A stretch of DNA of 61,991 bases from Chromatiaceae bacterium (GTDB lineage: Bacteria > Pseudomonadota > Gammaproteobacteria > Chromatiales > Chromatiaceae). Shown piece by piece: positions 1 through 61,991 of this stretch. Under the pieces are notes generated by a model. It made no database searches. It was not told the origin of the DNA and was given only the letters and a program-made list of their open reading frames with translations. The translations under genes and the position numbers were made by a program. The stretch lies in NCBI GenBank assembly GCA_024639005.1, contig JAHEJD010000004.1, positions 1 to 61,991 on the forward strand, written 5' to 3'. Each line of letters starts with the position of its first letter. Position 1 is the first letter of the stretch.

Positions 1-1624
1 ATCGGCGCCACGTCGAAGAACAGCTGTACGAAGAAAAGGAGCTGGCGCAGACGACGCTCGAGTCGATCGCCGATGGGGTCATTACGACCGACCGACAGGG
101 ACGCATTCGTTACATGAACGCCGTAGCGGTGCCGTTCACTGGCAAGCCCCTGCAGGAGGCCGTCGGACAGCCGCTGCATAAGGTATTCACTGTCGTGGAT
201 TCACCGACTGAGAGGCCGAGCGACTGGGTGGTGCAGCGCGTGCTGCGCGAGGGGAAGTCGGTCATCGACGCGAAATCCCGCCTGCTGTATTGCCATGACG
301 GCAATGTGCATGCGGTACAACATACCGCTGCGCCGATCCGCAACCGCAGCGGTGACGTGACCGGCGTAGTAGTGGTCTTCCACGACATAACCCAGGCACG
401 GGCCATGGAGCGCAAGCTGTCTTACCAGCCCAAGCATGATGGCCTGACCGGGTCGATCAATCGCACTGAATTCGAGGCGCGGCTGGGTGCGTTGATCGAC
501 AGTCTCGATCCGGGTCCCGCCCGGCACCTGCTCTGCTACATCGATCTCGACCAGTTCAAGCTGGTCAACGATGTCTGCGGCCATGCCGCCGGTGACGCCT
601 TGCTGCGCCAGGTCGCCGGGCTGCTGAAGAAGGGTCTGCGCAGCGCCGATACCCTGGCGCGCCTGGGCGGCGACGAGTTCGGCGTGATTCTCACCAACTG
701 CCCGATCGAGCGCAGCATCGAGATCGCCCAGGCTTTGCGCGAACGGGTGCGGAATTTTCGCTTCCCCTGCGGCGGCAAACAGTTCGCTGTCGGCGCGAAC
801 GTTGGGCCCGTACCGCAATCGCGGGGTCTCGGCAATCTGCAAGACGCGCTGAGTCGTGCCGACGCGGCCTGCTATGCGGCAAAGGATACCGGCCGCAACC
901 GCGTGCATGTCTATGGACCCCGACGATCGCGAACTCACCCTGCGCAAGGGCCAGATGAAGTGGGTTGCACGCATCCAGCGGGCACGCGATACCGATGGCT
1001 TCCGTCTGTACTTCCAGACCATCGCACCGGTCGACAGGATCGGCGAGGGAGCAGGTTACTTCGAGGTCCTGTTGCGCATGATCGACGACGACGGCAGCGA
1101 CATCCCGCCGGGGGCCTTCATCCCGGCCGCCGAACGCTACGGGCTGATGCCCGAGATCGATGACTGGGTCGAACAGCCTGCGTTGGCTATCGGCGTATGA
1201 ACAGTCCGGCGGTGACGACATCTATCGCTGTTCGATCAATCTGTCTGGGGCGACGCTCGGCAACGACAAACACACCGCAAGGATTCGTGACTACCTGTAA
1301 GAGTCCACGATCGCGCCGGGGCGTATCTGCTTCGAGATCACCGAGACGGCCGCGATGTCCAATCTCGAGCAGACCAGTCAATTCATCCGGGAGCTCAAGC
1401 GCACAGGATGTCGATTTGCGCTGGATGATTTCGGCGGCGGCCTGTCGTCTTTCGGTTACCTGTAGAACCTTGCGGTCGATTTCGTCAAGATCGACGGCTC
1501 ATTCATCCGCGACATCGACCGGCACGCGGTCGATCGGGAGATCGTCGAGGCGATCACCAGCATCGCGCGGGTAATGGGTCTCAAGAGCATTGCCGAGTTT
1601 GTCGAGACCGCGGCGGCGCCGTAG
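1..1624 (+). pseudogene. Degraded PAS-GGDEF-EAL cyclic-di-GMP signalling protein (5' end outside window)
   Basis: The reading frame is open from base 3 (frame 3), so the gene starts upstream of the window. It reads a PAS-like segment (ESIADGVITTDRQGRIRYMN), then a GGDEF diguanylate cyclase domain with the intact motif RLGGDEFG near base 660. After VHVY near base 915 the homology moves to frame 1 (DPDDRELTLRKGQMKWV), where an EAL phosphodiesterase domain begins with EVLLRM as the EAL-motif variant. Near base 1177 it moves again, to frame 2 (LRWLSAYEQSGGDD), and that frame is interrupted by TAA at 1298 and TAG at 1463. EAL-type blocks ([30 protein letters not shown]) continue until TAG at 1622, short of the usual domain end. 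Two frameshifts and two internal stops mean no intact EAL domain can be made. A truncated PAS-GGDEF protein could still be expressed. Confidence 0.88.
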
Positions 1625-1903
1625 TGCTTGGCTTCCAGAAGATAACGACTTTTCTTGTCAGCCGGATTTACAGAGGCGAATGAAAATCCTTGAGCGGATA
1701 CGCTAGACAATTGTTCTATAGAGTTATTTCTTAACTGGCATACCCTCTGCATCGTGAATGGCGAGACGCGCGCCTGTCGGTTTCCCGGTGATCCAAAGAA
1801 CGTCTGTGCCGAGACGGAGAACAGAAAGAAGTGGCGAAGGGAGCCCACAGGCGCGCCGACTCGTCGGCCGCGCGTCGGCGCCCCAGGTTGTCCATCGAAT
1901 TTT
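1625..1903. other. Non-coding stretch between the EAL remnant and the IclR regulator
   Basis: No convincing gene is seen. The first part shows no further recognisable EAL sequence. The section around 1690-1740 is A/T-rich compared with its surroundings and could hold a promoter, but I cannot identify paired -35/-10 elements with confidence. Methionine-initiated upstream extensions of the following regulator through this stretch look spurious: they are rich in Arg and Ala and unlike IclR proteins. Confidence 0.5.
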
Positions 1904-1924
1904 TTTTGAAAGTTAGTTTCAAAA
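1904..1924. promoter_or_regulatory. Operator-like palindrome upstream of the IclR regulator
   Basis: A perfect 8-bp inverted repeat, TTTTGAAA-GTTAG-TTTCAAAA, lies 104 bp before the regulator's GTG start, in an A/T-rich patch of a GC-rich genome. IclR-family dimers commonly bind short A/T-rich palindromes of this kind near their own promoter. The core TGAAAGTT-N2-TTTCA recurs between glcD and gcl (6785-6803), which points to a common regulator, most simply this one. Binding itself is inferred. Confidence 0.65.
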
Positions 1925-2028
1925 TCCCTTTTGAATGCTACTATCCGTGGCGTGTCGGCAGCCTGGATCCGCCGCGATCCAGGGGCCGGCACCCGAACGC
2001 CAAAAGCGTCTTGATGGGATGGAGTAAC

Positions 2029-2868
2029 GTGGCAGTAGCGCGAAGAAATGGCGGTGGTGGCGCCAGCGCCTCCAAGGCGGGATCGGTCAAGGCCCTGGAC
2101 CGCGGTCTTTCTCTGCTGGAATGCCTGGCGGCATCGGAGCGCGGCATGACCCAGAGCGACCTGGCGATGAGCGTCGGGATACCGCCTGCCACGACGTTCC
2201 GCCTGCTCAACACCCTCGAGCAACGCAAATTCGTCTATCAAGATGTTGAACGCGCGCTCTGGTTCGTCGGCCAGAAGGCGTTCCAGACCGGCAGCGCGTT
2301 TCTCGAAAGCCGCGATTTCGTCGTGCAGTCGCGTCCCTACCTGCGCGCATTGATGGCGCAGAGCAACGAAACGGCCAACCTGGCCGTCGCGCAAAACGGC
2401 GAGGCCGTCATTCTGGCCCAGGTACAGTCGCGCGAGATGATGCGCATGGTCGTTCCGTTGGGCAGCCAATCGCCAATGCACGCCTCGGGCCTCGGCAAGG
2501 CCTTGCTGGCTGCAATGGATGACGAGGCGGTTTCGTCAATCCTGCACCGCCACGGATTGCCGGCCATTACCGGACACTCGATCACCTCTCCGGAGCATCT
2601 GCGCCAGACGTTGGAAGACATCCGCGCGCGGGGCTGGGCGTACGACGACGAGGAGCATGCACTGGGGCTGCGTTGTGTCGCTGCGACGATTCACGATGAA
2701 TTCGGAGGCCCCCTCGCAGCGGTGTCGATCTCCGGGCCGAAGTCACGCATACCGGATGAAAAGTTCCCCGAGCTCGGTCAACTCGTCTGCAAGACCGCGG
2801 CAGAGATCACCACGACGATCGGCGGCCGCATGCCGATACGGGCACAGGCAGCGGCGCGCGCGATTTAA
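2029..2868 (+). CDS. IclR-family transcriptional regulator, probably of glycolate/glyoxylate genes
   Basis: A 279-residue protein with the IclR layout. An N-terminal winged helix-turn-helix lies at about residues 20-80 (VKALDRGLSLLECLA, then MTQSDLAMSVGIPPATTFRLL), and a C-terminal effector domain follows (MHASGLGKALLAAM, GWAYDDEEHALGLRCVAATI). It resembles the AllR/KdgR branch, and AllR senses glyoxylate. I start it at GTG 2029 because GGAG sits 4 bases upstream. ATG 2014 in the same frame is the alternative, and the longer extension to 1831 has no family support. It is convergent with glcF, with only 5 bp between the stop codons, and faces the glycolate genes. Palindromes upstream of it and between glcD and gcl suggest it regulates itself and both pathway arms. 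The effector (glyoxylate, glycolate or another) cannot be told from sequence. Confidence 0.88.
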   Translation: MAVARRNGGGGASASKAGSVKALDRGLSLLECLAASERGMTQSDLAMSVGIPPATTFRLLNTLEQRKFVYQDVERALWFVGQKAFQTGSAFLESRDFVVQSRPYLRALMAQSNETANLAVAQNGEAVILAQVQSREMMRMVVPLGSQSPMHASGLGKALLAAMDDEAVSSILHRHGLPAITGHSITSPEHLRQTLEDIRARGWAYDDEEHALGLRCVAATIHDEFGGPLAAVSISGPKSRIPDEKFPELGQLVCKTAAEITTTIGGRMPIRAQAAARAI

Positions 2869-2873
2869 GTTTC

Positions 2874-4085
2874 TTAGGCAACATCCAGAAGTTCGACCCA
2901 GTGTCGCACGCCGATTTGCGTACCGGTCTGGATGTGCAATAGACAACCGATGTTGGCGCTGACGATGATATCCGGCCTACCGGATTCCAGCGCCTCGACC
3001 TTGTTCTTCAGCAGCTGTTGCGACAGCGCCTTCTGCAGGATCGAGTAGGTGCCGGCAGAACCGCAGCAGAAGTGCTTGTCCTCAATCGGCGTCAACGCGT
3101 AGTTGAGTCTGCCCAATATCTCTTCGACCACACCCGCCAACTTCTGTCCATGCTGCAACGTACAGGGCGGGTGATAGGCAACCTTTCTGCCATCGCCGTT
3201 CAGATCCAGCACGGCAAGGTCCTCGCCAGCCAGGATCTCGCTGAGGTCGCGCGTCAGCTCGGTAACCCGCTGTGCCTTGTGCGCATAGCCGGGGTCGTGG
3301 CGCAGCACGTGGGCATAGTCGCGCACCATCGCCCCGCAGCCACTCGCCGTCATCACGATCGCCTCCACGCCTTTTTCGATGAAGGGCCACCAGGCGTCAA
3401 TATTACGCCGCATGAAACTCGCGCCCTCTTCGTGTGCGTTCAGATGGTAGCTCACGGCGCCGCAGCAACCGGCCTGCGGCGCCGCCAGCAAAGAGATGCC
3501 GAGGCGATCGAGCACCCGTGCCGCAGCGGCGTTGATCTGCGGCGCCATCGACGGCTGCACGCAGCCCTGTAATACGAGCATGCGACGCGCATGTCGGGGC
3601 GCCGGCCAGTGACCGGCCGCACGCTTTTCCGGAACGGACTTTTTTATCGCGGCAGGCAAAACCGGACGCATCATCTGCCCGAGCTTGACGAGCGGTGTCA
3701 CACGTCTCTCGTGCGACAACACCGTGCGCAGTGCCCAGCGGGTAAACCTGTCCGAAGGCTTGCGCCCAACCCGCTCATCCACGACCTGCCGGCCGACATC
3801 CACCAGATGTCCGTAATTGACCCCCGACGGGCAGGTGGTCTCGCAGTTTCTGCAGGTCAGGCAGCGGTCCAGGTGCAGCTGCGTCTTCTCCGTGACCTCC
3901 TGTCCCTCCATCACCTGCTTGATCAGATAGATGCGGCCGCGCGGACTGTCGAGCTCATTGCCGAGCAGGTCATAGGTAGGGCAGGTGGCCAGGCAGAATC
4001 CGCAATGCACGCAGGTGCGCAGGATGTCGTCGGCCTGTTTGCCGACGTCCGTTGCCTTGATGGGATCCGGGATTGCAGTCTGCAT
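2874..4085 (-). CDS. glcF: Glycolate oxidase iron-sulfur subunit GlcF
   Basis: A 403-residue protein carrying electrons from the flavin subunits of glycolate oxidase to the respiratory chain at the inner membrane. Two ferredoxin-type [4Fe-4S] motifs are visible, C25-C28-C31-C35P and C75-C78-C81-C85P. Two cysteine-rich CCG domains follow (GCVQPSMAP with AGCCGAVSYH, and HFCCGSAGTYS near the C-terminus). Length and domain order match GlcF of E. coli. It is the last gene of glcD-glcE-glcF, 83 bp after glcE. The complete motif set argues against decay. Related lactate-oxidase subunits (LldE/LutA) are shorter and lack the paired ferredoxin clusters, so glycolate is the better assignment given the gcl neighbours. 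Confidence 0.95.
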   Translation of the reverse strand: MQTAIPDPIKATDVGKQADDILRTCVHCGFCLATCPTYDLLGNELDSPRGRIYLIKQVMEGQEVTEKTQLHLDRCLTCRNCETTCPSGVNYGHLVDVGRQVVDERVGRKPSDRFTRWALRTVLSHERRVTPLVKLGQMMRPVLPAAIKKSVPEKRAAGHWPAPRHARRMLVLQGCVQPSMAPQINAAAARVLDRLGISLLAAPQAGCCGAVSYHLNAHEEGASFMRRNIDAWWPFIEKGVEAIVMTASGCGAMVRDYAHVLRHDPGYAHKAQRVTELTRDLSEILAGEDLAVLDLNGDGRKVAYHPPCTLQHGQKLAGVVEEILGRLNYALTPIEDKHFCCGSAGTYSILQKALSQQLLKNKVEALESGRPDIIVSANIGCLLHIQTGTQIGVRHWVELLDVA

Positions 4086-4168
4086 GATCGTCTCTCAAGT
4101 CACGTTCGCGAAATGGGCGGCAAGCGGCTTGCGCAGGGGGTGGTCTGAACAAGCGGGCTGAGCGGTCA

Positions 4169-5233
4169 TTACCATTCGGCGTACAGCCGATGGGCGTTGC
4201 AGATGCCGTGCGGGTCGAATGCCCGCTTTAGCCTGCGGTGGATGGCGGCCATCGCCTCGGGCAGTGGCTGAAACACCCCTGCGGTGCGGTCGCCGCCGCG
4301 GTACAGGGTGGCGTGTCCCCCGACCGTCTGAGCTTGATGCCACATGGCCTCCGCCGCACGTTCGCCGCGCAGCCAGCGCTGCGCGCCACCCCATTCAACG
4401 AAACCGATGCCCTCGCGTTCGGCCAGCGGCGCCGTTGCCGGCAACGACAGCCGCCACAGCGGCGCATCGCCGGTAAAGAACGGGTGCGTGTGGTCGCGCA
4501 CGGAGCGCCACCAGTCGTCGGCGTCCGACAGCCGCTCGCCACCGACCCGTGCCGCTGCGGCATCGACCGCGGCCCTGGCGCCGGAGAAGCGCAGATACAG
4601 ACGCTCGCCGTCGTAGGCGCTGGCCGTCAGGGGATAAGGTTTGCCGCCGAGCGCATTCATGGTCGTCAACGCCGCATCGGGGTCTTCGTCACGCACCAGG
4701 GTGATCTCGGCGGCAGGCCGCGGCAGCACCTTGAGCGAGGCCTCGAGCACGATGCCTAGCGTCCCCAGGGCCCCCACCATCAGCCTCGACACGTCATAGC
4801 CGGCCACGTTCTTCATCACCTCACCGCCGAAGCGCAGCGACTCCCCTCGCCCGTTCAGTACCCGGGTGCCCAGCACGAAGTCGCGTGCTGCGCCACGATA
4901 AGGGCGGGCAGGACCGGACAGCCCGCACGCCAGCGCGCCCCCGAGGGTGGCGGTCGGCCCAAAGCGCGGCGGCTCGAACGGCAGCATCTGCCCGTGCTCG
5001 GCCAGCGCCGACTCGATCTCGACCAGCGGGGTTCCGGCACGTGCGCTGAGCACCAGTTCGGTCGCCTCGTAGTTGGTAATCCCGCGGTGCCCGGACACCG
5101 ACAACGCCGTTCCATCGACGCGGCGGCCGTAGAAGCCCTTGGTACCGCCGCCGACGACTACCAGCGGCTGTCGCTCGGCACTCGCCTGTTCAACGACCTG
5201 TGCCAGGTCTGCGCTGATGTCCCGGAGTTCCAT
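4169..5233 (-). CDS. glcE: Glycolate oxidase FAD-binding subunit GlcE
   Basis: A 354-residue subunit of the GlcDEF glycolate dehydrogenase. It shows a PCMH-type FAD-binding fold: VVVGGGTKGFYG at 25-36, PPRFGPTATLGGALACGLSG at 88-107, and a MKNVAGYDVSRLMVGALGTLG block characteristic of GlcE. I chose ATG 5233, giving MELRDIS. It lies 4 bp after the glcD stop with GAGG 3 bases ahead, and gives the family length of about 350 residues. The upstream in-frame ATG at 5269 would overlap glcD by 32 bp and add 12 residues unlike the family. The tight spacing implies translational coupling to glcD. Confidence 0.93.
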   Translation of the reverse strand: MELRDISADLAQVVEQASAERQPLVVVGGGTKGFYGRRVDGTALSVSGHRGITNYEATELVLSARAGTPLVEIESALAEHGQMLPFEPPRFGPTATLGGALACGLSGPARPYRGAARDFVLGTRVLNGRGESLRFGGEVMKNVAGYDVSRLMVGALGTLGIVLEASLKVLPRPAAEITLVRDEDPDAALTTMNALGGKPYPLTASAYDGERLYLRFSGARAAVDAAAARVGGERLSDADDWWRSVRDHTHPFFTGDAPLWRLSLPATAPLAEREGIGFVEWGGAQRWLRGERAAEAMWHQAQTVGGHATLYRGGDRTAGVFQPLPEAMAAIHRRLKRAFDPHGICNAHRLYAEW

Positions 5234-5237
5234 GGCC

Positions 5238-6755
5238 TCAGAACCTCTCCAGATCGGGCCATGGTGCATCGGCGTGATGGACGTGCATGGCGCCGTATTC
5301 CGCGCAGCGCTGCAGTGTCGGTACGGCCTTGCCCGGATTCAACAGACCGTCGCCATCGAAGGCCGCCTTGACCGCGTGGAACTGCGCCAGCTCCAAGGGT
5401 TGGAACTGCACGCACATCTGGTTGATCTTCTCCACGCCGACGCCATGCTCACCCGTGATGGTGCCACCCACCTCGACACATAGCTCCAGAATGCGGGCCC
5501 CGAACTCCTCGGTCTTCTTCCATTCCCCGGGCCGGTTGGAGTCGAACAGGATCAGCGGGTGCAGGTTGCCATCGCCGGCGTGGAAGACGTTGGCCACAGG
5601 CAGCGAATACTGCGCCGACATCTCGGACATCCGCTGCAGCACTTCCGGCAGGCGCTTGCGCGGGATCGTGCCATCCATGCAATAGTAGTCCGGTGCCAAT
5701 CGACCGGTGGCCGGGAAAGCCGACTTCCTGCCCTTCCAGAGCCGCTGCCGTTCCGCTTCGTCGGCGGCGATGTGCACGCTGGTCGCGCCGCTGCTCTCCA
5801 TGACCGCCCGCACGCGCTGCATCTGCTCGTCGACCTCCTCCTGGGTGCCGTCCAGCTCGCAGAGAAGGATGGCCGCAGCGCCCACGGGATAGCCACAGTG
5901 GGCGAAGTCCTCGGTGCAGCGGATCGCCAGCTCGTCCATCATCTCGAGACCGGCCGGGATGATCCCGGCGGCGATGATACCGCCAACCGCTGCGCCGGCG
6001 TTCGCGATATCGTCAAAGGCCGCCATCTGCAGTATCGCTACCTCCGGACGCGGCAACAGCTTGACCGTGACCTCGACGATAACGCCGAGCATGCCCTCCG
6101 AGCCGCTCATCAGGGCCAGCAGGTCGTAGCCGGGTGCATCGAGGCACTCGCCGCCGAAGGTGAGCAGCTCGCCGTCGATCGTGACCATCTTGAGTTCGAG
6201 CACGTTGTGAACCGTCAGCCCATACTTGAGGCAGTGCACGCCGCCGGAGTTCTCCGCTACGTTGCCGCCGATCGTGCAGGCGATCTGCGAGGAGGGATCG
6301 GGCGCGTAATAGAGGCCGTGCGGTGAGGCTGCCTCGGATATCGCCAGATTCCGCACCCCCGGCTGCACCCGGGCGATGCGTCGTACCGGATCGATGTCGA
6401 GGATCCGGTTGAACTTAGCGAGACCCAGCAGCACCCCATTATCGAGCGGCATGGCACCGCCCGACAGCCCCGTACCGGCGCCACGCGCCACTACCGGCAC
6501 CTGCTGTTCCCTGCAGATCGCCAGCACCCTTTGGACCTGCTCTATCGTGTCCGGCAGCACGACGACCAGAGGCACGCGGCGAAACGCCGATAGGCCGTCG
6601 GTCTCGTAGGGACGCAGCTCCTCGGGCGCGCAAATTACGGATTCGGGCGGCAGGAAGCGCAGGAAGGCCGACGCCAGGGATGCGCGCCGGCCCGCTGCGT
6701 CTGCCGTGCCCATGGGGGCATCAGCCGTCGGCAAGTCATTGTTTGCCTGAGTCAT
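5238..6755 (-). CDS. glcD: Glycolate oxidase catalytic FAD subunit GlcD
   Basis: A 505-residue flavoprotein that oxidises glycolate to glyoxylate together with GlcE and GlcF. The FAD-binding PCMH domain spans about residues 55-235, with RGAGTGLSGGA at 91-101 and GGNVAENSGG at 163-172. The C-terminal FAD-linked oxidase domain carries HAGDGNLHP at 392-400 and GEHGVG at 435-440. Length and motifs match GlcD. It is first of three minus-strand genes and diverges from gcl across about 210 bp holding two operator-like palindromes. In an autotroph it would process 2-phosphoglycolate-derived glycolate. In a heterotroph it would serve growth on glycolate. The sequence alone does not decide between these. 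Confidence 0.96.
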   Translation of the reverse strand: MTQANNDLPTADAPMGTADAAGRRASLASAFLRFLPPESVICAPEELRPYETDGLSAFRRVPLVVVLPDTIEQVQRVLAICREQQVPVVARGAGTGLSGGAMPLDNGVLLGLAKFNRILDIDPVRRIARVQPGVRNLAISEAASPHGLYYAPDPSSQIACTIGGNVAENSGGVHCLKYGLTVHNVLELKMVTIDGELLTFGGECLDAPGYDLLALMSGSEGMLGVIVEVTVKLLPRPEVAILQMAAFDDIANAGAAVGGIIAAGIIPAGLEMMDELAIRCTEDFAHCGYPVGAAAILLCELDGTQEEVDEQMQRVRAVMESSGATSVHIAADEAERQRLWKGRKSAFPATGRLAPDYYCMDGTIPRKRLPEVLQRMSEMSAQYSLPVANVFHAGDGNLHPLILFDSNRPGEWKKTEEFGARILELCVEVGGTITGEHGVGVEKINQMCVQFQPLELAQFHAVKAAFDGDGLLNPGKAVPTLQRCAEYGAMHVHHADAPWPDLERF

Positions 6756-6784
6756 CTCCTCGCTCTCCCGGACTTATTGAAAAA

Positions 6785-6803
6785 TTTGAAAGTTTTTTTC
6801 ATT
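6785..6803. promoter_or_regulatory. Operator-like palindrome in the glcD/gcl divergent region (site 1)
   Basis: TTTGAAA-GTTTT-TTTCATT: a TGAAA-N5-TTTCA palindrome with the same 5-base spacing and a near-identical core to the site ahead of the IclR gene (1904-1924). It sits 30 bp upstream of the glcD start, where binding could block glcDEF transcription. The adjoining A/T tracts may hold the glcD promoter, but no clear hexamer pair was found. Confidence 0.55.
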
Positions 6804-6883
6804 TTTTTCTTGATGCCGCAGTTATAGCTGCTAATATTTCGTCATTCAAGGCCAAACACACAAAGAAAACGTCAGCCGCAAAA

Positions 6884-6902
6884 TTTGAAAACGAATTTTA
6901 CT
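6884..6902. promoter_or_regulatory. Operator-like palindrome in the glcD/gcl divergent region (site 2, weaker)
   Basis: TTTGAAA-ACGAA-TTTTACT: matches TGAAA-N5-TTTCA with one mismatch in the right half-site. It lies 62 bp before the gcl start and 80 bp from site 1. The pair could serve the two divergent promoters separately or bind cooperatively. The match is weaker and could arise by chance in this A/T-rich patch. Confidence 0.4.
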
Positions 6903-6963
6903 ATTTTCCCGCAGCGAAACAGCTGGACGGTTCGCGCCGACACATTTACCGAGGAATCAACGT

Positions 6964-8805
6964 ATGGCAAAAATGAAGGCTTGCGACGCAGCCGTCCACA
7001 TCCTGCAAAAAGAGGGGATCACCTGCGCCTTTGGCGTCCCCGGCGCAGCGATCAACCCTTTCTACGCCTCTCTGAAGGCCAACGGCGGAATCCGCCATAT
7101 CCTGGCCCGGCACGTCGAGGGCGCATCACACATGGCTGAGGGCTACACCCGCGCCGCGCATGGAAACATCGGAGTCTGCGTCGGAACCTCCGGCCCCGCC
7201 GGCACCGACATGATTACCGGCCTGTACTCGGCCTCGGCAGATTCCATCCCGATCCTCTGCATCACCGGCCAGGCACCGCGGGCAAAGCTCGACAAAGAGG
7301 ACTTCCAGGCGGTCGACATCGAAAGCATCGCCAAGCCCGTCACCAAGATGTCGGTCACGATCATGGAACCCGCCCAGCTGCCGAGCATTTTTCAGAAGGC
7401 CTTCTATCTGATGCGCTCCAGTCGCCCGGGGCCGGTGCTGATCGATCTGCCGATCGATGTCCAGATGACCGAGATCGATTTCGACCCTGAAGCATACACC
7501 CCGATGGCGCCGCAGAAACCCCTTGCGACCCGCGCCCAGGCGGAACGGGCCATCGAAATGCTGAACACCGCCGAACGGCCACTGATCGTCGCCGGTGGCG
7601 GCATCATCAACGCCGATGCCGCCGAACGCCTGGTTGAATTCGCAGAATTGACCGGCGTCCCGGTTGTACCGACCCTTATGGGCTGGGGCACCATCCCGGA
7701 CGACCATCCGCTGATGGCGGGTATGGTTGGCCTGCAGACCAGCCATCGCTACGGCAATGCCACATTCCTGAAATCGGATTTCGTTTTCGGCATCGGCAAC
7801 CGCTGGGCCAACCGGCATACCGGATCGGTGGACAAGTACACTGAGGGACGCAAGTTCATCCATGTCGACATCGAGCCGACCCAGATCGGCCGCGTATTCG
7901 GTCCAGATCTGGGCATTGTCTCGGACGCCGGCGCGGCTTTGGACCAATTCCTCGAAGTAGCCCGAGAACGCAAGGCGGCAGGCAAACTGCGCGACTGGTC
8001 GGCATGGGCGGACGAGTGTGAATACCGCAAAAACCACATGCTGCGGAAGTCAGACTTCAACCAGGTGCCGCTGAAGCCACAGCGGGTCTATCAGGCCATG
8101 AACGACGTGATGGATCGCGATACCTGCTATGTCACGACCATTGGTCTGTCGCAGATCGCCGGGGCTCAGTTCCTCAAGGTCTACGCGCCGCGCAACTGGA
8201 TCAACGCGGCGCAGGCCGGCCCACTCGGCTGGACGCTGCCGGCGGCGCTCGGCGTCCGTGCAGCGCTGCCCGACAAGAAGATCGTGGCGCTGTCCGGCGA
8301 CTACGACTTCCAGTTCCTGGTCGAGGAACTGGCGGTGGGCGCGCAACACAAGCTGCCGTATCTGCACATCGTAGTGAACAATTCCTACCTGGGCCTGATT
8401 CGCCAAGCGCAGCGCGGTTTCGAGATGGACTTCGAGGTCAGCCTGGCGTTCGACAACATCAACGTCGGCACCGACGGCGACGCCGAACCCGGTTTGGGCG
8501 TGGACCATGTCGCGCTCGCCGAGGCCCTTGGCTGCAAGGCCATCCGTGTGCGCAGACCGGATGAATTCGACGCCGCTTTCGCCGAGGCCGAGGCGCTGAT
8601 GCAAGAGCACCAGGTGCCGGTAGTGCTGGAGTTCATCCTCGAGCGTGTAACCAACATCGCGATGGGCACCGAGATCGATGGCGTCAATGAGTTTGAAGAC
8701 GTGCTGTGTCTCGACCCAAGCCTGACCCTTGAGAGCGGTTGGGTGAGTATGAATGACGGCGCAGAGCAGGGCCTGGTCGCCGAACCAGAAAAAGATCCCG
8801 CCTGA
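6964..8805 (+). CDS. gcl: Glyoxylate carboligase (tartronate-semialdehyde synthase)
   Basis: A 613-residue ThDP/FAD enzyme joining two glyoxylates into tartronate semialdehyde with loss of CO2. It is colinear with E. coli Gcl ([64 protein letters not shown]). The residue that is a catalytic Glu in most ThDP enzymes is Val51 here (RHVEGA), the hallmark of true glyoxylate carboligases as opposed to acetolactate synthase. The ThDP/Mg motif runs from GDYDF (445 on) to NN at 472-473. It is about 20 residues longer than E. coli Gcl, mostly as a C-terminal tail. It heads gcl-hyi-glxR-glycerate kinase, consuming the glyoxylate made by GlcDEF. Transcription is probably controlled from the shared palindromes upstream. 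Confidence 0.97.
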
Positions 8806-8837
8806 CGATTAGCGCGAACGCCAACAAGGAGAACGAC

Positions 8838-9620
8838 ATGCCGAACTTTGCCGCAAATCTGACGATGCTGTTTCAGGAACATGACTTTCCGGATCGTTTC
8901 CAGGCGGCTGCCGAGGCGGGATTTCGGGGCGTCGAGTACCTGTTCCCGTACGACTACGACGCAGGTGAGTTGGTCGAGCGGCTGCACACCCACAAGCTGC
9001 AACAGGTACTGCATAACCTCCCGGCCGGGGACTGGGGTAGCGGTGAGCGCGGCATCGCCGTACTCCCGGACCGGGTCGGTGAATTTCAGGACGGCGTTGG
9101 CCGCGCGATCGAATACGCAAAGGCGCTGGGCTGCTCACAAGTGAACTGTCTCGCCGGGATAGCGCCCGCGGGCGCCGACCCCGCGCAGCTTCGCCAGACC
9201 TTCGTCGACAATCTGAGCTTCGCCGCCAAGCAACTGGGGGAGAACGGGATACGTCTGGTCACCGAACCGATCAACACGCGCGACATCCCGGGGTTCTTCC
9301 TGTGCGGTACGCAGCAGGCGGTCGACATCATTCGCGACACCGGATCAAGCAACATCGCGGTGCAATACGACATCTACCACATGCAGATCATGGAGGGCGA
9401 CCTGGCGCCGACGATCCAGCGGCACCTGGCAGACATCGGCCACATCCAGCTCGCCGACAACCCAGGGCGGCACGAACCCGGTACGGGTGAGATAAACTAC
9501 CCCTTCCTGTTCGACTTTATCGACCAAAGCGGATACCACGGCTGGATCGGCTGCGAGTATATCCCGAGCACTACCACCGCCGAGGGGCTTGGTTGGTTCG
9601 AGCCTTACAGGCCGGCCTGA
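8838..9620 (+). CDS. hyi: Hydroxypyruvate isomerase
   Basis: A 260-residue TIM-barrel protein of the AP-endonuclease-2-like sugar isomerase fold. It interconverts hydroxypyruvate and tartronate semialdehyde. It aligns along its full length with E. coli Hyi/YgbM: FRGVEYLFPYDYD, LHNLPAGDWGSGERGIA, VQYDIYHMQIMEGD, NPGRHEPGTGEINY. Two conserved acidic residues in the expected metal-site positions are visible, Glu143 (TEPIN) and Glu240 (GCEY). It follows gcl by 32 bp, with AAGGAG a few bases before its ATG, and precedes glxR, as in other glyoxylate operons. It would let hydroxypyruvate enter the same glycerate route. Confidence 0.94.
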   Translation: MPNFAANLTMLFQEHDFPDRFQAAAEAGFRGVEYLFPYDYDAGELVERLHTHKLQQVLHNLPAGDWGSGERGIAVLPDRVGEFQDGVGRAIEYAKALGCSQVNCLAGIAPAGADPAQLRQTFVDNLSFAAKQLGENGIRLVTEPINTRDIPGFFLCGTQQAVDIIRDTGSSNIAVQYDIYHMQIMEGDLAPTIQRHLADIGHIQLADNPGRHEPGTGEINYPFLFDFIDQSGYHGWIGCEYIPSTTTAEGLGWFEPYRPA

Positions 9621-9682
9621 ACCGTGTAGGCGCAGGCGCAAGTCACTGCATTGCCGAAACCACAACAACAGGGTAAATCACT

Positions 9683-10564
9683 ATGAGCGCAGTTGGATTC
9701 ATCGGCCTGGGGATCATGGGCGCCCCGATGGCAGAACACCTTAGCGACGCCGGACACAAACTGTTCGCCCATACGCGCGGTAAGGTCCCGCAAGCCCTCA
9801 TCGACAAGGGCGCAGTCGTCTGTGCCAGCGGGCAGGAGGTCGCAGAGCAAAGCGACTTCATCATCACCATGGTGCCGGATACACCGCACGTCGAGGACGT
9901 GCTGTTCAGCGACACAGGCGTCGCCGCCGGCCTGTCGCCCGGCAAGATGGTGATCGACATGAGCTCTATCTCGCCGATCGAGACCAAGGCGTTCGCACAA
10001 CGCATCAACGAGCTCGGCTGCCAGTATCTGGATGCGCCGGTCTCGGGCGGTGAAGTCGGCGCCAAGGCCGGCACGCTGACCATTATGGTCGGCGGCGAGC
10101 AGGCCGCGTTCGATCAGGTAAAGCCGCTGTTCGAGCTGATGGGCAAGAACATCACGCTGGTCGGGGGTAATGGTGACGGACAGACCTGCAAGGTCGCGAA
10201 CCAGATCATCGTGGCACTCAACATCGAGGCGGTCTCCGAGGCGCTGCTGTTCGCCTCCAAAGCCGGTGCCGATCCGGCCCGGGTGCGGGAGGCCTTGATG
10301 GGGGGCTTCGCGTCTTCGAAGATCCTCGAGGTCCACGGCGAGCGCATGGTCAAACGCACCTTCGATCCCGGGTTCCGTATCGAGCTGCACCAAAAAGACC
10401 TCAACCTGGCGTTGTCCAATGCGCGCGCGATGGGCCTGAGCCTGCCCAACACCGCGACCGCACAGGAACTGTTCAACGCCTGTGCGGCGCATGGCGGCAG
10501 CGCATGGGATCACTCCGCAATGGTGCGCGCACTCGAGCTGCTCGCCGATCACGAAGTCGCCTGA
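9683..10564 (+). CDS. glxR: 2-hydroxy-3-oxopropionate (tartronate semialdehyde) reductase
   Basis: A 293-residue beta-hydroxyacid dehydrogenase reducing tartronate semialdehyde to D-glycerate with NAD(P)H. The N-terminal Rossmann signature GFIGLGIMGAPMA is at 5-17. The substrate-site motif DAPVSGGEVGA is at 118-127, and the catalytic lysine is K170 (TCKVANQ). Length and motifs match GlxR/GarR. It lies between the isomerase and the glycerate kinase, which fixes the substrate better than the family alone, since the family also contains hydroxyisobutyrate dehydrogenases. Confidence 0.94.
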   Translation: MSAVGFIGLGIMGAPMAEHLSDAGHKLFAHTRGKVPQALIDKGAVVCASGQEVAEQSDFIITMVPDTPHVEDVLFSDTGVAAGLSPGKMVIDMSSISPIETKAFAQRINELGCQYLDAPVSGGEVGAKAGTLTIMVGGEQAAFDQVKPLFELMGKNITLVGGNGDGQTCKVANQIIVALNIEAVSEALLFASKAGADPARVREALMGGFASSKILEVHGERMVKRTFDPGFRIELHQKDLNLALSNARAMGLSLPNTATAQELFNACAAHGGSAWDHSAMVRALELLADHEVA

Positions 10565-10627
10565 TGCACCGGCTGCCGTGACCACGCCGTCACGTCGGCC
10601 ACACACTAGGCAGCTCAGACAATCCAG

Positions 10628-11914
10628 ATGAAAGAACAACCGGCTCAGCTGCTCCGACGACTATTCGATGCCGCCGTGGAGGCCGCTTCACCGGCCACCT
10701 GTCTGCCTGCCCACCTCCCGGCGCCGCCGCGCGGCAGGACCGTGGTCATCGGCGCCGGCAAGGCCGCCGCGGCAATGGCGCGGGCTGTCGAAGACCACTG
10801 GCAGGGCGAACTTAGCGGCATCGTCGTGACACGCTATGGACATGGCGTCGCATGCAGTCAGATCGAGGTCGTCGAGGCGGCCCATCCGGTGCCCGACGCC
10901 GCCGGCCGCGAGGCGGCGGTCAGGATACTCGAGCAGGTGCGGGGACTGGGCGAGGATGATCTCGTGCTGTGTCTGATCTCCGGCGGCGGCTCCTCGCTGC
11001 TCGCCCTGCCCGGACCGGGCCTGACCCTTGAGGACAAACAGGCAGTCAACAGGGCACTGCTGAGGTCCGGCGCCAATATCGGCGAGATGAACTGCGTACG
11101 CAAACACCTGTCGGCGATAAAGGGTGGTCGCCTGGCAGCGGCGTGTGCCCCGGCCCAGGTCGTGACGCTGATGATCTCCGATGTCCCGGGTGACGATCCG
11201 GCAGTGATTGCGTCGGGCCCGACCGTAGCAGACCCCACGAGCAATGCAGACGCGCTGGCGATCCTGGAGAAATACGCCATCAGCGAACCGGCCGCCGTGG
11301 TGCAACACCTGCGCACGACGCCCGACGAAACGCCGAAACCCGGGGATTCGCGCCTGGCCGGTGCGACCGCCGTGATGCTGACCACGCCGCAAGACTCCCT
11401 GCAGGCAGCGGCCAAGGTTGCCGAGGGCCACGCTATCCGTCCCGTGATCCTGGGTGATCTCGAGGGTGAGGCGCGTGACGTCGCGCTGGTGCACGCGGGC
11501 ATCGCCCGCCAGATCGCCCGCTATGACCAACCCGCCGCAGTCCCGTGCGTGTTGATCTCCGGCGGCGAGACCACGGTCACTGTGCGCGGTCAGGGCCGCG
11601 GCGGACGCAACGCCGAGTTTATGCTGGCGCTGGCCGTTGCCCTTGATGGACACCCGGGTATCTATGCAATCGCCGGTGACACGGACGGCATCGACGGCAC
11701 CGAGGACAACGCGGGATGCATCCTCACACCGGATACACTTGACCGGGCGCGCCGCGCCGGCCTCAATGCCAAGGCCGAGCTGGCCAACAACAACGGCTAT
11801 GGGTTCTTCCAGGCGATCGACGACCTGATCGTCACCGGTCCAACACGGACCAACGTCAACGACTTTCGCGCCATCCTGATCACCGAGGCCTGTCGCAGAA
11901 CCGCAGCGCCATGA
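10628..11914 (+). CDS. gckA: Glycerate 2-kinase, MOFRL family (GckA/TtuD type)
   Basis: A 428-residue kinase of the class II glycerate kinase family, phosphorylating D-glycerate to 2-phosphoglycerate, which enters lower glycolysis directly. It shows VVIGAGKAAAAMA (39-51, with K45), LISGGGSSLLALP near 118, and the C-terminal MOFRL block ISGGETTVTVRGQGRGGRN followed by DTDGIDGTEDNAG. It is the last gene of the gcl operon and is unrelated to the GarK/GlxK fold used by E. coli. With it the window encodes the whole path glycolate to 2-phosphoglycerate. The same enzyme is sometimes annotated as hydroxypyruvate reductase TtuD. The MOFRL signatures favour kinase. Confidence 0.92.
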   Translation: MKEQPAQLLRRLFDAAVEAASPATCLPAHLPAPPRGRTVVIGAGKAAAAMARAVEDHWQGELSGIVVTRYGHGVACSQIEVVEAAHPVPDAAGREAAVRILEQVRGLGEDDLVLCLISGGGSSLLALPGPGLTLEDKQAVNRALLRSGANIGEMNCVRKHLSAIKGGRLAAACAPAQVVTLMISDVPGDDPAVIASGPTVADPTSNADALAILEKYAISEPAAVVQHLRTTPDETPKPGDSRLAGATAVMLTTPQDSLQAAAKVAEGHAIRPVILGDLEGEARDVALVHAGIARQIARYDQPAAVPCVLISGGETTVTVRGQGRGGRNAEFMLALAVALDGHPGIYAIAGDTDGIDGTEDNAGCILTPDTLDRARRAGLNAKAELANNNGYGFFQAIDDLIVTGPTRTNVNDFRAILITEACRRTAAP

Positions 11915-11986
11915 AGTCCAAGTGCGCTTGACCGCCACCCACCGGGCGCCGCCGCGTCGGTCAGACCTTCAGCAGGGTAAGAATTT

Positions 11987-12018
11987 GCCGAGACGGTCCT
12001 CACAGACAGCGTCTCGGC
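11987..12018. terminator. Stem-loop between convergent glycerate kinase and ssb
   Basis: A perfect 9-bp inverted repeat, GCCGAGACG ... CGTCTCGGC, with a 14-base loop sits in the 110-bp gap between two converging genes. It could stop transcription from either side. No clear T-tract follows on either strand, so its strength as an intrinsic terminator is uncertain. Confidence 0.45.
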
Positions 12019-12024
12019 CCTAGT

Positions 12025-12474
12025 TCAGAACGGGATATCGTCTTCAAATCCGCTGTCTGCGGGTGCAGCGGCCTGGGGTGGCGACTGCGATGCAGCGGAG
12101 CGCTGCTGGGGAGGCGCGAAATCGGCACTGCCGCCGCGGCTATCGAGCATCTGCATCTGGTCGGCGACGATCTCGGTGGTGTAACGATCCTGACCCTGTT
12201 GGTCTTGCCACTTGCGGGTCTGCAGGCGTCCCTCCAGGTAGACCTTCGAGCCCTTCTTCAGGTACTCACCGGCGATCTCGGCCAGGCGCCGGAACATCAC
12301 GACGCGATGCCACTCCGTCTTCTCCTGGTTCTCGCCGGTATTCTTGTCCTTCCAGGTCTCCGAGGTCGCCACGGTGATGTTGCATACGGCACCGCCGTTG
12401 GGCATGTAGCGGACCTCGGGATCCTGCCCGAGATTGCCAATCAGGATGACCTTGTTTACGCCTCTGCTTGCCAT
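12025..12474 (-). CDS. ssb: Single-stranded DNA-binding protein
   Basis: A 149-residue SSB. The N-terminal OB fold (about 1-110) has the classic start [20 protein letters not shown], then [19 protein letters not shown] and [17 protein letters not shown] low-complexity Gln/Ser/Ala/Pro linker follows, ending in the acidic tail DDIPF that recruits replication and repair proteins. It lies downstream of a YajR-type transporter and near divergent uvrA, a common gammaproteobacterial arrangement. The shortened linker is normal variation. Confidence 0.97.
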
Positions 12475-12537
12475 TCTTCCTCCTCTGGCCGGCGACGGCC
12501 TCCGTGCCGAACCGGGTGTCTTAATCTGCCCGAGAGT

Positions 12538-13917
12538 CTACGCCGGGCGGGCCACAATTTCATCTAACGCCATGCTGTCGAGACGATCGCGATCGACCTT
12601 GAGATAGGCCACGCCCTCGTCTGCCACGACCACGGCCTCGACGACACCCGGGACACCCTGCAGGCGCCGCACGATATCGCCGCCGCCGGGGTCCGCCAGG
12701 TCGCCGAGATTGACCAGACGACTGGCATACCGGCCCGGTCGGCGCATACCAAACGCCAGCAGCAGCCAGATTGCCGCCGCCACGGCGCCCGCCTCGAACA
12801 CCGCCGCAAGGCCGAACTGATGGTGCGCCCAACCACCCACGACGCCGCCGATGAAGGCACCGGTGAACTGCGAGGTAGAGTAGACGCCCATCGCCGTCCC
12901 CTTGGCCTCGACCGGGGCAATCTTGGAAACCAGCGACGGCAGGGCCGCCTCGAGCAGGTTGACGGCGGTGAAGAACAGGGTCAGCGCGGCGATAAAGCCC
13001 CAGAAATCGTGGACCGCCAGTCCCAGGGCCAACTGCGCGATCATCAAGCAGCCCACCGCGCCGATGAACACCGGTTTCATAAGCCCTCTGCGTTCTCCAA
13101 CGATGACCAACGGCAGCATCAGCGCAACAGAGCCCAGCATTACCGGTAGATACACCCAGGCGTGCTGCACCGGCTCCAGGCCGAGGTCGCGCAGCACCAC
13201 CGGTATCGCCAGGAAGAGTGCTGTCAGGATCACATGCAGCGAGAAGATACCGAAGTCCAGGCGCAGCAGTTCGCGGTTGTGCAGCACCCGGTGGAACATG
13301 GCCGGCACGGTTTCCGCGTCGCGGTGGACCCGGCTATGGCGCGGTGTTGGCACCACCAGGGTGATGATGGCGATGCCGACCAACGCAAGCAAGGCCGTCA
13401 ACCAGAAGATACCGTCAACGCCGATCAGGCGACCGAGCAGCGGGCCGGCCAGCATGGCGAGCATGAAGGAGACCCCGATCATCATGCCGATCGTGGCCAT
13501 AGCCTTGGTGCGATTCTCTTCGCGCGTCAGATCAGCGGCCAGCGCCATCACGGCGGCGGCGATCGCCCCGCTGCCCTGTACCGCGCGGCCGACGATGACC
13601 AGCCACATCTCGTCCGCCGACGCCGCGATCGCACTGCCCAGCGCAAACAGCACCAAACCGCCCAGGATAACCGGCTTGCGCCCGATGCGATCGGACAATA
13701 GGCCGAACGGGATCTGCAGTGCGGCCTGGGTGAGGCCGTAGATACCGACCGCAAGGCCGGTCAGAAAGGGCGTCGAACCGGGCAGCGTCTCGGCGTAAAG
13801 GGCGAATACCGGCAGGATCAAAAACAGGCCGAGCATGCGGAAGCCCTGCACACCGGCCAGACCAAAGGTGGCGCGCCGCTCGCTGGCGGTCATTTTATGG
13901 GTAGCGTTCTCTGGCAC
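12538..13917 (-). CDS. yajR: MFS transporter with C-terminal YAM-type domain (YajR homologue)
   Basis: A 459-residue inner-membrane transporter with 12 predicted helices. Family features are GIYGLTQAALQIPFGLLSDR followed by the motif-A signature DRIGRKPVILGG, VQGSGAIAAAVMALAADLTR, and KGTAMGVYSTSQFTGAFIGG. After the last helix a soluble tail of about 65 residues (VRRLQGVPGVVEAVVVADEG) matches the ferredoxin-like YAM domain of E. coli YajR. Substrate is unknown. The first codon is GTG 13917, supported by alignment with YajR's short N-terminal extension. ATG 13893 is the alternative, and neither has a strong Shine-Dalgarno. It is 63 bp upstream of ssb and divergent from uvrA. Confidence 0.9.
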   Translation of the reverse strand: MPENATHKMTASERRATFGLAGVQGFRMLGLFLILPVFALYAETLPGSTPFLTGLAVGIYGLTQAALQIPFGLLSDRIGRKPVILGGLVLFALGSAIAASADEMWLVIVGRAVQGSGAIAAAVMALAADLTREENRTKAMATIGMMIGVSFMLAMLAGPLLGRLIGVDGIFWLTALLALVGIAIITLVVPTPRHSRVHRDAETVPAMFHRVLHNRELLRLDFGIFSLHVILTALFLAIPVVLRDLGLEPVQHAWVYLPVMLGSVALMLPLVIVGERRGLMKPVFIGAVGCLMIAQLALGLAVHDFWGFIAALTLFFTAVNLLEAALPSLVSKIAPVEAKGTAMGVYSTSQFTGAFIGGVVGGWAHHQFGLAAVFEAGAVAAAIWLLLAFGMRRPGRYASRLVNLGDLADPGGGDIVRRLQGVPGVVEAVVVADEGVAYLKVDRDRLDSMALDEIVARPA

Positions 13918-14093
13918 CGGGAGGTCCTGGAGGTTCAGCCGTGAATGTTAACCCGAACGGCCGATCGACGCAGGCGCCGGCGCGGCAGGGGAAACCGACG
14001 CCGGGCACCGGACTTGTCCCCAGACAGGGCGACGTTTCCCCACCTGGCGCACTGCCGTAGACTTCTCGGGTTTGATGCCCTGCAGCAACGATC

Positions 14094-16931
14094 ATGGACA
14101 CGATTCAAATCCGCGGCGCCCGCACTCATAACCTGAAGAACATCGATCTGGCGCTGCCGCGCGACCGGCTGATCGTCATCACCGGCCTATCCGGTTCGGG
14201 GAAGTCGTCGTTGGCGTTCGACACCATCTACGCAGAAGGCCAGCGGCGCTATGTGGAGTCGCTGTCGGCCTACGCCCGTCAGTTCCTGTCGATGATGGAG
14301 AAACCCGACGTAGACCATATCGAGGGGCTGTCGCCGGCGATATCGATCGAGCAAAAGACGACCAGCCATAATCCGCGTTCAACTGTCGGCACGATCACCG
14401 AGATCTACGACTACCTGCGCCTGTTGTTCGCACGTGCCGGCACGCCGCGCTGCCCGAGCCATGGCGAACGCCTGGAGGCGCAGACAGTCAGTCAGATGGT
14501 GGACCAGGTGCTGGCGCAACCTGCAGGGAGCAAGCTGATGTTGCTGGCGCCCGTGATCTCCGAGCGCAAAGGCGAATACCACAAGCTGCTCGCAGAACTC
14601 CACGCCCAGGGGTTTATTCGGGCCCGCATCGACGGCGAACTGTTCGAGCTGGACGATCCGCCGGAGCTCGACCTGCACAAGAAGCACACCATCGAGGTGG
14701 TCGTCGATCGCTTCAAGGTGCGTGACGACATCGGGCTGCGGCTGGCCGAATCCTTCGAGACTGCCCTACACCTCGCGGACGGCGTCGTCCGGATCGCCTG
14801 GATCGACGCGGATCCGGCCAGGCCGCAGCCGGACCTGGTCTTCTCGGCCAACTTCGCCTGCCCTGTGTGTGGCTACAGTATCGAGGAATTGGAGCCGCGC
14901 CTGTTCTCGTTCAACAACCCGGTCGGCGCCTGCGCGACCTGCGACGGTCTCGGTGTCGAGCAGTTCTTCGATCCGCTCAAGGTAGTCGCACACCCGGAGC
15001 TGTCGCTGGCCGGCGGTGCAGTACGCGGTTGGGACAGGCGCAACGCCTATTACCACCAGATGATTCGCTCCTTGGGTAAGCACTACGGGTTCGACCCCGA
15101 GACACCGTGGAGCAAGCTATCCGAGGAGATTCATGGGGTCCTCCTCCACGGCAGCGCTTTCGAGGCCATTGAGTTCAGCTATTTCAACGAGCGCGGCCGG
15201 GCGGTCAAGAAGACCCATCCCTTCGAGGGCATCATCAACAACATGCGGCGGCGATACCGGGAGACCGAGTCGAATGCGGTCCGGGAAGAGCTGGCGCGCT
15301 TCATCTCCTCACAGCCCTGTCCGGATTGCCAGGGCAGTCGTCTGAACGAGGCGGCACGCAGCGTATTCGTCGCCGAACACGATCTACCGTCGATCACCGG
15401 CATGGCGGTCGAGGGCAGCCTGGCGTTCTTCGAACGCCTGGACCTGCCAGGCAAACGGGGCAAGATTGCCGCCAAGATCGTCAAGGAGATCAACGATCGC
15501 CTGCGTTTCCTGGTCAACGTCGGCCTGAATTATCTGACGCTGGACCGCAGCGCGGAGACCCTGTCGGGCGGTGAGGCGCAGCGCATCCGTCTCGCGAGCC
15601 AGATCGGCGCCGGCCTGGTCGGGGTAATGTACGTACTCGACGAACCCTCGATCGGTCTGCATCAACGCGATAACGAACGCCTGCTGAGCACGCTGACCTA
15701 TCTGCGCGACCTTGGCAATACCGTGATCATGGTCGAGCACGACGAGGACGCGATCCGCAGCGCCGATCATGTCGTCGACATCGGCCCACGGGCGGGCGTG
15801 CACGGCGGCCAGGTGGTGGCACAGGGCGGCATCGAAGACATCTGTGCGGTGGCCGGCTCGATCACCGGCGACTATCTCGCCGGTCGCGAGCGTATCGAGT
15901 TGCCCGAGAAACGCCACCCCCTCGACCGCAAGCGCGTGCTAAAGATCGAGGATGCTCGGGGAAACAACCTCAAAAAGGTAAAACTCGAGATCCCTGCCGG
16001 CCTGTTCACTTGCGTGACCGGTGTATCCGGTTCAGGCAAATCGACCTTGATCAACGACACCCTGTACCCGCTGGCGGCGAATGAACTCAACGGCGCCAAT
16101 CACAGCGTTGCGCCCTTCAAGAAGGCGACCGGAATGCAGCATTTCGACAAGGTGGTAGACATCGATCAATCGCCGATCGGCCGCACACCTCGTTCCAATC
16201 CCGCCACCTATACCGGCCTGTTCACGCCGATCCGTGAACTCTTCGCCGGGGTTCCCGAGGCACGATCGCGCGGCTACACACCCGGACGTTTCAGCTTCAA
16301 CGTCCGGGGCGGCCGCTGCGAGGCCTGCAAGGGCGACGGCGTCATCAAGGTCGAAATGCACTTCCTGCCCGACATCTATGTGCAATGCGACGTCTGCAAG
16401 GGCAAGCGCTACAACCGCGAGACCCTGGAGATTCAATACAAAGGCAGACGCATCAACGAGGTACTGGCGATGACGGTCGAGGATGCGCTGGCCTTTTTCG
16501 CCGCAGTGCCGGTAATCAAGCGCAAACTGCAGACCTTGATGGACGTAGGCCTGAGTTACATCACCCTGGGGCAGAACGCGACCACGCTGTCGGGCGGCGA
16601 GGCACAACGGGTTAAGCTGTCGCGCGAGCTATCCAAACGCGACACCGGGCGAACCCTGTACATTCTCGACGAACCAACCACCGGGCTGCATTTCCACGAC
16701 GTGAAACAGCTGCTAAAGGTGTTGCACCGCCTGCGCGATCATGGCAACACCATTGTCGTCATCGAGCACAATCTGGATGTGATCAAGACGGCCGATTGGA
16801 TCATCGACCTTGGACCCGAGGGCGGCGACGGCGGCGGCGAGATCATCGCCACTGGGACACCCGAGCAGGTCGCCGACATGGCACACTCACATACCGGACG
16901 CTTTCTCGCACCGGCCCTGGCGAAGGCCTGA
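14094..16931 (+). CDS. uvrA: Excinuclease ABC subunit A
   Basis: A 945-residue damage-recognition ATPase of nucleotide excision repair, acting with UvrB. It has two ABC modules: Walker [10 protein letters not shown] at 31-39 and GVSGSGKST at 643-651, and signatures LSGGEAQR from 490 and from 832. Zinc-binding CxxC pairs are visible ([11 protein letters not shown] with [14 protein letters not shown] with CDVCKGKR). It is colinear and near-identical in length to E. coli UvrA, starting [18 protein letters not shown] did not see a CTG-N10-CAG LexA box in the 176-bp upstream gap, so SOS control is not evident here. Confidence 0.97.
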
Positions 16932-16966
16932 GCGCTGCGCGATTCAGAGCGGCTGCCGTTGGTCGG

Positions 16967-17135
16967 CTAGGAGTCTGCGCGGCAGAACTGGCGGATACCG
17001 AGGGTTGTCCAGTTCGAGGCCGGTCTGGTGGTCGTTTGAGGAGCATAGTGGGTACTACGCGACTAGAGCGAGCGCCGGAGCGGGCCGAAGGGGGGAAGCC
17101 GCAGGACCGCTACGTTCTGCCGCGCAGACTCCTAG
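16967..17135. repeat. MITE-like element A: 22-bp perfect inverted repeats flanked by CTAG
   Basis: The left arm at 16967-16988 (begins CTAGGAGTCTGCG) and the right arm at 17114-17135 (ends CGCAGACTCCTAG) are perfect reverse complements over 22 bp. The outer four bases are CTAG on both sides, so the repeat can be read as 18-bp terminal inverted repeats flanked by a CTAG target duplication. Such YTAR targets are known for the IS5 group. The 125-bp interior has no credible protein. This is the size and form of a non-autonomous miniature transposon or a folded RNA/DNA element. No transposase is in the window. Confidence 0.7.
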
Positions 17136-17314
17136 GCTGCAAATCTCACCGTTTTTCGTCGCGAGGGTGCCGAGACGCCGCCATGGCGGGGCGCACGCAG
17201 TGAAAGGCGGTGAAGGCGAAGCTTAACTACGTAGAACCGGCTGCAGCGAGTACGCCCCGTCAGCATGAGTGTATCGCCGCCCGCAGCAGGAAATCAGTGA
17301 GATTTGCAGGCTAG
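17132..17314. repeat. Adjacent element B: 18-bp imperfect inverted repeats, also CTAG-bounded
   Basis: The left arm at 17132-17149 (CTAGGCTGCAAATCTCAC) and the right arm at 17297-17314 are reverse complements with one mismatch in 18 bp. It shares its left CTAG with the right end of element A, and its right CTAG supplies the stop codon of the next gene. The interior contains the palindrome CCGCCATGGCGG (17178-17189) but no credible gene. Elements A and B form two tandem cassettes delimited by three CTAG sites, or one element inserted at the edge of another. Confidence 0.6.
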
Positions 17315-17853
17315 AAGCGCCCGTTGGCGACTGAGCCGGGAGGGGACGCAGGCTTTAGCCGCGCCTCGAGCTGAAAGTACTTATCCTTCAGGCACAGGAG
17401 CTCGTTCGTCTTTTCACGCAGGGCCGCCTTGGCCGCGGCGAGCTCACGCCGATTCTGCTCTTCGCGGCGCAGCACAGGGCGAAAATCGCTCAACTGCCGT
17501 TGCAGCCGCCGGTTTTCCTCGACCAGCTTGTCCTTCAGGCGCTGCATCTGCTTGAGTTCGTACTCGACCTCACGCAGTCGACGACTGCGCTCAACCAGCG
17601 CATCGCGCTGCGCCCGGATCAACTGCTTGGCCGCTGGTGATTCAGCGACGCCGCCCGCCTGATCAGCGAGCTGCTCCTGCAGCCGCGCATTGCTCTCCGA
17701 CAGGATCTGGTTCTGCACCAGGAGATCGCGATAGGCCTTTTCGAGGGTGGCGCCCGCCATTCGCTTCGCATCCGCATCCGCATCCGGCATGGCGTCGGTC
17801 TGCTGATCGCGTCCAACCAAACGTCTCAACGACAATCTGCGCTCTCGCTTCAT
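17311..17853 (-). CDS. Predicted coiled-coil protein of unknown function
   Basis: A 180-residue, highly charged protein rich in Arg, Glu, Gln and Leu. Long helical heptad-like stretches run from about residue 36 to 60 and 80 to 165 (EVEYELKQMQRLKDKLVEEN, RRELAAAKAALREKTNELL). There is no signal peptide, membrane segment or enzymatic motif. I choose ATG 17853 (MKRERRLSLRRLVG) because GGAG lies 8 bases upstream. An in-frame ATG 36 bp earlier lacks this. The TAG stop at 17311-17313 lies within the CTAG boundary of repeat element B, so the C-terminus may have been set by that insertion. I do not recognise a named family. Confidence 0.7.
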   Translation of the reverse strand: MKRERRLSLRRLVGRDQQTDAMPDADADAKRMAGATLEKAYRDLLVQNQILSESNARLQEQLADQAGGVAESPAAKQLIRAQRDALVERSRRLREVEYELKQMQRLKDKLVEENRRLQRQLSDFRPVLRREEQNRRELAAAKAALREKTNELLCLKDKYFQLEARLKPASPPGSVANGRF

Positions 17854-17938
17854 GACCCATTCTCCCCGTACAAGGCAGACCCCGCACAATCTCGTATCCG
17901 TCGCGGCGCCCGGTCAATAACCAACCGGGTGCCTGACC

Positions 17939-18613
17939 TCAGATCATTCGCTGGGGCGTAAAGACCATCACGCCACCTCGCTTGCGACCTCGACCCATGG
18001 CGGTCGCCAGTGCCAGTCCAAGCAATCCCGAGAACCACACCAACCAGCTCGCCACGATTGGCACACGCCCCTGCGATGGCGAGACCAGGCCGACATTCAC
18101 CACGCCCGCCGAGGCCGGCCCTGTCGACCAGGTCCAGTCCGCGAGGCTTCCCACCCGCTGCAACGAGCTCCCCACTGGGGTCGCGCTGCCTTCGGCGATC
18201 GGCAGCGCCCGCGCCGTCATCCCGGCGGCAAGACCCTCGGTCGCGACAAAGGCGCCTTCGTAGGCGACGAAGTCAATCACTGCGTCGGCCGCCGATATCA
18301 ACGCCACCGCATCCGGCCCGTTCTGCATGCCACCCGCTGTCCAATGGACCTCGGCCAGCCCATTGCCGGCGCCGAGCATGCCCGTCAAGGGCAGTGCATC
18401 GTAAGGGCTGCCGTTCGCGCCGTTGTAGAGCACGATCTGCCAGCCGGAGAGGTCAAGGCCTGGCGAACCGCTAACCGCGACGAACTCGCCAACATCAGAC
18501 CCTGCATTGTCATAGTGGAGCTCACTGATGAAGGGTGAGATCCAGGTTGCCCGGGCGGGCAGCGTACAAACGAGCAGCAACAGCGCCATGGGCGCCAAAC
18601 GATCACTAGCCAT
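17939..18613 (-). CDS. Secreted lamin-tail-like protein with C-terminal sorting-type anchor
   Basis: A 224-residue exported protein. Residues 1-22 form a signal peptide (ALLLLVCTLPARA). Residues 26 to about 125 resemble a lamin-tail (LTD) beta-sandwich (ISELHYDNAGSDVGEFVAVS, LSGWQIVLYNGANG), a domain common in surface and nuclease-linked proteins. The end has VP at 184-185, a hydrophobic helix at 186-206 and a basic GRGRKR at 207-212. This is reminiscent of PEP/VPxP-CTERM exosortase tails but followed by 12 extra residues. GGAGG precedes the ATG by 5 bases. The basic cluster after the helix could equally be an ordinary membrane anchor. Function is unknown. Confidence 0.7.
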   Translation of the reverse strand: MASDRLAPMALLLLVCTLPARATWISPFISELHYDNAGSDVGEFVAVSGSPGLDLSGWQIVLYNGANGSPYDALPLTGMLGAGNGLAEVHWTAGGMQNGPDAVALISAADAVIDFVAYEGAFVATEGLAAGMTARALPIAEGSATPVGSSLQRVGSLADWTWSTGPASAGVVNVGLVSPSQGRVPIVASWLVWFSGLLGLALATAMGRGRKRGGVMVFTPQRMI

Positions 18614-18658
18614 AACAACCTCCGTGTTGTCTTCAAACCGCCAATCCGTCGCGGCTAG

Positions 18659-19390
18659 TTACTGTAGCAGGAATCTTTCGCCCAGCGCCAGTGACAATAG
18701 TGTTGCGGCCGATCTGCCGTTGGCGGCGATCTCCACGAGACCCTGCGAATTGACATACCAGAACGGCGCCCCGACTGCGACCCGACAGAAGGTCTCTGCA
18801 TAGGTCAGGCGTCGATCGCCAGCCACTATCGTGCTGTTTTTGCTGACGTTCTTTGCATCCACACCGGTCATGAGATTGCCGAAGGCATCGATATAGATTA
18901 TCCGCTCGGTGTCATCGGGCCAGTCCCAGCCGACTATCTGTTGCGGTTGGATTGGTGTGCACTCGACGGTCTTACCGAGCGCCAGGCGCGCCGCCGCGGG
19001 CGCAAACAGATCGCGGCCATGAAAACTCGCCGACAGGGACGCCGGTCGCCAATCGATACGCGCGACCCGCCGGATGTCCGGCAGGCGGGACAACAGACCG
19101 TTGTCCGGCCCGACGTACGTCATCGCCGCGGTCTCTACGATCAGCGCCACGCGCTCCCCGCCGACGCCCGGGTCGACCACGGCCGCCACAATGGCGTCTT
19201 CCGGCAGCGGACGGCAGCACGCCGGCAACAGATAGGCGGCCAGGTCAGGACGCATCTGCGGCGCATCATGCATCAGATTGAATACCCGAGCGTGCGGATC
19301 GGCGGCGACGATCGTGCCGACCATCTGCCCGACATAGGGGCCCGACCAGCCGAAGTCGGTGAACAGAAAGATCGGACGCGGACGATTCAT
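18659..19390 (-). CDS. SAM hydrolase / SAM-dependent halogenase superfamily protein (DUF62 type)
   Basis: A 243-residue protein of the S-adenosyl-L-methionine hydroxide adenosyltransferase family, whose characterised members split SAM into adenosine and methionine. Family blocks are LFTDFG at 9-14, YVGQM, VVDPGVGGER at 71-80, YVGPDNGLL, FHGRDLFAPAAA from 123, YIDAFGNLMT and NSQGLVEIAANG. The Asp-Arg-His set typical of the hydrolases is present (D73, R80, H124), favouring hydrolase over chlorinase. I prefer ATG 19390, with GGAG 7 bases upstream, to ATG 19396, which would sit one base after it. Its role here is unclear. It is convergent with no gene and 95 bp downstream of the rplQ terminator. 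Confidence 0.86.
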   Translation of the reverse strand: MNRPRPIFLFTDFGWSGPYVGQMVGTIVAADPHARVFNLMHDAPQMRPDLAAYLLPACCRPLPEDAIVAAVVDPGVGGERVALIVETAAMTYVGPDNGLLSRLPDIRRVARIDWRPASLSASFHGRDLFAPAAARLALGKTVECTPIQPQQIVGWDWPDDTERIIYIDAFGNLMTGVDAKNVSKNSTIVAGDRRLTYAETFCRVAVGAPFWYVNSQGLVEIAANGRSAATLLSLALGERFLLQ

Positions 19391-19485
19391 TGCCATGCTC
19401 CAATCCGTGCAGTGCGCCTTTGGTCACGGCGCTACGCCGTCATGTCATTGAAGTATTCCGTGCCGGCGGCGTAGACGCCAAGCAC

Positions 19486-19507
19486 AAAAAAACCGGGCAA
19501 TGCCCGG
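19486..19507 (-). terminator. Intrinsic terminator after rplQ
   Basis: On the minus strand a GC-rich hairpin (CCGGGCA / TGCCCGG) is followed at once by seven T residues. It lies 27 bp after the rplQ stop and ends the long ribosomal transcript. This is a textbook factor-independent terminator. Confidence 0.9.
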
Positions 19508-19533
19508 TCTCTTCATCGGCTGCGGAGATTGCA

Positions 19534-19914
19534 CTATTCGACCTCTTCTTCCGCGACCGGGCGATCAACGAGCTCGACAAAGGCCATCGGGGCCTTGTCA
19601 CTCGGACGATAGCCGCATTTCAGGATACGCAGATAACCACCCGGGCGTTCGCGATAGCGTGGACCCAACTCAGCGAACAGCTTGCCGACTGCCGCGTCGC
19701 TGCGCAGGCGCGCGAAGGCAAGACGGCGCTTGGCAACGCTGTCGTCCTTGGCCATCGTAATCAGCGGCTCGGCCACCCGGCGCAGCTCTTTCGCCTTGGG
19801 CAGCGTGGTCTTTATCAGTTCGTGCTCGATCAGCGAGGCCGTCATATTGCGGAACATGGCCTTGCGGTGTGAGCTGTTGCGATTGAGCTGCCGTCCGGCT
19901 TTGCGGTGACGCAT
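19534..19914 (-). CDS. rplQ: 50S ribosomal protein L17
   Basis: A 126-residue large-subunit protein near the exit tunnel. It has the typical start [17 protein letters not shown] and the conserved block [26 protein letters not shown]. An acidic tail (VAEEEVE) ends it. It is the last gene of the alpha cluster, directly after rpoA and before an intrinsic terminator, as in other gammaproteobacteria. Confidence 0.97.
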
Positions 19915-19953
19915 GGGTCCACTTCCTAGGTAAACGGTTGTTCCAAACGCTTC

Positions 19954-20955
19954 TCAGCGTGCCATCAGTTCTTCGAGATTCTCGGGCGGCCAGTTCTCGA
20001 GGCGCATACCCAAAGACAGACCACGCGTGGCCAGTACATCTTTGATCTCGGTCAGCGACTTTTTGCCCAGGTTCGGCGTCTTCAGCAGTTCCACCTCGGT
20101 ACGCTGAATCAGGTCGCCGATCAGGAAGATGTTCTCTGCCTTGAGACAATTGGCCGACCTGACCGTGAGCTCCAGATCGTCGACCGGGCGCAGCAGAATC
20201 GGATCGACCATCGGCTCGGCCCGCTCCTGCTCCGCGACGGAACTGGTGGTCTCATCCAGCTTGACGAACGCAGACAGCTGGTCCTGAAGAATCGTTGCCG
20301 ACCGGCGAATTGCATCTTCAGGGTCTATGGTGCCATCCGTCTCGATCTCGATGACCAAGCGATCGAGGTTGGTGCGTTGCTCCACACGGGCGGCTTCGAC
20401 GGCGTAGGAGACGCGACGCACCGGGCTGAAGGTTGCATCCAGCTGCAGGTGACCGATCGGGCGGTCGTCGCCAGCCGCACTCTCACGGCTGGCCGCAGGC
20501 TCGTAGCCGCGACCGCGACGCACTTTCATGGTCAGACTCAGCTCACCCTTGTCGGTGAGGCGGGCAATCAGCAGTTCCGGATTGGCAACGGCCATGCCAT
20601 GCGACAGCTGAATGTCCGCGGCGGTGACGATCCCCGGACCCTTGGCGTTCAGGGTAACGATGGCCTCATCACGATCTTCCATGCTGATCGCCACCTCTTT
20701 GAGGTTGAGCAGGATTTCCAGGACGTCTTCCTGTACCCCCTCGATGGCACTGTATTCGTGCAGTACGCCCTCGATCTCGGCCTCGACGATGGCACAACCA
20801 GGCATCGACGAAAGCAAAATCCGGCGCAGCGCATTGCCTAGGGTGTGCCCAAAACCGCGTTCCAGCGGCTCCAGTGAAACCTTTGCATGACGCTCGTGGA
20901 TCGTATGGACGTTGACGATACGCGGCTTGAGGAATTCGGTGACGGACTCCGTCAT
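19954..20955 (-). CDS. rpoA: RNA polymerase alpha subunit
   Basis: A 333-residue protein whose N-terminal domain (about 1-235) dimerises and nucleates the polymerase ([22 protein letters not shown]). After a linker, the C-terminal domain (about 250-325: [37 protein letters not shown]) binds UP-element DNA and activators. All landmarks are intact. It lies between rpsD and rplQ in the alpha cluster. Confidence 0.98.
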
Positions 20956-20975
20956 GGATGGCCCTCTCAGTTCCT

Positions 20976-21596
20976 TTACTTGGAATACAGCTCGACGATC
21001 AGCTGCTCATTGATCTCGGCAGGCAACTCGACCCGGTCCGGCACCCGTTTGAAGGTGCCGCTCATGCCCTTGGCATCGACCTCGACCCAGTCGGGCAGCC
21101 CGTACTGCTCAGCCAGACTCAGCGCGCTCTTGATGCGTTCTTGCTTTTGCGCCTTTTCAGCGACAGCGACGACGTCATCCGGACGCACGACGTAAGAAGC
21201 GACATTGACCGCCTTGCCGTTGACCATAATTGACTTGTGGCTGACCAGCTGACGGGCCTCCGCCCGGGTGGAGCCGAAGCCCATGCGATAGACGACGTTG
21301 TCGAGGCGGCTTTCGAGAAGCTTGAGCAGGTTCTCCCCCGTGGGGCCCTTGGCGCGATCGGATTCTTTGTAGTAGTTGCGGAACTGGCGCTCCAGGATGC
21401 CGTAGAGCCGGCGCACCTTCTGCTTTTCGCGCAACTGCACACCATAGTCAGACAGCCGGCGGCGGCGGTCGCTCTGCTGGCCGGGCACCTTTTCCATGTT
21501 GCACTTCGAGTCTATCGAGCGCACGCGGCTCTTGAGGTACAGGTCCGTACCCTCGCGACGCATCAACTTGCATTTCGGACCGATGTATCGTGCCAT
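20976..21596 (-). CDS. rpsD: 30S ribosomal protein S4
   Basis: A 206-residue primary 16S rRNA-binding protein that starts small-subunit assembly. The start [20 protein letters not shown] and the S4 RNA-binding domain ([31 protein letters not shown]) are clear. Only isolated cysteines occur in the N-terminal region, so it is the zinc-free form. In E. coli S4 represses the alpha operon translationally. Whether that holds here is not visible. Confidence 0.97.
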
Positions 21597-21612
21597 TGTT
21601 TCGGACTCCAGG

Positions 21613-22002
21613 TCAGACGCGACGTTTCTTGGGTGGGCGGCAGCCGTTGTGCGGGATCGGCGTTACGTCGGAGATACTGGTGATCTTGAATCCGGCGTTG
21701 TTGAGTGCCCGCACCGCCGATTCACGCCCCGGACCGGGGCCCTTGATATTCACGTCGAGGTTTTTCACCCCGTACTCTTTGGCAACCTGTCCGGCGCGAT
21801 CCGCCGCTACCTGGGCAGCAAACGGCGTGCTCTTGCGCGAGCCGCGGAAACCGGAGCCACCAGATGTAGCCCAGCACAAGGCGTTGCCCTGGCGGTCAGT
21901 GATTGTGATGATGGTGTTGTTGAACGACGCATGGACGTGTGCGACGCCATCGGTAACAACCTTTTTTACCTTTTTGCGGGTCCGGGTCGGGGTCTTGGCC
22001 AT
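21613..22002 (-). CDS. rpsK: 30S ribosomal protein S11
   Basis: A 129-residue platform protein near the mRNA exit. Recognised by [40 protein letters not shown] and the C-terminal block [20 protein letters not shown]. It lies between rpsM and rpsD in the conserved alpha-cluster order. Confidence 0.98.
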
Positions 22003-22031
22003 CTGCCTTTTCCTAAATAGATGCTAGCGCG

Positions 22032-22388
22032 TTATCGCCTGATGGGTTTGCGCGGGCCCTTCCGGGTACGCGCGTTGGTACGGGTGCGCTGGCCACGCAA
22101 CGGTAAACCACGACGATGGCGGATCCCGCGGTTGCAGCCCAGATCCATCAGTCGTTTGATATTCATCGATGCTTCGCGTCGCAGGTCGCCCTCGACGGAG
22201 AACTTGGCTACTTCGGCGCGGAGCTTCTCGACCTCTTCTTCGGTAAGGTCCATGATCTTGCGGTCGACCGGGACGTTCGCCGCATCACAGATCTGGCGCG
22301 CACGGGTAAGGCCGATGCCGTAGATTGAAGTCAGGGCAACCTTCGTGTGTTTGCGATCTGGAATATTGACTCCAGCAATACGTGCCAT
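22032..22388 (-). CDS. rpsM: 30S ribosomal protein S13
   Basis: A 118-residue head protein contacting the P-site tRNA and bridging to the large subunit. The start [14 protein letters not shown] is taken at ATG 22388. A second ATG two codons earlier (22394) adds residues not seen in the family. The conserved [14 protein letters not shown] helix-turn and the basic tail [19 protein letters not shown] are present. It heads the alpha cluster after rpmJ. Confidence 0.97.
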
Positions 22389-22469
22389 TCTCAAATCTCT
22401 CCTGGTTCAGCCGCGGACCGGCGCGCGAAGGCGCGAAATTCTACGCGCATCGCGGCGCTTCCGCAACGA

Positions 22470-22583
22470 TTAACCTTGGCGCTGCTTGTGCCGCGGATCG
22501 GTGCAAATCACCCGCACCACGCCCTTGCGTTTGATGATCTTGCAGTTGCGGCACATCTTTTTCACAGAGGCACGGACTTTCAT
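22470..22583 (-). CDS. rpmJ: 50S ribosomal protein L36
   Basis: A 37-residue protein read directly from the minus strand, starting [15 protein letters not shown] and ending in DPRHKQRQG before TAA. It carries the zinc-ribbon set C11-C14 ... C27 ... H32 of the zinc-binding (C+) form. It lies 27 bp after secY and before rpsM, the usual position. Confidence 0.95.
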
Positions 22584-22610
22584 CTTTCTCTCCTAAACCA
22601 CGCGCATCGA

Positions 22611-23954
22611 TCAACGGGGCACGCCCGTGCCGCCGATACCCTTCAGATTCGCTTTTTTCATCAGCCCTTCGTACTGGTGCGACATCACATGGGCCTGCAC
22701 CTGGGCCATAAAATCCATCACGACTACCACCACGATCAACAACGACGTGCCGCCAAAGTAGAAAGGCACATTCCATCCGACGATCAGGAACTCGGGCATC
22801 AGACAGACCAGCGTGATGTACATTGCGCCGGCCAGGGTCAGCCGAGACATGACCTGGTCGATGTAGCGCGCGGTCTGCTCGCCCGGACGAATTCCGGGGA
22901 TGAAAGCGCCGGACCGCTTCAAATTGTCCGCCGTGTCCTTGGAGTTGAAAACCAAAGCCGTGTAGAAAAAACAGAAAAATATGATCGCCGCGGCATACAT
23001 TGCCACGTAAATGGGCTCTCCTGGCGAGAGCTTGGCGACGATGTCCTGCAGCCAGCGCATATCCTCGTTGCTGCCCGCCCACTGCGCCAGCGTGGTCGGG
23101 AAAAGGATAATGCTCGAGGCGAAGATTGGTGGGATTACGCCCGCCATGTTGAGCTTCAGCGGCAAGTGGCTACTCTGCGCTGCATACATCTTGCGGCCCT
23201 GCTGGCGTTTGGCATAGTTCACGGTGATCCGGCGCTGCCCACGCTCGACGAACACGACGAAACCCGTCACCGCGATGGTCAGCACAAACAGGAACAGTGC
23301 GAACAGCGCATTCATCTCGCCATTGCTGACGAGTTCCACGACAGCACCGAACGCCGATGGCAACCCGGCAACGATCCCCGCGAAGATAATCATCGAAATG
23401 CCGTTGCCGAGGCCTCGTTCGGTGATCTGCTCGCCCAGCCACATCAGAAACATCGTGCCCGTGACCAGCGAGACGGTGGCGGTAAAGACAAAACCGGGCC
23501 CGCTATGCACCACCAGTCCTTCGCCGAACTGCCCCTGCAGCGCAATCGAGATACCGATCGCCTGGAAGGTCGCCAGTACCAGAGTCCCGTAGCGGGTATA
23601 CTGCGTAATCTTGCGACGCCCGGCCTCGCCCTCTTTCTTCAGCTGCTCCAGCTTCGGGATCACCGCAGTCATCAATTGCACGATGATGGAAGCGGAGATG
23701 TAGGGCATTATCCCCAGTGCGAAAAGACTCGCGCGACTCAGCGCGCCACCCGAGAACATGTTGAACATATCTAGGATGGTGCCTTGCTGCTGGTCGAACA
23801 GCGCAGCCAATGCCGCCGGGTTGATCCCCGGCACCGGGATGAAGGTCCCGATGCGGTAGACAATCAGTGCGCCAAGCAGGAACAGCAGCCGCTGACGCAG
23901 CTCCGTGAGGCGCCCTAACTGCATACCGCCACCACTCGCGGGGTTCAGTGCCAT
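22611..23954 (-). CDS. secY: Preprotein translocase subunit SecY
   Basis: A 447-residue inner-membrane protein with ten helices that forms the SecYEG channel. Landmarks are [16 protein letters not shown] at the N-terminus, the plug region near [38 protein letters not shown], and the cytosolic loop [19 protein letters not shown] that contacts the ribosome and SecA. It lies at the end of the spc cluster between rplO and rpmJ. SecE is encoded elsewhere in this window (49355-49732). Confidence 0.98.
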
Positions 23955-23963
23955 GGCCTGCGC

Positions 23964-24398
23964 TTAATCCTCGACCTTGCCGCCGGCCGCTGCGATGGCA
24001 GCGCGCGCACCTTTGGTAACACCGATCCCACGGACCGTGAGCGCTCGGCTGATGCTGCCGGATAGGATGACCTTGGCCCGGGTTTTCGACATCGGGAGGA
24101 GGTCTGCACGGTGCAGCGCGTCGATATCCACGACGTCACCTTCAACCTTGGCGATATCGTTCAGCCGCAGCTCGCCGGTGGCGCGCGCCAGCCGCGAGCG
24201 AAAGCCCACTTTGGGAAGACGGCGTTGCAGCGGCATCTGACCGCCCTCGAAGCCGGTCTTGTGAATACCGCCAGCGCGCGACTTTTGACCCTTATGGCCT
24301 CGCCCAGCGGTCTTGCCGAGGCCGCTACCGATCCCCCGGCCAACGCGCTTACGGTTTGTTTTGCTGCCATTGGCAGGCTTGAGCGTATTCAGACGCAT
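23964..24398 (-). CDS. rplO: 50S ribosomal protein L15
   Basis: A 144-residue protein of the large subunit. The glycine- and arginine-rich N-terminal extension ([39 protein letters not shown]) threads into 23S rRNA. The globular domain follows ([20 protein letters not shown]). It begins 2 bp after rpmD and precedes secY by 9 bp, implying coupled translation. Confidence 0.97.
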
Positions 24399-24399
24399 A

Positions 24400-24591
24400 T
24401 CACGCTGTCTCCACTACCTGGACCATGTAGGACACCTTGTTGACCATGCCGCGCGTAGCTGGCGTATCTTCGACTTCCACCACTTGGTGCATCCGCCGCA
24501 GACCCAGCCCCCGCACGCAGGCACGGTGTTTCTTCAGACGCCCGTGCACGCTGCGCACCAGTTTGACCTTCATCGTCTTTTTCTCGGCCAT
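24400..24591 (-). CDS. rpmD: 50S ribosomal protein L30
   Basis: A 63-residue single-domain protein: [20 protein letters not shown], then a [18 protein letters not shown] block typical of bacterial L30. It lies between rpsE (6 bp upstream) and rplO in the spc cluster. Length matches the family. Confidence 0.96.
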
Positions 24592-24597
24592 GTCGGC

Positions 24598-25104
24598 TTA
24601 CCCCAGGATCTCTTCGACGGTCTTGCCGCGCTTGGCGGCCACATACTCGGGATCGTCCATGTTGATAAGGCCGTTCATGGTCGCGCGTACGACATTCATC
24701 GCATTGTTGGTGCCGATACACTTTGAAAGCACATCCCGCACGCCAACTACCTCCAAGATCGCACGCATGGCGCCGCCGGCGATGATGCCGGTACCTTCGG
24801 AGGCTGGTTGCATATAGACCTTGGCGGCGCCATGGCGGCCCACCAAGGGATATTGCAGGGTGCCGTTCTTCAACTTGACCGATTTCATATTGCGACGCGC
24901 CATGTCCATCGCCTTTTGAATCGCGACCGGAACTTCCTTCGCCTTGCCCGTGCCAAATCCGACCTTACCATTGCCGTCGCCGACCACGACCAGCGCGGCA
25001 AAACCGAAGACGCGACCGCCTTTGACCACCTTGGCCACCCGATTGACGCCGATCAACTTCTCGAATAGATCGTCACCGGAAGGTTTCGTTTCGAAATTCG
25101 CCAT
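24598..25104 (-). CDS. rpsE: 30S ribosomal protein S5
   Basis: A 168-residue small-subunit protein at the mRNA entry and decoding region. It shows the double-stranded-RNA-binding-like N-terminal domain ([39 protein letters not shown]) and the C-terminal domain ([20 protein letters not shown]). The loop altered in spectinomycin-resistant mutants (VVKGGR) is wild type in appearance. Confidence 0.98.
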
Positions 25105-25118
25105 CTAATTGAGACCCC

Positions 25119-25475
25119 TTAGAACTCAAGCCCGGCTTCGCGGGCCGCGTCGGCCAGGGCCTTCACCCGGCCGTGGTAACGGAAACCCGAGCGATCGAAC
25201 GCGACGCGTTCGACACCCTTGGCCTTGGCACGCTCTGCGACGAAACGACCGACCACTGCGGCGGCCGCTGCGTTGCCACTCGGACCCTGTAAATCGGCAG
25301 CAACCGATTTGTCGACGGTCGAGGCCGCAGCGATTACCGCGTCGCCGCTGGGCGCGATGATCTGCGCATAAATGTGACGCGGCGTGCGGTGAATGGTCAG
25401 GCGGTGTGCGCCCAACTCGCGGATTTTGGCGCGCGCACGGCGCGCGCGGCGAATACGGGACGCTTTCTTGTCCAT
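25119..25475 (-). CDS. rplR: 50S ribosomal protein L18
   Basis: A 118-residue 5S rRNA-binding protein. The basic N-terminus ([18 protein letters not shown]) precedes the core ([20 protein letters not shown]) and the C-terminal block [20 protein letters not shown]. It lies between rplF and rpsE in standard spc order, 11 bp after rplF. Confidence 0.97.
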
Positions 25476-25486
25476 CGTCTAACCCC

Positions 25487-26014
25487 TTATTTCTTTTTCG
25501 CTTCTTTGCGAACGATGCGCTCGTCCGCATAGCGAACACCTTTGCCTTTGTAAGGCTCCGGCGGGCGGCAGGCGCGAATCTCCGCAGCCACTTGTCCGAC
25601 GCGCTGCCTATCGCTGCCGGCGACCACGATCTCGGTCTGTGACGGCGTGTCAATGGTGACGCCCTCCGGTGCCGCGTAGTCAATCGGGTGCGAGAACCCA
25701 AGGTTCAGGTTCAGCGTCTTACCTTTCGACTGGGCGCGGTAACCGACACCAACCAACTGCAGCTTCTTCTCGAACCCATGGCCGCAACCGTGGACCATAT
25801 TGCCTAACAGCGCACGCATGGTGCCGGCCATGGCCCAGGTCCCATCTTCTGTCGGTGCTACGCTGATCACCCCATCTTCCAGTTTCACCGAGACAGACGG
25901 GTGCACCTTCAGCGCAAGAGAGCCCTTGCTCCCCTTAACGCTCACGTCCTGGCCGTCGATCTTAATGTCGACACCCTTCGGCACATTGATGGGTGCCTTC
26001 GCGATACGAGACAT
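25487..26014 (-). CDS. rplF: 50S ribosomal protein L6
   Basis: A 175-residue two-domain protein near the GTPase-associated centre: [20 protein letters not shown] at the start and a C-terminal RNA-binding block ([17 protein letters not shown]). The conserved [13 protein letters not shown] and [13 protein letters not shown] stretches are intact. It follows rpsH by 14 bp. Confidence 0.97.
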
Positions 26015-26028
26015 GGCGATACTCCCCG

Positions 26029-26424
26029 TCAGGCTACAAAGGCGATGACCTCACCACCGTGGCCCTGCTTGCGGGCCTCCCGGTCGGTCATCACGCCTTT
26101 AGAAGTGGAAACGATGGCTATGCCGAGCCCACCCCGGACCTTCGGCAAATCTTCCCGGCTCTTGTAGATGCGCAGGCCGGGCCGACTGACCCGCTTGACA
26201 TACTCGATGACGGGGGAACCCTGAAAATATTTCAGCGTAATGTCGATTGCCGCCTTGCCATCTAGCTCGGCGGCGGCGAAGTCTTTGATATAACCTTCGT
26301 CCTTGAGGACTTGGGCGACCGCGGCCTTTTGTTTCGACGCCGGCATCCGTACGGATGCTTTGCCAGCAGTCTGGCCGTTGCGGATGCGAGTCAGCATATC
26401 CGCAATCGGATCTGACATGCTCAT
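26029..26424 (-). CDS. rpsH: 30S ribosomal protein S8
   Basis: A 131-residue 16S rRNA-binding protein: [18 protein letters not shown] at the N-terminus and [20 protein letters not shown] with [14 protein letters not shown] at the C-terminus. In E. coli S8 represses the spc operon through an mRNA site. Unusually, a 120-bp gap separates it from rpsN, against about 10-20 bp for most gene pairs here, and AGGAG precedes its ATG. Confidence 0.97.
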
Positions 26425-26544
26425 ATTGGAACTCCTTTTGGTCAGACCACTCTTGCTGAGTGCGATACCGGTTTCACGACGATTGCCCCCAACCCAGGGA
26501 GCCGCGCATTCTAGTAAAATTTCAGCGTGAAAGCTAGTCTGGCG

Positions 26545-26850
26545 CTACCAACTGGCCTTCTTCAATCCTGGGACGTCGCCGCGCATCGCGGCCTCACGCA
26601 GCTTGTTGCGACATAGGCCGAATTTGCGGTACACCGCGTGCGGCCTACCCGACGCCCTGCAGCGTCGTTGCTGACGCGCCGGACTGGCGTCACGCGGCAG
26701 TTTTTGCAGTGCAACCATAGCGGCATCGACCTCTTCCGCCGACTTCGTTCGATCGCTGATGACCGCTTTCAGTTCAGCGCGCTTATTGGCGTACTTGGCC
26801 ACCGTCTTTGCCCGTTTGACCTCGCGGGCCCACATGCTCTTTTTTGCCAT
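26545..26850 (-). CDS. rpsN: 30S ribosomal protein S14
   Basis: A 101-residue head protein of the long, zinc-free (C-) type. There is no CxxC zinc finger, only isolated cysteines ([20 protein letters not shown]). The C-terminus [16 protein letters not shown] matches the E. coli form closely. It follows rplE by 14 bp. The gap after it is unusually long. Confidence 0.97.
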
Positions 26851-26864
26851 GACTCTCTGCCAGG

Positions 26865-27401
26865 TTACTTGAACGGAAAATTAAAGCCGTCGAGCAGCGC
26901 CCGACACTCATCGTCATTCTTTGCCGTGGTCGTAATGGTGATATCCAAACCACGCAGGGCATCGATCTTGTCGTACTCGACCTCGGGGAAAATGATCTGC
27001 TCTTTCACGCCCATGCTGTAGTTGCCCATGCCATCGAACGACTTCGCGCTCACACCGCGGAAATCACGAATTCGCGGAATCGCTATGTTGATCAGTCGGT
27101 CGAGGAATTCATACATGCGCTCTCGACGTAGGGTTACCTTGCAGCCGATCGGCCAGCCGTCACGGATTTTGAAACCGGCCACGGACTTCTTGGCCTTGGT
27201 GATAATCGGCTTCTGTCCGGCGATCTTGGTCATATCTCCGACCGCGAATTCCATGACCTTCTTGTCGCCGACGGCCTCGCCAACACCCATGTTCAGCGTG
27301 ATTTTTTCAATCCGTGGCACCTCCATGACGGTGCTATACGAAAATTTTTCCATCAACTGGGGAATAACGGATTCTTGGAAATGTTCCTGGAGCCTTGCCA
27401 T
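26865..27401 (-). CDS. rplE: 50S ribosomal protein L5
   Basis: A 178-residue 5S rRNA-binding protein: [20 protein letters not shown], then [16 protein letters not shown] and [21 protein letters not shown] start it at ATG 27401, 10 bp after rplX. The frame is open further upstream, but that extension overlaps rplX and has no family counterpart. Length then equals the usual 178-179 residues. Confidence 0.97.
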
Positions 27402-27411
27402 TGCTATCGCC

Positions 27412-27729
27412 TCAGACGTCAACGACTTCGCCGTTTGACTTGTATACCCGCACCTTCCGGCCGTCATCGAGGGTCTTGAAGCCCACGCGATCGCCTTGGT
27501 TGGTGGCGGGGTTGAAAAGGGCCACATTCGATACGTGCAGCGGCATTTCCTTATCGATAATACCGCCTTGTTCGCCCTTGTTCGGGTTCGGTTTCACGTG
27601 TTTTCTCGCCAGATTGGCGTTTTCCACGACTACACGGTCTTCACCGACGCGCAACACTGTGCCGCGCTTGCCCTTGTCTTTACCGGCCACCACGATGACG
27701 TCGTCGCCTTTACGGATTTTGCTTGCCAT
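27412..27729 (-). CDS. rplX: 50S ribosomal protein L24
   Basis: A 105-residue assembly-initiator protein with the KOW motif near its N-terminus ([20 protein letters not shown]) and a C-terminal extension ([20 protein letters not shown]). It lies between rplN and rplE with 10-11 bp gaps. Confidence 0.97.
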
Positions 27730-27740
27730 CTTTGCCTACC

Positions 27741-28109
27741 TCAAAGCACTTCGGGTGCGAGTGAGATGATTTTCATAAAACGCTCGCTGCGCAGCTCGCG
27801 GGTCACCGGTCCGAAGATGCGGGTGCCGATCGGCTCGAGCTTGGCGTTGAGTAGCACTGCCGCATTGCCGTCGAAACGGATCAGTGATCCGTCCGGCCGC
27901 CGGACGCCCTTTCGCGTACGCACCACGACCGCGTTAAATACATCGCCCTTTTTGACCTTGCCCCGAGGGTTAGCATCTTTGATGGACACCTTGATAACGT
28001 CCCCGATGCCGGCGTAACGCCGATGGGAGCCGCCCAGCACTTTGATGCATTGAACGCGACGTGCGCCACTGTTGTCGGCGACGTTCAGCAAAGACTGCAT
28101 CTGGATCAT
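27741..28109 (-). CDS. rplN: 50S ribosomal protein L14
   Basis: A 122-residue protein at the subunit interface: [40 protein letters not shown], and [20 protein letters not shown]. It is the first gene of the classical spc group, 45 bp after rpsQ. I see no terminator or strong promoter in that gap, so read-through from the S10 genes is likely. Confidence 0.98.
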
Positions 28110-28154
28110 GACCCTAACTCCACCAAAAATGACTGCGTGACTATCTTTCTTGAA

Positions 28155-28415
28155 TCAGCTTGCGCGTTCGATCAGCTTGATAAAACGCCAGGTCTTGGTC
28201 TTCGACAAGGGACGGCACTGCTCCACTACGACCACGTCGCCCGTCTTGCACTCGTTTTTCTCGTCGTGGACGTGGACCTTGGTGGACTTGCGGACGAACT
28301 TTCCGTAAAGCGGATGCTTCACGAAGCGATCGATCACGACCGTGATGCTCTTGTCCATCTTGTCGCTCACAACACGCCCTTGCAGGGTGCGATTCTCTGC
28401 GGTTTGCTCGCTCAT
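28155..28415 (-). CDS. rpsQ: 30S ribosomal protein S17
   Basis: An 86-residue OB-fold 16S rRNA-binding protein: [20 protein letters not shown], then [20 protein letters not shown]. Its ATG overlaps the rpmC stop (ATGA, 4 bp), indicating translational coupling. Confidence 0.97.
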
Positions 28416-28612
28416 GCTTCACCTGCCTGGCGCATTTCATTCAACACTGTCTTTACGCGCGCGATATTGCGCCGCGCGTCCTTCATCAGGTGCGGCCGGG
28501 AGAACTGACCGGTACCGCGCTGCATGCGCAAATTGAACTGTTCTTTCAATAAGTCTTGCAGGGCTTTGCGCAGCTCTGCCTCTGATTGCCCACGAAGTTC
28601 TAACGCTTTCAT
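28412..28612 (-). CDS. rpmC: 50S ribosomal protein L29
   Basis: A 66-residue helical hairpin protein near the tunnel exit: [20 protein letters not shown], then [17 protein letters not shown] start it at ATG 28612, which overlaps the rplP stop by one base (TGATG). The GTG one codon upstream is less likely. It overlaps rpsQ by 4 bp. Confidence 0.96.
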
Positions 28613-29025
28613 CACAGGATCATCCGTTTCACAAATGCGGTTTGCACCGGCAGCTTGGCTGCCGCGAGCGCGAAGGCTTCGCGGGCCAGGTCTTCGTTTA
28701 CACCCTCGATTTCGTAAAGCATCCGGCCAGGCTGAACCTGGGCAACCCAGTACTCGACATTGCCCTTGCCCTTGCCCATTCGGACCTCGAGTGGTTTCTT
28801 CGAGACCGGCTTGTCAGGGAACACACGGATCCAGAGCTTGCCGCCGCGCTTCACCGTACGCGTGATGGTGCGCCGGGCCGCCTCGATCTGACGCGCGGTG
28901 AGGCGGCCGCGGCCGGTGGCTTTCAGTCCGAACTCGCCGAAGCTGACTCGGTTGCCAGATTGCGCCAGGCCGCGGTTACGGCCCTTCATCTGTTTCCGGA
29001 ACTTGGTACGTTTAGGCTGCAGCAT
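28612..29025 (-). CDS. rplP: 50S ribosomal protein L16
   Basis: A 137-residue protein near the A-site t[43 protein letters not shown] and [20 protein letters not shown]. It follows rpsC by 8 bp and is coupled to rpmC by a one-base stop/start overlap. Confidence 0.98.
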
Positions 29026-29033
29026 TTTCTATC

Positions 29034-29717
29034 TTACCCTCGCGGTGCGCCTTTGGCTGGCGCCGACGCTTCCTGCTCTTCCTCGCCGTCGCCAAAGACC
29101 TCGCCCTTGAAGATCCAGGTTTTCACCCCGATCGTCCCGTAGGTGGTTTGTGCCTCGGCGAAGCCATAACTGATATCGGCACGCAACGTGTGTAGCGGTA
29201 CGCGGCCTTCGCGATACCACTCACTTCGCGCAATCTCCGCGCCGTTAAGTCGACCGGCGATATTGACCTTGATTCCTTGTGCACCCAGACGCATCGAGTT
29301 CTGCACTGCACGCTTCATCGCACGGCGGAACATAATGCGGCGCTCGAGCTGCTGCGCGATACTCTCCGCTACCAACTGTGCGTCCAGCTCCGGCTTGCGG
29401 ATCTCTTCAATGCTGATATGCACGGGAATTCCCATGCGCGCCGCAACCTCTTTGCGCAGCGCATCGATGTCTTCGCCCTTCTTGCCAATCACCAGGCCTG
29501 GTCGTGCGGTGTGAATGGTGATGTGTGCGTTCTTCGCAGGCCGATCGATCTGAATTCGACTGACAGAGGCCTGACGCAGCTTGTTCTTCAGAAAATCACG
29601 CACTTCCAGATCGGTGTTGAGAAGATCTGCGTAATCCTTGCTGTCGGCGTACCACTTCGATGTCCAGTCCGAGACGATGCCAAGGCGAATGCCGGTTGGA
29701 TGTACTTTTTGACCCAT
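29034..29717 (-). CDS. rpsC: 30S ribosomal protein S3
   Basis: A 227-residue protein lining the mRNA entry channel. The start [18 protein letters not shown] (ATG 29717) follows rplV by 14 bp. The open frame extends upstream into rplV without family support. The KH-type domain ([20 protein letters not shown]) and the C-terminal domain ([20 protein letters not shown]) are intact. Confidence 0.98.
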
Positions 29718-29731
29718 AGTTTTTTGCCCGT

Positions 29732-30064
29732 TTACTCGTCCGCTACCGTGACGGTGATGTGACTGGTGCGCTTGAGAATTCGCGCCGCACGACCCTTGGC
29801 ACGCGCACGGATGCGCTTCATCGTTGGGCCCTCGTCCACGCACACCGTCTTCACCTTCAATTCATCAACGTCAGCGCCTTCATTGTTCTCCGCGTTCGCG
29901 ACCGCGGAATCCAGCACCTTCTTCATCATTGTGGCGCCCTTCTTGTTGCTGAATGCCAACACGTTGAGCGCCTGTTCGACGGGAAGACCGCGAATCTGGC
30001 CAGCAACCAAGCGGCTCTTCTGAGGCGATATACGCGCAAAGCGCAGTTTTGCGACAGCCTGCAT
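29732..30064 (-). CDS. rplV: 50S ribosomal protein L22
   Basis: A 110-residue tunnel-wall protein: [39 protein letters not shown] and the hairpin region [20 protein letters not shown]. The tip of this hairpin is where macrolide-resistance changes occur, and it looks ordinary here. It lies between rpsS and rpsC. Confidence 0.98.
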
Positions 30065-30074
30065 GACTCTCTCC

Positions 30075-30347
30075 TTAACGCGACTTCTTATCCGCGATGT
30101 GGCCGCGATAGTTCCGCGTCATCGCAAACTCACCCAGTTTATGTCCGACCATATTTTCGGAAACCAGCACTGGAACATGTTGCTTGCCGTTGTGCACTGC
30201 GATGGTCAGACCGACCATGTCGGGGCTGACCATGGAACGACGCGACCAGGTCTTGATGGGGCGGCGGTCATTGCTCGCACGCGCGGCATCCACCTTTTTC
30301 TGCAGGTGGAGATCGATAAATGGTCCCTTGCGGATTGAACGTGGCAT
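30075..30347 (-). CDS. rpsS: 30S ribosomal protein S19
   Basis: A 90-residue head protein forming a complex with S13: [40 protein letters not shown] and [20 protein letters not shown]. Standard length and position between rplB and rplV. Confidence 0.98.
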
Positions 30348-30370
30348 AGCCTTACTCGCCTCTCACCTAG

Positions 30371-31198
30371 TTACTTGCGACGACGGTCGCGCACGATGAA
30401 TTTATCGGTGCGCTTGTTGGAGCGCGTCTTGAAACCTTTCGTCGGCGTACCCCAAGGACTGACCGGGTGGCGACCACCGGATGTGCGCCCTTCGCCGCCG
30501 CCATGAGGGTGGTCTACCGGATTCATCACGACACCGCGTACGGTCGGCCGAACACCGCGCCAGCGGCTGGCACCCGCCTTACCCAACTTGCGCAAGTTAT
30601 GTTCTGAGTTACTCGCAGCGCCTAGGGTGGCACGGCAGTCTGCGTGCACTTTTCGCATCTCGCCGGATCGTAGCCGCAGGGTCGCATAGTCCCCTTCGCG
30701 CGCGATCAGCTGTGCCGAGGCACCGGCGCTGCGCGCCAGCTGTGCGCCCTTACCGATCTTGAGCTCAATACAGTGCAGCGTACTGCCGACCGGGATGTTG
30801 CGCAGCGCCATGCTGTTGCCGACCGAAATTGGCGCCTCTAAGCCCGAGCGAATCTCGCTTCCGGGGCGAACACCAGCCGGTGCAATAATGTAACGCCGTT
30901 CGCCATCCGCATATTTGATCAGCGCGATGTGCGCGGTCCGGTTCGGATCGTACTCCAACCGCTCCACAATTCCTGGTACACCATCCTTGTCGCGTTTGAA
31001 ATCGATGATGCGATAGCGCTGTTTGTGTCCACCACCCTTGTGGCGTGTGGTAACGCGCCCGCCATTGTTGCGACCGCCGGACTTGCTCTTCTGCGAGACC
31101 AGGGGCGAATGCGGCTCACCTTTGTGCAGCCCTTCGCTCTTGACCTTGACGAGGTGGCGACGACCTGGTGATGTCGGTTTTGTCTTGACGATTGCCAT
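30371..31198 (-). CDS. rplB: 50S ribosomal protein L2
   Basis: A 275-residue protein next to the peptidyl-transferase centre. It shows [35 protein letters not shown] and the C-terminal block [19 protein letters not shown], whose His is implicated in function. It lies 32 bp after rplW. Confidence 0.98.
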
Positions 31199-31230
31199 TG
31201 TTTTGTCCGTTGCCTATACCGCAGCCGCCA

Positions 31231-31527
31231 TCAGGCGCCACCGGCGAAATCAATATCGTGACCTTCCTGGAGACGCACGTATGCCTTCTTCCAGCTATCG
31301 CGCTTGCCCATTACTCCACCGAAGCGCTTCTGCTTGCCCTTCACGTTGATCGTACGCACCTGGTCGACCTTCACGTCGAACATGAGCTCGACCGCTTTCG
31401 CAATCTCCGGCTTGGTTGCATTCGTGGTCACCCGAAATGCAAACTGGTTGCCGCTGTCGGCCGCCAGCGAACTCTTCTCAGAGACGACTGGGCTCAGCAG
31501 AATACTCATTAAACGCGCCGTGCTCAT
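31231..31527 (-). CDS. rplW: 50S ribosomal protein L23
   Basis: A 98-residue tunnel-exit protein, the docking site for trigger factor and [43 protein letters not shown] and a basic segment [20 protein letters not shown]. Its ATG overlaps the rplD stop by 4 bp (ATGA), so translation is coupled. Confidence 0.98.
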
Positions 31528-32126
31528 GCCAACTTCTCCTCTAGTGCCTTGAGGGCGCCCGAAGTAATCACCACCTTGTCGAAACCGATCAGGCTGATCG
31601 GATCCAGCTCCGCGAGCGTGCGCGCATCAACCTGGTAGAGATTGCGACTGGCCAACAGCAGATTTTCATCAAAGGACTCCGTAACGATCAGCGCATCATT
31701 GGCGCCGAGCTCGGCCAGCTTCCCGACCAGCTCCTTGGTCTTTGGCGCTGAGACACTGAAGGTGTCGACAACTACCAGGCGCGCCTGACGAATCAACTCG
31801 GAGAGAATCGAGCGCAGCGCGCCGCGGTACATCTTGCGATTCACTTTCTGCTCATAGTTGTGCGGTTGCGCGGCGAAGGTCACGCCGCCGGAGCGCATTA
31901 TCGGACTGCGTATCGTGCCCTGGCGAGCGCGCCCGGTGCCCTTTTGCCGGAACGGCTTGGCACCGCCGCCGCTGACGGCCGAACGGTTCTTCTGCGCCCT
32001 GGTGCCGGCGCGAGCGGCGGCCATGTAGGCAACCACCACTTGATGCACCAACGACTCCTTGTAATCGGCACCAAACACCGCGTCTGAGACCTGGATAGTG
32101 GAACCACCTTGTACGCTCAGGTCCAT
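31524..32126 (-). CDS. rplD: 50S ribosomal protein L4
   Basis: A 200-residue tunnel-wall protein with the long internal loop ([36 protein letters not shown]). In E. coli L4 represses the S10 operon at a leader upstream of rpsJ. Here rpsJ begins 5 bp after tuf1, leaving no room for such a leader. It follows rplC by 4 bp. Confidence 0.98.
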
Positions 32127-32130
32127 GTTC

Positions 32131-32781
32131 TCAACCTTTATTCTTCAGCTTGATCGCGGGCGTTATGACGACGTCGCCGCCGCGCGCGCCCGGCACGGCG
32201 CCCTTGACCAAAATGAGGTTACGTGAGGAATCGACGCTTACCACTTCGATACTCTGGGTGGTGACGCGCGCGGCCCCCATATGACCCGCCATCTTTTTCC
32301 CCTTGAACACCCGGCCAGGGGTCTGACATTGACCAATCGAGCCCGCCGCGCGGTGCGACAGCGAGTTGCCGTGGGTTGCGTCCTGGGTGCGAAAGTTATG
32401 GCGTTTGACGCCGCCCTGAAAACCTTTGCCCTTGCTGACGCCGCGCACGTCTACCTTCTGACCTGCCTCGAAAATGGCCGCATTGATCTCGGCACCAAGC
32501 TCAGGGACGTCGCCACTGTGATCATCAAGTCGGAATTCCCAAAGCCCCCGCCCTGCTTCGACACCTGCTTTGGCGTAGTGCCCGGCCGACGGTTGGTTCA
32601 CACGCGAAGGCTTCTTGCTTCCGACAGTCACTTGAATCGCGCTATACCCGTCGGTCTCCGGTACACGCACCTGTGTTACGCGATTCGGCTCAACCTCGAT
32701 GACAGTCACCGGTATGGATACACCTTGGTCGGTGAACACCCGGGTCATGCCCGCCTTTCGGCCTACGATTCCAATCGCCAT
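32131..32781 (-). CDS. rplC: 50S ribosomal protein L3
   Basis: A 216-residue early assembly protein: [20 protein letters not shown] and the central block [20 protein letters not shown], which contains the glutamine methylated by PrmB in relatives. It lies 11 bp after rpsJ. Confidence 0.98.
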
Positions 32782-32792
32782 CTCTGCTAACC

Positions 32793-33104
32793 TCAGTTGA
32801 GCTTGATCTGCACGTCGACGCCTGCCGCCAGATCCAGCTTCATCAACGCATCGACCGTCTTGTCGGTCGGGTCGACGATATCCATCAGGCGTTTGTGCGT
32901 GCGGATCTCGTATTGGTCACGCGCGTCTTTGTTGACATGCGGCGAGATCAGCACGGTGAAGCGCTCCTTCTTGGTCGGCAACGGGATCGGGCCGAGCACC
33001 TGAGCGCCAGTGCGCTTGGCGGTGTCGACGATCTCGCGCGCAGACTGATCGATCAGCCGATGATCGAAGGATTTCAGACGGATTCGAATACGCTGGCTTG
33101 ACAT
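32793..33104 (-). CDS. rpsJ: 30S ribosomal protein S10
   Basis: A 103-residue protein that also pairs with NusB in antitermination: [20 protein letters not shown], then [21 protein letters not shown] start at ATG 33104, 5 bp after the tuf1 stop. The upstream in-frame ATG overlaps that stop and adds three residues not found in S10. The S10 cluster is therefore contiguous with the str cluster. Confidence 0.98.
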
Positions 33105-33109
33105 TGATT

Positions 33110-34300
33110 TCACTCGATAACCTTGGCGACGACACCGGCGCCGACGGTGCGCCCACCCTCGCGGATCGCAAAGCGCAGACCCTCGTCCATCGCGATCGGC
33201 GCAATCAGCTTCACCGTCATCTTTACGTTGTCGCCCGGCATCACCATCTCGATCCCCTCCGGCAGCTCACACGCACCCGTTACATCCGTGGTGCGGAAGT
33301 AAAACTGCGGACGATAACCGTTGAAAAACGGCGTGTGGCGACCACCCTCGTCCTTGCTCAACACATACACCTCGGCCTCGAAGTGCGTGTGCGGGTTGAT
33401 CGACCCCGGCTTCGCCAGCACCTGTCCACGCTCGACATCCTCACGCTTCGTGCCGCGCAGCAGCACACCCACGTTGTCGCCCGCCTCGCCACGATCCAGC
33501 AGCTTGCGGAACATCTCAACACCCGTACAGGTCGTCTTGACCGTGTCCTTGATGCCCACAATCTCCACTTCGTCGCCAACATTGACCACGCCGCGCTCGA
33601 TGCGGCCCGTCACCACCGTGCCGCGTCCCGAGATCGAAAACACGTCCTCGATCGGCATAATGAACGCCCCGTCGATCGCACGCTCCGGCGTCGGGATATA
33701 GCTGTCCAGCGACTCCATCAGCTTCTCGATCGACTGCGTGCCAATCTCCGAGTCGTCTCCCTCCAGCGCCTTGAGCGCCGAACCGATAATGATCGGGGTG
33801 TCGTCACCCGGAAACTCGTAGGAATCCAGCAGCTCGCGGATCTCCATCTCCACCAGCTCCAGCAGCTCTTCGTCATCGACCATGTCCGCCTTGTTCATGT
33901 ACACAATGATGTACGGAACACCTACCTGGCGTGACAGCAGAATGTGCTCGCGCGTCTGCGGCATCGGGCCGTCGGCCGCCGACACCACCAGGATCGCACC
34001 GTCCATCTGCGCCGCACCCGTGATCATGTTCTTCACGTAGTCCGCGTGCCCCGGGCAGTCCACGTGCGCGTAGTGACGCGCGTCCGTCTCGTACTCCACG
34101 TGCGCCGTCGCGATCGTGATCCCACGCTCGCGCTCTTCCGGGGCATTGTCGATCTGGTCGTACGCCTTCGACTCACCACCAAACTTCTTCGACTGGTGCG
34201 TCGTGATCGCCGCCGTCAGCGTCGTCTTGCCGTGGTCAACGTGACCAATAGTGCCCACGTTTACGTGCGGTTTAGTACGTTCAAATTTTTCCTTGGACAC
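33110..34300 (-). CDS. tuf: Elongation factor Tu, copy 1
   Basis: A 396-residue GTPase delivering aminoacyl-tRNA to the ribosome. G motifs are [18 protein letters not shown] and NKADM. The C-terminal domains are intact ([20 protein letters not shown]). This copy, in the str cluster after fusA, begins with GTG and ends GAG-TGA, whereas copy 2 (49883-51073) begins with ATG and ends GAA-TAA. Apart from those edges the two genes read the same, including in non-coding frames. Confidence 0.98.
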
Positions 34301-34344
34301 CGTTGTACCCCTCGATATCTGTCGGGCCTTGCGGCCGTAAATCG

Positions 34345-36438
34345 TTACTGTTTCTTCATGATGGCCTCAGCGACACTGCTGGGCACTTCGTTGTACCTGG
34401 CGAACTCCATGCTGTAGGAGGCGCGCCCCTGAGTCGCGCTGCGCAGCGAGGTCGCATATCCGAACATCTCGGCCAGCGGCACTTCTGCCTGGACCATCTT
34501 TCCAGTCGGGCCGTCTTCCATGCCCTGCACCATTCCGCGGCGGGAATTGAGGTCGCCGATGACGTCACCCATGTACTCTTCGGGCGTCTCCACTTCGACC
34601 TTCATCGTCGGTTCGAGAATCACCGGCCTGGCCTTTTGCACGCCAGATTTGAAGCCCATCGAGCCGGCGATCTTAAACGCGTTTTCGTTGGAGTCGACTT
34701 CGTGATAGGAGCCATCGTAGAGCGTCACTTTGACGTCGACGACCGGGTAACCGGCGATTACACCGCCCTCCATTGCCTGTTTGACGCCCTTGTCTACCGC
34801 CGGGATGTATTCCTTGGGCACCACGCCGCCGACGATCTCGTTGACGAATTCGTAACCGTCGCCAGGCGCTTGCGGCTCGATGCGGAGCCACACATGGCCG
34901 AACTGTCCGCGACCGCCCGACTGACGTACGAACTTGCCTTCCGACTCTGTGCTGGTGCGGATGGTCTCGCGGTAGGCGACCTGAGGAGCGCCGACATTGG
35001 CCTCTACCTTGAACTCGCGCCGCATGCGGTCAACGATGATATCGAGGTGAAGTTCACCCATTCCGGAAATAATGGTCTGCCCGGATTCCTCGTCGGTATG
35101 GACGCGGAAGGACGGGTCTTCTTGCGCCAGGCGCCCCAGCGCTATGCCCATCTTCTCCTGGTCACTCTTGGTCTTCGGTTCTACCGCGACTGAGATGACC
35201 GGTTCCGGGAACTCCATACGCTCCAGCGTAATAATGTTGTTGGCATCACAGAGCGTGTCGCCCGTGGTGACGTCCTTCAGGCCGACGGCCGCGGCGATAT
35301 CGCCCGCGCGCACCTCTTTGATCTCCTCGCGGGAGTTGGCGTGCATCTGCAGGATTCGGCCGACGCGTTCCTTTTTTCGCTTGATCGGGTTGTAGACGGT
35401 GTCGCCTGAGTTCAACACGCCAGAATAGCAGCGGAAGAAGGTCAGCGAGCCCACAAAGGGATCGGTCGCAATCTTGAACGCCAGCGCGGAGAACGGCGCC
35501 TCATCCGAGGACTCGCGCTTCGCCTCAGTCACGTCGTCATCAAGAATACCGTGGATTGGCGGCACGTCGATCGGCGAGGGCATCAGCTCGATCACTTTGT
35601 CGAGCATGGCCTGGACGCCCTTATTCTTGAATGCACTGCCGCAGGTCATCGGAACGATCTCCAACGACAGCGTGCGCAGGCGAAGCCCCTCCACGATATC
35701 TTCCTCGCTCAGCTTCACGCCTTCGAGGTATTTTTCCATCAGGTCTTCGTTGGCCTCGGCGGCGGCCTCCACCATCTTTTCGCGCCATTCGCCGCAGGTA
35801 TCCTGAAGCTCAGCCGGAATATCGGAGTACTCGAACTGAGTACCCATGTTCTCCTCGCTCCAGTTGATGGCCTTCATCTTTACCAAATCGACCACGCCGG
35901 CAAAACCTTCCTCCGCTCCGATCGGCACCTGAATCGGCACCGCGACGGCACCGAGACGCTTCTCGAGTTGCTCGACGACGCGAAAGAAGTTGGCGCCCAT
36001 GCGGTCCATCTTGTTGACGAACGCCATGCGCGGCACCTTGTAACGGTTGGCCTGGCGCCATACCGTCTCCGACTGAGGCTGGACACCACCAACGGCGCAC
36101 AGTACGAAGACCGCGCCATCGAGCACCCGAAGCGAGCGCTCCACCTCGATGGTGAAATCGACGTGGCCGGGGGTGTCGATGATATTGATCCGGTGTTCGG
36201 CGTACTGCTGGCCCATGCCGTTCCAAAAGCAGGTCGTCGCGGCCGAGGTGATGGTGATTCCACGCTCTTGCTCCTGCTCCATCCAGTCCATGGTCGCAGC
36301 GCCATCGTGCACCTCACCGATCTTGTGTGATACACCGGTATAGTAGAGCACGCGCTCTGTCGTAGTCGTCTTACCGGCATCGATGTGCGCCATGATGCCG
36401 ATGTTGCGATAGCGCTCAATGGGTGTGGTACGTGCCAC
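34345..36438 (-). CDS. fusA: Elongation factor G
   Basis: A 697-residue translocase GTPase. G motifs are [24 protein letters not shown] and [10 protein letters not shown]. Domains II-V follow, with [20 protein letters not shown] near the fusidic-acid region. It starts with GTG at 36438 ([20 protein letters not shown]). It lies between rpsG (45 bp) and tuf1 (44 bp) as in the classical str operon. Confidence 0.98.
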
Positions 36439-36483
36439 TGTCTTATCCCGCCCCGTAATCTTAAAGAACGATGGTGCTGTTGC

Positions 36484-36954
36484 TTACCAGCGATAATGCG
36501 AAAATGCTTTGTTGGCCTCAGCCATACGATGGGTTTCTTCCTTTTTCTTCACTGCAGCGCCTTTTTGGTCGGACGCATCCAGCAGTTCGCCAGCCAGACG
36601 GGCCGCCATCGATTTCTCGCTGCGCTTGCGCGCGGCATCGATGAGCCAGCGCATGGCAAGCGCATTACGGCGCACCGGCCGAACTTCCACCGGCACCTGA
36701 TAGGTCGCACCGCCGACCCGGCGCGACTTGACTTCGACTACCGGGCGTACGTTCTCGAGTGCCTGTTCGAGGGTGTCCATCGGGTCACCGCCACGCTTGC
36801 CGCTGACGGTGTCCAGCGCGCCGTACAGAATGCGTTCGGCGACGGCCTTCTTGCCATCTTCCATCACCATGTTCACAAACTTCGCCAGCGTCTGACTACC
36901 GAACTTTGGATCTGGCAGAATCTCGCGTTTGGCTGCAACTCGTCTTCTAGGCAT
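36484..36954 (-). CDS. rpsG: 30S ribosomal protein S7
   Basis: A 156-residue primary 16S-binding protein of the head: [40 protein letters not shown] and [20 protein letters not shown]. In E. coli S7 represses the str operon. The 64-bp rpsL-rpsG gap here could hold a comparable site but I cannot define it. Confidence 0.98.
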
Positions 36955-37018
36955 TTCGCTCTACTCTTGGTTTACCCGGGGTCGGTCGCCGACCTCACCC
37001 AACTGCGCAAGACCCCAA

Positions 37019-37393
37019 TCAACCCTTGGGACGCTTGGCGCCATACTTCGATCGGCCCTGGCGTCGCTTGTCGACGCCGGAGGTGTCGAGGCTCCCGCGC
37101 ACCACATGGTAACGGACACCGGGCAGATCCTTGACACGGCCGCCACGGATCAGCACCACGCTGTGTTCCTGCAGGTTGTGGCCCTCACCACCGATATAAC
37201 TGGATACCTCGAAGCCGTTGGTCAGGCGTACGCGCGCGACTTTGCGCAGCGCCGAGTTCGGCTTCTTCGGCGTCGTGGTGTAGACGCGGGTGCAGACGCC
37301 GCGCTTTTGCGGACACGCCTCGAGCGCCGGGACGTTGCTCTTTTCCACTTTGCGCTTACGCGGCTTGCGAACCAGTTGATTGATCGTTGCCAT
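37019..37393 (-). CDS. rpsL: 30S ribosomal protein S12
   Basis: A 124-residue decoding-centre protein: [40 protein letters not shown] and [20 protein letters not shown]. The lysine positions where streptomycin-resistance mutations occur (TPKKPNS) are wild type. It is the first gene after the promoter at 37594-37622, with a leader of nearly 200 nt. Confidence 0.98.
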
Positions 37394-37593
37394 CTTTAAA
37401 ACTTTCCGCCTTCAGGACGCATCGATTCCGTAATCGACGTTAAAAATTCGCGTAACCGATCCCGTCCGGCCCGCTTGAAAAAGCGCCGGGCGAGGGTGAC
37501 GATCACTCAAATCGATTAACTGTTCGCGAAGCGGCTGATTTGCCGCATGTTTTTCAGGCAAACGCGTGGGAGTGCCTTTAGCGAAGGCTGCGA

Positions 37594-37622
37594 ATTCTAT
37601 GCGTACCCCCGACCACTGTCAA
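37594..37622 (-). promoter_or_regulatory. Strong sigma-70 promoter for the str/S10/spc/alpha genes
   Basis: On the minus strand TTGACA (37617-37622) and TAGAAT (37594-37599) are separated by exactly 17 bp. The -35 is a perfect consensus match and the -10 has five of six. Transcription would start near 37587, giving a leader of about 190 nt before rpsL. It lies 29 bp beyond the rpoC stop, inside the hairpin sequence found there. Confidence 0.82.
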
Positions 37623-37635
37623 CAGCGGTCAGGGG
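37605..37635 (-). terminator. GC-rich stem-loop after rpoC overlapping the rpsL promoter
   Basis: On the minus strand CCCCTGACCGCTG pairs with CAGTGGTCGGGG (one bulge, one G-U) around a TTGA loop, 15 bp after rpoC. No T-tract follows on this strand, though a short one (ATTTTT) follows on the other, so terminator strength is unclear. The -35 hexamer of the next promoter starts in the loop. Confidence 0.5.
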
Positions 37636-37650
37636 CATTTTTGGGGGAAC

Positions 37651-41862
<4,212 letters not shown>

Positions 41863-41914
41863 GACCTTATCTCCCGTTGCGTATTCTCAAATGGGGTAAC
41901 TAACGGCATAAGCC

Positions 41915-44900
41915 TCAGTCCTGCTCGAGCTCGATATTGATGCCGAGCGAACGGATCTCTTTGACCAGCACGTTGAAGGATTCCGGCATCCCGGGCTCCA
42001 TACGGTGATCTCCGTCGACGATATTCTTGTACATCCGCGTGCGGCCATTCACGTCGTCCGATTTGACCGTCAGCATCTCTTGCAGGGTGTAGGCGGCGCC
42101 GTAAGCCTCCAGGGCCCAGACCTCCATCTCACCGAAACGCTGGCCCCCGAACTGCGCCTTGCCTCCCAGAGGCTGCTGCGTGACAAGACTGTATGGGCCA
42201 GTAGAACGCGCGTGCATCTTGTCATCGACGAGATGGTTGAGCTTTATCATGTACATGTAACCCACGGTGACTCGACGCTCGAATGCTTCCCCGGTGCGCC
42301 CATCGTACAGCTGCGTCTGGCCGTCCGGTTCTTCTTCCGCGAGGTTCAGCATATGCCGAATCTCGTCTTCGTTGGCGCCATCGAAGACCGGCGTGGCCGT
42401 CGGCACGCCGCCGCGCAGATTGCCAGCCATCGCGAAAAGCTCATCATCATTCAGGCTATCAAGATCCTCTTTCTTGCCGCCGCCGTTGTAGACCTGGTCG
42501 AGGAAGTCGCGCAGTTCCTTGGCCTTGACCTGGGCATCCAGCATCCGGGCGATGCGCTCACCGACCCCTTTTGCAGCAAAGCCCAGGTGGGTTTCGAGGA
42601 TCTGCCCGATATTCATCCGCGATGGCACGCCGAGGGGGTTCAGCACGATGTCGACCGGCCGGCCGTTCTCGTCAAATGGCATATCTTCGACCGGTACGAT
42701 CATCGAAATGACCCCCTTGTTGCCATGCCGACCCGCCATCTTGTCGCCTGGCTGGACACGACGCTTGACCGCGACGTAGACCTTGACCATTTTCAACACA
42801 CCCGGTGCGAGATCGTCGCCCGAGGTGAGCTTGCGTTTCTTCTCTTCGTATCGCTCGCGGAAATCGTCGCGTAACTGGCTGATCTGCGCCGCAATGGCCT
42901 CGAGCTGGGCCGCCGATTCTTCGTTTTTCAGGCGGATCTCGAGCCATTGATCGCGCTCGATTTCGGCGAGATAGCTCTTGGTGATCTTGGCGCCGGCCTT
43001 GAGCTTGTTCGGGCCGCCCTCGGCCACCTTGCCGATCAGCATCTTCTCGACTCGGTCGAACGTGTCCTCCTCCATGATGCGCAGCTGATCGTTCATGTCC
43101 TTGCGGACCAGCGCCAGCTCAGCCTCTTCGATCTGCAGAGCGCGGGCATCTTTGTCAACGCCGTCGCGGGTGAAAACCTGGACATCGATGACCGTACCGG
43201 CCATGCCAGACGAGACACGCAGTGAGGTGTCTTTCACATCCGAGGCCTTCTCCCCAAAGATCGCTCGCAGCAACTTCTCTTCCGGGGTCAGTTGCGTCTC
43301 GCCCTTGGGCGTCACCTTACCAACCAGGATGTCGCCCTCGTGCACCTCGGCGCCGACATAAACGATGCCTGACTCGTCCAGCTTGGCCAGCGCGGCCTCG
43401 CCAACATTCGGGATGTCGCCGGTAATCTCCTCTGAACCCAACTTGGTATCGCGGGCCATGCAGGTCAGTTCTTCGATATGGATCGTGGTGAATCGATCCT
43501 CCTTGACCACCTGTTCCGAGATCAGGATGGAATCTTCGAAGTTGTAGCCGTTCCACGGCATGAACGCGACGCGCAGGTTTTGGCCCAGCGCCAGTTCGCC
43601 CATATCGGTGGAAGGACCGTCGGCGAGTACGTCACCGCGCGAAATCGCATCGCCCACCAACACCAAGGGGCGCTGGTTGATGCAGGTATTCTGATTAGAG
43701 CGGGTGTATTTGGTCAGGTTGTAGATATCGACGCCCGCCTCGCCTGCCACGGTCTCGTTGTCATTCACGCGCACCACGATGCGAGCCGCGTCGACGGATT
43801 CGATAACGCCGCCACGCTTGGCTACGACGGTCACACCGGAGTCGACCGCGACAGTTCGCTCCATGCCGGTACCGACCAGAGGTTTTTCGGCGCGCAGCGT
43901 CGGCACCGCCTGGCGCTGCATGTTGGAACCCATCAGTGCGCGGTTGGCGTCGTCGTGCTCCAAGAATGGGATCATCGAGGCCGCGACCGACACAATCTGT
44001 TTCGGCGAAACGTCCATGTATTCAATTTTGTCGGGCGTCGACAGCGTGAACTCATTTTGGTGGCGACATGAAATCAAGTCGTCCGCCAGCTTGCCTTTAG
44101 CGTCCAACCCGGCGTTGGCCTGGGCAATCACGTAGCGCCCTTCCTCGATCGCCGACAGGTAATCGATCTGATCGGTGACTTTTCCGTTCTCTACCTTGCG
44201 GTAAGGCGTCTCGAGAAAACCGTACTTGTTGGTGCGCGCATATACAGCCAGGGAGTTGATCAGGCCGATATTGGGGCCTTCCGGTGTCTCGATAGGGCAC
44301 ACGCGGCCATAGTGTGTCGGGTGCACGTCACGCACCTCGAATCCGGCACGTTCGCGCGCAAGGCCGCCCGGGCCAAGCGCGGACACGCGGCGTTTGTGGG
44401 TCACCTCTGACAGCGGGTTGTTCTGATCCATGAACTGAGACAGCTGCGAGGAGCCGAAGAACTCCTTGATCGCCGCCGAGACCGGCTTTGCATTGATCAT
44501 CTCCTGTGGCATCAGGCCCTCGGACTCTGCGAGGGTGAGCCGCTCCTTGACCGCGCGCTCGACGCGCACCAAACCCACACGGAACTGATTCTCGGCCATC
44601 TCTCCGACACAGCGTACGCGCCGGTTGCCGAGATGATCAATATCGTCGACGGTGCCATTGCCGTTGCGGATATCCACCAGGGTCTTCAAAGCATCGACGA
44701 TATCCGACGTCTCGCCGAATTGCGCGACCAACCCCTTGGAAGTCTCGTCATCGCGTCCGCCGAAGTACTTTTGGTCATAGAGGATGCCAGCACCCTCGGC
44801 CTCGTCTCGACCGAGGCGCCGATTGAACTTCATCCGCCCAACGGCCGAGAGGTCGTAGCGATCGTCGGTGAAGAACAGGTTGTGAAACAGGTTCTGTGCG

Positions 44901-46060
44901 GCCTCTTTGGTCGGCGGTTCGCCGGGGCGCATCATGCGATAGATCTCGACCATGGCCTCCAGGGCGTTGGTGGTCGGATCGATGCGCAGCGTATCGGAAA
45001 TGAACGGCCCATGGTCCAGGTCGTTGGTGAACAGTGTCTCGACCTTCTTAACGCCTTTGGCAACGAACTGCTCGACCTGCTCCGCGGTGATCTCGTCGTT
45101 GGCCTTCGCGAAAAGCTCTCCGGTTCCGCTATCGAGTACGTCGTGTGCCAGCGTGCGGCCGACCAGGAATGCGATGTCGGGCACCTCGAGCTTGTCGACG
45201 CCGGCCTCCTCGAGCTGCTTGATGTGTCGCGCGGTGATGCGCTTACCCGCCTCGACGATGACGGTCCTGCCCGCTTTGATATCGAAACTGGCGGTATCGC
45301 CGCGCAGTCGCGACGGCACCAGCGCTAGCTCGATCTTTTTCTTGCCGATCTGAAAGGTGTCCTTATCGAAAAATCGATCCAGGATCTCGCCGGTCTCGTA
45401 GCCCAGCGCCCGCAGCAGAATGGTCGCCGGCAGCTTGCGCCGACGGTCGATGCGCACGAAGACCGAGTCTTTGGGGTCAAACTCGAAGTCCAGCCAGGAG
45501 CCGCGGTAGGGTATGACGCGCGCCGAAAACAGCAGCTTGCCTGAGGAATGTGTCTTGCCTTTGTCGTGGTCGAAGAACACCCCGGGCGAGCGGTGAAGCT
45601 GCGAGACGATGACGCGCTCGGTGCCGTTGATGATGAAGGTGCCGTTATCCGTCATGAGCGGCAATTCGCCCATGTAGATCTCTTGCTCTTTGATATCCTT
45701 GACCTGCTTCGCGCCCGCCGGTGCGTCCTTGTCGTAGATCACCAGTCGCACCAGCACGCGCAACGGCGCGGCAAAAGTCGCACCACGCAGCTGGCATTCC
45801 CGTTCGTCGAAGACCGGCTCTCCGAGCCGATAGTGGACATACTCGAGGGCCGCGCTCCCGGAATAGCTCACGATGGGAAAGACCGACTTGAAAGCGGCAT
45901 GCAGCCCTCGGTCGTCGCGCTCGTCAGGCTGCGTATCGGCCTGAAGGAAGCCTTTGTAAGACTCTATTTGAGTCGCCAGCAGGAACGGCACCTCGAGAAT
46001 ACTCGAGCGCTTGCCAAAGTCTTTACGAATGCGTTTCTTTTCGGTAAACGAATAGGCCAT
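41915..46060 (-). CDS. rpoB: RNA polymerase beta subunit
   Basis: A 1381-residue subunit, about 40 residues longer than in E. coli. It begins [18 protein letters not shown]. The rifampicin-binding region ([20 protein letters not shown], followed by [12 protein letters not shown]) appears wild type, so sensitivity is expected. The C-terminal block [20 protein letters not shown] is intact. It follows rplL by 227 bp, a gap containing an attenuator-like hairpin. Confidence 0.98.
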
Positions 46061-46226
46061 GCGTGCCTTACCTCGACTAAGATCTCTGCCGAATCCCCGG
46101 CCGGTCCGACAATGACTGCCTCACCAGCTGCGGTTCGATATGGCTGACCAGCTGCTGTAGTCGGTCAGAATGAAAACCCGCGGATGAACCGCGCTCTGCA
46201 AATCAGAAATACGCAAGCGGCAGAAG

Positions 46227-46250
46227 GCCGGCGGCACAACGGCCGCCAGC
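46227..46250 (-). terminator. Attenuator-like hairpin between rplL and rpoB
   Basis: On the minus strand GCTGGCGGC pairs with GCCGCCGGC (one G-U) around a short loop, 38 bp after rplL. There is no T-tract. In E. coli this intergenic region holds a partial terminator and an RNase III site that lower rpoBC expression relative to rplJL. A similar role is plausible but not shown. Confidence 0.5.
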
Positions 46251-46287
46251 CCGCTCCCGATTTGACGCTTAAAGCTAGCAAGCCGCG

Positions 46288-46668
46288 TTACTTGAGCTCC
46301 ACGGTGGCGCCGGCCTCTTCCAGTTGCTTCTTGGCCTCTTCGGCTTCGTCCTTCGAAACACCTTCCTTCAACGTAGTGGGCGCGCCCTCCACGGCCTCTT
46401 TGGCCTCTTTCAGGCCCAACCCGGTGATACCGCGGACAGCCTTGATCACGGCGACTTTGTTGTCGCCGAAGCCGCCCAAGACCACGTCGAACTCAGTCTT
46501 CTCTTCTGCGGCAGCGCCGCCGGCATCAGCGCCGGCACCCGGGGCCGCCACTGCGACTGCCGCTGCGGCCGTAACGCCGAACTTCTCTTCCATCGCCGAG
46601 ATAAGCTCGACCACTTCCATCACCGACATGTTGGCGATGGCTTCCAAGATATCTTCTTTTGACATCAT
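46288..46668 (-). CDS. rplL: 50S ribosomal protein L7/L12
   Basis: A 126-residue stalk protein binding translation factors. The N-terminal dimerisation helix ([20 protein letters not shown]) is followed by the Ala/Gly-rich hinge ([20 protein letters not shown]). The C-terminal domain is [20 protein letters not shown] and [20 protein letters not shown]. Two adjacent ATG codons are possible starts. GGAG lies 4 bases before the first and 7 before the second. Confidence 0.98.
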
Positions 46669-46715
46669 AAAACTCCAAAAAAATGATTCAGCACAAGGGA
46701 TTCATTAGGCCGCGA

Positions 46716-47243
46716 TCAGGCCGCCTCTTTGGCGTCGCGAATTGCTGCAACCGTGCGCACAAGCTTGCCCGGCACCTCGTTCATGGTCTGCGCCAGTTTC
46801 TGAATCGGTGCCTGCATGACCGACATCAGCATACTCAGCGCCTGATCATAAGTGGGCAACTTCGCCAGCGTCTCGAGTTCCGAGGGCGCGAGCATCTGAC
46901 CGCCAATGGCGACCAGCGTCACGTTCAGTCGATCGTTCTGCTTGGTAAAGTCCTTGATCACGCGAGCGGCAGCACCCGGGTCCTCCTGCGAGAAGGCAAG
47001 GACCAGCGGACCGGTCAGACCTTCTGTCATGCATTCGAACTCAGTGTCCTTCACGGCGCGACGGGCGAGCGTGTTCTTGACCACGCGCAGATAGACGCCG
47101 TTGTTGCGCGCCTGGACGCGCAGCTCGGTCATGTCTTCCACGGTAATGCCGCGATACTCGGCCGCCACGGCGGAAAAGGCCGTGCGTGCCACTTCAGCAA
47201 CCTCGGCGACGATGACTTGCTTCTGCTCGAAATTGAGTGCCAA
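46716..47243 (-). CDS. rplJ: 50S ribosomal protein L10
   Basis: A 175-residue stalk base protein anchoring L7/L12 dimers. The first codon is most likely TTG 47243, giving (M)ALNFEQKQVIVAEVAE, the family's invariant N-terminus, with GGGAGG 8 bases upstream. The ATG 45 bp further upstream would translate part of the leader and has no family support. The C-terminus (GKLVRTVAAIRDAKEAA) matches E. coli almost exactly. Expression is probably autoregulated through the L10 leader upstream. Confidence 0.95.
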   Translation of the reverse strand: MALNFEQKQVIVAEVAEVARTAFSAVAAEYRGITVEDMTELRVQARNNGVYLRVVKNTLARRAVKDTEFECMTEGLTGPLVLAFSQEDPGAAARVIKDFTKQNDRLNVTLVAIGGQMLAPSELETLAKLPTYDQALSMLMSVMQAPIQKLAQTMNEVPGKLVRTVAAIRDAKEAA

Positions 47244-47339
47244 AGTCGTCACCTCCCGACAACGTGGGACTTGCGTCCCGTTAAACACCAGGAGCCCGAA
47301 GACCCCCCGAATATGGTGCCCGTTATCAGGTGTACTGAT

Positions 47340-47405
47340 TACGGAGCGCCATCTGCGCAGGCGGCGATTAAGTCGTCATCTCGGACGACACCTGCGGTCT
47401 CTGAC
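47340..47405 (-). ncRNA. L10 leader (rplJL autoregulatory mRNA element)
   Basis: In the 245-bp rplA-rplJ gap the minus strand reads GAGACCGCAGGTGTC, then a stem (GTCGTC ... GACGAC), ACTTAATC, and GCCTGCGCAGATGGCG. This is the conserved core of the L10 leader, in which L10(L12)4 binds a kink-turn and represses its own translation. GCAGG pairs with CCTGC around the inner stem. Recognised by eye. A covariance search would settle it. Confidence 0.75.
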
Positions 47406-47488
47406 GGCAGCCGCCAGGGCTAATCACCCCGCCGGTGCCCCAAATTCTTGCCTGCCGGGCAAAGTAAGCGCGCAGCAGGCCCGTCCGT

Positions 47489-48187
47489 TCAGAGCAGCGT
47501 AAGACTGCCCTGGTCCAGCGCCAGCCCCGGCCCCATGGTGGATGACACCGTGATGCGCTTCATGTAGATACCCTTGGCCGAACTCGGCTTGAGTTTCTGG
47601 AGATCGTTCAACAACGCCTCTAGATTCTGTTGCAAGGCGGCAGGCTCAAAGCCGACGTTGCCGATCGACGCATGCACGATGCCCCCCTTGTCCGTGCGAA
47701 AGCGCGCCTGGCCCGACTTCGCATTCTTGACCGCCTGCGCCACATCCGGCGTCACCGTGCCAACTTTCGGGTTCGGCATCAGGCCTCGCGGGCCGAGGAT
47801 CTGGCCAAGTTGTCCGACCACGCGCATAGCATCAGGGGCGGCGACGACGACATCAAAGTCCAGGTTGCCGCCTTTGACCTCATCAGCGAGGTCGTCCATG
47901 CCGACCTTGTCGGCACCTGCCGCGGCAGCCGCCTCGGCCGCCGGGCCCTGGGCGAACACTGCCACGCGCACCGATTTTCCGGTGCCGTTCGGCATTACGG
48001 TAGAACCCCGCACAACCTGATCCGACTTGCGCGGGTCGACACCCAAGTTTACAGCGACATCCACCGACTCGCTGAACTTGACCGTCGAGAGCTCCTTCAA
48101 CAGCGAGAAGGCCTCGTCCACTGGATACAGCTTGGTGCGGTCGACCTTTTCGCGGATGGCCTTGTGGCGTTTTGACAACTTCGCCAT
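47489..48187 (-). CDS. rplA: 50S ribosomal protein L1
   Basis: A 232-residue stalk protein assisting E-site tRNA release: [40 protein letters not shown], and [20 protein letters not shown]. Its ATG overlaps the rplK stop by one base (TAATG). In E. coli L1 represses rplKA by binding the rplK leader. Confidence 0.98.
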
Positions 48188-48621
48188 TATGCGACCCCCT
48201 CTACATTGAGTCCCATACTGCGCGCCGAGCCAGCGATCGTGCGCACGGCCGCATCGAGGTCGGCCGCTGTGAGATCGGGTTCCTTTGTCTTTGCGATCTC
48301 CTCCAGCTGCGCACGGGTGACGGTGCCGACCTTTTCCGTGTTCGGACGCCCGCTGCCGCTTTGGATGCCGGCCGCCTTCTTCAACAGGATGGACGCCGGC
48401 GGCGTCTTCATCACGAAGGTGAAGGAGCGGTCGCTGTAGACGGTGATCACCACTGGGATAGGCAACCCCTTTTCGACACTCTGCGTCTGCGCATTGAACG
48501 CCTTGCAGAATTCCATGATGTTCACACCGTGCTGGCCCAGCGCTGGGCCAACCGGCGGACTCGGATTGGCCTCCTGCGCCTTGACCTGCAGCTTGATGTA
48601 GGCCTGTATTTTCTTAGCCAC
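48187..48621 (-). CDS. rplK: 50S ribosomal protein L11
   Basis: A 144-residue protein of the GTPase-associated centre: [40 protein letters not shown] and the thiostrepton-related proline-rich region. The start is GTG 48621 ([10 protein letters not shown]) with GAGG 5 bases upstream. The 198-bp gap after nusG has a 7-bp hairpin (48646-48667, GCCCAGG / CCTGGGC) that could be part of an L1-binding leader. Confidence 0.98.
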
Positions 48622-48819
48622 GATTACCTCGCTTCGGGTGCAAACGCCCAGGAATGGTTACCTGGGCTCCCCAATGGTTGGACACTTACGAAAACAGCGC
48701 CGTAAATAGATCAATTCTTGCCCGCCATGGCGCAAACGTCGGGGTCTTCTGTGGCCCCAGTCCGGGCCTCCTGCCCGGGCGGTCGCCGCGCACCATGCCA
48801 CTGGCATGACGGTCGCGGC

Positions 48820-49353
48820 TCACCCCTTCTCCACCTGGCCAAACTCGAGATCAACCGGCGTCGAACGGCCAAAGATCAGCACCGAGACCTTCAGGCGACT
48901 CTTTTCGTAGTCGACTTCCTCGACCACACCATTGAAGTCATTGAAGGGGCCGTCGGTGACGCGCACGACTTCTCCGGGCTCGAACAGGACCTTCGGCTTC
49001 GGCTTGTCGACCCCTTCCTGCATCCGCTGCAGAATCGCATCGGCCTCTTTGTCGCTGATCGGCGCGGGGCGATCCCCAGTGCCGCCGATAAAGCCCATGA
49101 CTTTTGGCACGTCCTTGACCAAGTGCCAGGTATCGTCCGTCATTTCCATCTGCACCAGGACATAGCCAGGAAAGAACTTGCGTTCGCTGCGGCGCTGTGC
49201 GCCCGCGCGCATTTCCACGACCTCCTCTGTCGGCACCAGTATTTCGCCGAAGAGATCCTGCATTCCGCTGCGCTCGATACGCTCCTCCAGCGAACGCTTC
49301 ACATGGGCCTCGAAACCCGAATACGCATGCACGACATACCAGCGTTTCGGCAT
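48820..49353 (-). CDS. nusG: Transcription termination/antitermination protein NusG
   Basis: A 177-residue polymerase-binding factor. The N-terminal NGN domain ([40 protein letters not shown]) clamps the elongation complex. The C-terminal KOW domain ([20 protein letters not shown]) contacts Rho or S10. It begins one base after secE ends. Confidence 0.98.
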
Positions 49354-49354
49354 C

Positions 49355-49732
49355 TCAGTCCCCCTGTCCCGTCAGATAGCGCACCATGCTGAACAGCAGA
49401 GAATCCACGCCCCACAAGAATAGCGCCGTCAACAGCACCGCGATGATGATGATGAGCAAGGTCTGCAATGTCTCCTGGCGGGTAGGCCAGACCACTTTCC
49501 GCACCTCGGTGCGGGAGTCGGCCGCGAACTGCCAGATTGTGCGCCCTACGGCGGTCTGCAGCGCAACGACCACTGCTGCAGCAATGACTGCCAACAGGCC
49601 TGCCAGACGCACCCACAGCGGCTGGTCGGCAAAGCTGTAAAAGCCGTAGATGCCACCCGCAAGGAGTAGGACCACCACCACCAGCTTTACGGTATCCAGT
49701 CCCGATCCTGCGTGTTCCGTTTTAGCGTTCAT
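49355..49732 (-). CDS. secE: Preprotein translocase subunit SecE
   Basis: A 125-residue channel clamp with three hydrophobic helices ([56 protein letters not shown]) and the conserved cytosolic amphipathic segment [20 protein letters not shown] start at ATG 49732. The longer frame to 49807 would read through tRNA-Trp. It lies between tRNA-Trp and nusG. Confidence 0.96.
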
Positions 49733-49746
49733 CACCAGCCAGAAAA

Positions 49747-49822
49747 TGGCAGGCCAAGAGGGACTCGAACCCCCAACCTGCGGTTTTGGAGACCGCTGCT
49801 CTACCAATTGAGCTATTGGCCT
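49747..49822 (-). tRNA. trpT: tRNA-Trp (CCA anticodon)
   Basis: A 76-nt cloverleaf on the minus strand with acceptor stem AGGCCAA pairing with TTGGCCT, D-arm GCTCAATTGGTAGAGC, anticodon loop CTCCAAA, T-loop GGTTCGAGTCC and encoded CCA end. It lies between the tuf2 terminator hairpin and secE. Confidence 0.97.
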
Positions 49823-49858
49823 AAAAACACAAACGAGTCGCTCCTCAGGGAGCGACTC
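49823..49858 (-). terminator. Intrinsic terminator after tuf2, abutting tRNA-Trp
   Basis: On the minus strand a perfect 10-bp stem GAGTCGCTCC / GGAGCGACTC with a 4-base loop is followed by GTTTGTGTTTTT. It lies 24 bp after tuf2. The T-tract ends directly at the 5' base of tRNA-Trp. Confidence 0.8.
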
Positions 49859-49882
49859 CCAAACCCCCGAGGAAACGCGCGA

Positions 49883-51073
49883 TTATTCGATAACCTTGGC
49901 GACGACACCGGCGCCGACGGTGCGCCCACCCTCGCGGATCGCAAAGCGCAGACCCTCGTCCATCGCGATCGGCGCAATCAGCTTCACCGTCATCTTTACG
50001 TTGTCGCCCGGCATCACCATCTCGATCCCCTCCGGCAGCTCACACGCACCCGTTACATCCGTGGTGCGGAAGTAAAACTGCGGACGATAACCGTTGAAAA
50101 ACGGCGTGTGGCGACCACCCTCGTCCTTGCTCAACACATACACCTCGGCCTCGAAGTGCGTGTGCGGGTTGATCGACCCCGGCTTCGCCAGCACCTGTCC
50201 ACGCTCGACATCCTCACGCTTCGTGCCGCGCAGCAGCACACCCACGTTGTCGCCCGCCTCGCCACGATCCAGCAGCTTGCGGAACATCTCAACACCCGTA
50301 CAGGTCGTCTTGACCGTGTCCTTGATGCCCACAATCTCCACTTCGTCGCCAACATTGACCACGCCGCGCTCGATGCGGCCCGTCACCACCGTGCCGCGTC
50401 CCGAGATCGAAAACACGTCCTCGATCGGCATAATGAACGCCCCGTCGATCGCACGCTCCGGCGTCGGGATATAGCTGTCCAGCGACTCCATCAGCTTCTC
50501 GATCGACTGCGTGCCAATCTCCGAGTCGTCTCCCTCCAGCGCCTTGAGCGCCGAACCGATAATGATCGGGGTGTCGTCACCCGGAAACTCGTAGGAATCC
50601 AGCAGCTCGCGGATCTCCATCTCCACCAGCTCCAGCAGCTCTTCGTCATCGACCATGTCCGCCTTGTTCATGTACACAATGATGTACGGAACACCTACCT
50701 GGCGTGACAGCAGAATGTGCTCGCGCGTCTGCGGCATCGGGCCGTCGGCCGCCGACACCACCAGGATCGCACCGTCCATCTGCGCCGCACCCGTGATCAT
50801 GTTCTTCACGTAGTCCGCGTGCCCCGGGCAGTCCACGTGCGCGTAGTGACGCGCGTCCGTCTCGTACTCCACGTGCGCCGTCGCGATCGTGATCCCACGC
50901 TCGCGCTCTTCCGGGGCATTGTCGATCTGGTCGTACGCCTTCGACTCACCACCAAACTTCTTCGACTGGTGCGTCGTGATCGCCGCCGTCAGCGTCGTCT
51001 TGCCGTGGTCAACGTGACCAATAGTGCCCACGTTTACGTGCGGTTTAGTACGTTCAAATTTTTCCTTGGACAT
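49883..51073 (-). CDS. tuf: Elongation factor Tu, copy 2
   Basis: A 396-residue EF-Tu with the same protein sequence as copy 1 (33110-34300). The G motifs are intact ([23 protein letters not shown]). It starts with ATG and ends GAA-TAA. It follows tRNA-Tyr, tRNA-Gly and tRNA-Thr, the equivalent of the E. coli tufB operon, and would be co-transcribed with them from the promoter at 51588-51616. Confidence 0.98.
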
Positions 51074-51145
51074 GGCTCAAAATTCTCTAAAGAAAAACAT
51101 GGATCGGTCAGCTGTTACTACATCATCCGGCGAAGGCGGCAACCT

Positions 51146-51221
51146 TGGAGCCCAGGAGCAGATTTGAACTGCCGACCTCACCCTTACCAAGGGTGTGCTC
51201 TACCAACTGAGCTACCTGGGC
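51146..51221 (-). tRNA. thrT: tRNA-Thr (GGT anticodon)
   Basis: A 76-nt cloverleaf on the minus strand: acceptor GCCCAGG / CCTGGGC, D-arm GCTCAGTTGGTAGAGC, anticodon stem CACCC / GGGTG around TTGGTAA, T-loop CAGTTCAAATCTG, encoded CCA. It lies 72 bp upstream of tuf2 in the tRNA-tuf operon. Confidence 0.97.
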
Positions 51222-51289
51222 CTGAACCTTCAACTGGCGCCGAGAATTGGTGGCATGCGCCACTGCAGCTCGTCCGCCTGTAATTACTC

Positions 51290-51363
<74 letters not shown>

Positions 51364-51488
51364 ATCGTCTTCCCGTGCGTCAGTCACTCACTCGCTGCGT
51401 ATCCCGCTTAGTGCGGCGCACACAAGATCGGCTGCGGCCACCCTTTCGTTCTCAGCCCCTTCCTCAGCAGCGGAGGAAATCCCGTTTT

Positions 51489-51573
51489 TGGTGGAGGGGG
51501 GAGGATTCGAACCTCCGAAGGCTGAGCCGTCAGATTTACAGTCTGATCCCTTTGACCGCTCGGGAACCCCTCC
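51489..51573 (-). tRNA. tyrU: tRNA-Tyr (GTA anticodon)
   Basis: An 85-nt type II tRNA with a long variable arm on the minus strand: acceptor GGAGGGG / CCCCTCC, anticodon loop CTGTAAA, variable arm around GACGGCTCAGCCTTC, T-loop GGTTCGAATCC, ACCA end. It is the first gene of the tRNA-tuf operon. Confidence 0.97.
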
Positions 51574-51587
51574 AAAAAAGAGGCGGT

Positions 51588-51616
51588 ATTCTGTGGGAAG
51601 GCGCCATTACTGTCAA
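51588..51616 (-). promoter_or_regulatory. Sigma-70 promoter of the tRNA-Tyr/Gly/Thr-tuf operon
   Basis: On the minus strand a perfect TTGACA (51611-51616) and CAGAAT (51588-51593, four of six) are 17 bp apart. A GC-rich discriminator (ACCGCCTC) follows, typical of stringently controlled stable-RNA promoters. Transcription would begin a few bases before tRNA-Tyr (5' end 51573). Confidence 0.75.
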
Positions 51617-51773
51617 CTGCACCCGGGCCGCCGCAGCCCTGGCCGCGAAAAAACACTGTCACGATTGTGGTAGCATCGCGCCGTTTGCGTCAGCACCGCC
51701 TCAAATCACCGCCAACGACAGCGGTCTGCGGCGGCCTCAACGACGATAACCCCCTCAGGGCATCAGAGAAGTC

Positions 51774-53111
51774 ATGAAAATTACCATCTTCGGAAGCGGC
51801 TATGTGGGACTCGTTACCGGGGCCTGCCTTGCCGAGGTTGGGAACAAGGTGACGTGCATCGATGTCGACCCCGCCAAGGTGGAACTCCTGAACAGCGGTG
51901 GCGTACCGATCTACGAGCCGGGGCTGACGGAAATGATACAGCGCAACCGTGCGGCGGGGCGCCTGATGTTCACCACCGATGCCAAGGTCGGTGTCGATTT
52001 CGGCAGACTCCAGTTCATCGCCGTCGGCACACCGCCGGATGAGGACGGCTCGGCCGACCTACAATACGTCCTGGCGGTCGCCGAATCCATCGCCGAGCAC
52101 ATGAGCGACTTCAAGATCGTCGTCAACAAATCGACGGTGCCGGTGGGCACCGGCGACAAAGTGGCCGAGCGCATCCGCGAGGTCTTGGAACGCCGTGGCG
52201 TCAGCCTGGAGTGCGACGTGGTGTCCAACCCCGAGTTCCTCAAAGAGGGTGCGGCGATCAGCGACTTCATGAAGCCCGATCGCATCGTGGTCGGTACCGA
52301 AAACCCGCGATCGATCGAAACCATGCGCCAGCTATACGCCCCCTTCAACCGCAACCATGAACGCCTGTTATTCATGGACGTCCGGTCGGCCGAGCTCACC
52401 AAATACGCCGCCAACGCCATGCTCGCGACCAAGATCAGCTTCATGAACGAGCTGTCGAATGTCGCGGAGAGACTGGGCGCCGATATCGAGCAGGTCCGGG
52501 TGGGAATCGGATCCGATCCCCGCATCGGCTTCCAGTTCATCTATCCCGGCTGTGGTTACGGTGGGTCGTGCTTCCCCAAAGACGTCCAGGCACTGGAGCG
52601 CACCGCCCTCGACGCCGGCTACCGGCCGCAGCTGCTGAATGCAGTGGAGGCGGTCAACAACCGACAAAAGTCTCTGTTGTTCGACAAAATCCGCCACTAC
52701 TTCGACGGCCAGCTGACAGGCAAGACCATTGCGCTCTGGGGTTTGGCGTTCAAGCCGAATACCGATGATATGCGCGCTGCATCCAGCCGCACCCTGATGG
52801 AGGCACTCTGGGAGGCCGGTGCCAAGGTGCGGGCCTTCGATCCGATCGCCGGCGATGAGGCTCGGCGCCTCTACGGGGATCGCGAGGACCTTGAAATCTG
52901 CGCACGCGCGGAAGACGCCCTCGAGGGCGCCGATGTGCTGGCGGTCGTTACCGAGTGGATCGAGTTTCGCAGCCCGGATTTCGATGACATCCGCGAACAC
53001 CTCAACTACCCGGCGGTCTTCGACGGCCGCAATATCTACGACCCCAAGGCCGTCACCAGCGCCGGCCTGACGCACTACAGTATCGGCCGTCGCCCACTGC
53101 CGCGCGCCTGA
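51774..53111 (+). CDS. ugd: UDP-glucose 6-dehydrogenase
   Basis: A 445-residue enzyme oxidising UDP-glucose twice to UDP-glucuronate, a precursor for exopolysaccharide and lipid A modification. The NAD-binding Rossmann start [20 protein letters not shown] is at 3-22. The catalytic thiol is C266 in [12 protein letters not shown], and E157/K158 lie in [10 protein letters not shown]. The C-terminal UDP-binding domain is present ([15 protein letters not shown]). It is transcribed alone, opposite to the tRNA-tuf operon, and no sugar-polymer cluster is next to it. Confidence 0.96.
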
Positions 53112-53155
53112 CCCACCTCACTCGCGATATCATAGGGTTTTTGACGCTGCGCAAT

Positions 53156-53188
53156 ATTTATCATTAAATTTGTGGAAAATTGATAAAT
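53156..53188. promoter_or_regulatory. Operator-like palindrome upstream of the envelope module
   Basis: ATTTATCA (53156-53163) and TGATAAAT (53181-53188) form a perfect 8-bp inverted repeat with a 17-base A/T-rich spacer. It lies in an A/T-rich island of the 255-bp gap between ugd and the LolA-like gene. A dimeric regulator site is the simplest reading. Nothing nearby encodes an obvious regulator. Confidence 0.45.
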
Positions 53189-53366
53189 CGCATTGTACGC
53201 TCCCGTGCACAAGGCGCTGAAAAAGAACATGAAGTCCGTGTCTTCCGGGAGCCCGCAGCGCCCAGGCGGATCGCCTCGGCGATTCTAGACGCAGGGCGCC
53301 CGACGATCGCCTGACCGATCGGGCCGAAGCAAATTTTGTACCCAGTACCCGCAGAGAGGAATGATT

Positions 53367-54326
53367 ATGCGCCAACCCGTCCGGGCCAGCGTCGCCGCCT
53401 TCGCCTTGGCGACCACCGTTTCGTTCACCGCCACCGCCACCGTGCCGAAGGATCTGCCATACCCAAGCGGCGATTTGACCGCTGATCAGGTCATGGATCA
53501 GGTCTATTTCGTCAACCACTTCTATGGCTTCGACAACTACGCCATCACCAAGCAGGGCAGGGACATCACCGTACTGGTGATCAAGCGTGAGGGTGCGCGC
53601 CCCACGACCAACACCCTGGAACGCTATCTGAACAACGATTATCCCGCCGATGACGCGATCAAGGCCGAGGACCTGGCGATATTCCGTTCCGGCAAGCTCA
53701 AGGGCACCGGCATGCTGATCACCGACTATCAGGACGACGCCAAGAGCCAGTCCTACATGATCTGGCTGCCGGCGCTGCGTAAGATCCGCCGTTTCGCCGA
53801 GCCCTCGCATGACGACGCCTGGGGCGGTTCGGACTTCACCTTCGGCGACGTGACCCTGCGCAAGCCCTTCCACGAGACCCACGAGATGCTGGGCAAAGAG
53901 ACCTTTGACGACTGCCTGGGCCATATCGCCTTCGCCGACGGTGAGCATACCCGCTACACCAAGGGTCTGCCGGAATCCGGTGCCTGCGAGCACAAGGGTA
54001 AAGAGATCTACAAGATCAAGAGCACGACCAAGTTCGAGAACTGGTGGTACGACTCCCGGATCACCTACATCGATGCCAAGACCTTTGCCGACTACCGCTC
54101 CGAGTACTTCAAGAACGGCGAAATGGTCAAAGTGATCGATCGCAATTGGGTACCGCTCGGCAAGAGCGACGATCCGCGCGCGGTCGGCTGGGGCTACTGG
54201 TACGGCAAGACCCTGGCCACCGGCAACCAGACCTGGGCCGTGATCCCGAGCAACGTCAACGCAGTCGACGCCAGCTATCAGGATGACTGGTGGTCAGAAA
54301 AGACCCTGCGCAAGATAAAGCGCTGA
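53367..54326 (+). CDS. Periplasmic outer-membrane lipoprotein-sorting-like (LolA-fold) protein
   Basis: A 319-residue exported protein. Residues 1 to about 25 form a signal peptide (RASVAAFALATTVSFTATA). The mature part matches the LolA-like family found beside RND/MMPL permeases: IWLPALRKIRRF at 132-143, then GGSDFTFGDVTLRK. LolA/LolB-like beta barrels carry lipids or lipoproteins across the periplasm, so a lipid-shuttle role is likely but unproven. I choose the ATG at 53367, with AGAGGA 6 bases upstream. ATG 53361 would be directly against that site. It leads a three-gene set with the barrel and permease downstream. Confidence 0.8.
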   Translation: MRQPVRASVAAFALATTVSFTATATVPKDLPYPSGDLTADQVMDQVYFVNHFYGFDNYAITKQGRDITVLVIKREGARPTTNTLERYLNNDYPADDAIKAEDLAIFRSGKLKGTGMLITDYQDDAKSQSYMIWLPALRKIRRFAEPSHDDAWGGSDFTFGDVTLRKPFHETHEMLGKETFDDCLGHIAFADGEHTRYTKGLPESGACEHKGKEIYKIKSTTKFENWWYDSRITYIDAKTFADYRSEYFKNGEMVKVIDRNWVPLGKSDDPRAVGWGYWYGKTLATGNQTWAVIPSNVNAVDASYQDDWWSEKTLRKIKR

Positions 54327-54353
54327 TAAGCACAAGCGAGAGTAAAACGCGTA

Positions 54354-54399
54354 GCCGGGGTCAAACCCCGGCACACCATGACAGGCGCGCTGAGCGCGC
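54354..54399 (+). other. Two tandem hairpins between the LolA-like and barrel genes
   Basis: Hairpin 1 is GCCGGGGT-CAA-ACCCCGGC (54354-54372). Hairpin 2 is GCGCGC-TGA-GCGCGC (54385-54399), ending just before the GGGGAG ribosome-binding site of the next gene. Neither has a T-tract. They could stabilise the upstream message or tune initiation of the barrel gene. Confidence 0.6.
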
Positions 54400-54412
54400 G
54401 GGGAGTTAAGAA

Positions 54413-56545
54413 ATGTCTAGCAAATCACCCTTGGGGCTGACCATCGCCGCGCTGATCACGGCGCCGCTCGCTGCCCATGCCGCCTACGACTTCGCCGGCC
54501 TCGAGGTCTCCGGGGAGCTGAGAAACGAGAGCGCCTTCTACACAGGGTCCGGCCAGGTGACCGGCGAGGCACGCAGCACGAATGACGACCGTGATCACGG
54601 CGGCGGCGATCTAATGAAGTTCGAGAACTCGGCGAGGATCTTCATCAATGGCGAGGTCGGTGAAGAGTCCTCTTGGCATGCCGAATTGCGCCCGGTCGTC
54701 GTCACCGGGGCAGCGGTGCCCAACGACGATTACGCCTACCACCGCAATTACACCCAGAACGACTATCTGCGCGAGCTCTACATGGATACCCGCGTCGCTG
54801 ACTGGGACCTGCGCATCGGGAAGCAGCAGGTGGTCTGGGGCACCGCGGACGGTATCAAACTGCTCGACATCGTCAACCCGACCGACTATCGCGAGCTGAA
54901 TCAAAACGCGTTCGAGGATTCGCGCATCCCGGTGTGGATGATCAACGCCGAACGCTATATCGGCGAGCGCGGTAACGTCCAGTTCATCTTGTCGCAGGCC
55001 GAGACCAACAAGATCCCCGGGCTGTGGACCGTCAACAGCGGCGCCAACCGCAGTGTCGTCGCAGATGGCCCGTCTCCCACCGGAAAGGTCTTTACCGGCA
55101 ACGGCCAGATGAAGGGCCAGGACAGGGGCCACCCCTTCATCTTCAAGGGTGTGGATGTCATCACCGGCGGCGTGAACGGCTTCTTCAACATGGGCGCGTC
55201 CTTCGGCGGCGTGATCAATACCTTCGGCGGTTTTAATCCAGCGGGGCTCAACTTCATAGACCCCTTTGGCGGGCTCAACCCCGGCATGCCGGAGTTCGCG
55301 ACCGTCGACGGCTTCGTCAATACCCCGGCCTCAATGCTGCCGCCGTCCTGCGCCGGGTTCGGCGCCGGCGCGAATGGCGCGGTCTGCCTCGAGGCCTTCA
55401 CCGAGGCCACCAACAACAACGTCACCAACCTGATCGACGTAGACCCGACCGCGGCCACCGTCGCCGGATCCGGCTGGAACGTGAGTAGTCCGAACTCGGC
55501 CTGGGAGCACTTCCCGAATGCCACCTTTGCGACCTTCAACGCCATGCTGGGCATGACGACCAAGTACGAGCGCGAGTATGACGACGATTTCCTGCCGTCT
55601 GACGCGAACGTCGGGGGCCGCTTCCGCAGTTACCTGGACAACGGCCTGAACTACAGCATCAACTACTTCTACGGCTATGACGCCAATCCATCGCTCAACC
55701 TCCGCTGGCAGGATCCCAATACCGGACAAAAGCTGAAGGTCGACAAGTACGACACGGTCGCTGGCACGCAGGTGCTTCAGATCAGCAACCCCAAGACCGG
55801 TCAGCTGTACGGGGCAAATGCCACTTTCACGCCCGGCAACTATGCCGGCCCGGCCCCAACCAACGTCACCGATGCGAACAACGGCGGGTCACCCGTACTG
55901 GTGTTCGAGGAAGACCGCGAGCGCATCCATAACCTGGGCGGGTCGTTCGACTATGCCACCGAGGCCGCCGATATACCGCTGGTCGTCCGTGGCGAGATGC
56001 TCTATCAGAAAGACGTCAACCAGCCCATTGTGAACCGTCGCAATCTCGCAAACGGCGACCTCGTCGGCGCGCTGAAGAGCGAAGAGCACGACTTCGTCAA
56101 GTACGTGGTCGGCCTCGATGCGACCGTGTTGACCAATCTCTTGATCAGCGGTCAGTTCATCCAGTTCATCAACCTGGATTTCAAGGACAAGGACTGCAAC
56201 TTCACCACCCAGGGCCAGGCGACCGCCAGTTGCTCGGAATACACCGGCGACCCCGCGGTGATGAACACCACCAACGGACTGAAGAAAGGGCGCGAATACA
56301 AGGAATTCTACTCGCTGTTTCTCTCCAAGCCCTTTGGCCCGAACCAGCTGGGCCGCGTGAACAACATTATCATCTATGAAGAGGGTGGCGGCTGGTGGAA
56401 CCGCCTGGATGCCGAATACACCCTGACCGACGAGCTGATCGTCACCGGCGAGATCAACCACTACTGGGGCGATGACGAGACCACCTTCGGCCAGTTCGAT
56501 AAGTCCTCGAACATACAGGTCGGCTTCAAATACATCATCGAGTAG
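54413..56545 (+). CDS. DUF1302-family outer-membrane beta-barrel protein
   Basis: A 710-residue exported protein with a signal peptide at 1 to about 22 (LTIAALITAPLAAHA). Alternating polar/aromatic strands typical of a porin-like barrel follow. Early family blocks are visible: GLEVSGELRNESAFYTGS, LRELYMDTRVADWDLRIGKQ, QVVWGTADGIKLLDIVNPTD and YRELNQNAFEDSRIPVWMIN. It ends in a strand-like SNIQVGFKYIIE. It lies between the LolA-like protein and an RND permease, the usual company of this family. Transport of a lipid or hydrophobic compound is inferred from context. Start chosen for GGGGAG 7 bases upstream. Confidence 0.82.
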   Translation: MSSKSPLGLTIAALITAPLAAHAAYDFAGLEVSGELRNESAFYTGSGQVTGEARSTNDDRDHGGGDLMKFENSARIFINGEVGEESSWHAELRPVVVTGAAVPNDDYAYHRNYTQNDYLRELYMDTRVADWDLRIGKQQVVWGTADGIKLLDIVNPTDYRELNQNAFEDSRIPVWMINAERYIGERGNVQFILSQAETNKIPGLWTVNSGANRSVVADGPSPTGKVFTGNGQMKGQDRGHPFIFKGVDVITGGVNGFFNMGASFGGVINTFGGFNPAGLNFIDPFGGLNPGMPEFATVDGFVNTPASMLPPSCAGFGAGANGAVCLEAFTEATNNNVTNLIDVDPTAATVAGSGWNVSSPNSAWEHFPNATFATFNAMLGMTTKYEREYDDDFLPSDANVGGRFRSYLDNGLNYSINYFYGYDANPSLNLRWQDPNTGQKLKVDKYDTVAGTQVLQISNPKTGQLYGANATFTPGNYAGPAPTNVTDANNGGSPVLVFEEDRERIHNLGGSFDYATEAADIPLVVRGEMLYQKDVNQPIVNRRNLANGDLVGALKSEEHDFVKYVVGLDATVLTNLLISGQFIQFINLDFKDKDCNFTTQGQATASCSEYTGDPAVMNTTNGLKKGREYKEFYSLFLSKPFGPNQLGRVNNIIIYEEGGGWWNRLDAEYTLTDELIVTGEINHYWGDDETTFGQFDKSSNIQVGFKYIIE

Positions 56546-56571
56546 CTGTCACGCACCAGGGAGCAATTAAG

Positions 56572-56605
56572 AGCGGTGTTCGGCCGGGCCGACGCCGCTT
56601 TTTTT
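56572..56605 (+). terminator. Intrinsic terminator between barrel and permease genes
   Basis: AGCGG ... CCGCT closes a longer imperfect stem (with TCGGC / GCCGA) followed by seven T residues. It sits 26 bp after the barrel stop and 36 bp before the permease ATG. It would reduce read-through so that the permease is made in smaller amounts, or from its own promoter. Confidence 0.8.
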
Positions 56606-56641
56606 CCCGCAGGCATGGATTGGACTACGGATAAATAAGCC

Positions 56642-59413
56642 ATGAAAGTGAAAGAGAACCCTTGGGCGGACGCCTATGCAGATTTCGTGCTGCGCATGCG
56701 CTGGCCCATCATTGCCCTGCTCTTGATCGTCACGGTCGTCGCCGCGCTGCAGATCCACAAGCTGGATATCCGCAACGACCCGGACACACTGTTGCCGCCG
56801 AGCAACCGCTATGTCGCGACCAATCTGTATGCCGAACACAACTTCGGCATGGGCAACCTGATGGTGTTCGCGCTCAAGGTCAAAGAAGGCGATATCTGGC
56901 AACCCTGGTTCATCAACAAGGTGCAGGAGATCCACAACCGGCTCGAGGCCCTGCCGCATTCGCGGGTAGCGAACTTCATCGATATCGCGGCCCAGAAGAT
57001 CAAATTTATGGGCACCGACGAGAACGGTCTGGTGTTCAAGCGTCTGATCCCGACCGAGGGCATCAGCGATGATCCGGAAAAGGCCAAAGAGCAACTCGCG
57101 TTTCTGCGCGAGGGCGTAAAGACCAACCCGGTCATGGCACCGATGCTGGTCTCGATGTGGGACGCAGAGGGCAACCGCTGCGCCTACGAGGACTACGACA
57201 AAGACTTCTGTGTCGCGAAGGCGGCCTATGTCATCGCCGACTATACCGACGAAGTAAAAGAGATCTATCTGCCGTGGGTGCGGGAAGTGCGCGCGATGAT
57301 GGACGAGTACGGCGAAGACGAGCGCATCGAACTGTTGGTCGCCGGCGAACCATACTTCCTCGCCTGGATGCTCGCCGACCTGGTCGACAAATGGTGGCTG
57401 TTCGCAATCTCGATCGCCATTGCGATCGGCGTGCTGTGGCTGGAATTCCGCAACTGGCGTGGCGCGCTGTTCCCGATGATCGGGGTCGGTATGACCATCG
57501 CGATGACACTCGGCCTGATGGGTTTCAGCGAATTCAAGCTGACTACTATGATGGTGCTCACCCCCATGCTGCTGTTGGCCATCGGCATCGGGCACTCGGT
57601 GCAGGTAACGCGCCGTTTCATGCTCGAAAATGGGGCGACCGGCGATGCCAGGAAGGCGGCACGTGAGGCCATACGCCACACCATCGTACCGGCCACGCTG
57701 TCAATCGTGACCGACATGGTCGGCTTCGCCACGCTGGCCACGGTGGATATCTCGTTCTACAAGGCCTATGCCTACTTCGGCATGTTCGGCATGCTGACGC
57801 TGCTCGCGACCACCACCACGCTGATACCGCTGCTGTTGACCATCTTCCCGCCGTCGCAGGCGTGCTGCCAGGCACAGGAAGGCCACGGCTGGGAGGTCAG
57901 CGTGGGTGGCTTCCTCACCCGGCTGATCACCGGACCAGGCAAATGGGTGCCCATCGGCGTGGTGCTGATCGTAACGGCCGGCTCCGTTTATTTCACGAAC
58001 CTGATGAACTGGAAGGGTGAGCCCGCCGCCGCAGTCAAGCTGGCGGAAGAAGGCGACATCATGCCGGGCGTCGAAAAAGGCATCAACTACGCCCGTGCCG
58101 CTTTCAAGGGCAGCTCACCGACCTGGAAGGACCTGGTGCAACTCAATGAGATCATGCCGGGCGTCATCTCGGTGGCAATTCCGCTGCGTGGCAAGCAGCC
58201 CTACATCCAGGGCTGCATCGACGAATACTTCCCGGAGGAGATCTACGATATCGAGGATCCGCTGGAAAAGACAAAAGTCTGCGCCGAGTTCAAAGAGAAA
58301 CTGGGCTGCTGGGATAGCGAGCCCTGTGGGCCACAGGGTGTATTCAACGACGTCGAGCTGCACACCGACATCGAAAAGATGGAGAACTGGATGCGCGCGC
58401 ATGAGTTCATCGGTTATACGGGCTCATACACCCAGTACGTGCGGCTGGTGAACATGCTGCTGACCGCCGAGGTCGGCGAGGACACCAAGCTCAGCGACCT
58501 GCGGGTCCCCAACTCGGACTACCTGCTGGCAATAGACCCGAATGACGACCGCAGCCCGACCGAGATCGTGCGCATGTACAACGGTCTGCTCGAGGCCATG
58601 ACCTCTGCCGGCGACATGGAGTCCTTCGTCAATACAGAGACCTGGAACGAAGGGGTTATCCTCGGATTCATCAACACCATGGACCCGGTCGAGACCCACG
58701 AGGTCACGATGGACATCCAGCAGTACATCGAGGACCACAAGAACGACCCGGGTTTCTCGAAGATCCATTTCGGCCTGCGCAACGCCGATACCTCTGGCGA
58801 CACCGATGAGTCGTCTGTCGACGGCCCGAGCTACGTGAGGCCGGGTATTGGCGGCTTCCTCGGCGCGACAGAGGCGACCCGCGAGGTGGCCATGGAGAAC
58901 TGGCTGATTGGGCCACTGCAGACCGCGCTGGCGATCTTCATCATCGCGGCACTGATGTTTCGCTCGGTGCTGGTCTCGGGCATGCTGACCGTGACCCTGC
59001 TGATCACGCTGTTCGCGCAGTACGGCCTAGGGGGGTATTTCACCTCGGTCGAGAACTGGTCCGGCAACCTGGCCTTCCATCTGCTGGTGACGCTGTCGAT
59101 CGCCATGGGCCTGGGCGTGGACTACGGGATCTACATGGTCTCGCGGTTGCGTGAAGAGATGCAGGCCACGGGCAACAACTGGCTGGAGGCCCTGCGCAAT
59201 ACGCAGAACACCACAGGCTCCGCGGTCATTGTGTCGATCATTGTGTTGCTCGGCAGCTTCATCCCGCTGGTCGGCACCACGCTCGCCAACACCTGGGGCC
59301 TGAGCATCTTCATCGGCTGGGCACTGATCATCGATGTCTTTACCGCACTGATGCTACTGCCGATGATGGTCAAGTGGTTCAAACCAAAGTATGTGTTTGG
59401 CAACAACGATTAG
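56642..59413 (+). CDS. RND/MMPL-superfamily permease
   Basis: A 923-residue inner-membrane transporter with the RND layout. TM1 is at 20-37, with a large periplasmic loop to about 250. TM2-TM6 lie at about 250-402, TM7 at 433-452, a second loop to about 770, and TM8-TM12 at the C-terminus. The second half has the Asp-Tyr pair D827-Y828 in GLGVDYGIYMVSRLREE, as in MMPL lipid transporters. The equivalent site in the first half is GIGHSVQVTRRF. Both periplasmic loops carry extra cysteines (C180, C190; and four around CIDEYF and KLGCWDSEPCG), suggesting disulfides. It probably exports or traffics a lipid with the two genes upstream. Substrate is unknown. Confidence 0.88.
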   Translation: MKVKENPWADAYADFVLRMRWPIIALLLIVTVVAALQIHKLDIRNDPDTLLPPSNRYVATNLYAEHNFGMGNLMVFALKVKEGDIWQPWFINKVQEIHNRLEALPHSRVANFIDIAAQKIKFMGTDENGLVFKRLIPTEGISDDPEKAKEQLAFLREGVKTNPVMAPMLVSMWDAEGNRCAYEDYDKDFCVAKAAYVIADYTDEVKEIYLPWVREVRAMMDEYGEDERIELLVAGEPYFLAWMLADLVDKWWLFAISIAIAIGVLWLEFRNWRGALFPMIGVGMTIAMTLGLMGFSEFKLTTMMVLTPMLLLAIGIGHSVQVTRRFMLENGATGDARKAAREAIRHTIVPATLSIVTDMVGFATLATVDISFYKAYAYFGMFGMLTLLATTTTLIPLLLTIFPPSQACCQAQEGHGWEVSVGGFLTRLITGPGKWVPIGVVLIVTAGSVYFTNLMNWKGEPAAAVKLAEEGDIMPGVEKGINYARAAFKGSSPTWKDLVQLNEIMPGVISVAIPLRGKQPYIQGCIDEYFPEEIYDIEDPLEKTKVCAEFKEKLGCWDSEPCGPQGVFNDVELHTDIEKMENWMRAHEFIGYTGSYTQYVRLVNMLLTAEVGEDTKLSDLRVPNSDYLLAIDPNDDRSPTEIVRMYNGLLEAMTSAGDMESFVNTETWNEGVILGFINTMDPVETHEVTMDIQQYIEDHKNDPGFSKIHFGLRNADTSGDTDESSVDGPSYVRPGIGGFLGATEATREVAMENWLIGPLQTALAIFIIAALMFRSVLVSGMLTVTLLITLFAQYGLGGYFTSVENWSGNLAFHLLVTLSIAMGLGVDYGIYMVSRLREEMQATGNNWLEALRNTQNTTGSAVIVSIIVLLGSFIPLVGTTLANTWGLSIFIGWALIIDVFTALMLLPMMVKWFKPKYVFGNND

Positions 59414-59480
59414 CAGCGGGCCGCGATTTTTCGCAGCGTTGATTCCGTGTGGCGCTCGTTGTTGGGCGCCATCGCAGCTC

Positions 59481-59514
59481 CCGTAGGGTGGGAAAGCGCA
59501 GCGTATCGCACCGG
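59481..59514. repeat. REP-like palindromic sequence
   Basis: CCGTAGGGTGGGAAAGCGCA followed by GCGTATCGCACCGG resembles the short imperfect palindromes (GTAGGGTG ... CGCACC with a GCGCAGCG centre) scattered between genes in many proteobacteria. It lies between the convergent permease and pth genes. Copy number elsewhere cannot be seen. Confidence 0.4.
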
Positions 59515-59569
59515 ACAAGACGGTAATAAGGGCATGCGCTGCAAGGCGCGCTGGCAAACCCCGTAACTC

Positions 59570-60148
59570 TCAGGTTGCCGAATGCAGGGCGTTCATCGCC
59601 TTCTGCAGTTCACCCGCTTGAATCAACTCCCAGTGTCGCAGCGCCTCGGCGATACCCTCCTCGATCGCCTGGTGCTCGTGCCTGCCCGGTCGCGACAAGA
59701 CGTAACCCACCACCGCCTCTTTGTGCCCGGGATGGCCGATGCCGATCCGCAGGCGCTGAAAATCCTTGCTGCCCAGCGAACTGCAGATATCGCGCAGGCC
59801 ATTGTGGCCACCGTGACCGCCACCGGACTTCAGTCGCACCATTCCGGGCGCCAGGTCCAGTTCGTCGTACACGACCAGCAGCTCCTCGGGCAGTATTCGG
59901 TAAAAGTTGCACAGCGCACTCACGGAACGGCCGCTGTGGTTCATGTAGGTCATGGGCTTGAGCAGCCAGCAGTCGCCCGAAGCCACGGCGACCCGCGCGA
60001 TCTCACCGGAGAATTTGTTCTCCGCACGCAGCACTTCAGCATGCCTGCCCGCCAGCTGGTCAACGAACCAGAAGCCGGCGTTATGGCGTGTCCCGGCATA
60101 TTTCGGTCCGGGGTTTCCAAGGCCGACGACGCATCGGATGGCAGACAT
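59570..60148 (-). CDS. pth: Peptidyl-tRNA hydrolase
   Basis: A 192-residue enzyme freeing tRNA from stalled peptidyl-tRNA. The catalytic set is visible: N12 and H22 in VVGLGNPGPKYAGTRHNAGF, and D95 in VVYDELDLAPG. KPMTYMNHSG and KSGGGHGGHNGLRDI are also intact. The start is ATG 60148 with GGAAG 8 bases upstream. An upstream in-frame start adds 41 unrelated residues. It is last in prs-rplY-pth. Confidence 0.97.
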   Translation of the reverse strand: MSAIRCVVGLGNPGPKYAGTRHNAGFWFVDQLAGRHAEVLRAENKFSGEIARVAVASGDCWLLKPMTYMNHSGRSVSALCNFYRILPEELLVVYDELDLAPGMVRLKSGGGHGGHNGLRDICSSLGSKDFQRLRIGIGHPGHKEAVVGYVLSRPGRHEHQAIEEGIAEALRHWELIQAGELQKAMNALHSAT

Positions 60149-60227
60149 ATCGCATTCTTCCAACGAAAAACGGCAGCACAAGCGGCCGCCGTTTCGACTT
60201 TGAACGCCCCTCACGGGGCCAAACGGG

Positions 60228-60893
60228 TCAGTCCTTGTCGCCTGATTCCTGTTCGCCCTTGGGCGTCCCAACAGCAGGAGCCTCTTCCTCTGCCGCCTCT
60301 TCCTCGACCGAGCCGCGCATGACCTCGATTGTCACGACCATGGGGTCGTTCTCCTCATCGAGGTGCTCCGCACCAACAAGGTTGACGCCCGCGGGGATCA
60401 CGACCTGCGACAGGTGAATGACGTCATCAATCTGCATGTTGGATACGTCGACTGCGATGTATTCGGGAAGATCTTTCGGCAGGCACTCGATTTCGACGTC
60501 ACTCATGCCACGCAGCAGCGTGCCGCCCCCCTTGACGCCCGGGCAGCGCTCTTCGCCCTCGAAGTGCAGCGGAACCGTCATGCGGATCTCTTCATCCATG
60601 CGCACGCGCATCAGATCGACGTGCTGCACGAAAGGCTTTGACGGGTGGCGTTGCAGATCACGCAGAACAACCTTTTGCGCCTTGCCGTCGACCTCAACCG
60701 TGAGTATGTGCGAGTAGAAGGCCTCATGGTCGAGGTGCTGAATTAGCTCATTGTGCTTCGTGGCGAACATCTCCGGGTCCTTGCCGCCCCCATAGATGAT
60801 TCCCGGTACCATGCCCTCGCGACGCAGGCGGCGGCTCGCACCCTTCCCCTGATCGCTGCGGGACACTGCAATGACTTCAAAATTTTCCTGCAT
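60228..60893 (-). CDS. rplY: 50S ribosomal protein L25/general stress protein Ctc
   Basis: A 221-residue two-domain 5S rRNA-binding protein of the long Ctc type, unlike the short E. coli L25. The N-terminal L25 domain has GASRRLRREGMVPGIIYGGG and RDLQRHPSKPFVQHVDLMRV. The C-terminal TL5 domain has EIECLPKDLPEYIAVDVSNM and IHLSQVVIPAGVNL, then a low-complexity acidic tail (SVEEEAAEEEAPAVG). It lies between prs and pth. Confidence 0.96.
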   Translation of the reverse strand: MQENFEVIAVSRSDQGKGASRRLRREGMVPGIIYGGGKDPEMFATKHNELIQHLDHEAFYSHILTVEVDGKAQKVVLRDLQRHPSKPFVQHVDLMRVRMDEEIRMTVPLHFEGEERCPGVKGGGTLLRGMSDVEIECLPKDLPEYIAVDVSNMQIDDVIHLSQVVIPAGVNLVGAEHLDEENDPMVVTIEVMRGSVEEEAAEEEAPAVGTPKGEQESGDKD

Positions 60894-60991
60894 TTCTCGA
60901 TTCTCTCTTCAGACAGTAATAGTGGCGCTCGGGGCCCGCGACCAGGCAATGTCCGAACGCACCTTGTGTGGGGCTCCCTCCCCACGGGTCG

Positions 60992-61945
60992 TCAGTCCAC
61001 GAACAACGAACTGACCGATTCCTCGTTGTTGATCCGGCGGATAGACTCGGCCAGCAGGCCGGCGATCGACAGCGGACGGATCTTGCTGCATCCCGCGGCA
61101 TCCTCGCGCAGCGGGATGGTGTCGGTCACCACCAGTTCGTCCAGGAGCGAGGACTCGATATTGGTCACCGCCGGCCCTGACAGCACCGCGTGCGTGCAGT
61201 AGGCCACCACCTTGGCCGCCCCGTGCTCCTTCAGCGCCGCGGCGGCCTTGCACAGGGTGCCGGCTGTATCGACCAGGTCGTCCACCAGCACGCAGCTGCG
61301 GTCTCCGACATCGCCGATGATATTCATCACCTGGGCCACGTTGCTCTTCGGCCGGCGCTTGTCGATAATCGCCAGATCCGCGTCGTCCAGCCGCTTGGCT
61401 AACGCCCGCGCCCGCACCACGCCGCCGACGTCCGGCGATATGACCATCAGGTCGGGGTACTTTTGGCGCCATACGTCACCCAGCAGGATTGGCGATGCGT
61501 ACACATTGTCCACCGGGATATCGAAGAACCCCTGGATCTGATCTGCGTGCAGGTCCATCGTCAGCACCCGGTCGGCACCAGCCGTGCCGATCATCTTGGC
61601 TGCCAGCCGCGCAGTGATCGGCACCCTGGCTGAGCGCGGACGACGGTCCTGGCGCGCGTAGCCAAAGTACGGGATAACCGCGGTCACGCGCCTCACCGAC
61701 GACCAGCGCAGCGCATCGACCATGACCAACAGCTCCATCAGGTTGTCGTTGGTCGGCTCGCAGGTCGGCTGCACGACAAACACGTCTCGACCGCGGACAT
61801 TCTCCTGAATCTCCACCATAGACTCGCCATCGCTGAACTGGCCGACCGCCGCCTTGCCCAGCGCGATGTCCAGATAGCCGGCGATGTCCGCTGACAACTG
61901 CGGATTGGCGTTGCCCGAGAAAACCATCATGCCGCTGCTGGACAC
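60992..61945 (-). CDS. prs: Ribose-phosphate pyrophosphokinase
   Basis: A 317-residue enzyme making PRPP from ribose-5-phosphate and ATP for nucleotide, His and Trp synthesis. Landmarks are [58 protein letters not shown] and the PRPP loop [11 protein letters not shown] from 221. The start is GTG 61945 with GGGAG 6 bases upstream. The later ATG pair (residues 6-7) is the alternative. It heads prs-rplY-pth. The last 46 bases of the window upstream of it hold no complete gene. Confidence 0.96.
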
Positions 61946-61991
61946 TGTCGACTCCCGTCAGTTTCGGCGACGATTAGGGTGCCTTGCCGCC

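Follow-up and report, generated by a model that had tools for sequence, protein, structure and literature searches.

Two adjoining MITEs, here called A and B, lie between a gene that we take from its protein sequence to be uvrA and a convergent neighbor in the window, the whole 61,991-bp stretch of DNA that was analyzed. On the most probable reading, both are moved in trans, A by IS1182-family and B by IS1380-family transposases, and each holds a hairpin core that is selected on one strand. This strand-polar core, seemingly common to both families, was beyond the reach of the earlier note, which had only the sequence of the window to go on.

Two multi-copy elements at one intergenic site

A and B are MITEs: they are short, have no transposase gene, have inverted ends, duplicate their target and occur as dispersed copies, and the window locus is an empty site in relatives. 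The three CTAG sites that the earlier note had seen, with cassettes of 161 and 175 bp between them, are present in the sequence (table 1). Its perfect 22-bp ends for A, in which CTAG is part of the arms, were recovered by an inverted-repeat search, as was a 27-nt pair for B (85%, 17129–17155/17291–17317) whose outer 18 nt from CTAG contain the one mismatch reported before. The cassettes had also been described as noncoding, and the ORF list, used here instead of a gene finder, shows no coding content in either; plus-strand ORFs of 135 and 138 aa cross A, both beginning within uvrA in other frames. Folding gave −114.4 kcal/mol for A (z −10.8) and −90.4 kcal/mol for B (z −6.4), with 0 of 200 shuffles that low in either case. 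A simple scan of 16850–17450 found no terminator or sigma-70 promoter, and Rfam returned 0 matches at E 1 for 16000–18500.

Table 1. Positions of elements A and B, their parts and the neighboring genes
Feature	Position	Strand	Evidence
Element A, IS1182-ended MITE, 169 bp with CTAG at both ends	16967..17135	+ (strand with G-U-rich fold)	Near-full copies, n = 7; R1 156.7 bits (+) vs 85.5 (−)
Element B, IS1380-type MITE, 183 bp with CTAG at both ends	17132..17314	+ (lower-folding strand)	At least 40 places, some partial; R2 187.2 bits (+) vs 58.8 (−)
CTAG, left target duplicate of A	16967..16970		Sequence
CTAG common to A and B	17132..17135		Sequence
CTAG, right target duplicate of B; on − gives TAG stop of convergent gene	17311..17314		Sequence, ORF, comparison with relatives
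A left inverted end including CTAG	16967..16988	+	Inverted-repeat search
A right inverted end including CTAG	17114..17135	−	Inverted-repeat search
B left inverted end including CTAG, one mismatch	17132..17149	+	Sequence
B right inverted end including CTAG	17297..17314	−	Sequence
Apical part of A core, family consensus TTTGAGGCG.ATAGT..CTA..TAACGA	17038..17063	+	Alignment; position by eye
B motif TCGTCGCGAG, counterpart of A-family TCGTAGCGAG	17156..17165	+	Alignments; position by eye
B motif CGCAGCAG, counterpart of A-family CGCAGTAG	17282..17289	+	Alignments; position by eye
Neighbor, presumably uvrA	14094..16931	+	ORF; conserved in relatives
Convergent neighbor gene, function unassigned	17311..17889	−	ORF; present in 8/8 other genus members

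The home genome, a draft of 3.2 Mb in 155 contigs, contains seven near-full copies of A with a few short pieces, and B in at least 40 places, some of them partial (40 of 98 candidates scored). The end pattern of B has 61 + 58 = 119 genome matches against 0 + 0 for a reversed-pattern control. The multi-copy state of both cassettes in the genome, the excess of B end patterns over the control and folds far below those of shuffled sequences together mean that these inverted repeats are not due to chance. Two size variants of the B type, of 71 and 143 bp, occur at L277 367–437 (G000:C24) and L278 283–425 (G000:C97), the latter with CCTGGAAATCTCACCG ends in CTAG, an end variant that recurs many times in the home genome. 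Also present is a 76-bp minimal hairpin with the ends of A in CTAG and another interior (G000:C55:8549–8624; L016, L062).

When copies are aligned, their similarity stops at a YTAR-like tetranucleotide. The left and right 4-mers of B agree exactly in 11 of the 53 pairings listed, with spurious and overlapping ones all retained (permutation p 0.0004; p 0.015 by summed matches); the matching pairs include CTAG, CTAA, TTAA and TTAG, and many copies show worn tetramers. Remote copies show the same, their two edge 4-mers being identical in 19 of 29 A members and in 16 of 27 B loci. The left tetramer of B reads CCAG in 13 of the 53 pairings, against three with CTGG on the right; it resembles a worn CTAG, and the sides are relative to contig orientation. 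CTAG itself is scarce in the window (29 sites, where base composition predicts 218 and a Markov estimate 50).

The earlier note had proposed looking in relatives for empty sites, and these exist for the window locus. The convergent gene is found in 8/8 other members of the genus, and in six relatives it adjoins uvrA with a gap of 6–91 bp and the insert absent (6/6); in L265 and L271 uvrA falls outside the available stretch, so they were left out of this count. In the window 379 bp separate the two genes, which comes to 35 bp once the 344-bp insert is subtracted. The convergent gene terminates at a TAG that the right CTAG supplies (17311–17313); judged by eye, the stop at about the same place is TGA in five of the six relatives and TAG in L269. 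DNA relatives of A or B were not found on plasmids, with one partial plasmid match for a remote A member. The B end pattern was absent from viral contigs, and a variant A end matched four of them near the ends of the available stretches.

Ends in common with IS1182 and IS1380 elements

The end of A occurs in at least 120 stretches of public genomes, by their titles from Beta- and Gammaproteobacteria, Acidobacteriota and a few others. At three loci, two in Janthinobacterium sp. CG3 and one in Aquincola (L112, L130 and L162), it bounds both sides of CTAG elements of ~1.53–1.55 kb, and the two transposases tested (L130 and L162) belong to the IS1182 family. A has the same ends as ISKpn6, which reads CTAGGAGYCTGCGCGGCAGA and is flanked by CTAG at either side; the two ends of ISKpn6 match each other at 19/20 positions. 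An IS1182-family transposase acting on ISKpn6-type ends would thus be the candidate mover of A in trans. Unlike A, ISKpn6 and related IS1182-family ISs are autonomous and carry a transposase, and the IS1182 elements tested are without the A core. The covariance model of that core (R1, below) matches L112, L130 and L162 at their ends only, so these ISs do not contain the core. A is end-matched to IS1182, and its origin by internal deletion of an IS is not supported, its interior not being traced to one.

Other arrangements of the A-type end were seen. L112 4530–6100 (Janthinobacterium sp. CG3) has an IS1182-family IS centered in a near-perfect palindrome of its flanks with CTAG at the mid-point, and L153 4974–5303 (Massilia aquatica) has two nested A-type end pairs, seemingly one MITE inside another. 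L099, L104, L171 and L191 form a separate class of A-ended MITEs of 156–157 bp, with a GGGGT.CTTTACCCCTT block in the interior and the polar core absent.

The ends of B resemble those of IS1380-family elements in the home genome and its relatives, which lie beside TTAG, CTAG or TTAA; in none of these genomes did a single contig show both ends of such a copy. Perfect CTAG-CCCGCATTTCTCACAG ends bound the IS1380 elements annotated on plasmids of Stutzerimonas and P. putida, and the ends of a Bradyrhizobium IS1380 element match at 18/20. Remote B members have ends the same as or very similar to those of the plasmid elements, also with CTAG on both sides, and the ends of B in the window differ from known IS1380 ends at 3–4 of 16 positions. 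The plasmid ISs of Pseudomonas and Stutzerimonas are autonomous, unlike B, which would be moved in trans by an IS1380-family transposase. A further difference within this family is that IS1247 is listed with a 5-bp duplication (PMC3281130). In another paper IS1380 serves as the outgroup for piggyBac, which mostly uses TTAA (PMC10813416).

The earlier note had also proposed looking for a transposase gene with matching ends. ISs elsewhere do share the ends, IS1182 those of A and IS1380 those of B relatives. In the home draft genome no intact transposase of either family was found, only IS1380 fragments and one weak IS1182 stretch. The partners have therefore been lost, are absent from the draft or were active in the past. 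A broken IS1380-family element has one end at G000:C5:1–754 and the other at G000:C106:5796–6388 (L240, L241, L280), each at a contig end. Transposition of A and B is well supported, and we judge it highly probable that they are MITEs with a common YTAR target that would be mobilized in trans.

A hairpin core with strand polarity

A-ended elements of 166–169 bp from other bacteria align with A over their full length. The alignment A1 and the model R1 were made from 27 of 37 elements (7 own copies and 30 from named contigs, 150–200 bp), omitting the own copy L015 and L099, L104, L116, L121, L142, L147, L167, L171 and L191, which have another length or interior; L121, L167 and L015 (C115) still score as core members. 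In A1, 90.8% of the cells pair and covariation is 0.500, against 0.171 in shuffled and 0.093–0.113 in slid alignments; 41 of 60 pairs have changes on both sides, as do 30/30 in the inner helix. Conserved unpaired stretches include, close to the apex, portions of TTTGAGG and AACGA. Among the 369 genomes scanned from one class, R1 finds the core in at least 85, which represent at least 69 of 272 genera, both lower bounds as the scans with R1 and with the B model R2 scored at most seven candidates per genome. The end type of A itself recurs in only one of the 29 remote members (L317), the others having GGAGCCTGTCGGACTT, GGAGGCTGTCCGAGAAT and similar ends; covariation and unpaired motifs of the core are thus kept while its ends vary. 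Rfam has no match over the element in A, and its two matches among 20 remote loci both fall outside the element.

A simple palindrome would be expected to hold as many G-T as A-C mismatches, since one becomes the other when the complementary strand is read. The training set, oriented by sequence similarity to A, has 134 G-T vs 26 A-C, and the remote set, oriented by the model, which favors G-U (the asymmetric unpaired motifs agree), has 129 vs 10, in counts of nonindependent events. With a structure derived without G-U the numbers are 43 vs 15, mirrored on the reverse strand as 13 vs 40; when G-U pairs are permitted, the reverse strand gives 57 vs 48. The forward strand folds lower in 26/27 training and 29/29 remote members. 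We consider it likely that the core of A is under strand-specific selection.

The rival reading that A and B are ordinary IS1182 and IS1380 leftovers, their hairpins functionless traces of an inverted origin, is unlikely. It finds a precedent in print, MITEPye1 of Paracoccus yeei, a 159-bp IS1182-linked element with 18-bp IS1182-like ends, a 4-bp duplication, an intergenic site and a predicted long RNA stem-loop (PMC11578231). By this description it resembles A in size, ends, duplication, location and stem-loop; it differs in being of low copy and limited to one species, and the accessible part of the report mentions neither a conserved core nor a second family of transposases. Some A-ended elements with other interiors do score near equally on both strands of R1 (L116 64.3/63.5, L099 56.7/55.3, L171 56.6/54.4 and L198 60.6/60.2 bits), and the strands of others are moderately apart (L147 65.1/47, L142 58.1/40.3 and L103 66.3/51.5, compared with 156.7/85.5 for A itself). 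However, the core of A keeps its covariation and unpaired motifs although its ends change, the three IS1182 elements match R1 at their ends only, and a passive palindrome would not show polarity.

Our preferred reading is that selection on one strand maintains the hairpin between the ends of each element, and that the core would most likely act as transcribed RNA, a folded target of RNase III or another protein. We favor RNA over single-stranded DNA as the selected form, with some reservation. The same polarity would result if the hairpin of one DNA strand were recognized while DNA is being transferred or replicated, in the manner of REP/RAYT or IS200/IS605 systems, since G-T pairs are tolerated in DNA hairpins too, and GTAG occurs twice in the A-family consensus. 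This alternative is improbable, slightly more so than that of functionless leftovers: A and B have paired ends, a 4-bp duplication and ends in common with DDE-type ISs, in contrast to REP/RAYT and IS200/IS605 systems, and GTAG is not conserved in many B copies. Orientation to neighboring genes has no clear bias among 56 elements by a crude ORF method (upstream 30 vs 24, downstream 25 vs 29), as single-stranded DNA recognition would also allow; polarity therefore seems tied to the element itself, and a role set by orientation to neighboring genes was rejected.

The case for a core in B is weaker than that for A. Among home copies 36/36 fold lower on the same (forward) strand, with G-T 220 vs A-C 24, and both partners vary at 15 of the 51 pairs; with a structure derived without G-U only 17 pairs are left and the asymmetry is gone (G-T 7 vs A-C 6). 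Remote B loci fold lower on the forward strand in 26/27 cases, with G-T 101 vs A-C 25, and R2 finds B in at least 23 of 369 genomes and 20 of 272 genera.

Relation between the two families

The earlier note had offered either two mobile families with one target or one element landing at the edge of the other, and both fit the duplicated YTAR, the empty sites and the ISs with the same or similar ends. If both insert at CTAG/YTAR and duplicate 4 bp, each edge would become a new target. An inserted element is bordered by CTAG on either side, where a member of the other family can insert in turn, and this would have formed the tandem. A second A-B tandem, with B reversed, is present at C49:30001–30349. 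Tandems expected by hand calculation number ~0.4 (29 CTAG per 61,991 bp giving ~1,500 per genome, 14 A edges, 40 B copies), and two were observed. Joint movement of A and B as one composite unit, suggested by B at the right edge of two of the seven near-full A copies (C59 and C49), is rejected as extremely improbable because B is reversed at C49, and further since the joint match list has five A copies without B, R2 found no B in the available stretches around 29 remote A members, and target sharing by itself yields the tandems estimated above.

The two cores were compared by model and by sequence. R1 matches 8 of 27 remote B loci at E 1e-15 to 0.055 (two are copies from one genome, and three match through the interior only), all on the B forward strand, with none on the reverse strand of the 27 loci at E 0.1. 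On seven home B copies scored unfiltered, the forward strand was best in 7/7 (16.8–31.8 bits), and R2 in turn matches one of 34 A-bearing sources, L301, on the matching strand (27.1 bits). Three short blocks stand in the same order in A and B, namely CGTAGCGAG, the apical TAGT..CTA part and CGCAGTAG. Fifteen of 22 other B genomes also have A, vs 5.0 expected (p 3e-6, relatedness ignored). A sequence-only comparison is weak, scoring in 10 of 62 forward B interiors (best 6.1 bits), 0/62 reverse and 2/620 structure-keeping shuffles (L363, near-identical to L343, was left out of the 62), and in a test of the two consensuses z was 2.4 and the best of 150 shuffles exceeded the observed value.

The evidence is evenly poised on whether the two cores are homologous. 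Their likeness may reflect common descent with swapped ends or convergence on one binding partner, and it may be that one type of hairpin core travels with two transposase systems that are not related. The common CTAG target would let elements land beside or inside each other, favoring end exchange, as the A-B tandem illustrates; repeated exchange between the two end types is conceivable, if rather doubtful. Equally tentative is a selfish RNA hairpin not bound to one transposase, the same strand-specific core appearing with IS1182-type and IS1380-type ends.

Parts of this picture are already known. Beside the IS1182-linked hairpin MITEs (PMC11578231), MITEPsy1 of Pseudomonas syringae, as described in the accessible text, inserts after CTAG or YTAA, duplicates its target and was shown to move (PMC3189936); it is like A and B in target and duplication, and differs in its length of 100 nt, its other ends and its listing as IS5?. 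Correia/NEMIS and ERIC are widespread, small MITEs with folding transcripts, and RNase III cuts Correia transcripts, according to a review that also gives 178–235 bp for the Chunjie element (PMC10969869); A and B resemble them by this description in spread, size and predicted folding, the features covered by the comparison. A description of the core of A was not found in searches of the open-access literature on IS1182/IS1380 MITEs, CTAG hairpin MITEs, or MITEs and RNase III.

MITEs are usually viewed as passive IS leftovers. If our reading is true, a covarying, strand-specific hairpin with conserved loops, found in at least 85 of 369 sampled genomes of the class and linked to two families of transposase, would count as a structured element that is as yet uncurated and lives selfishly. 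One could then test if selection acts on bacterial MITEs for an RNA role that is theirs, and by what route a small element comes to use another transposase.
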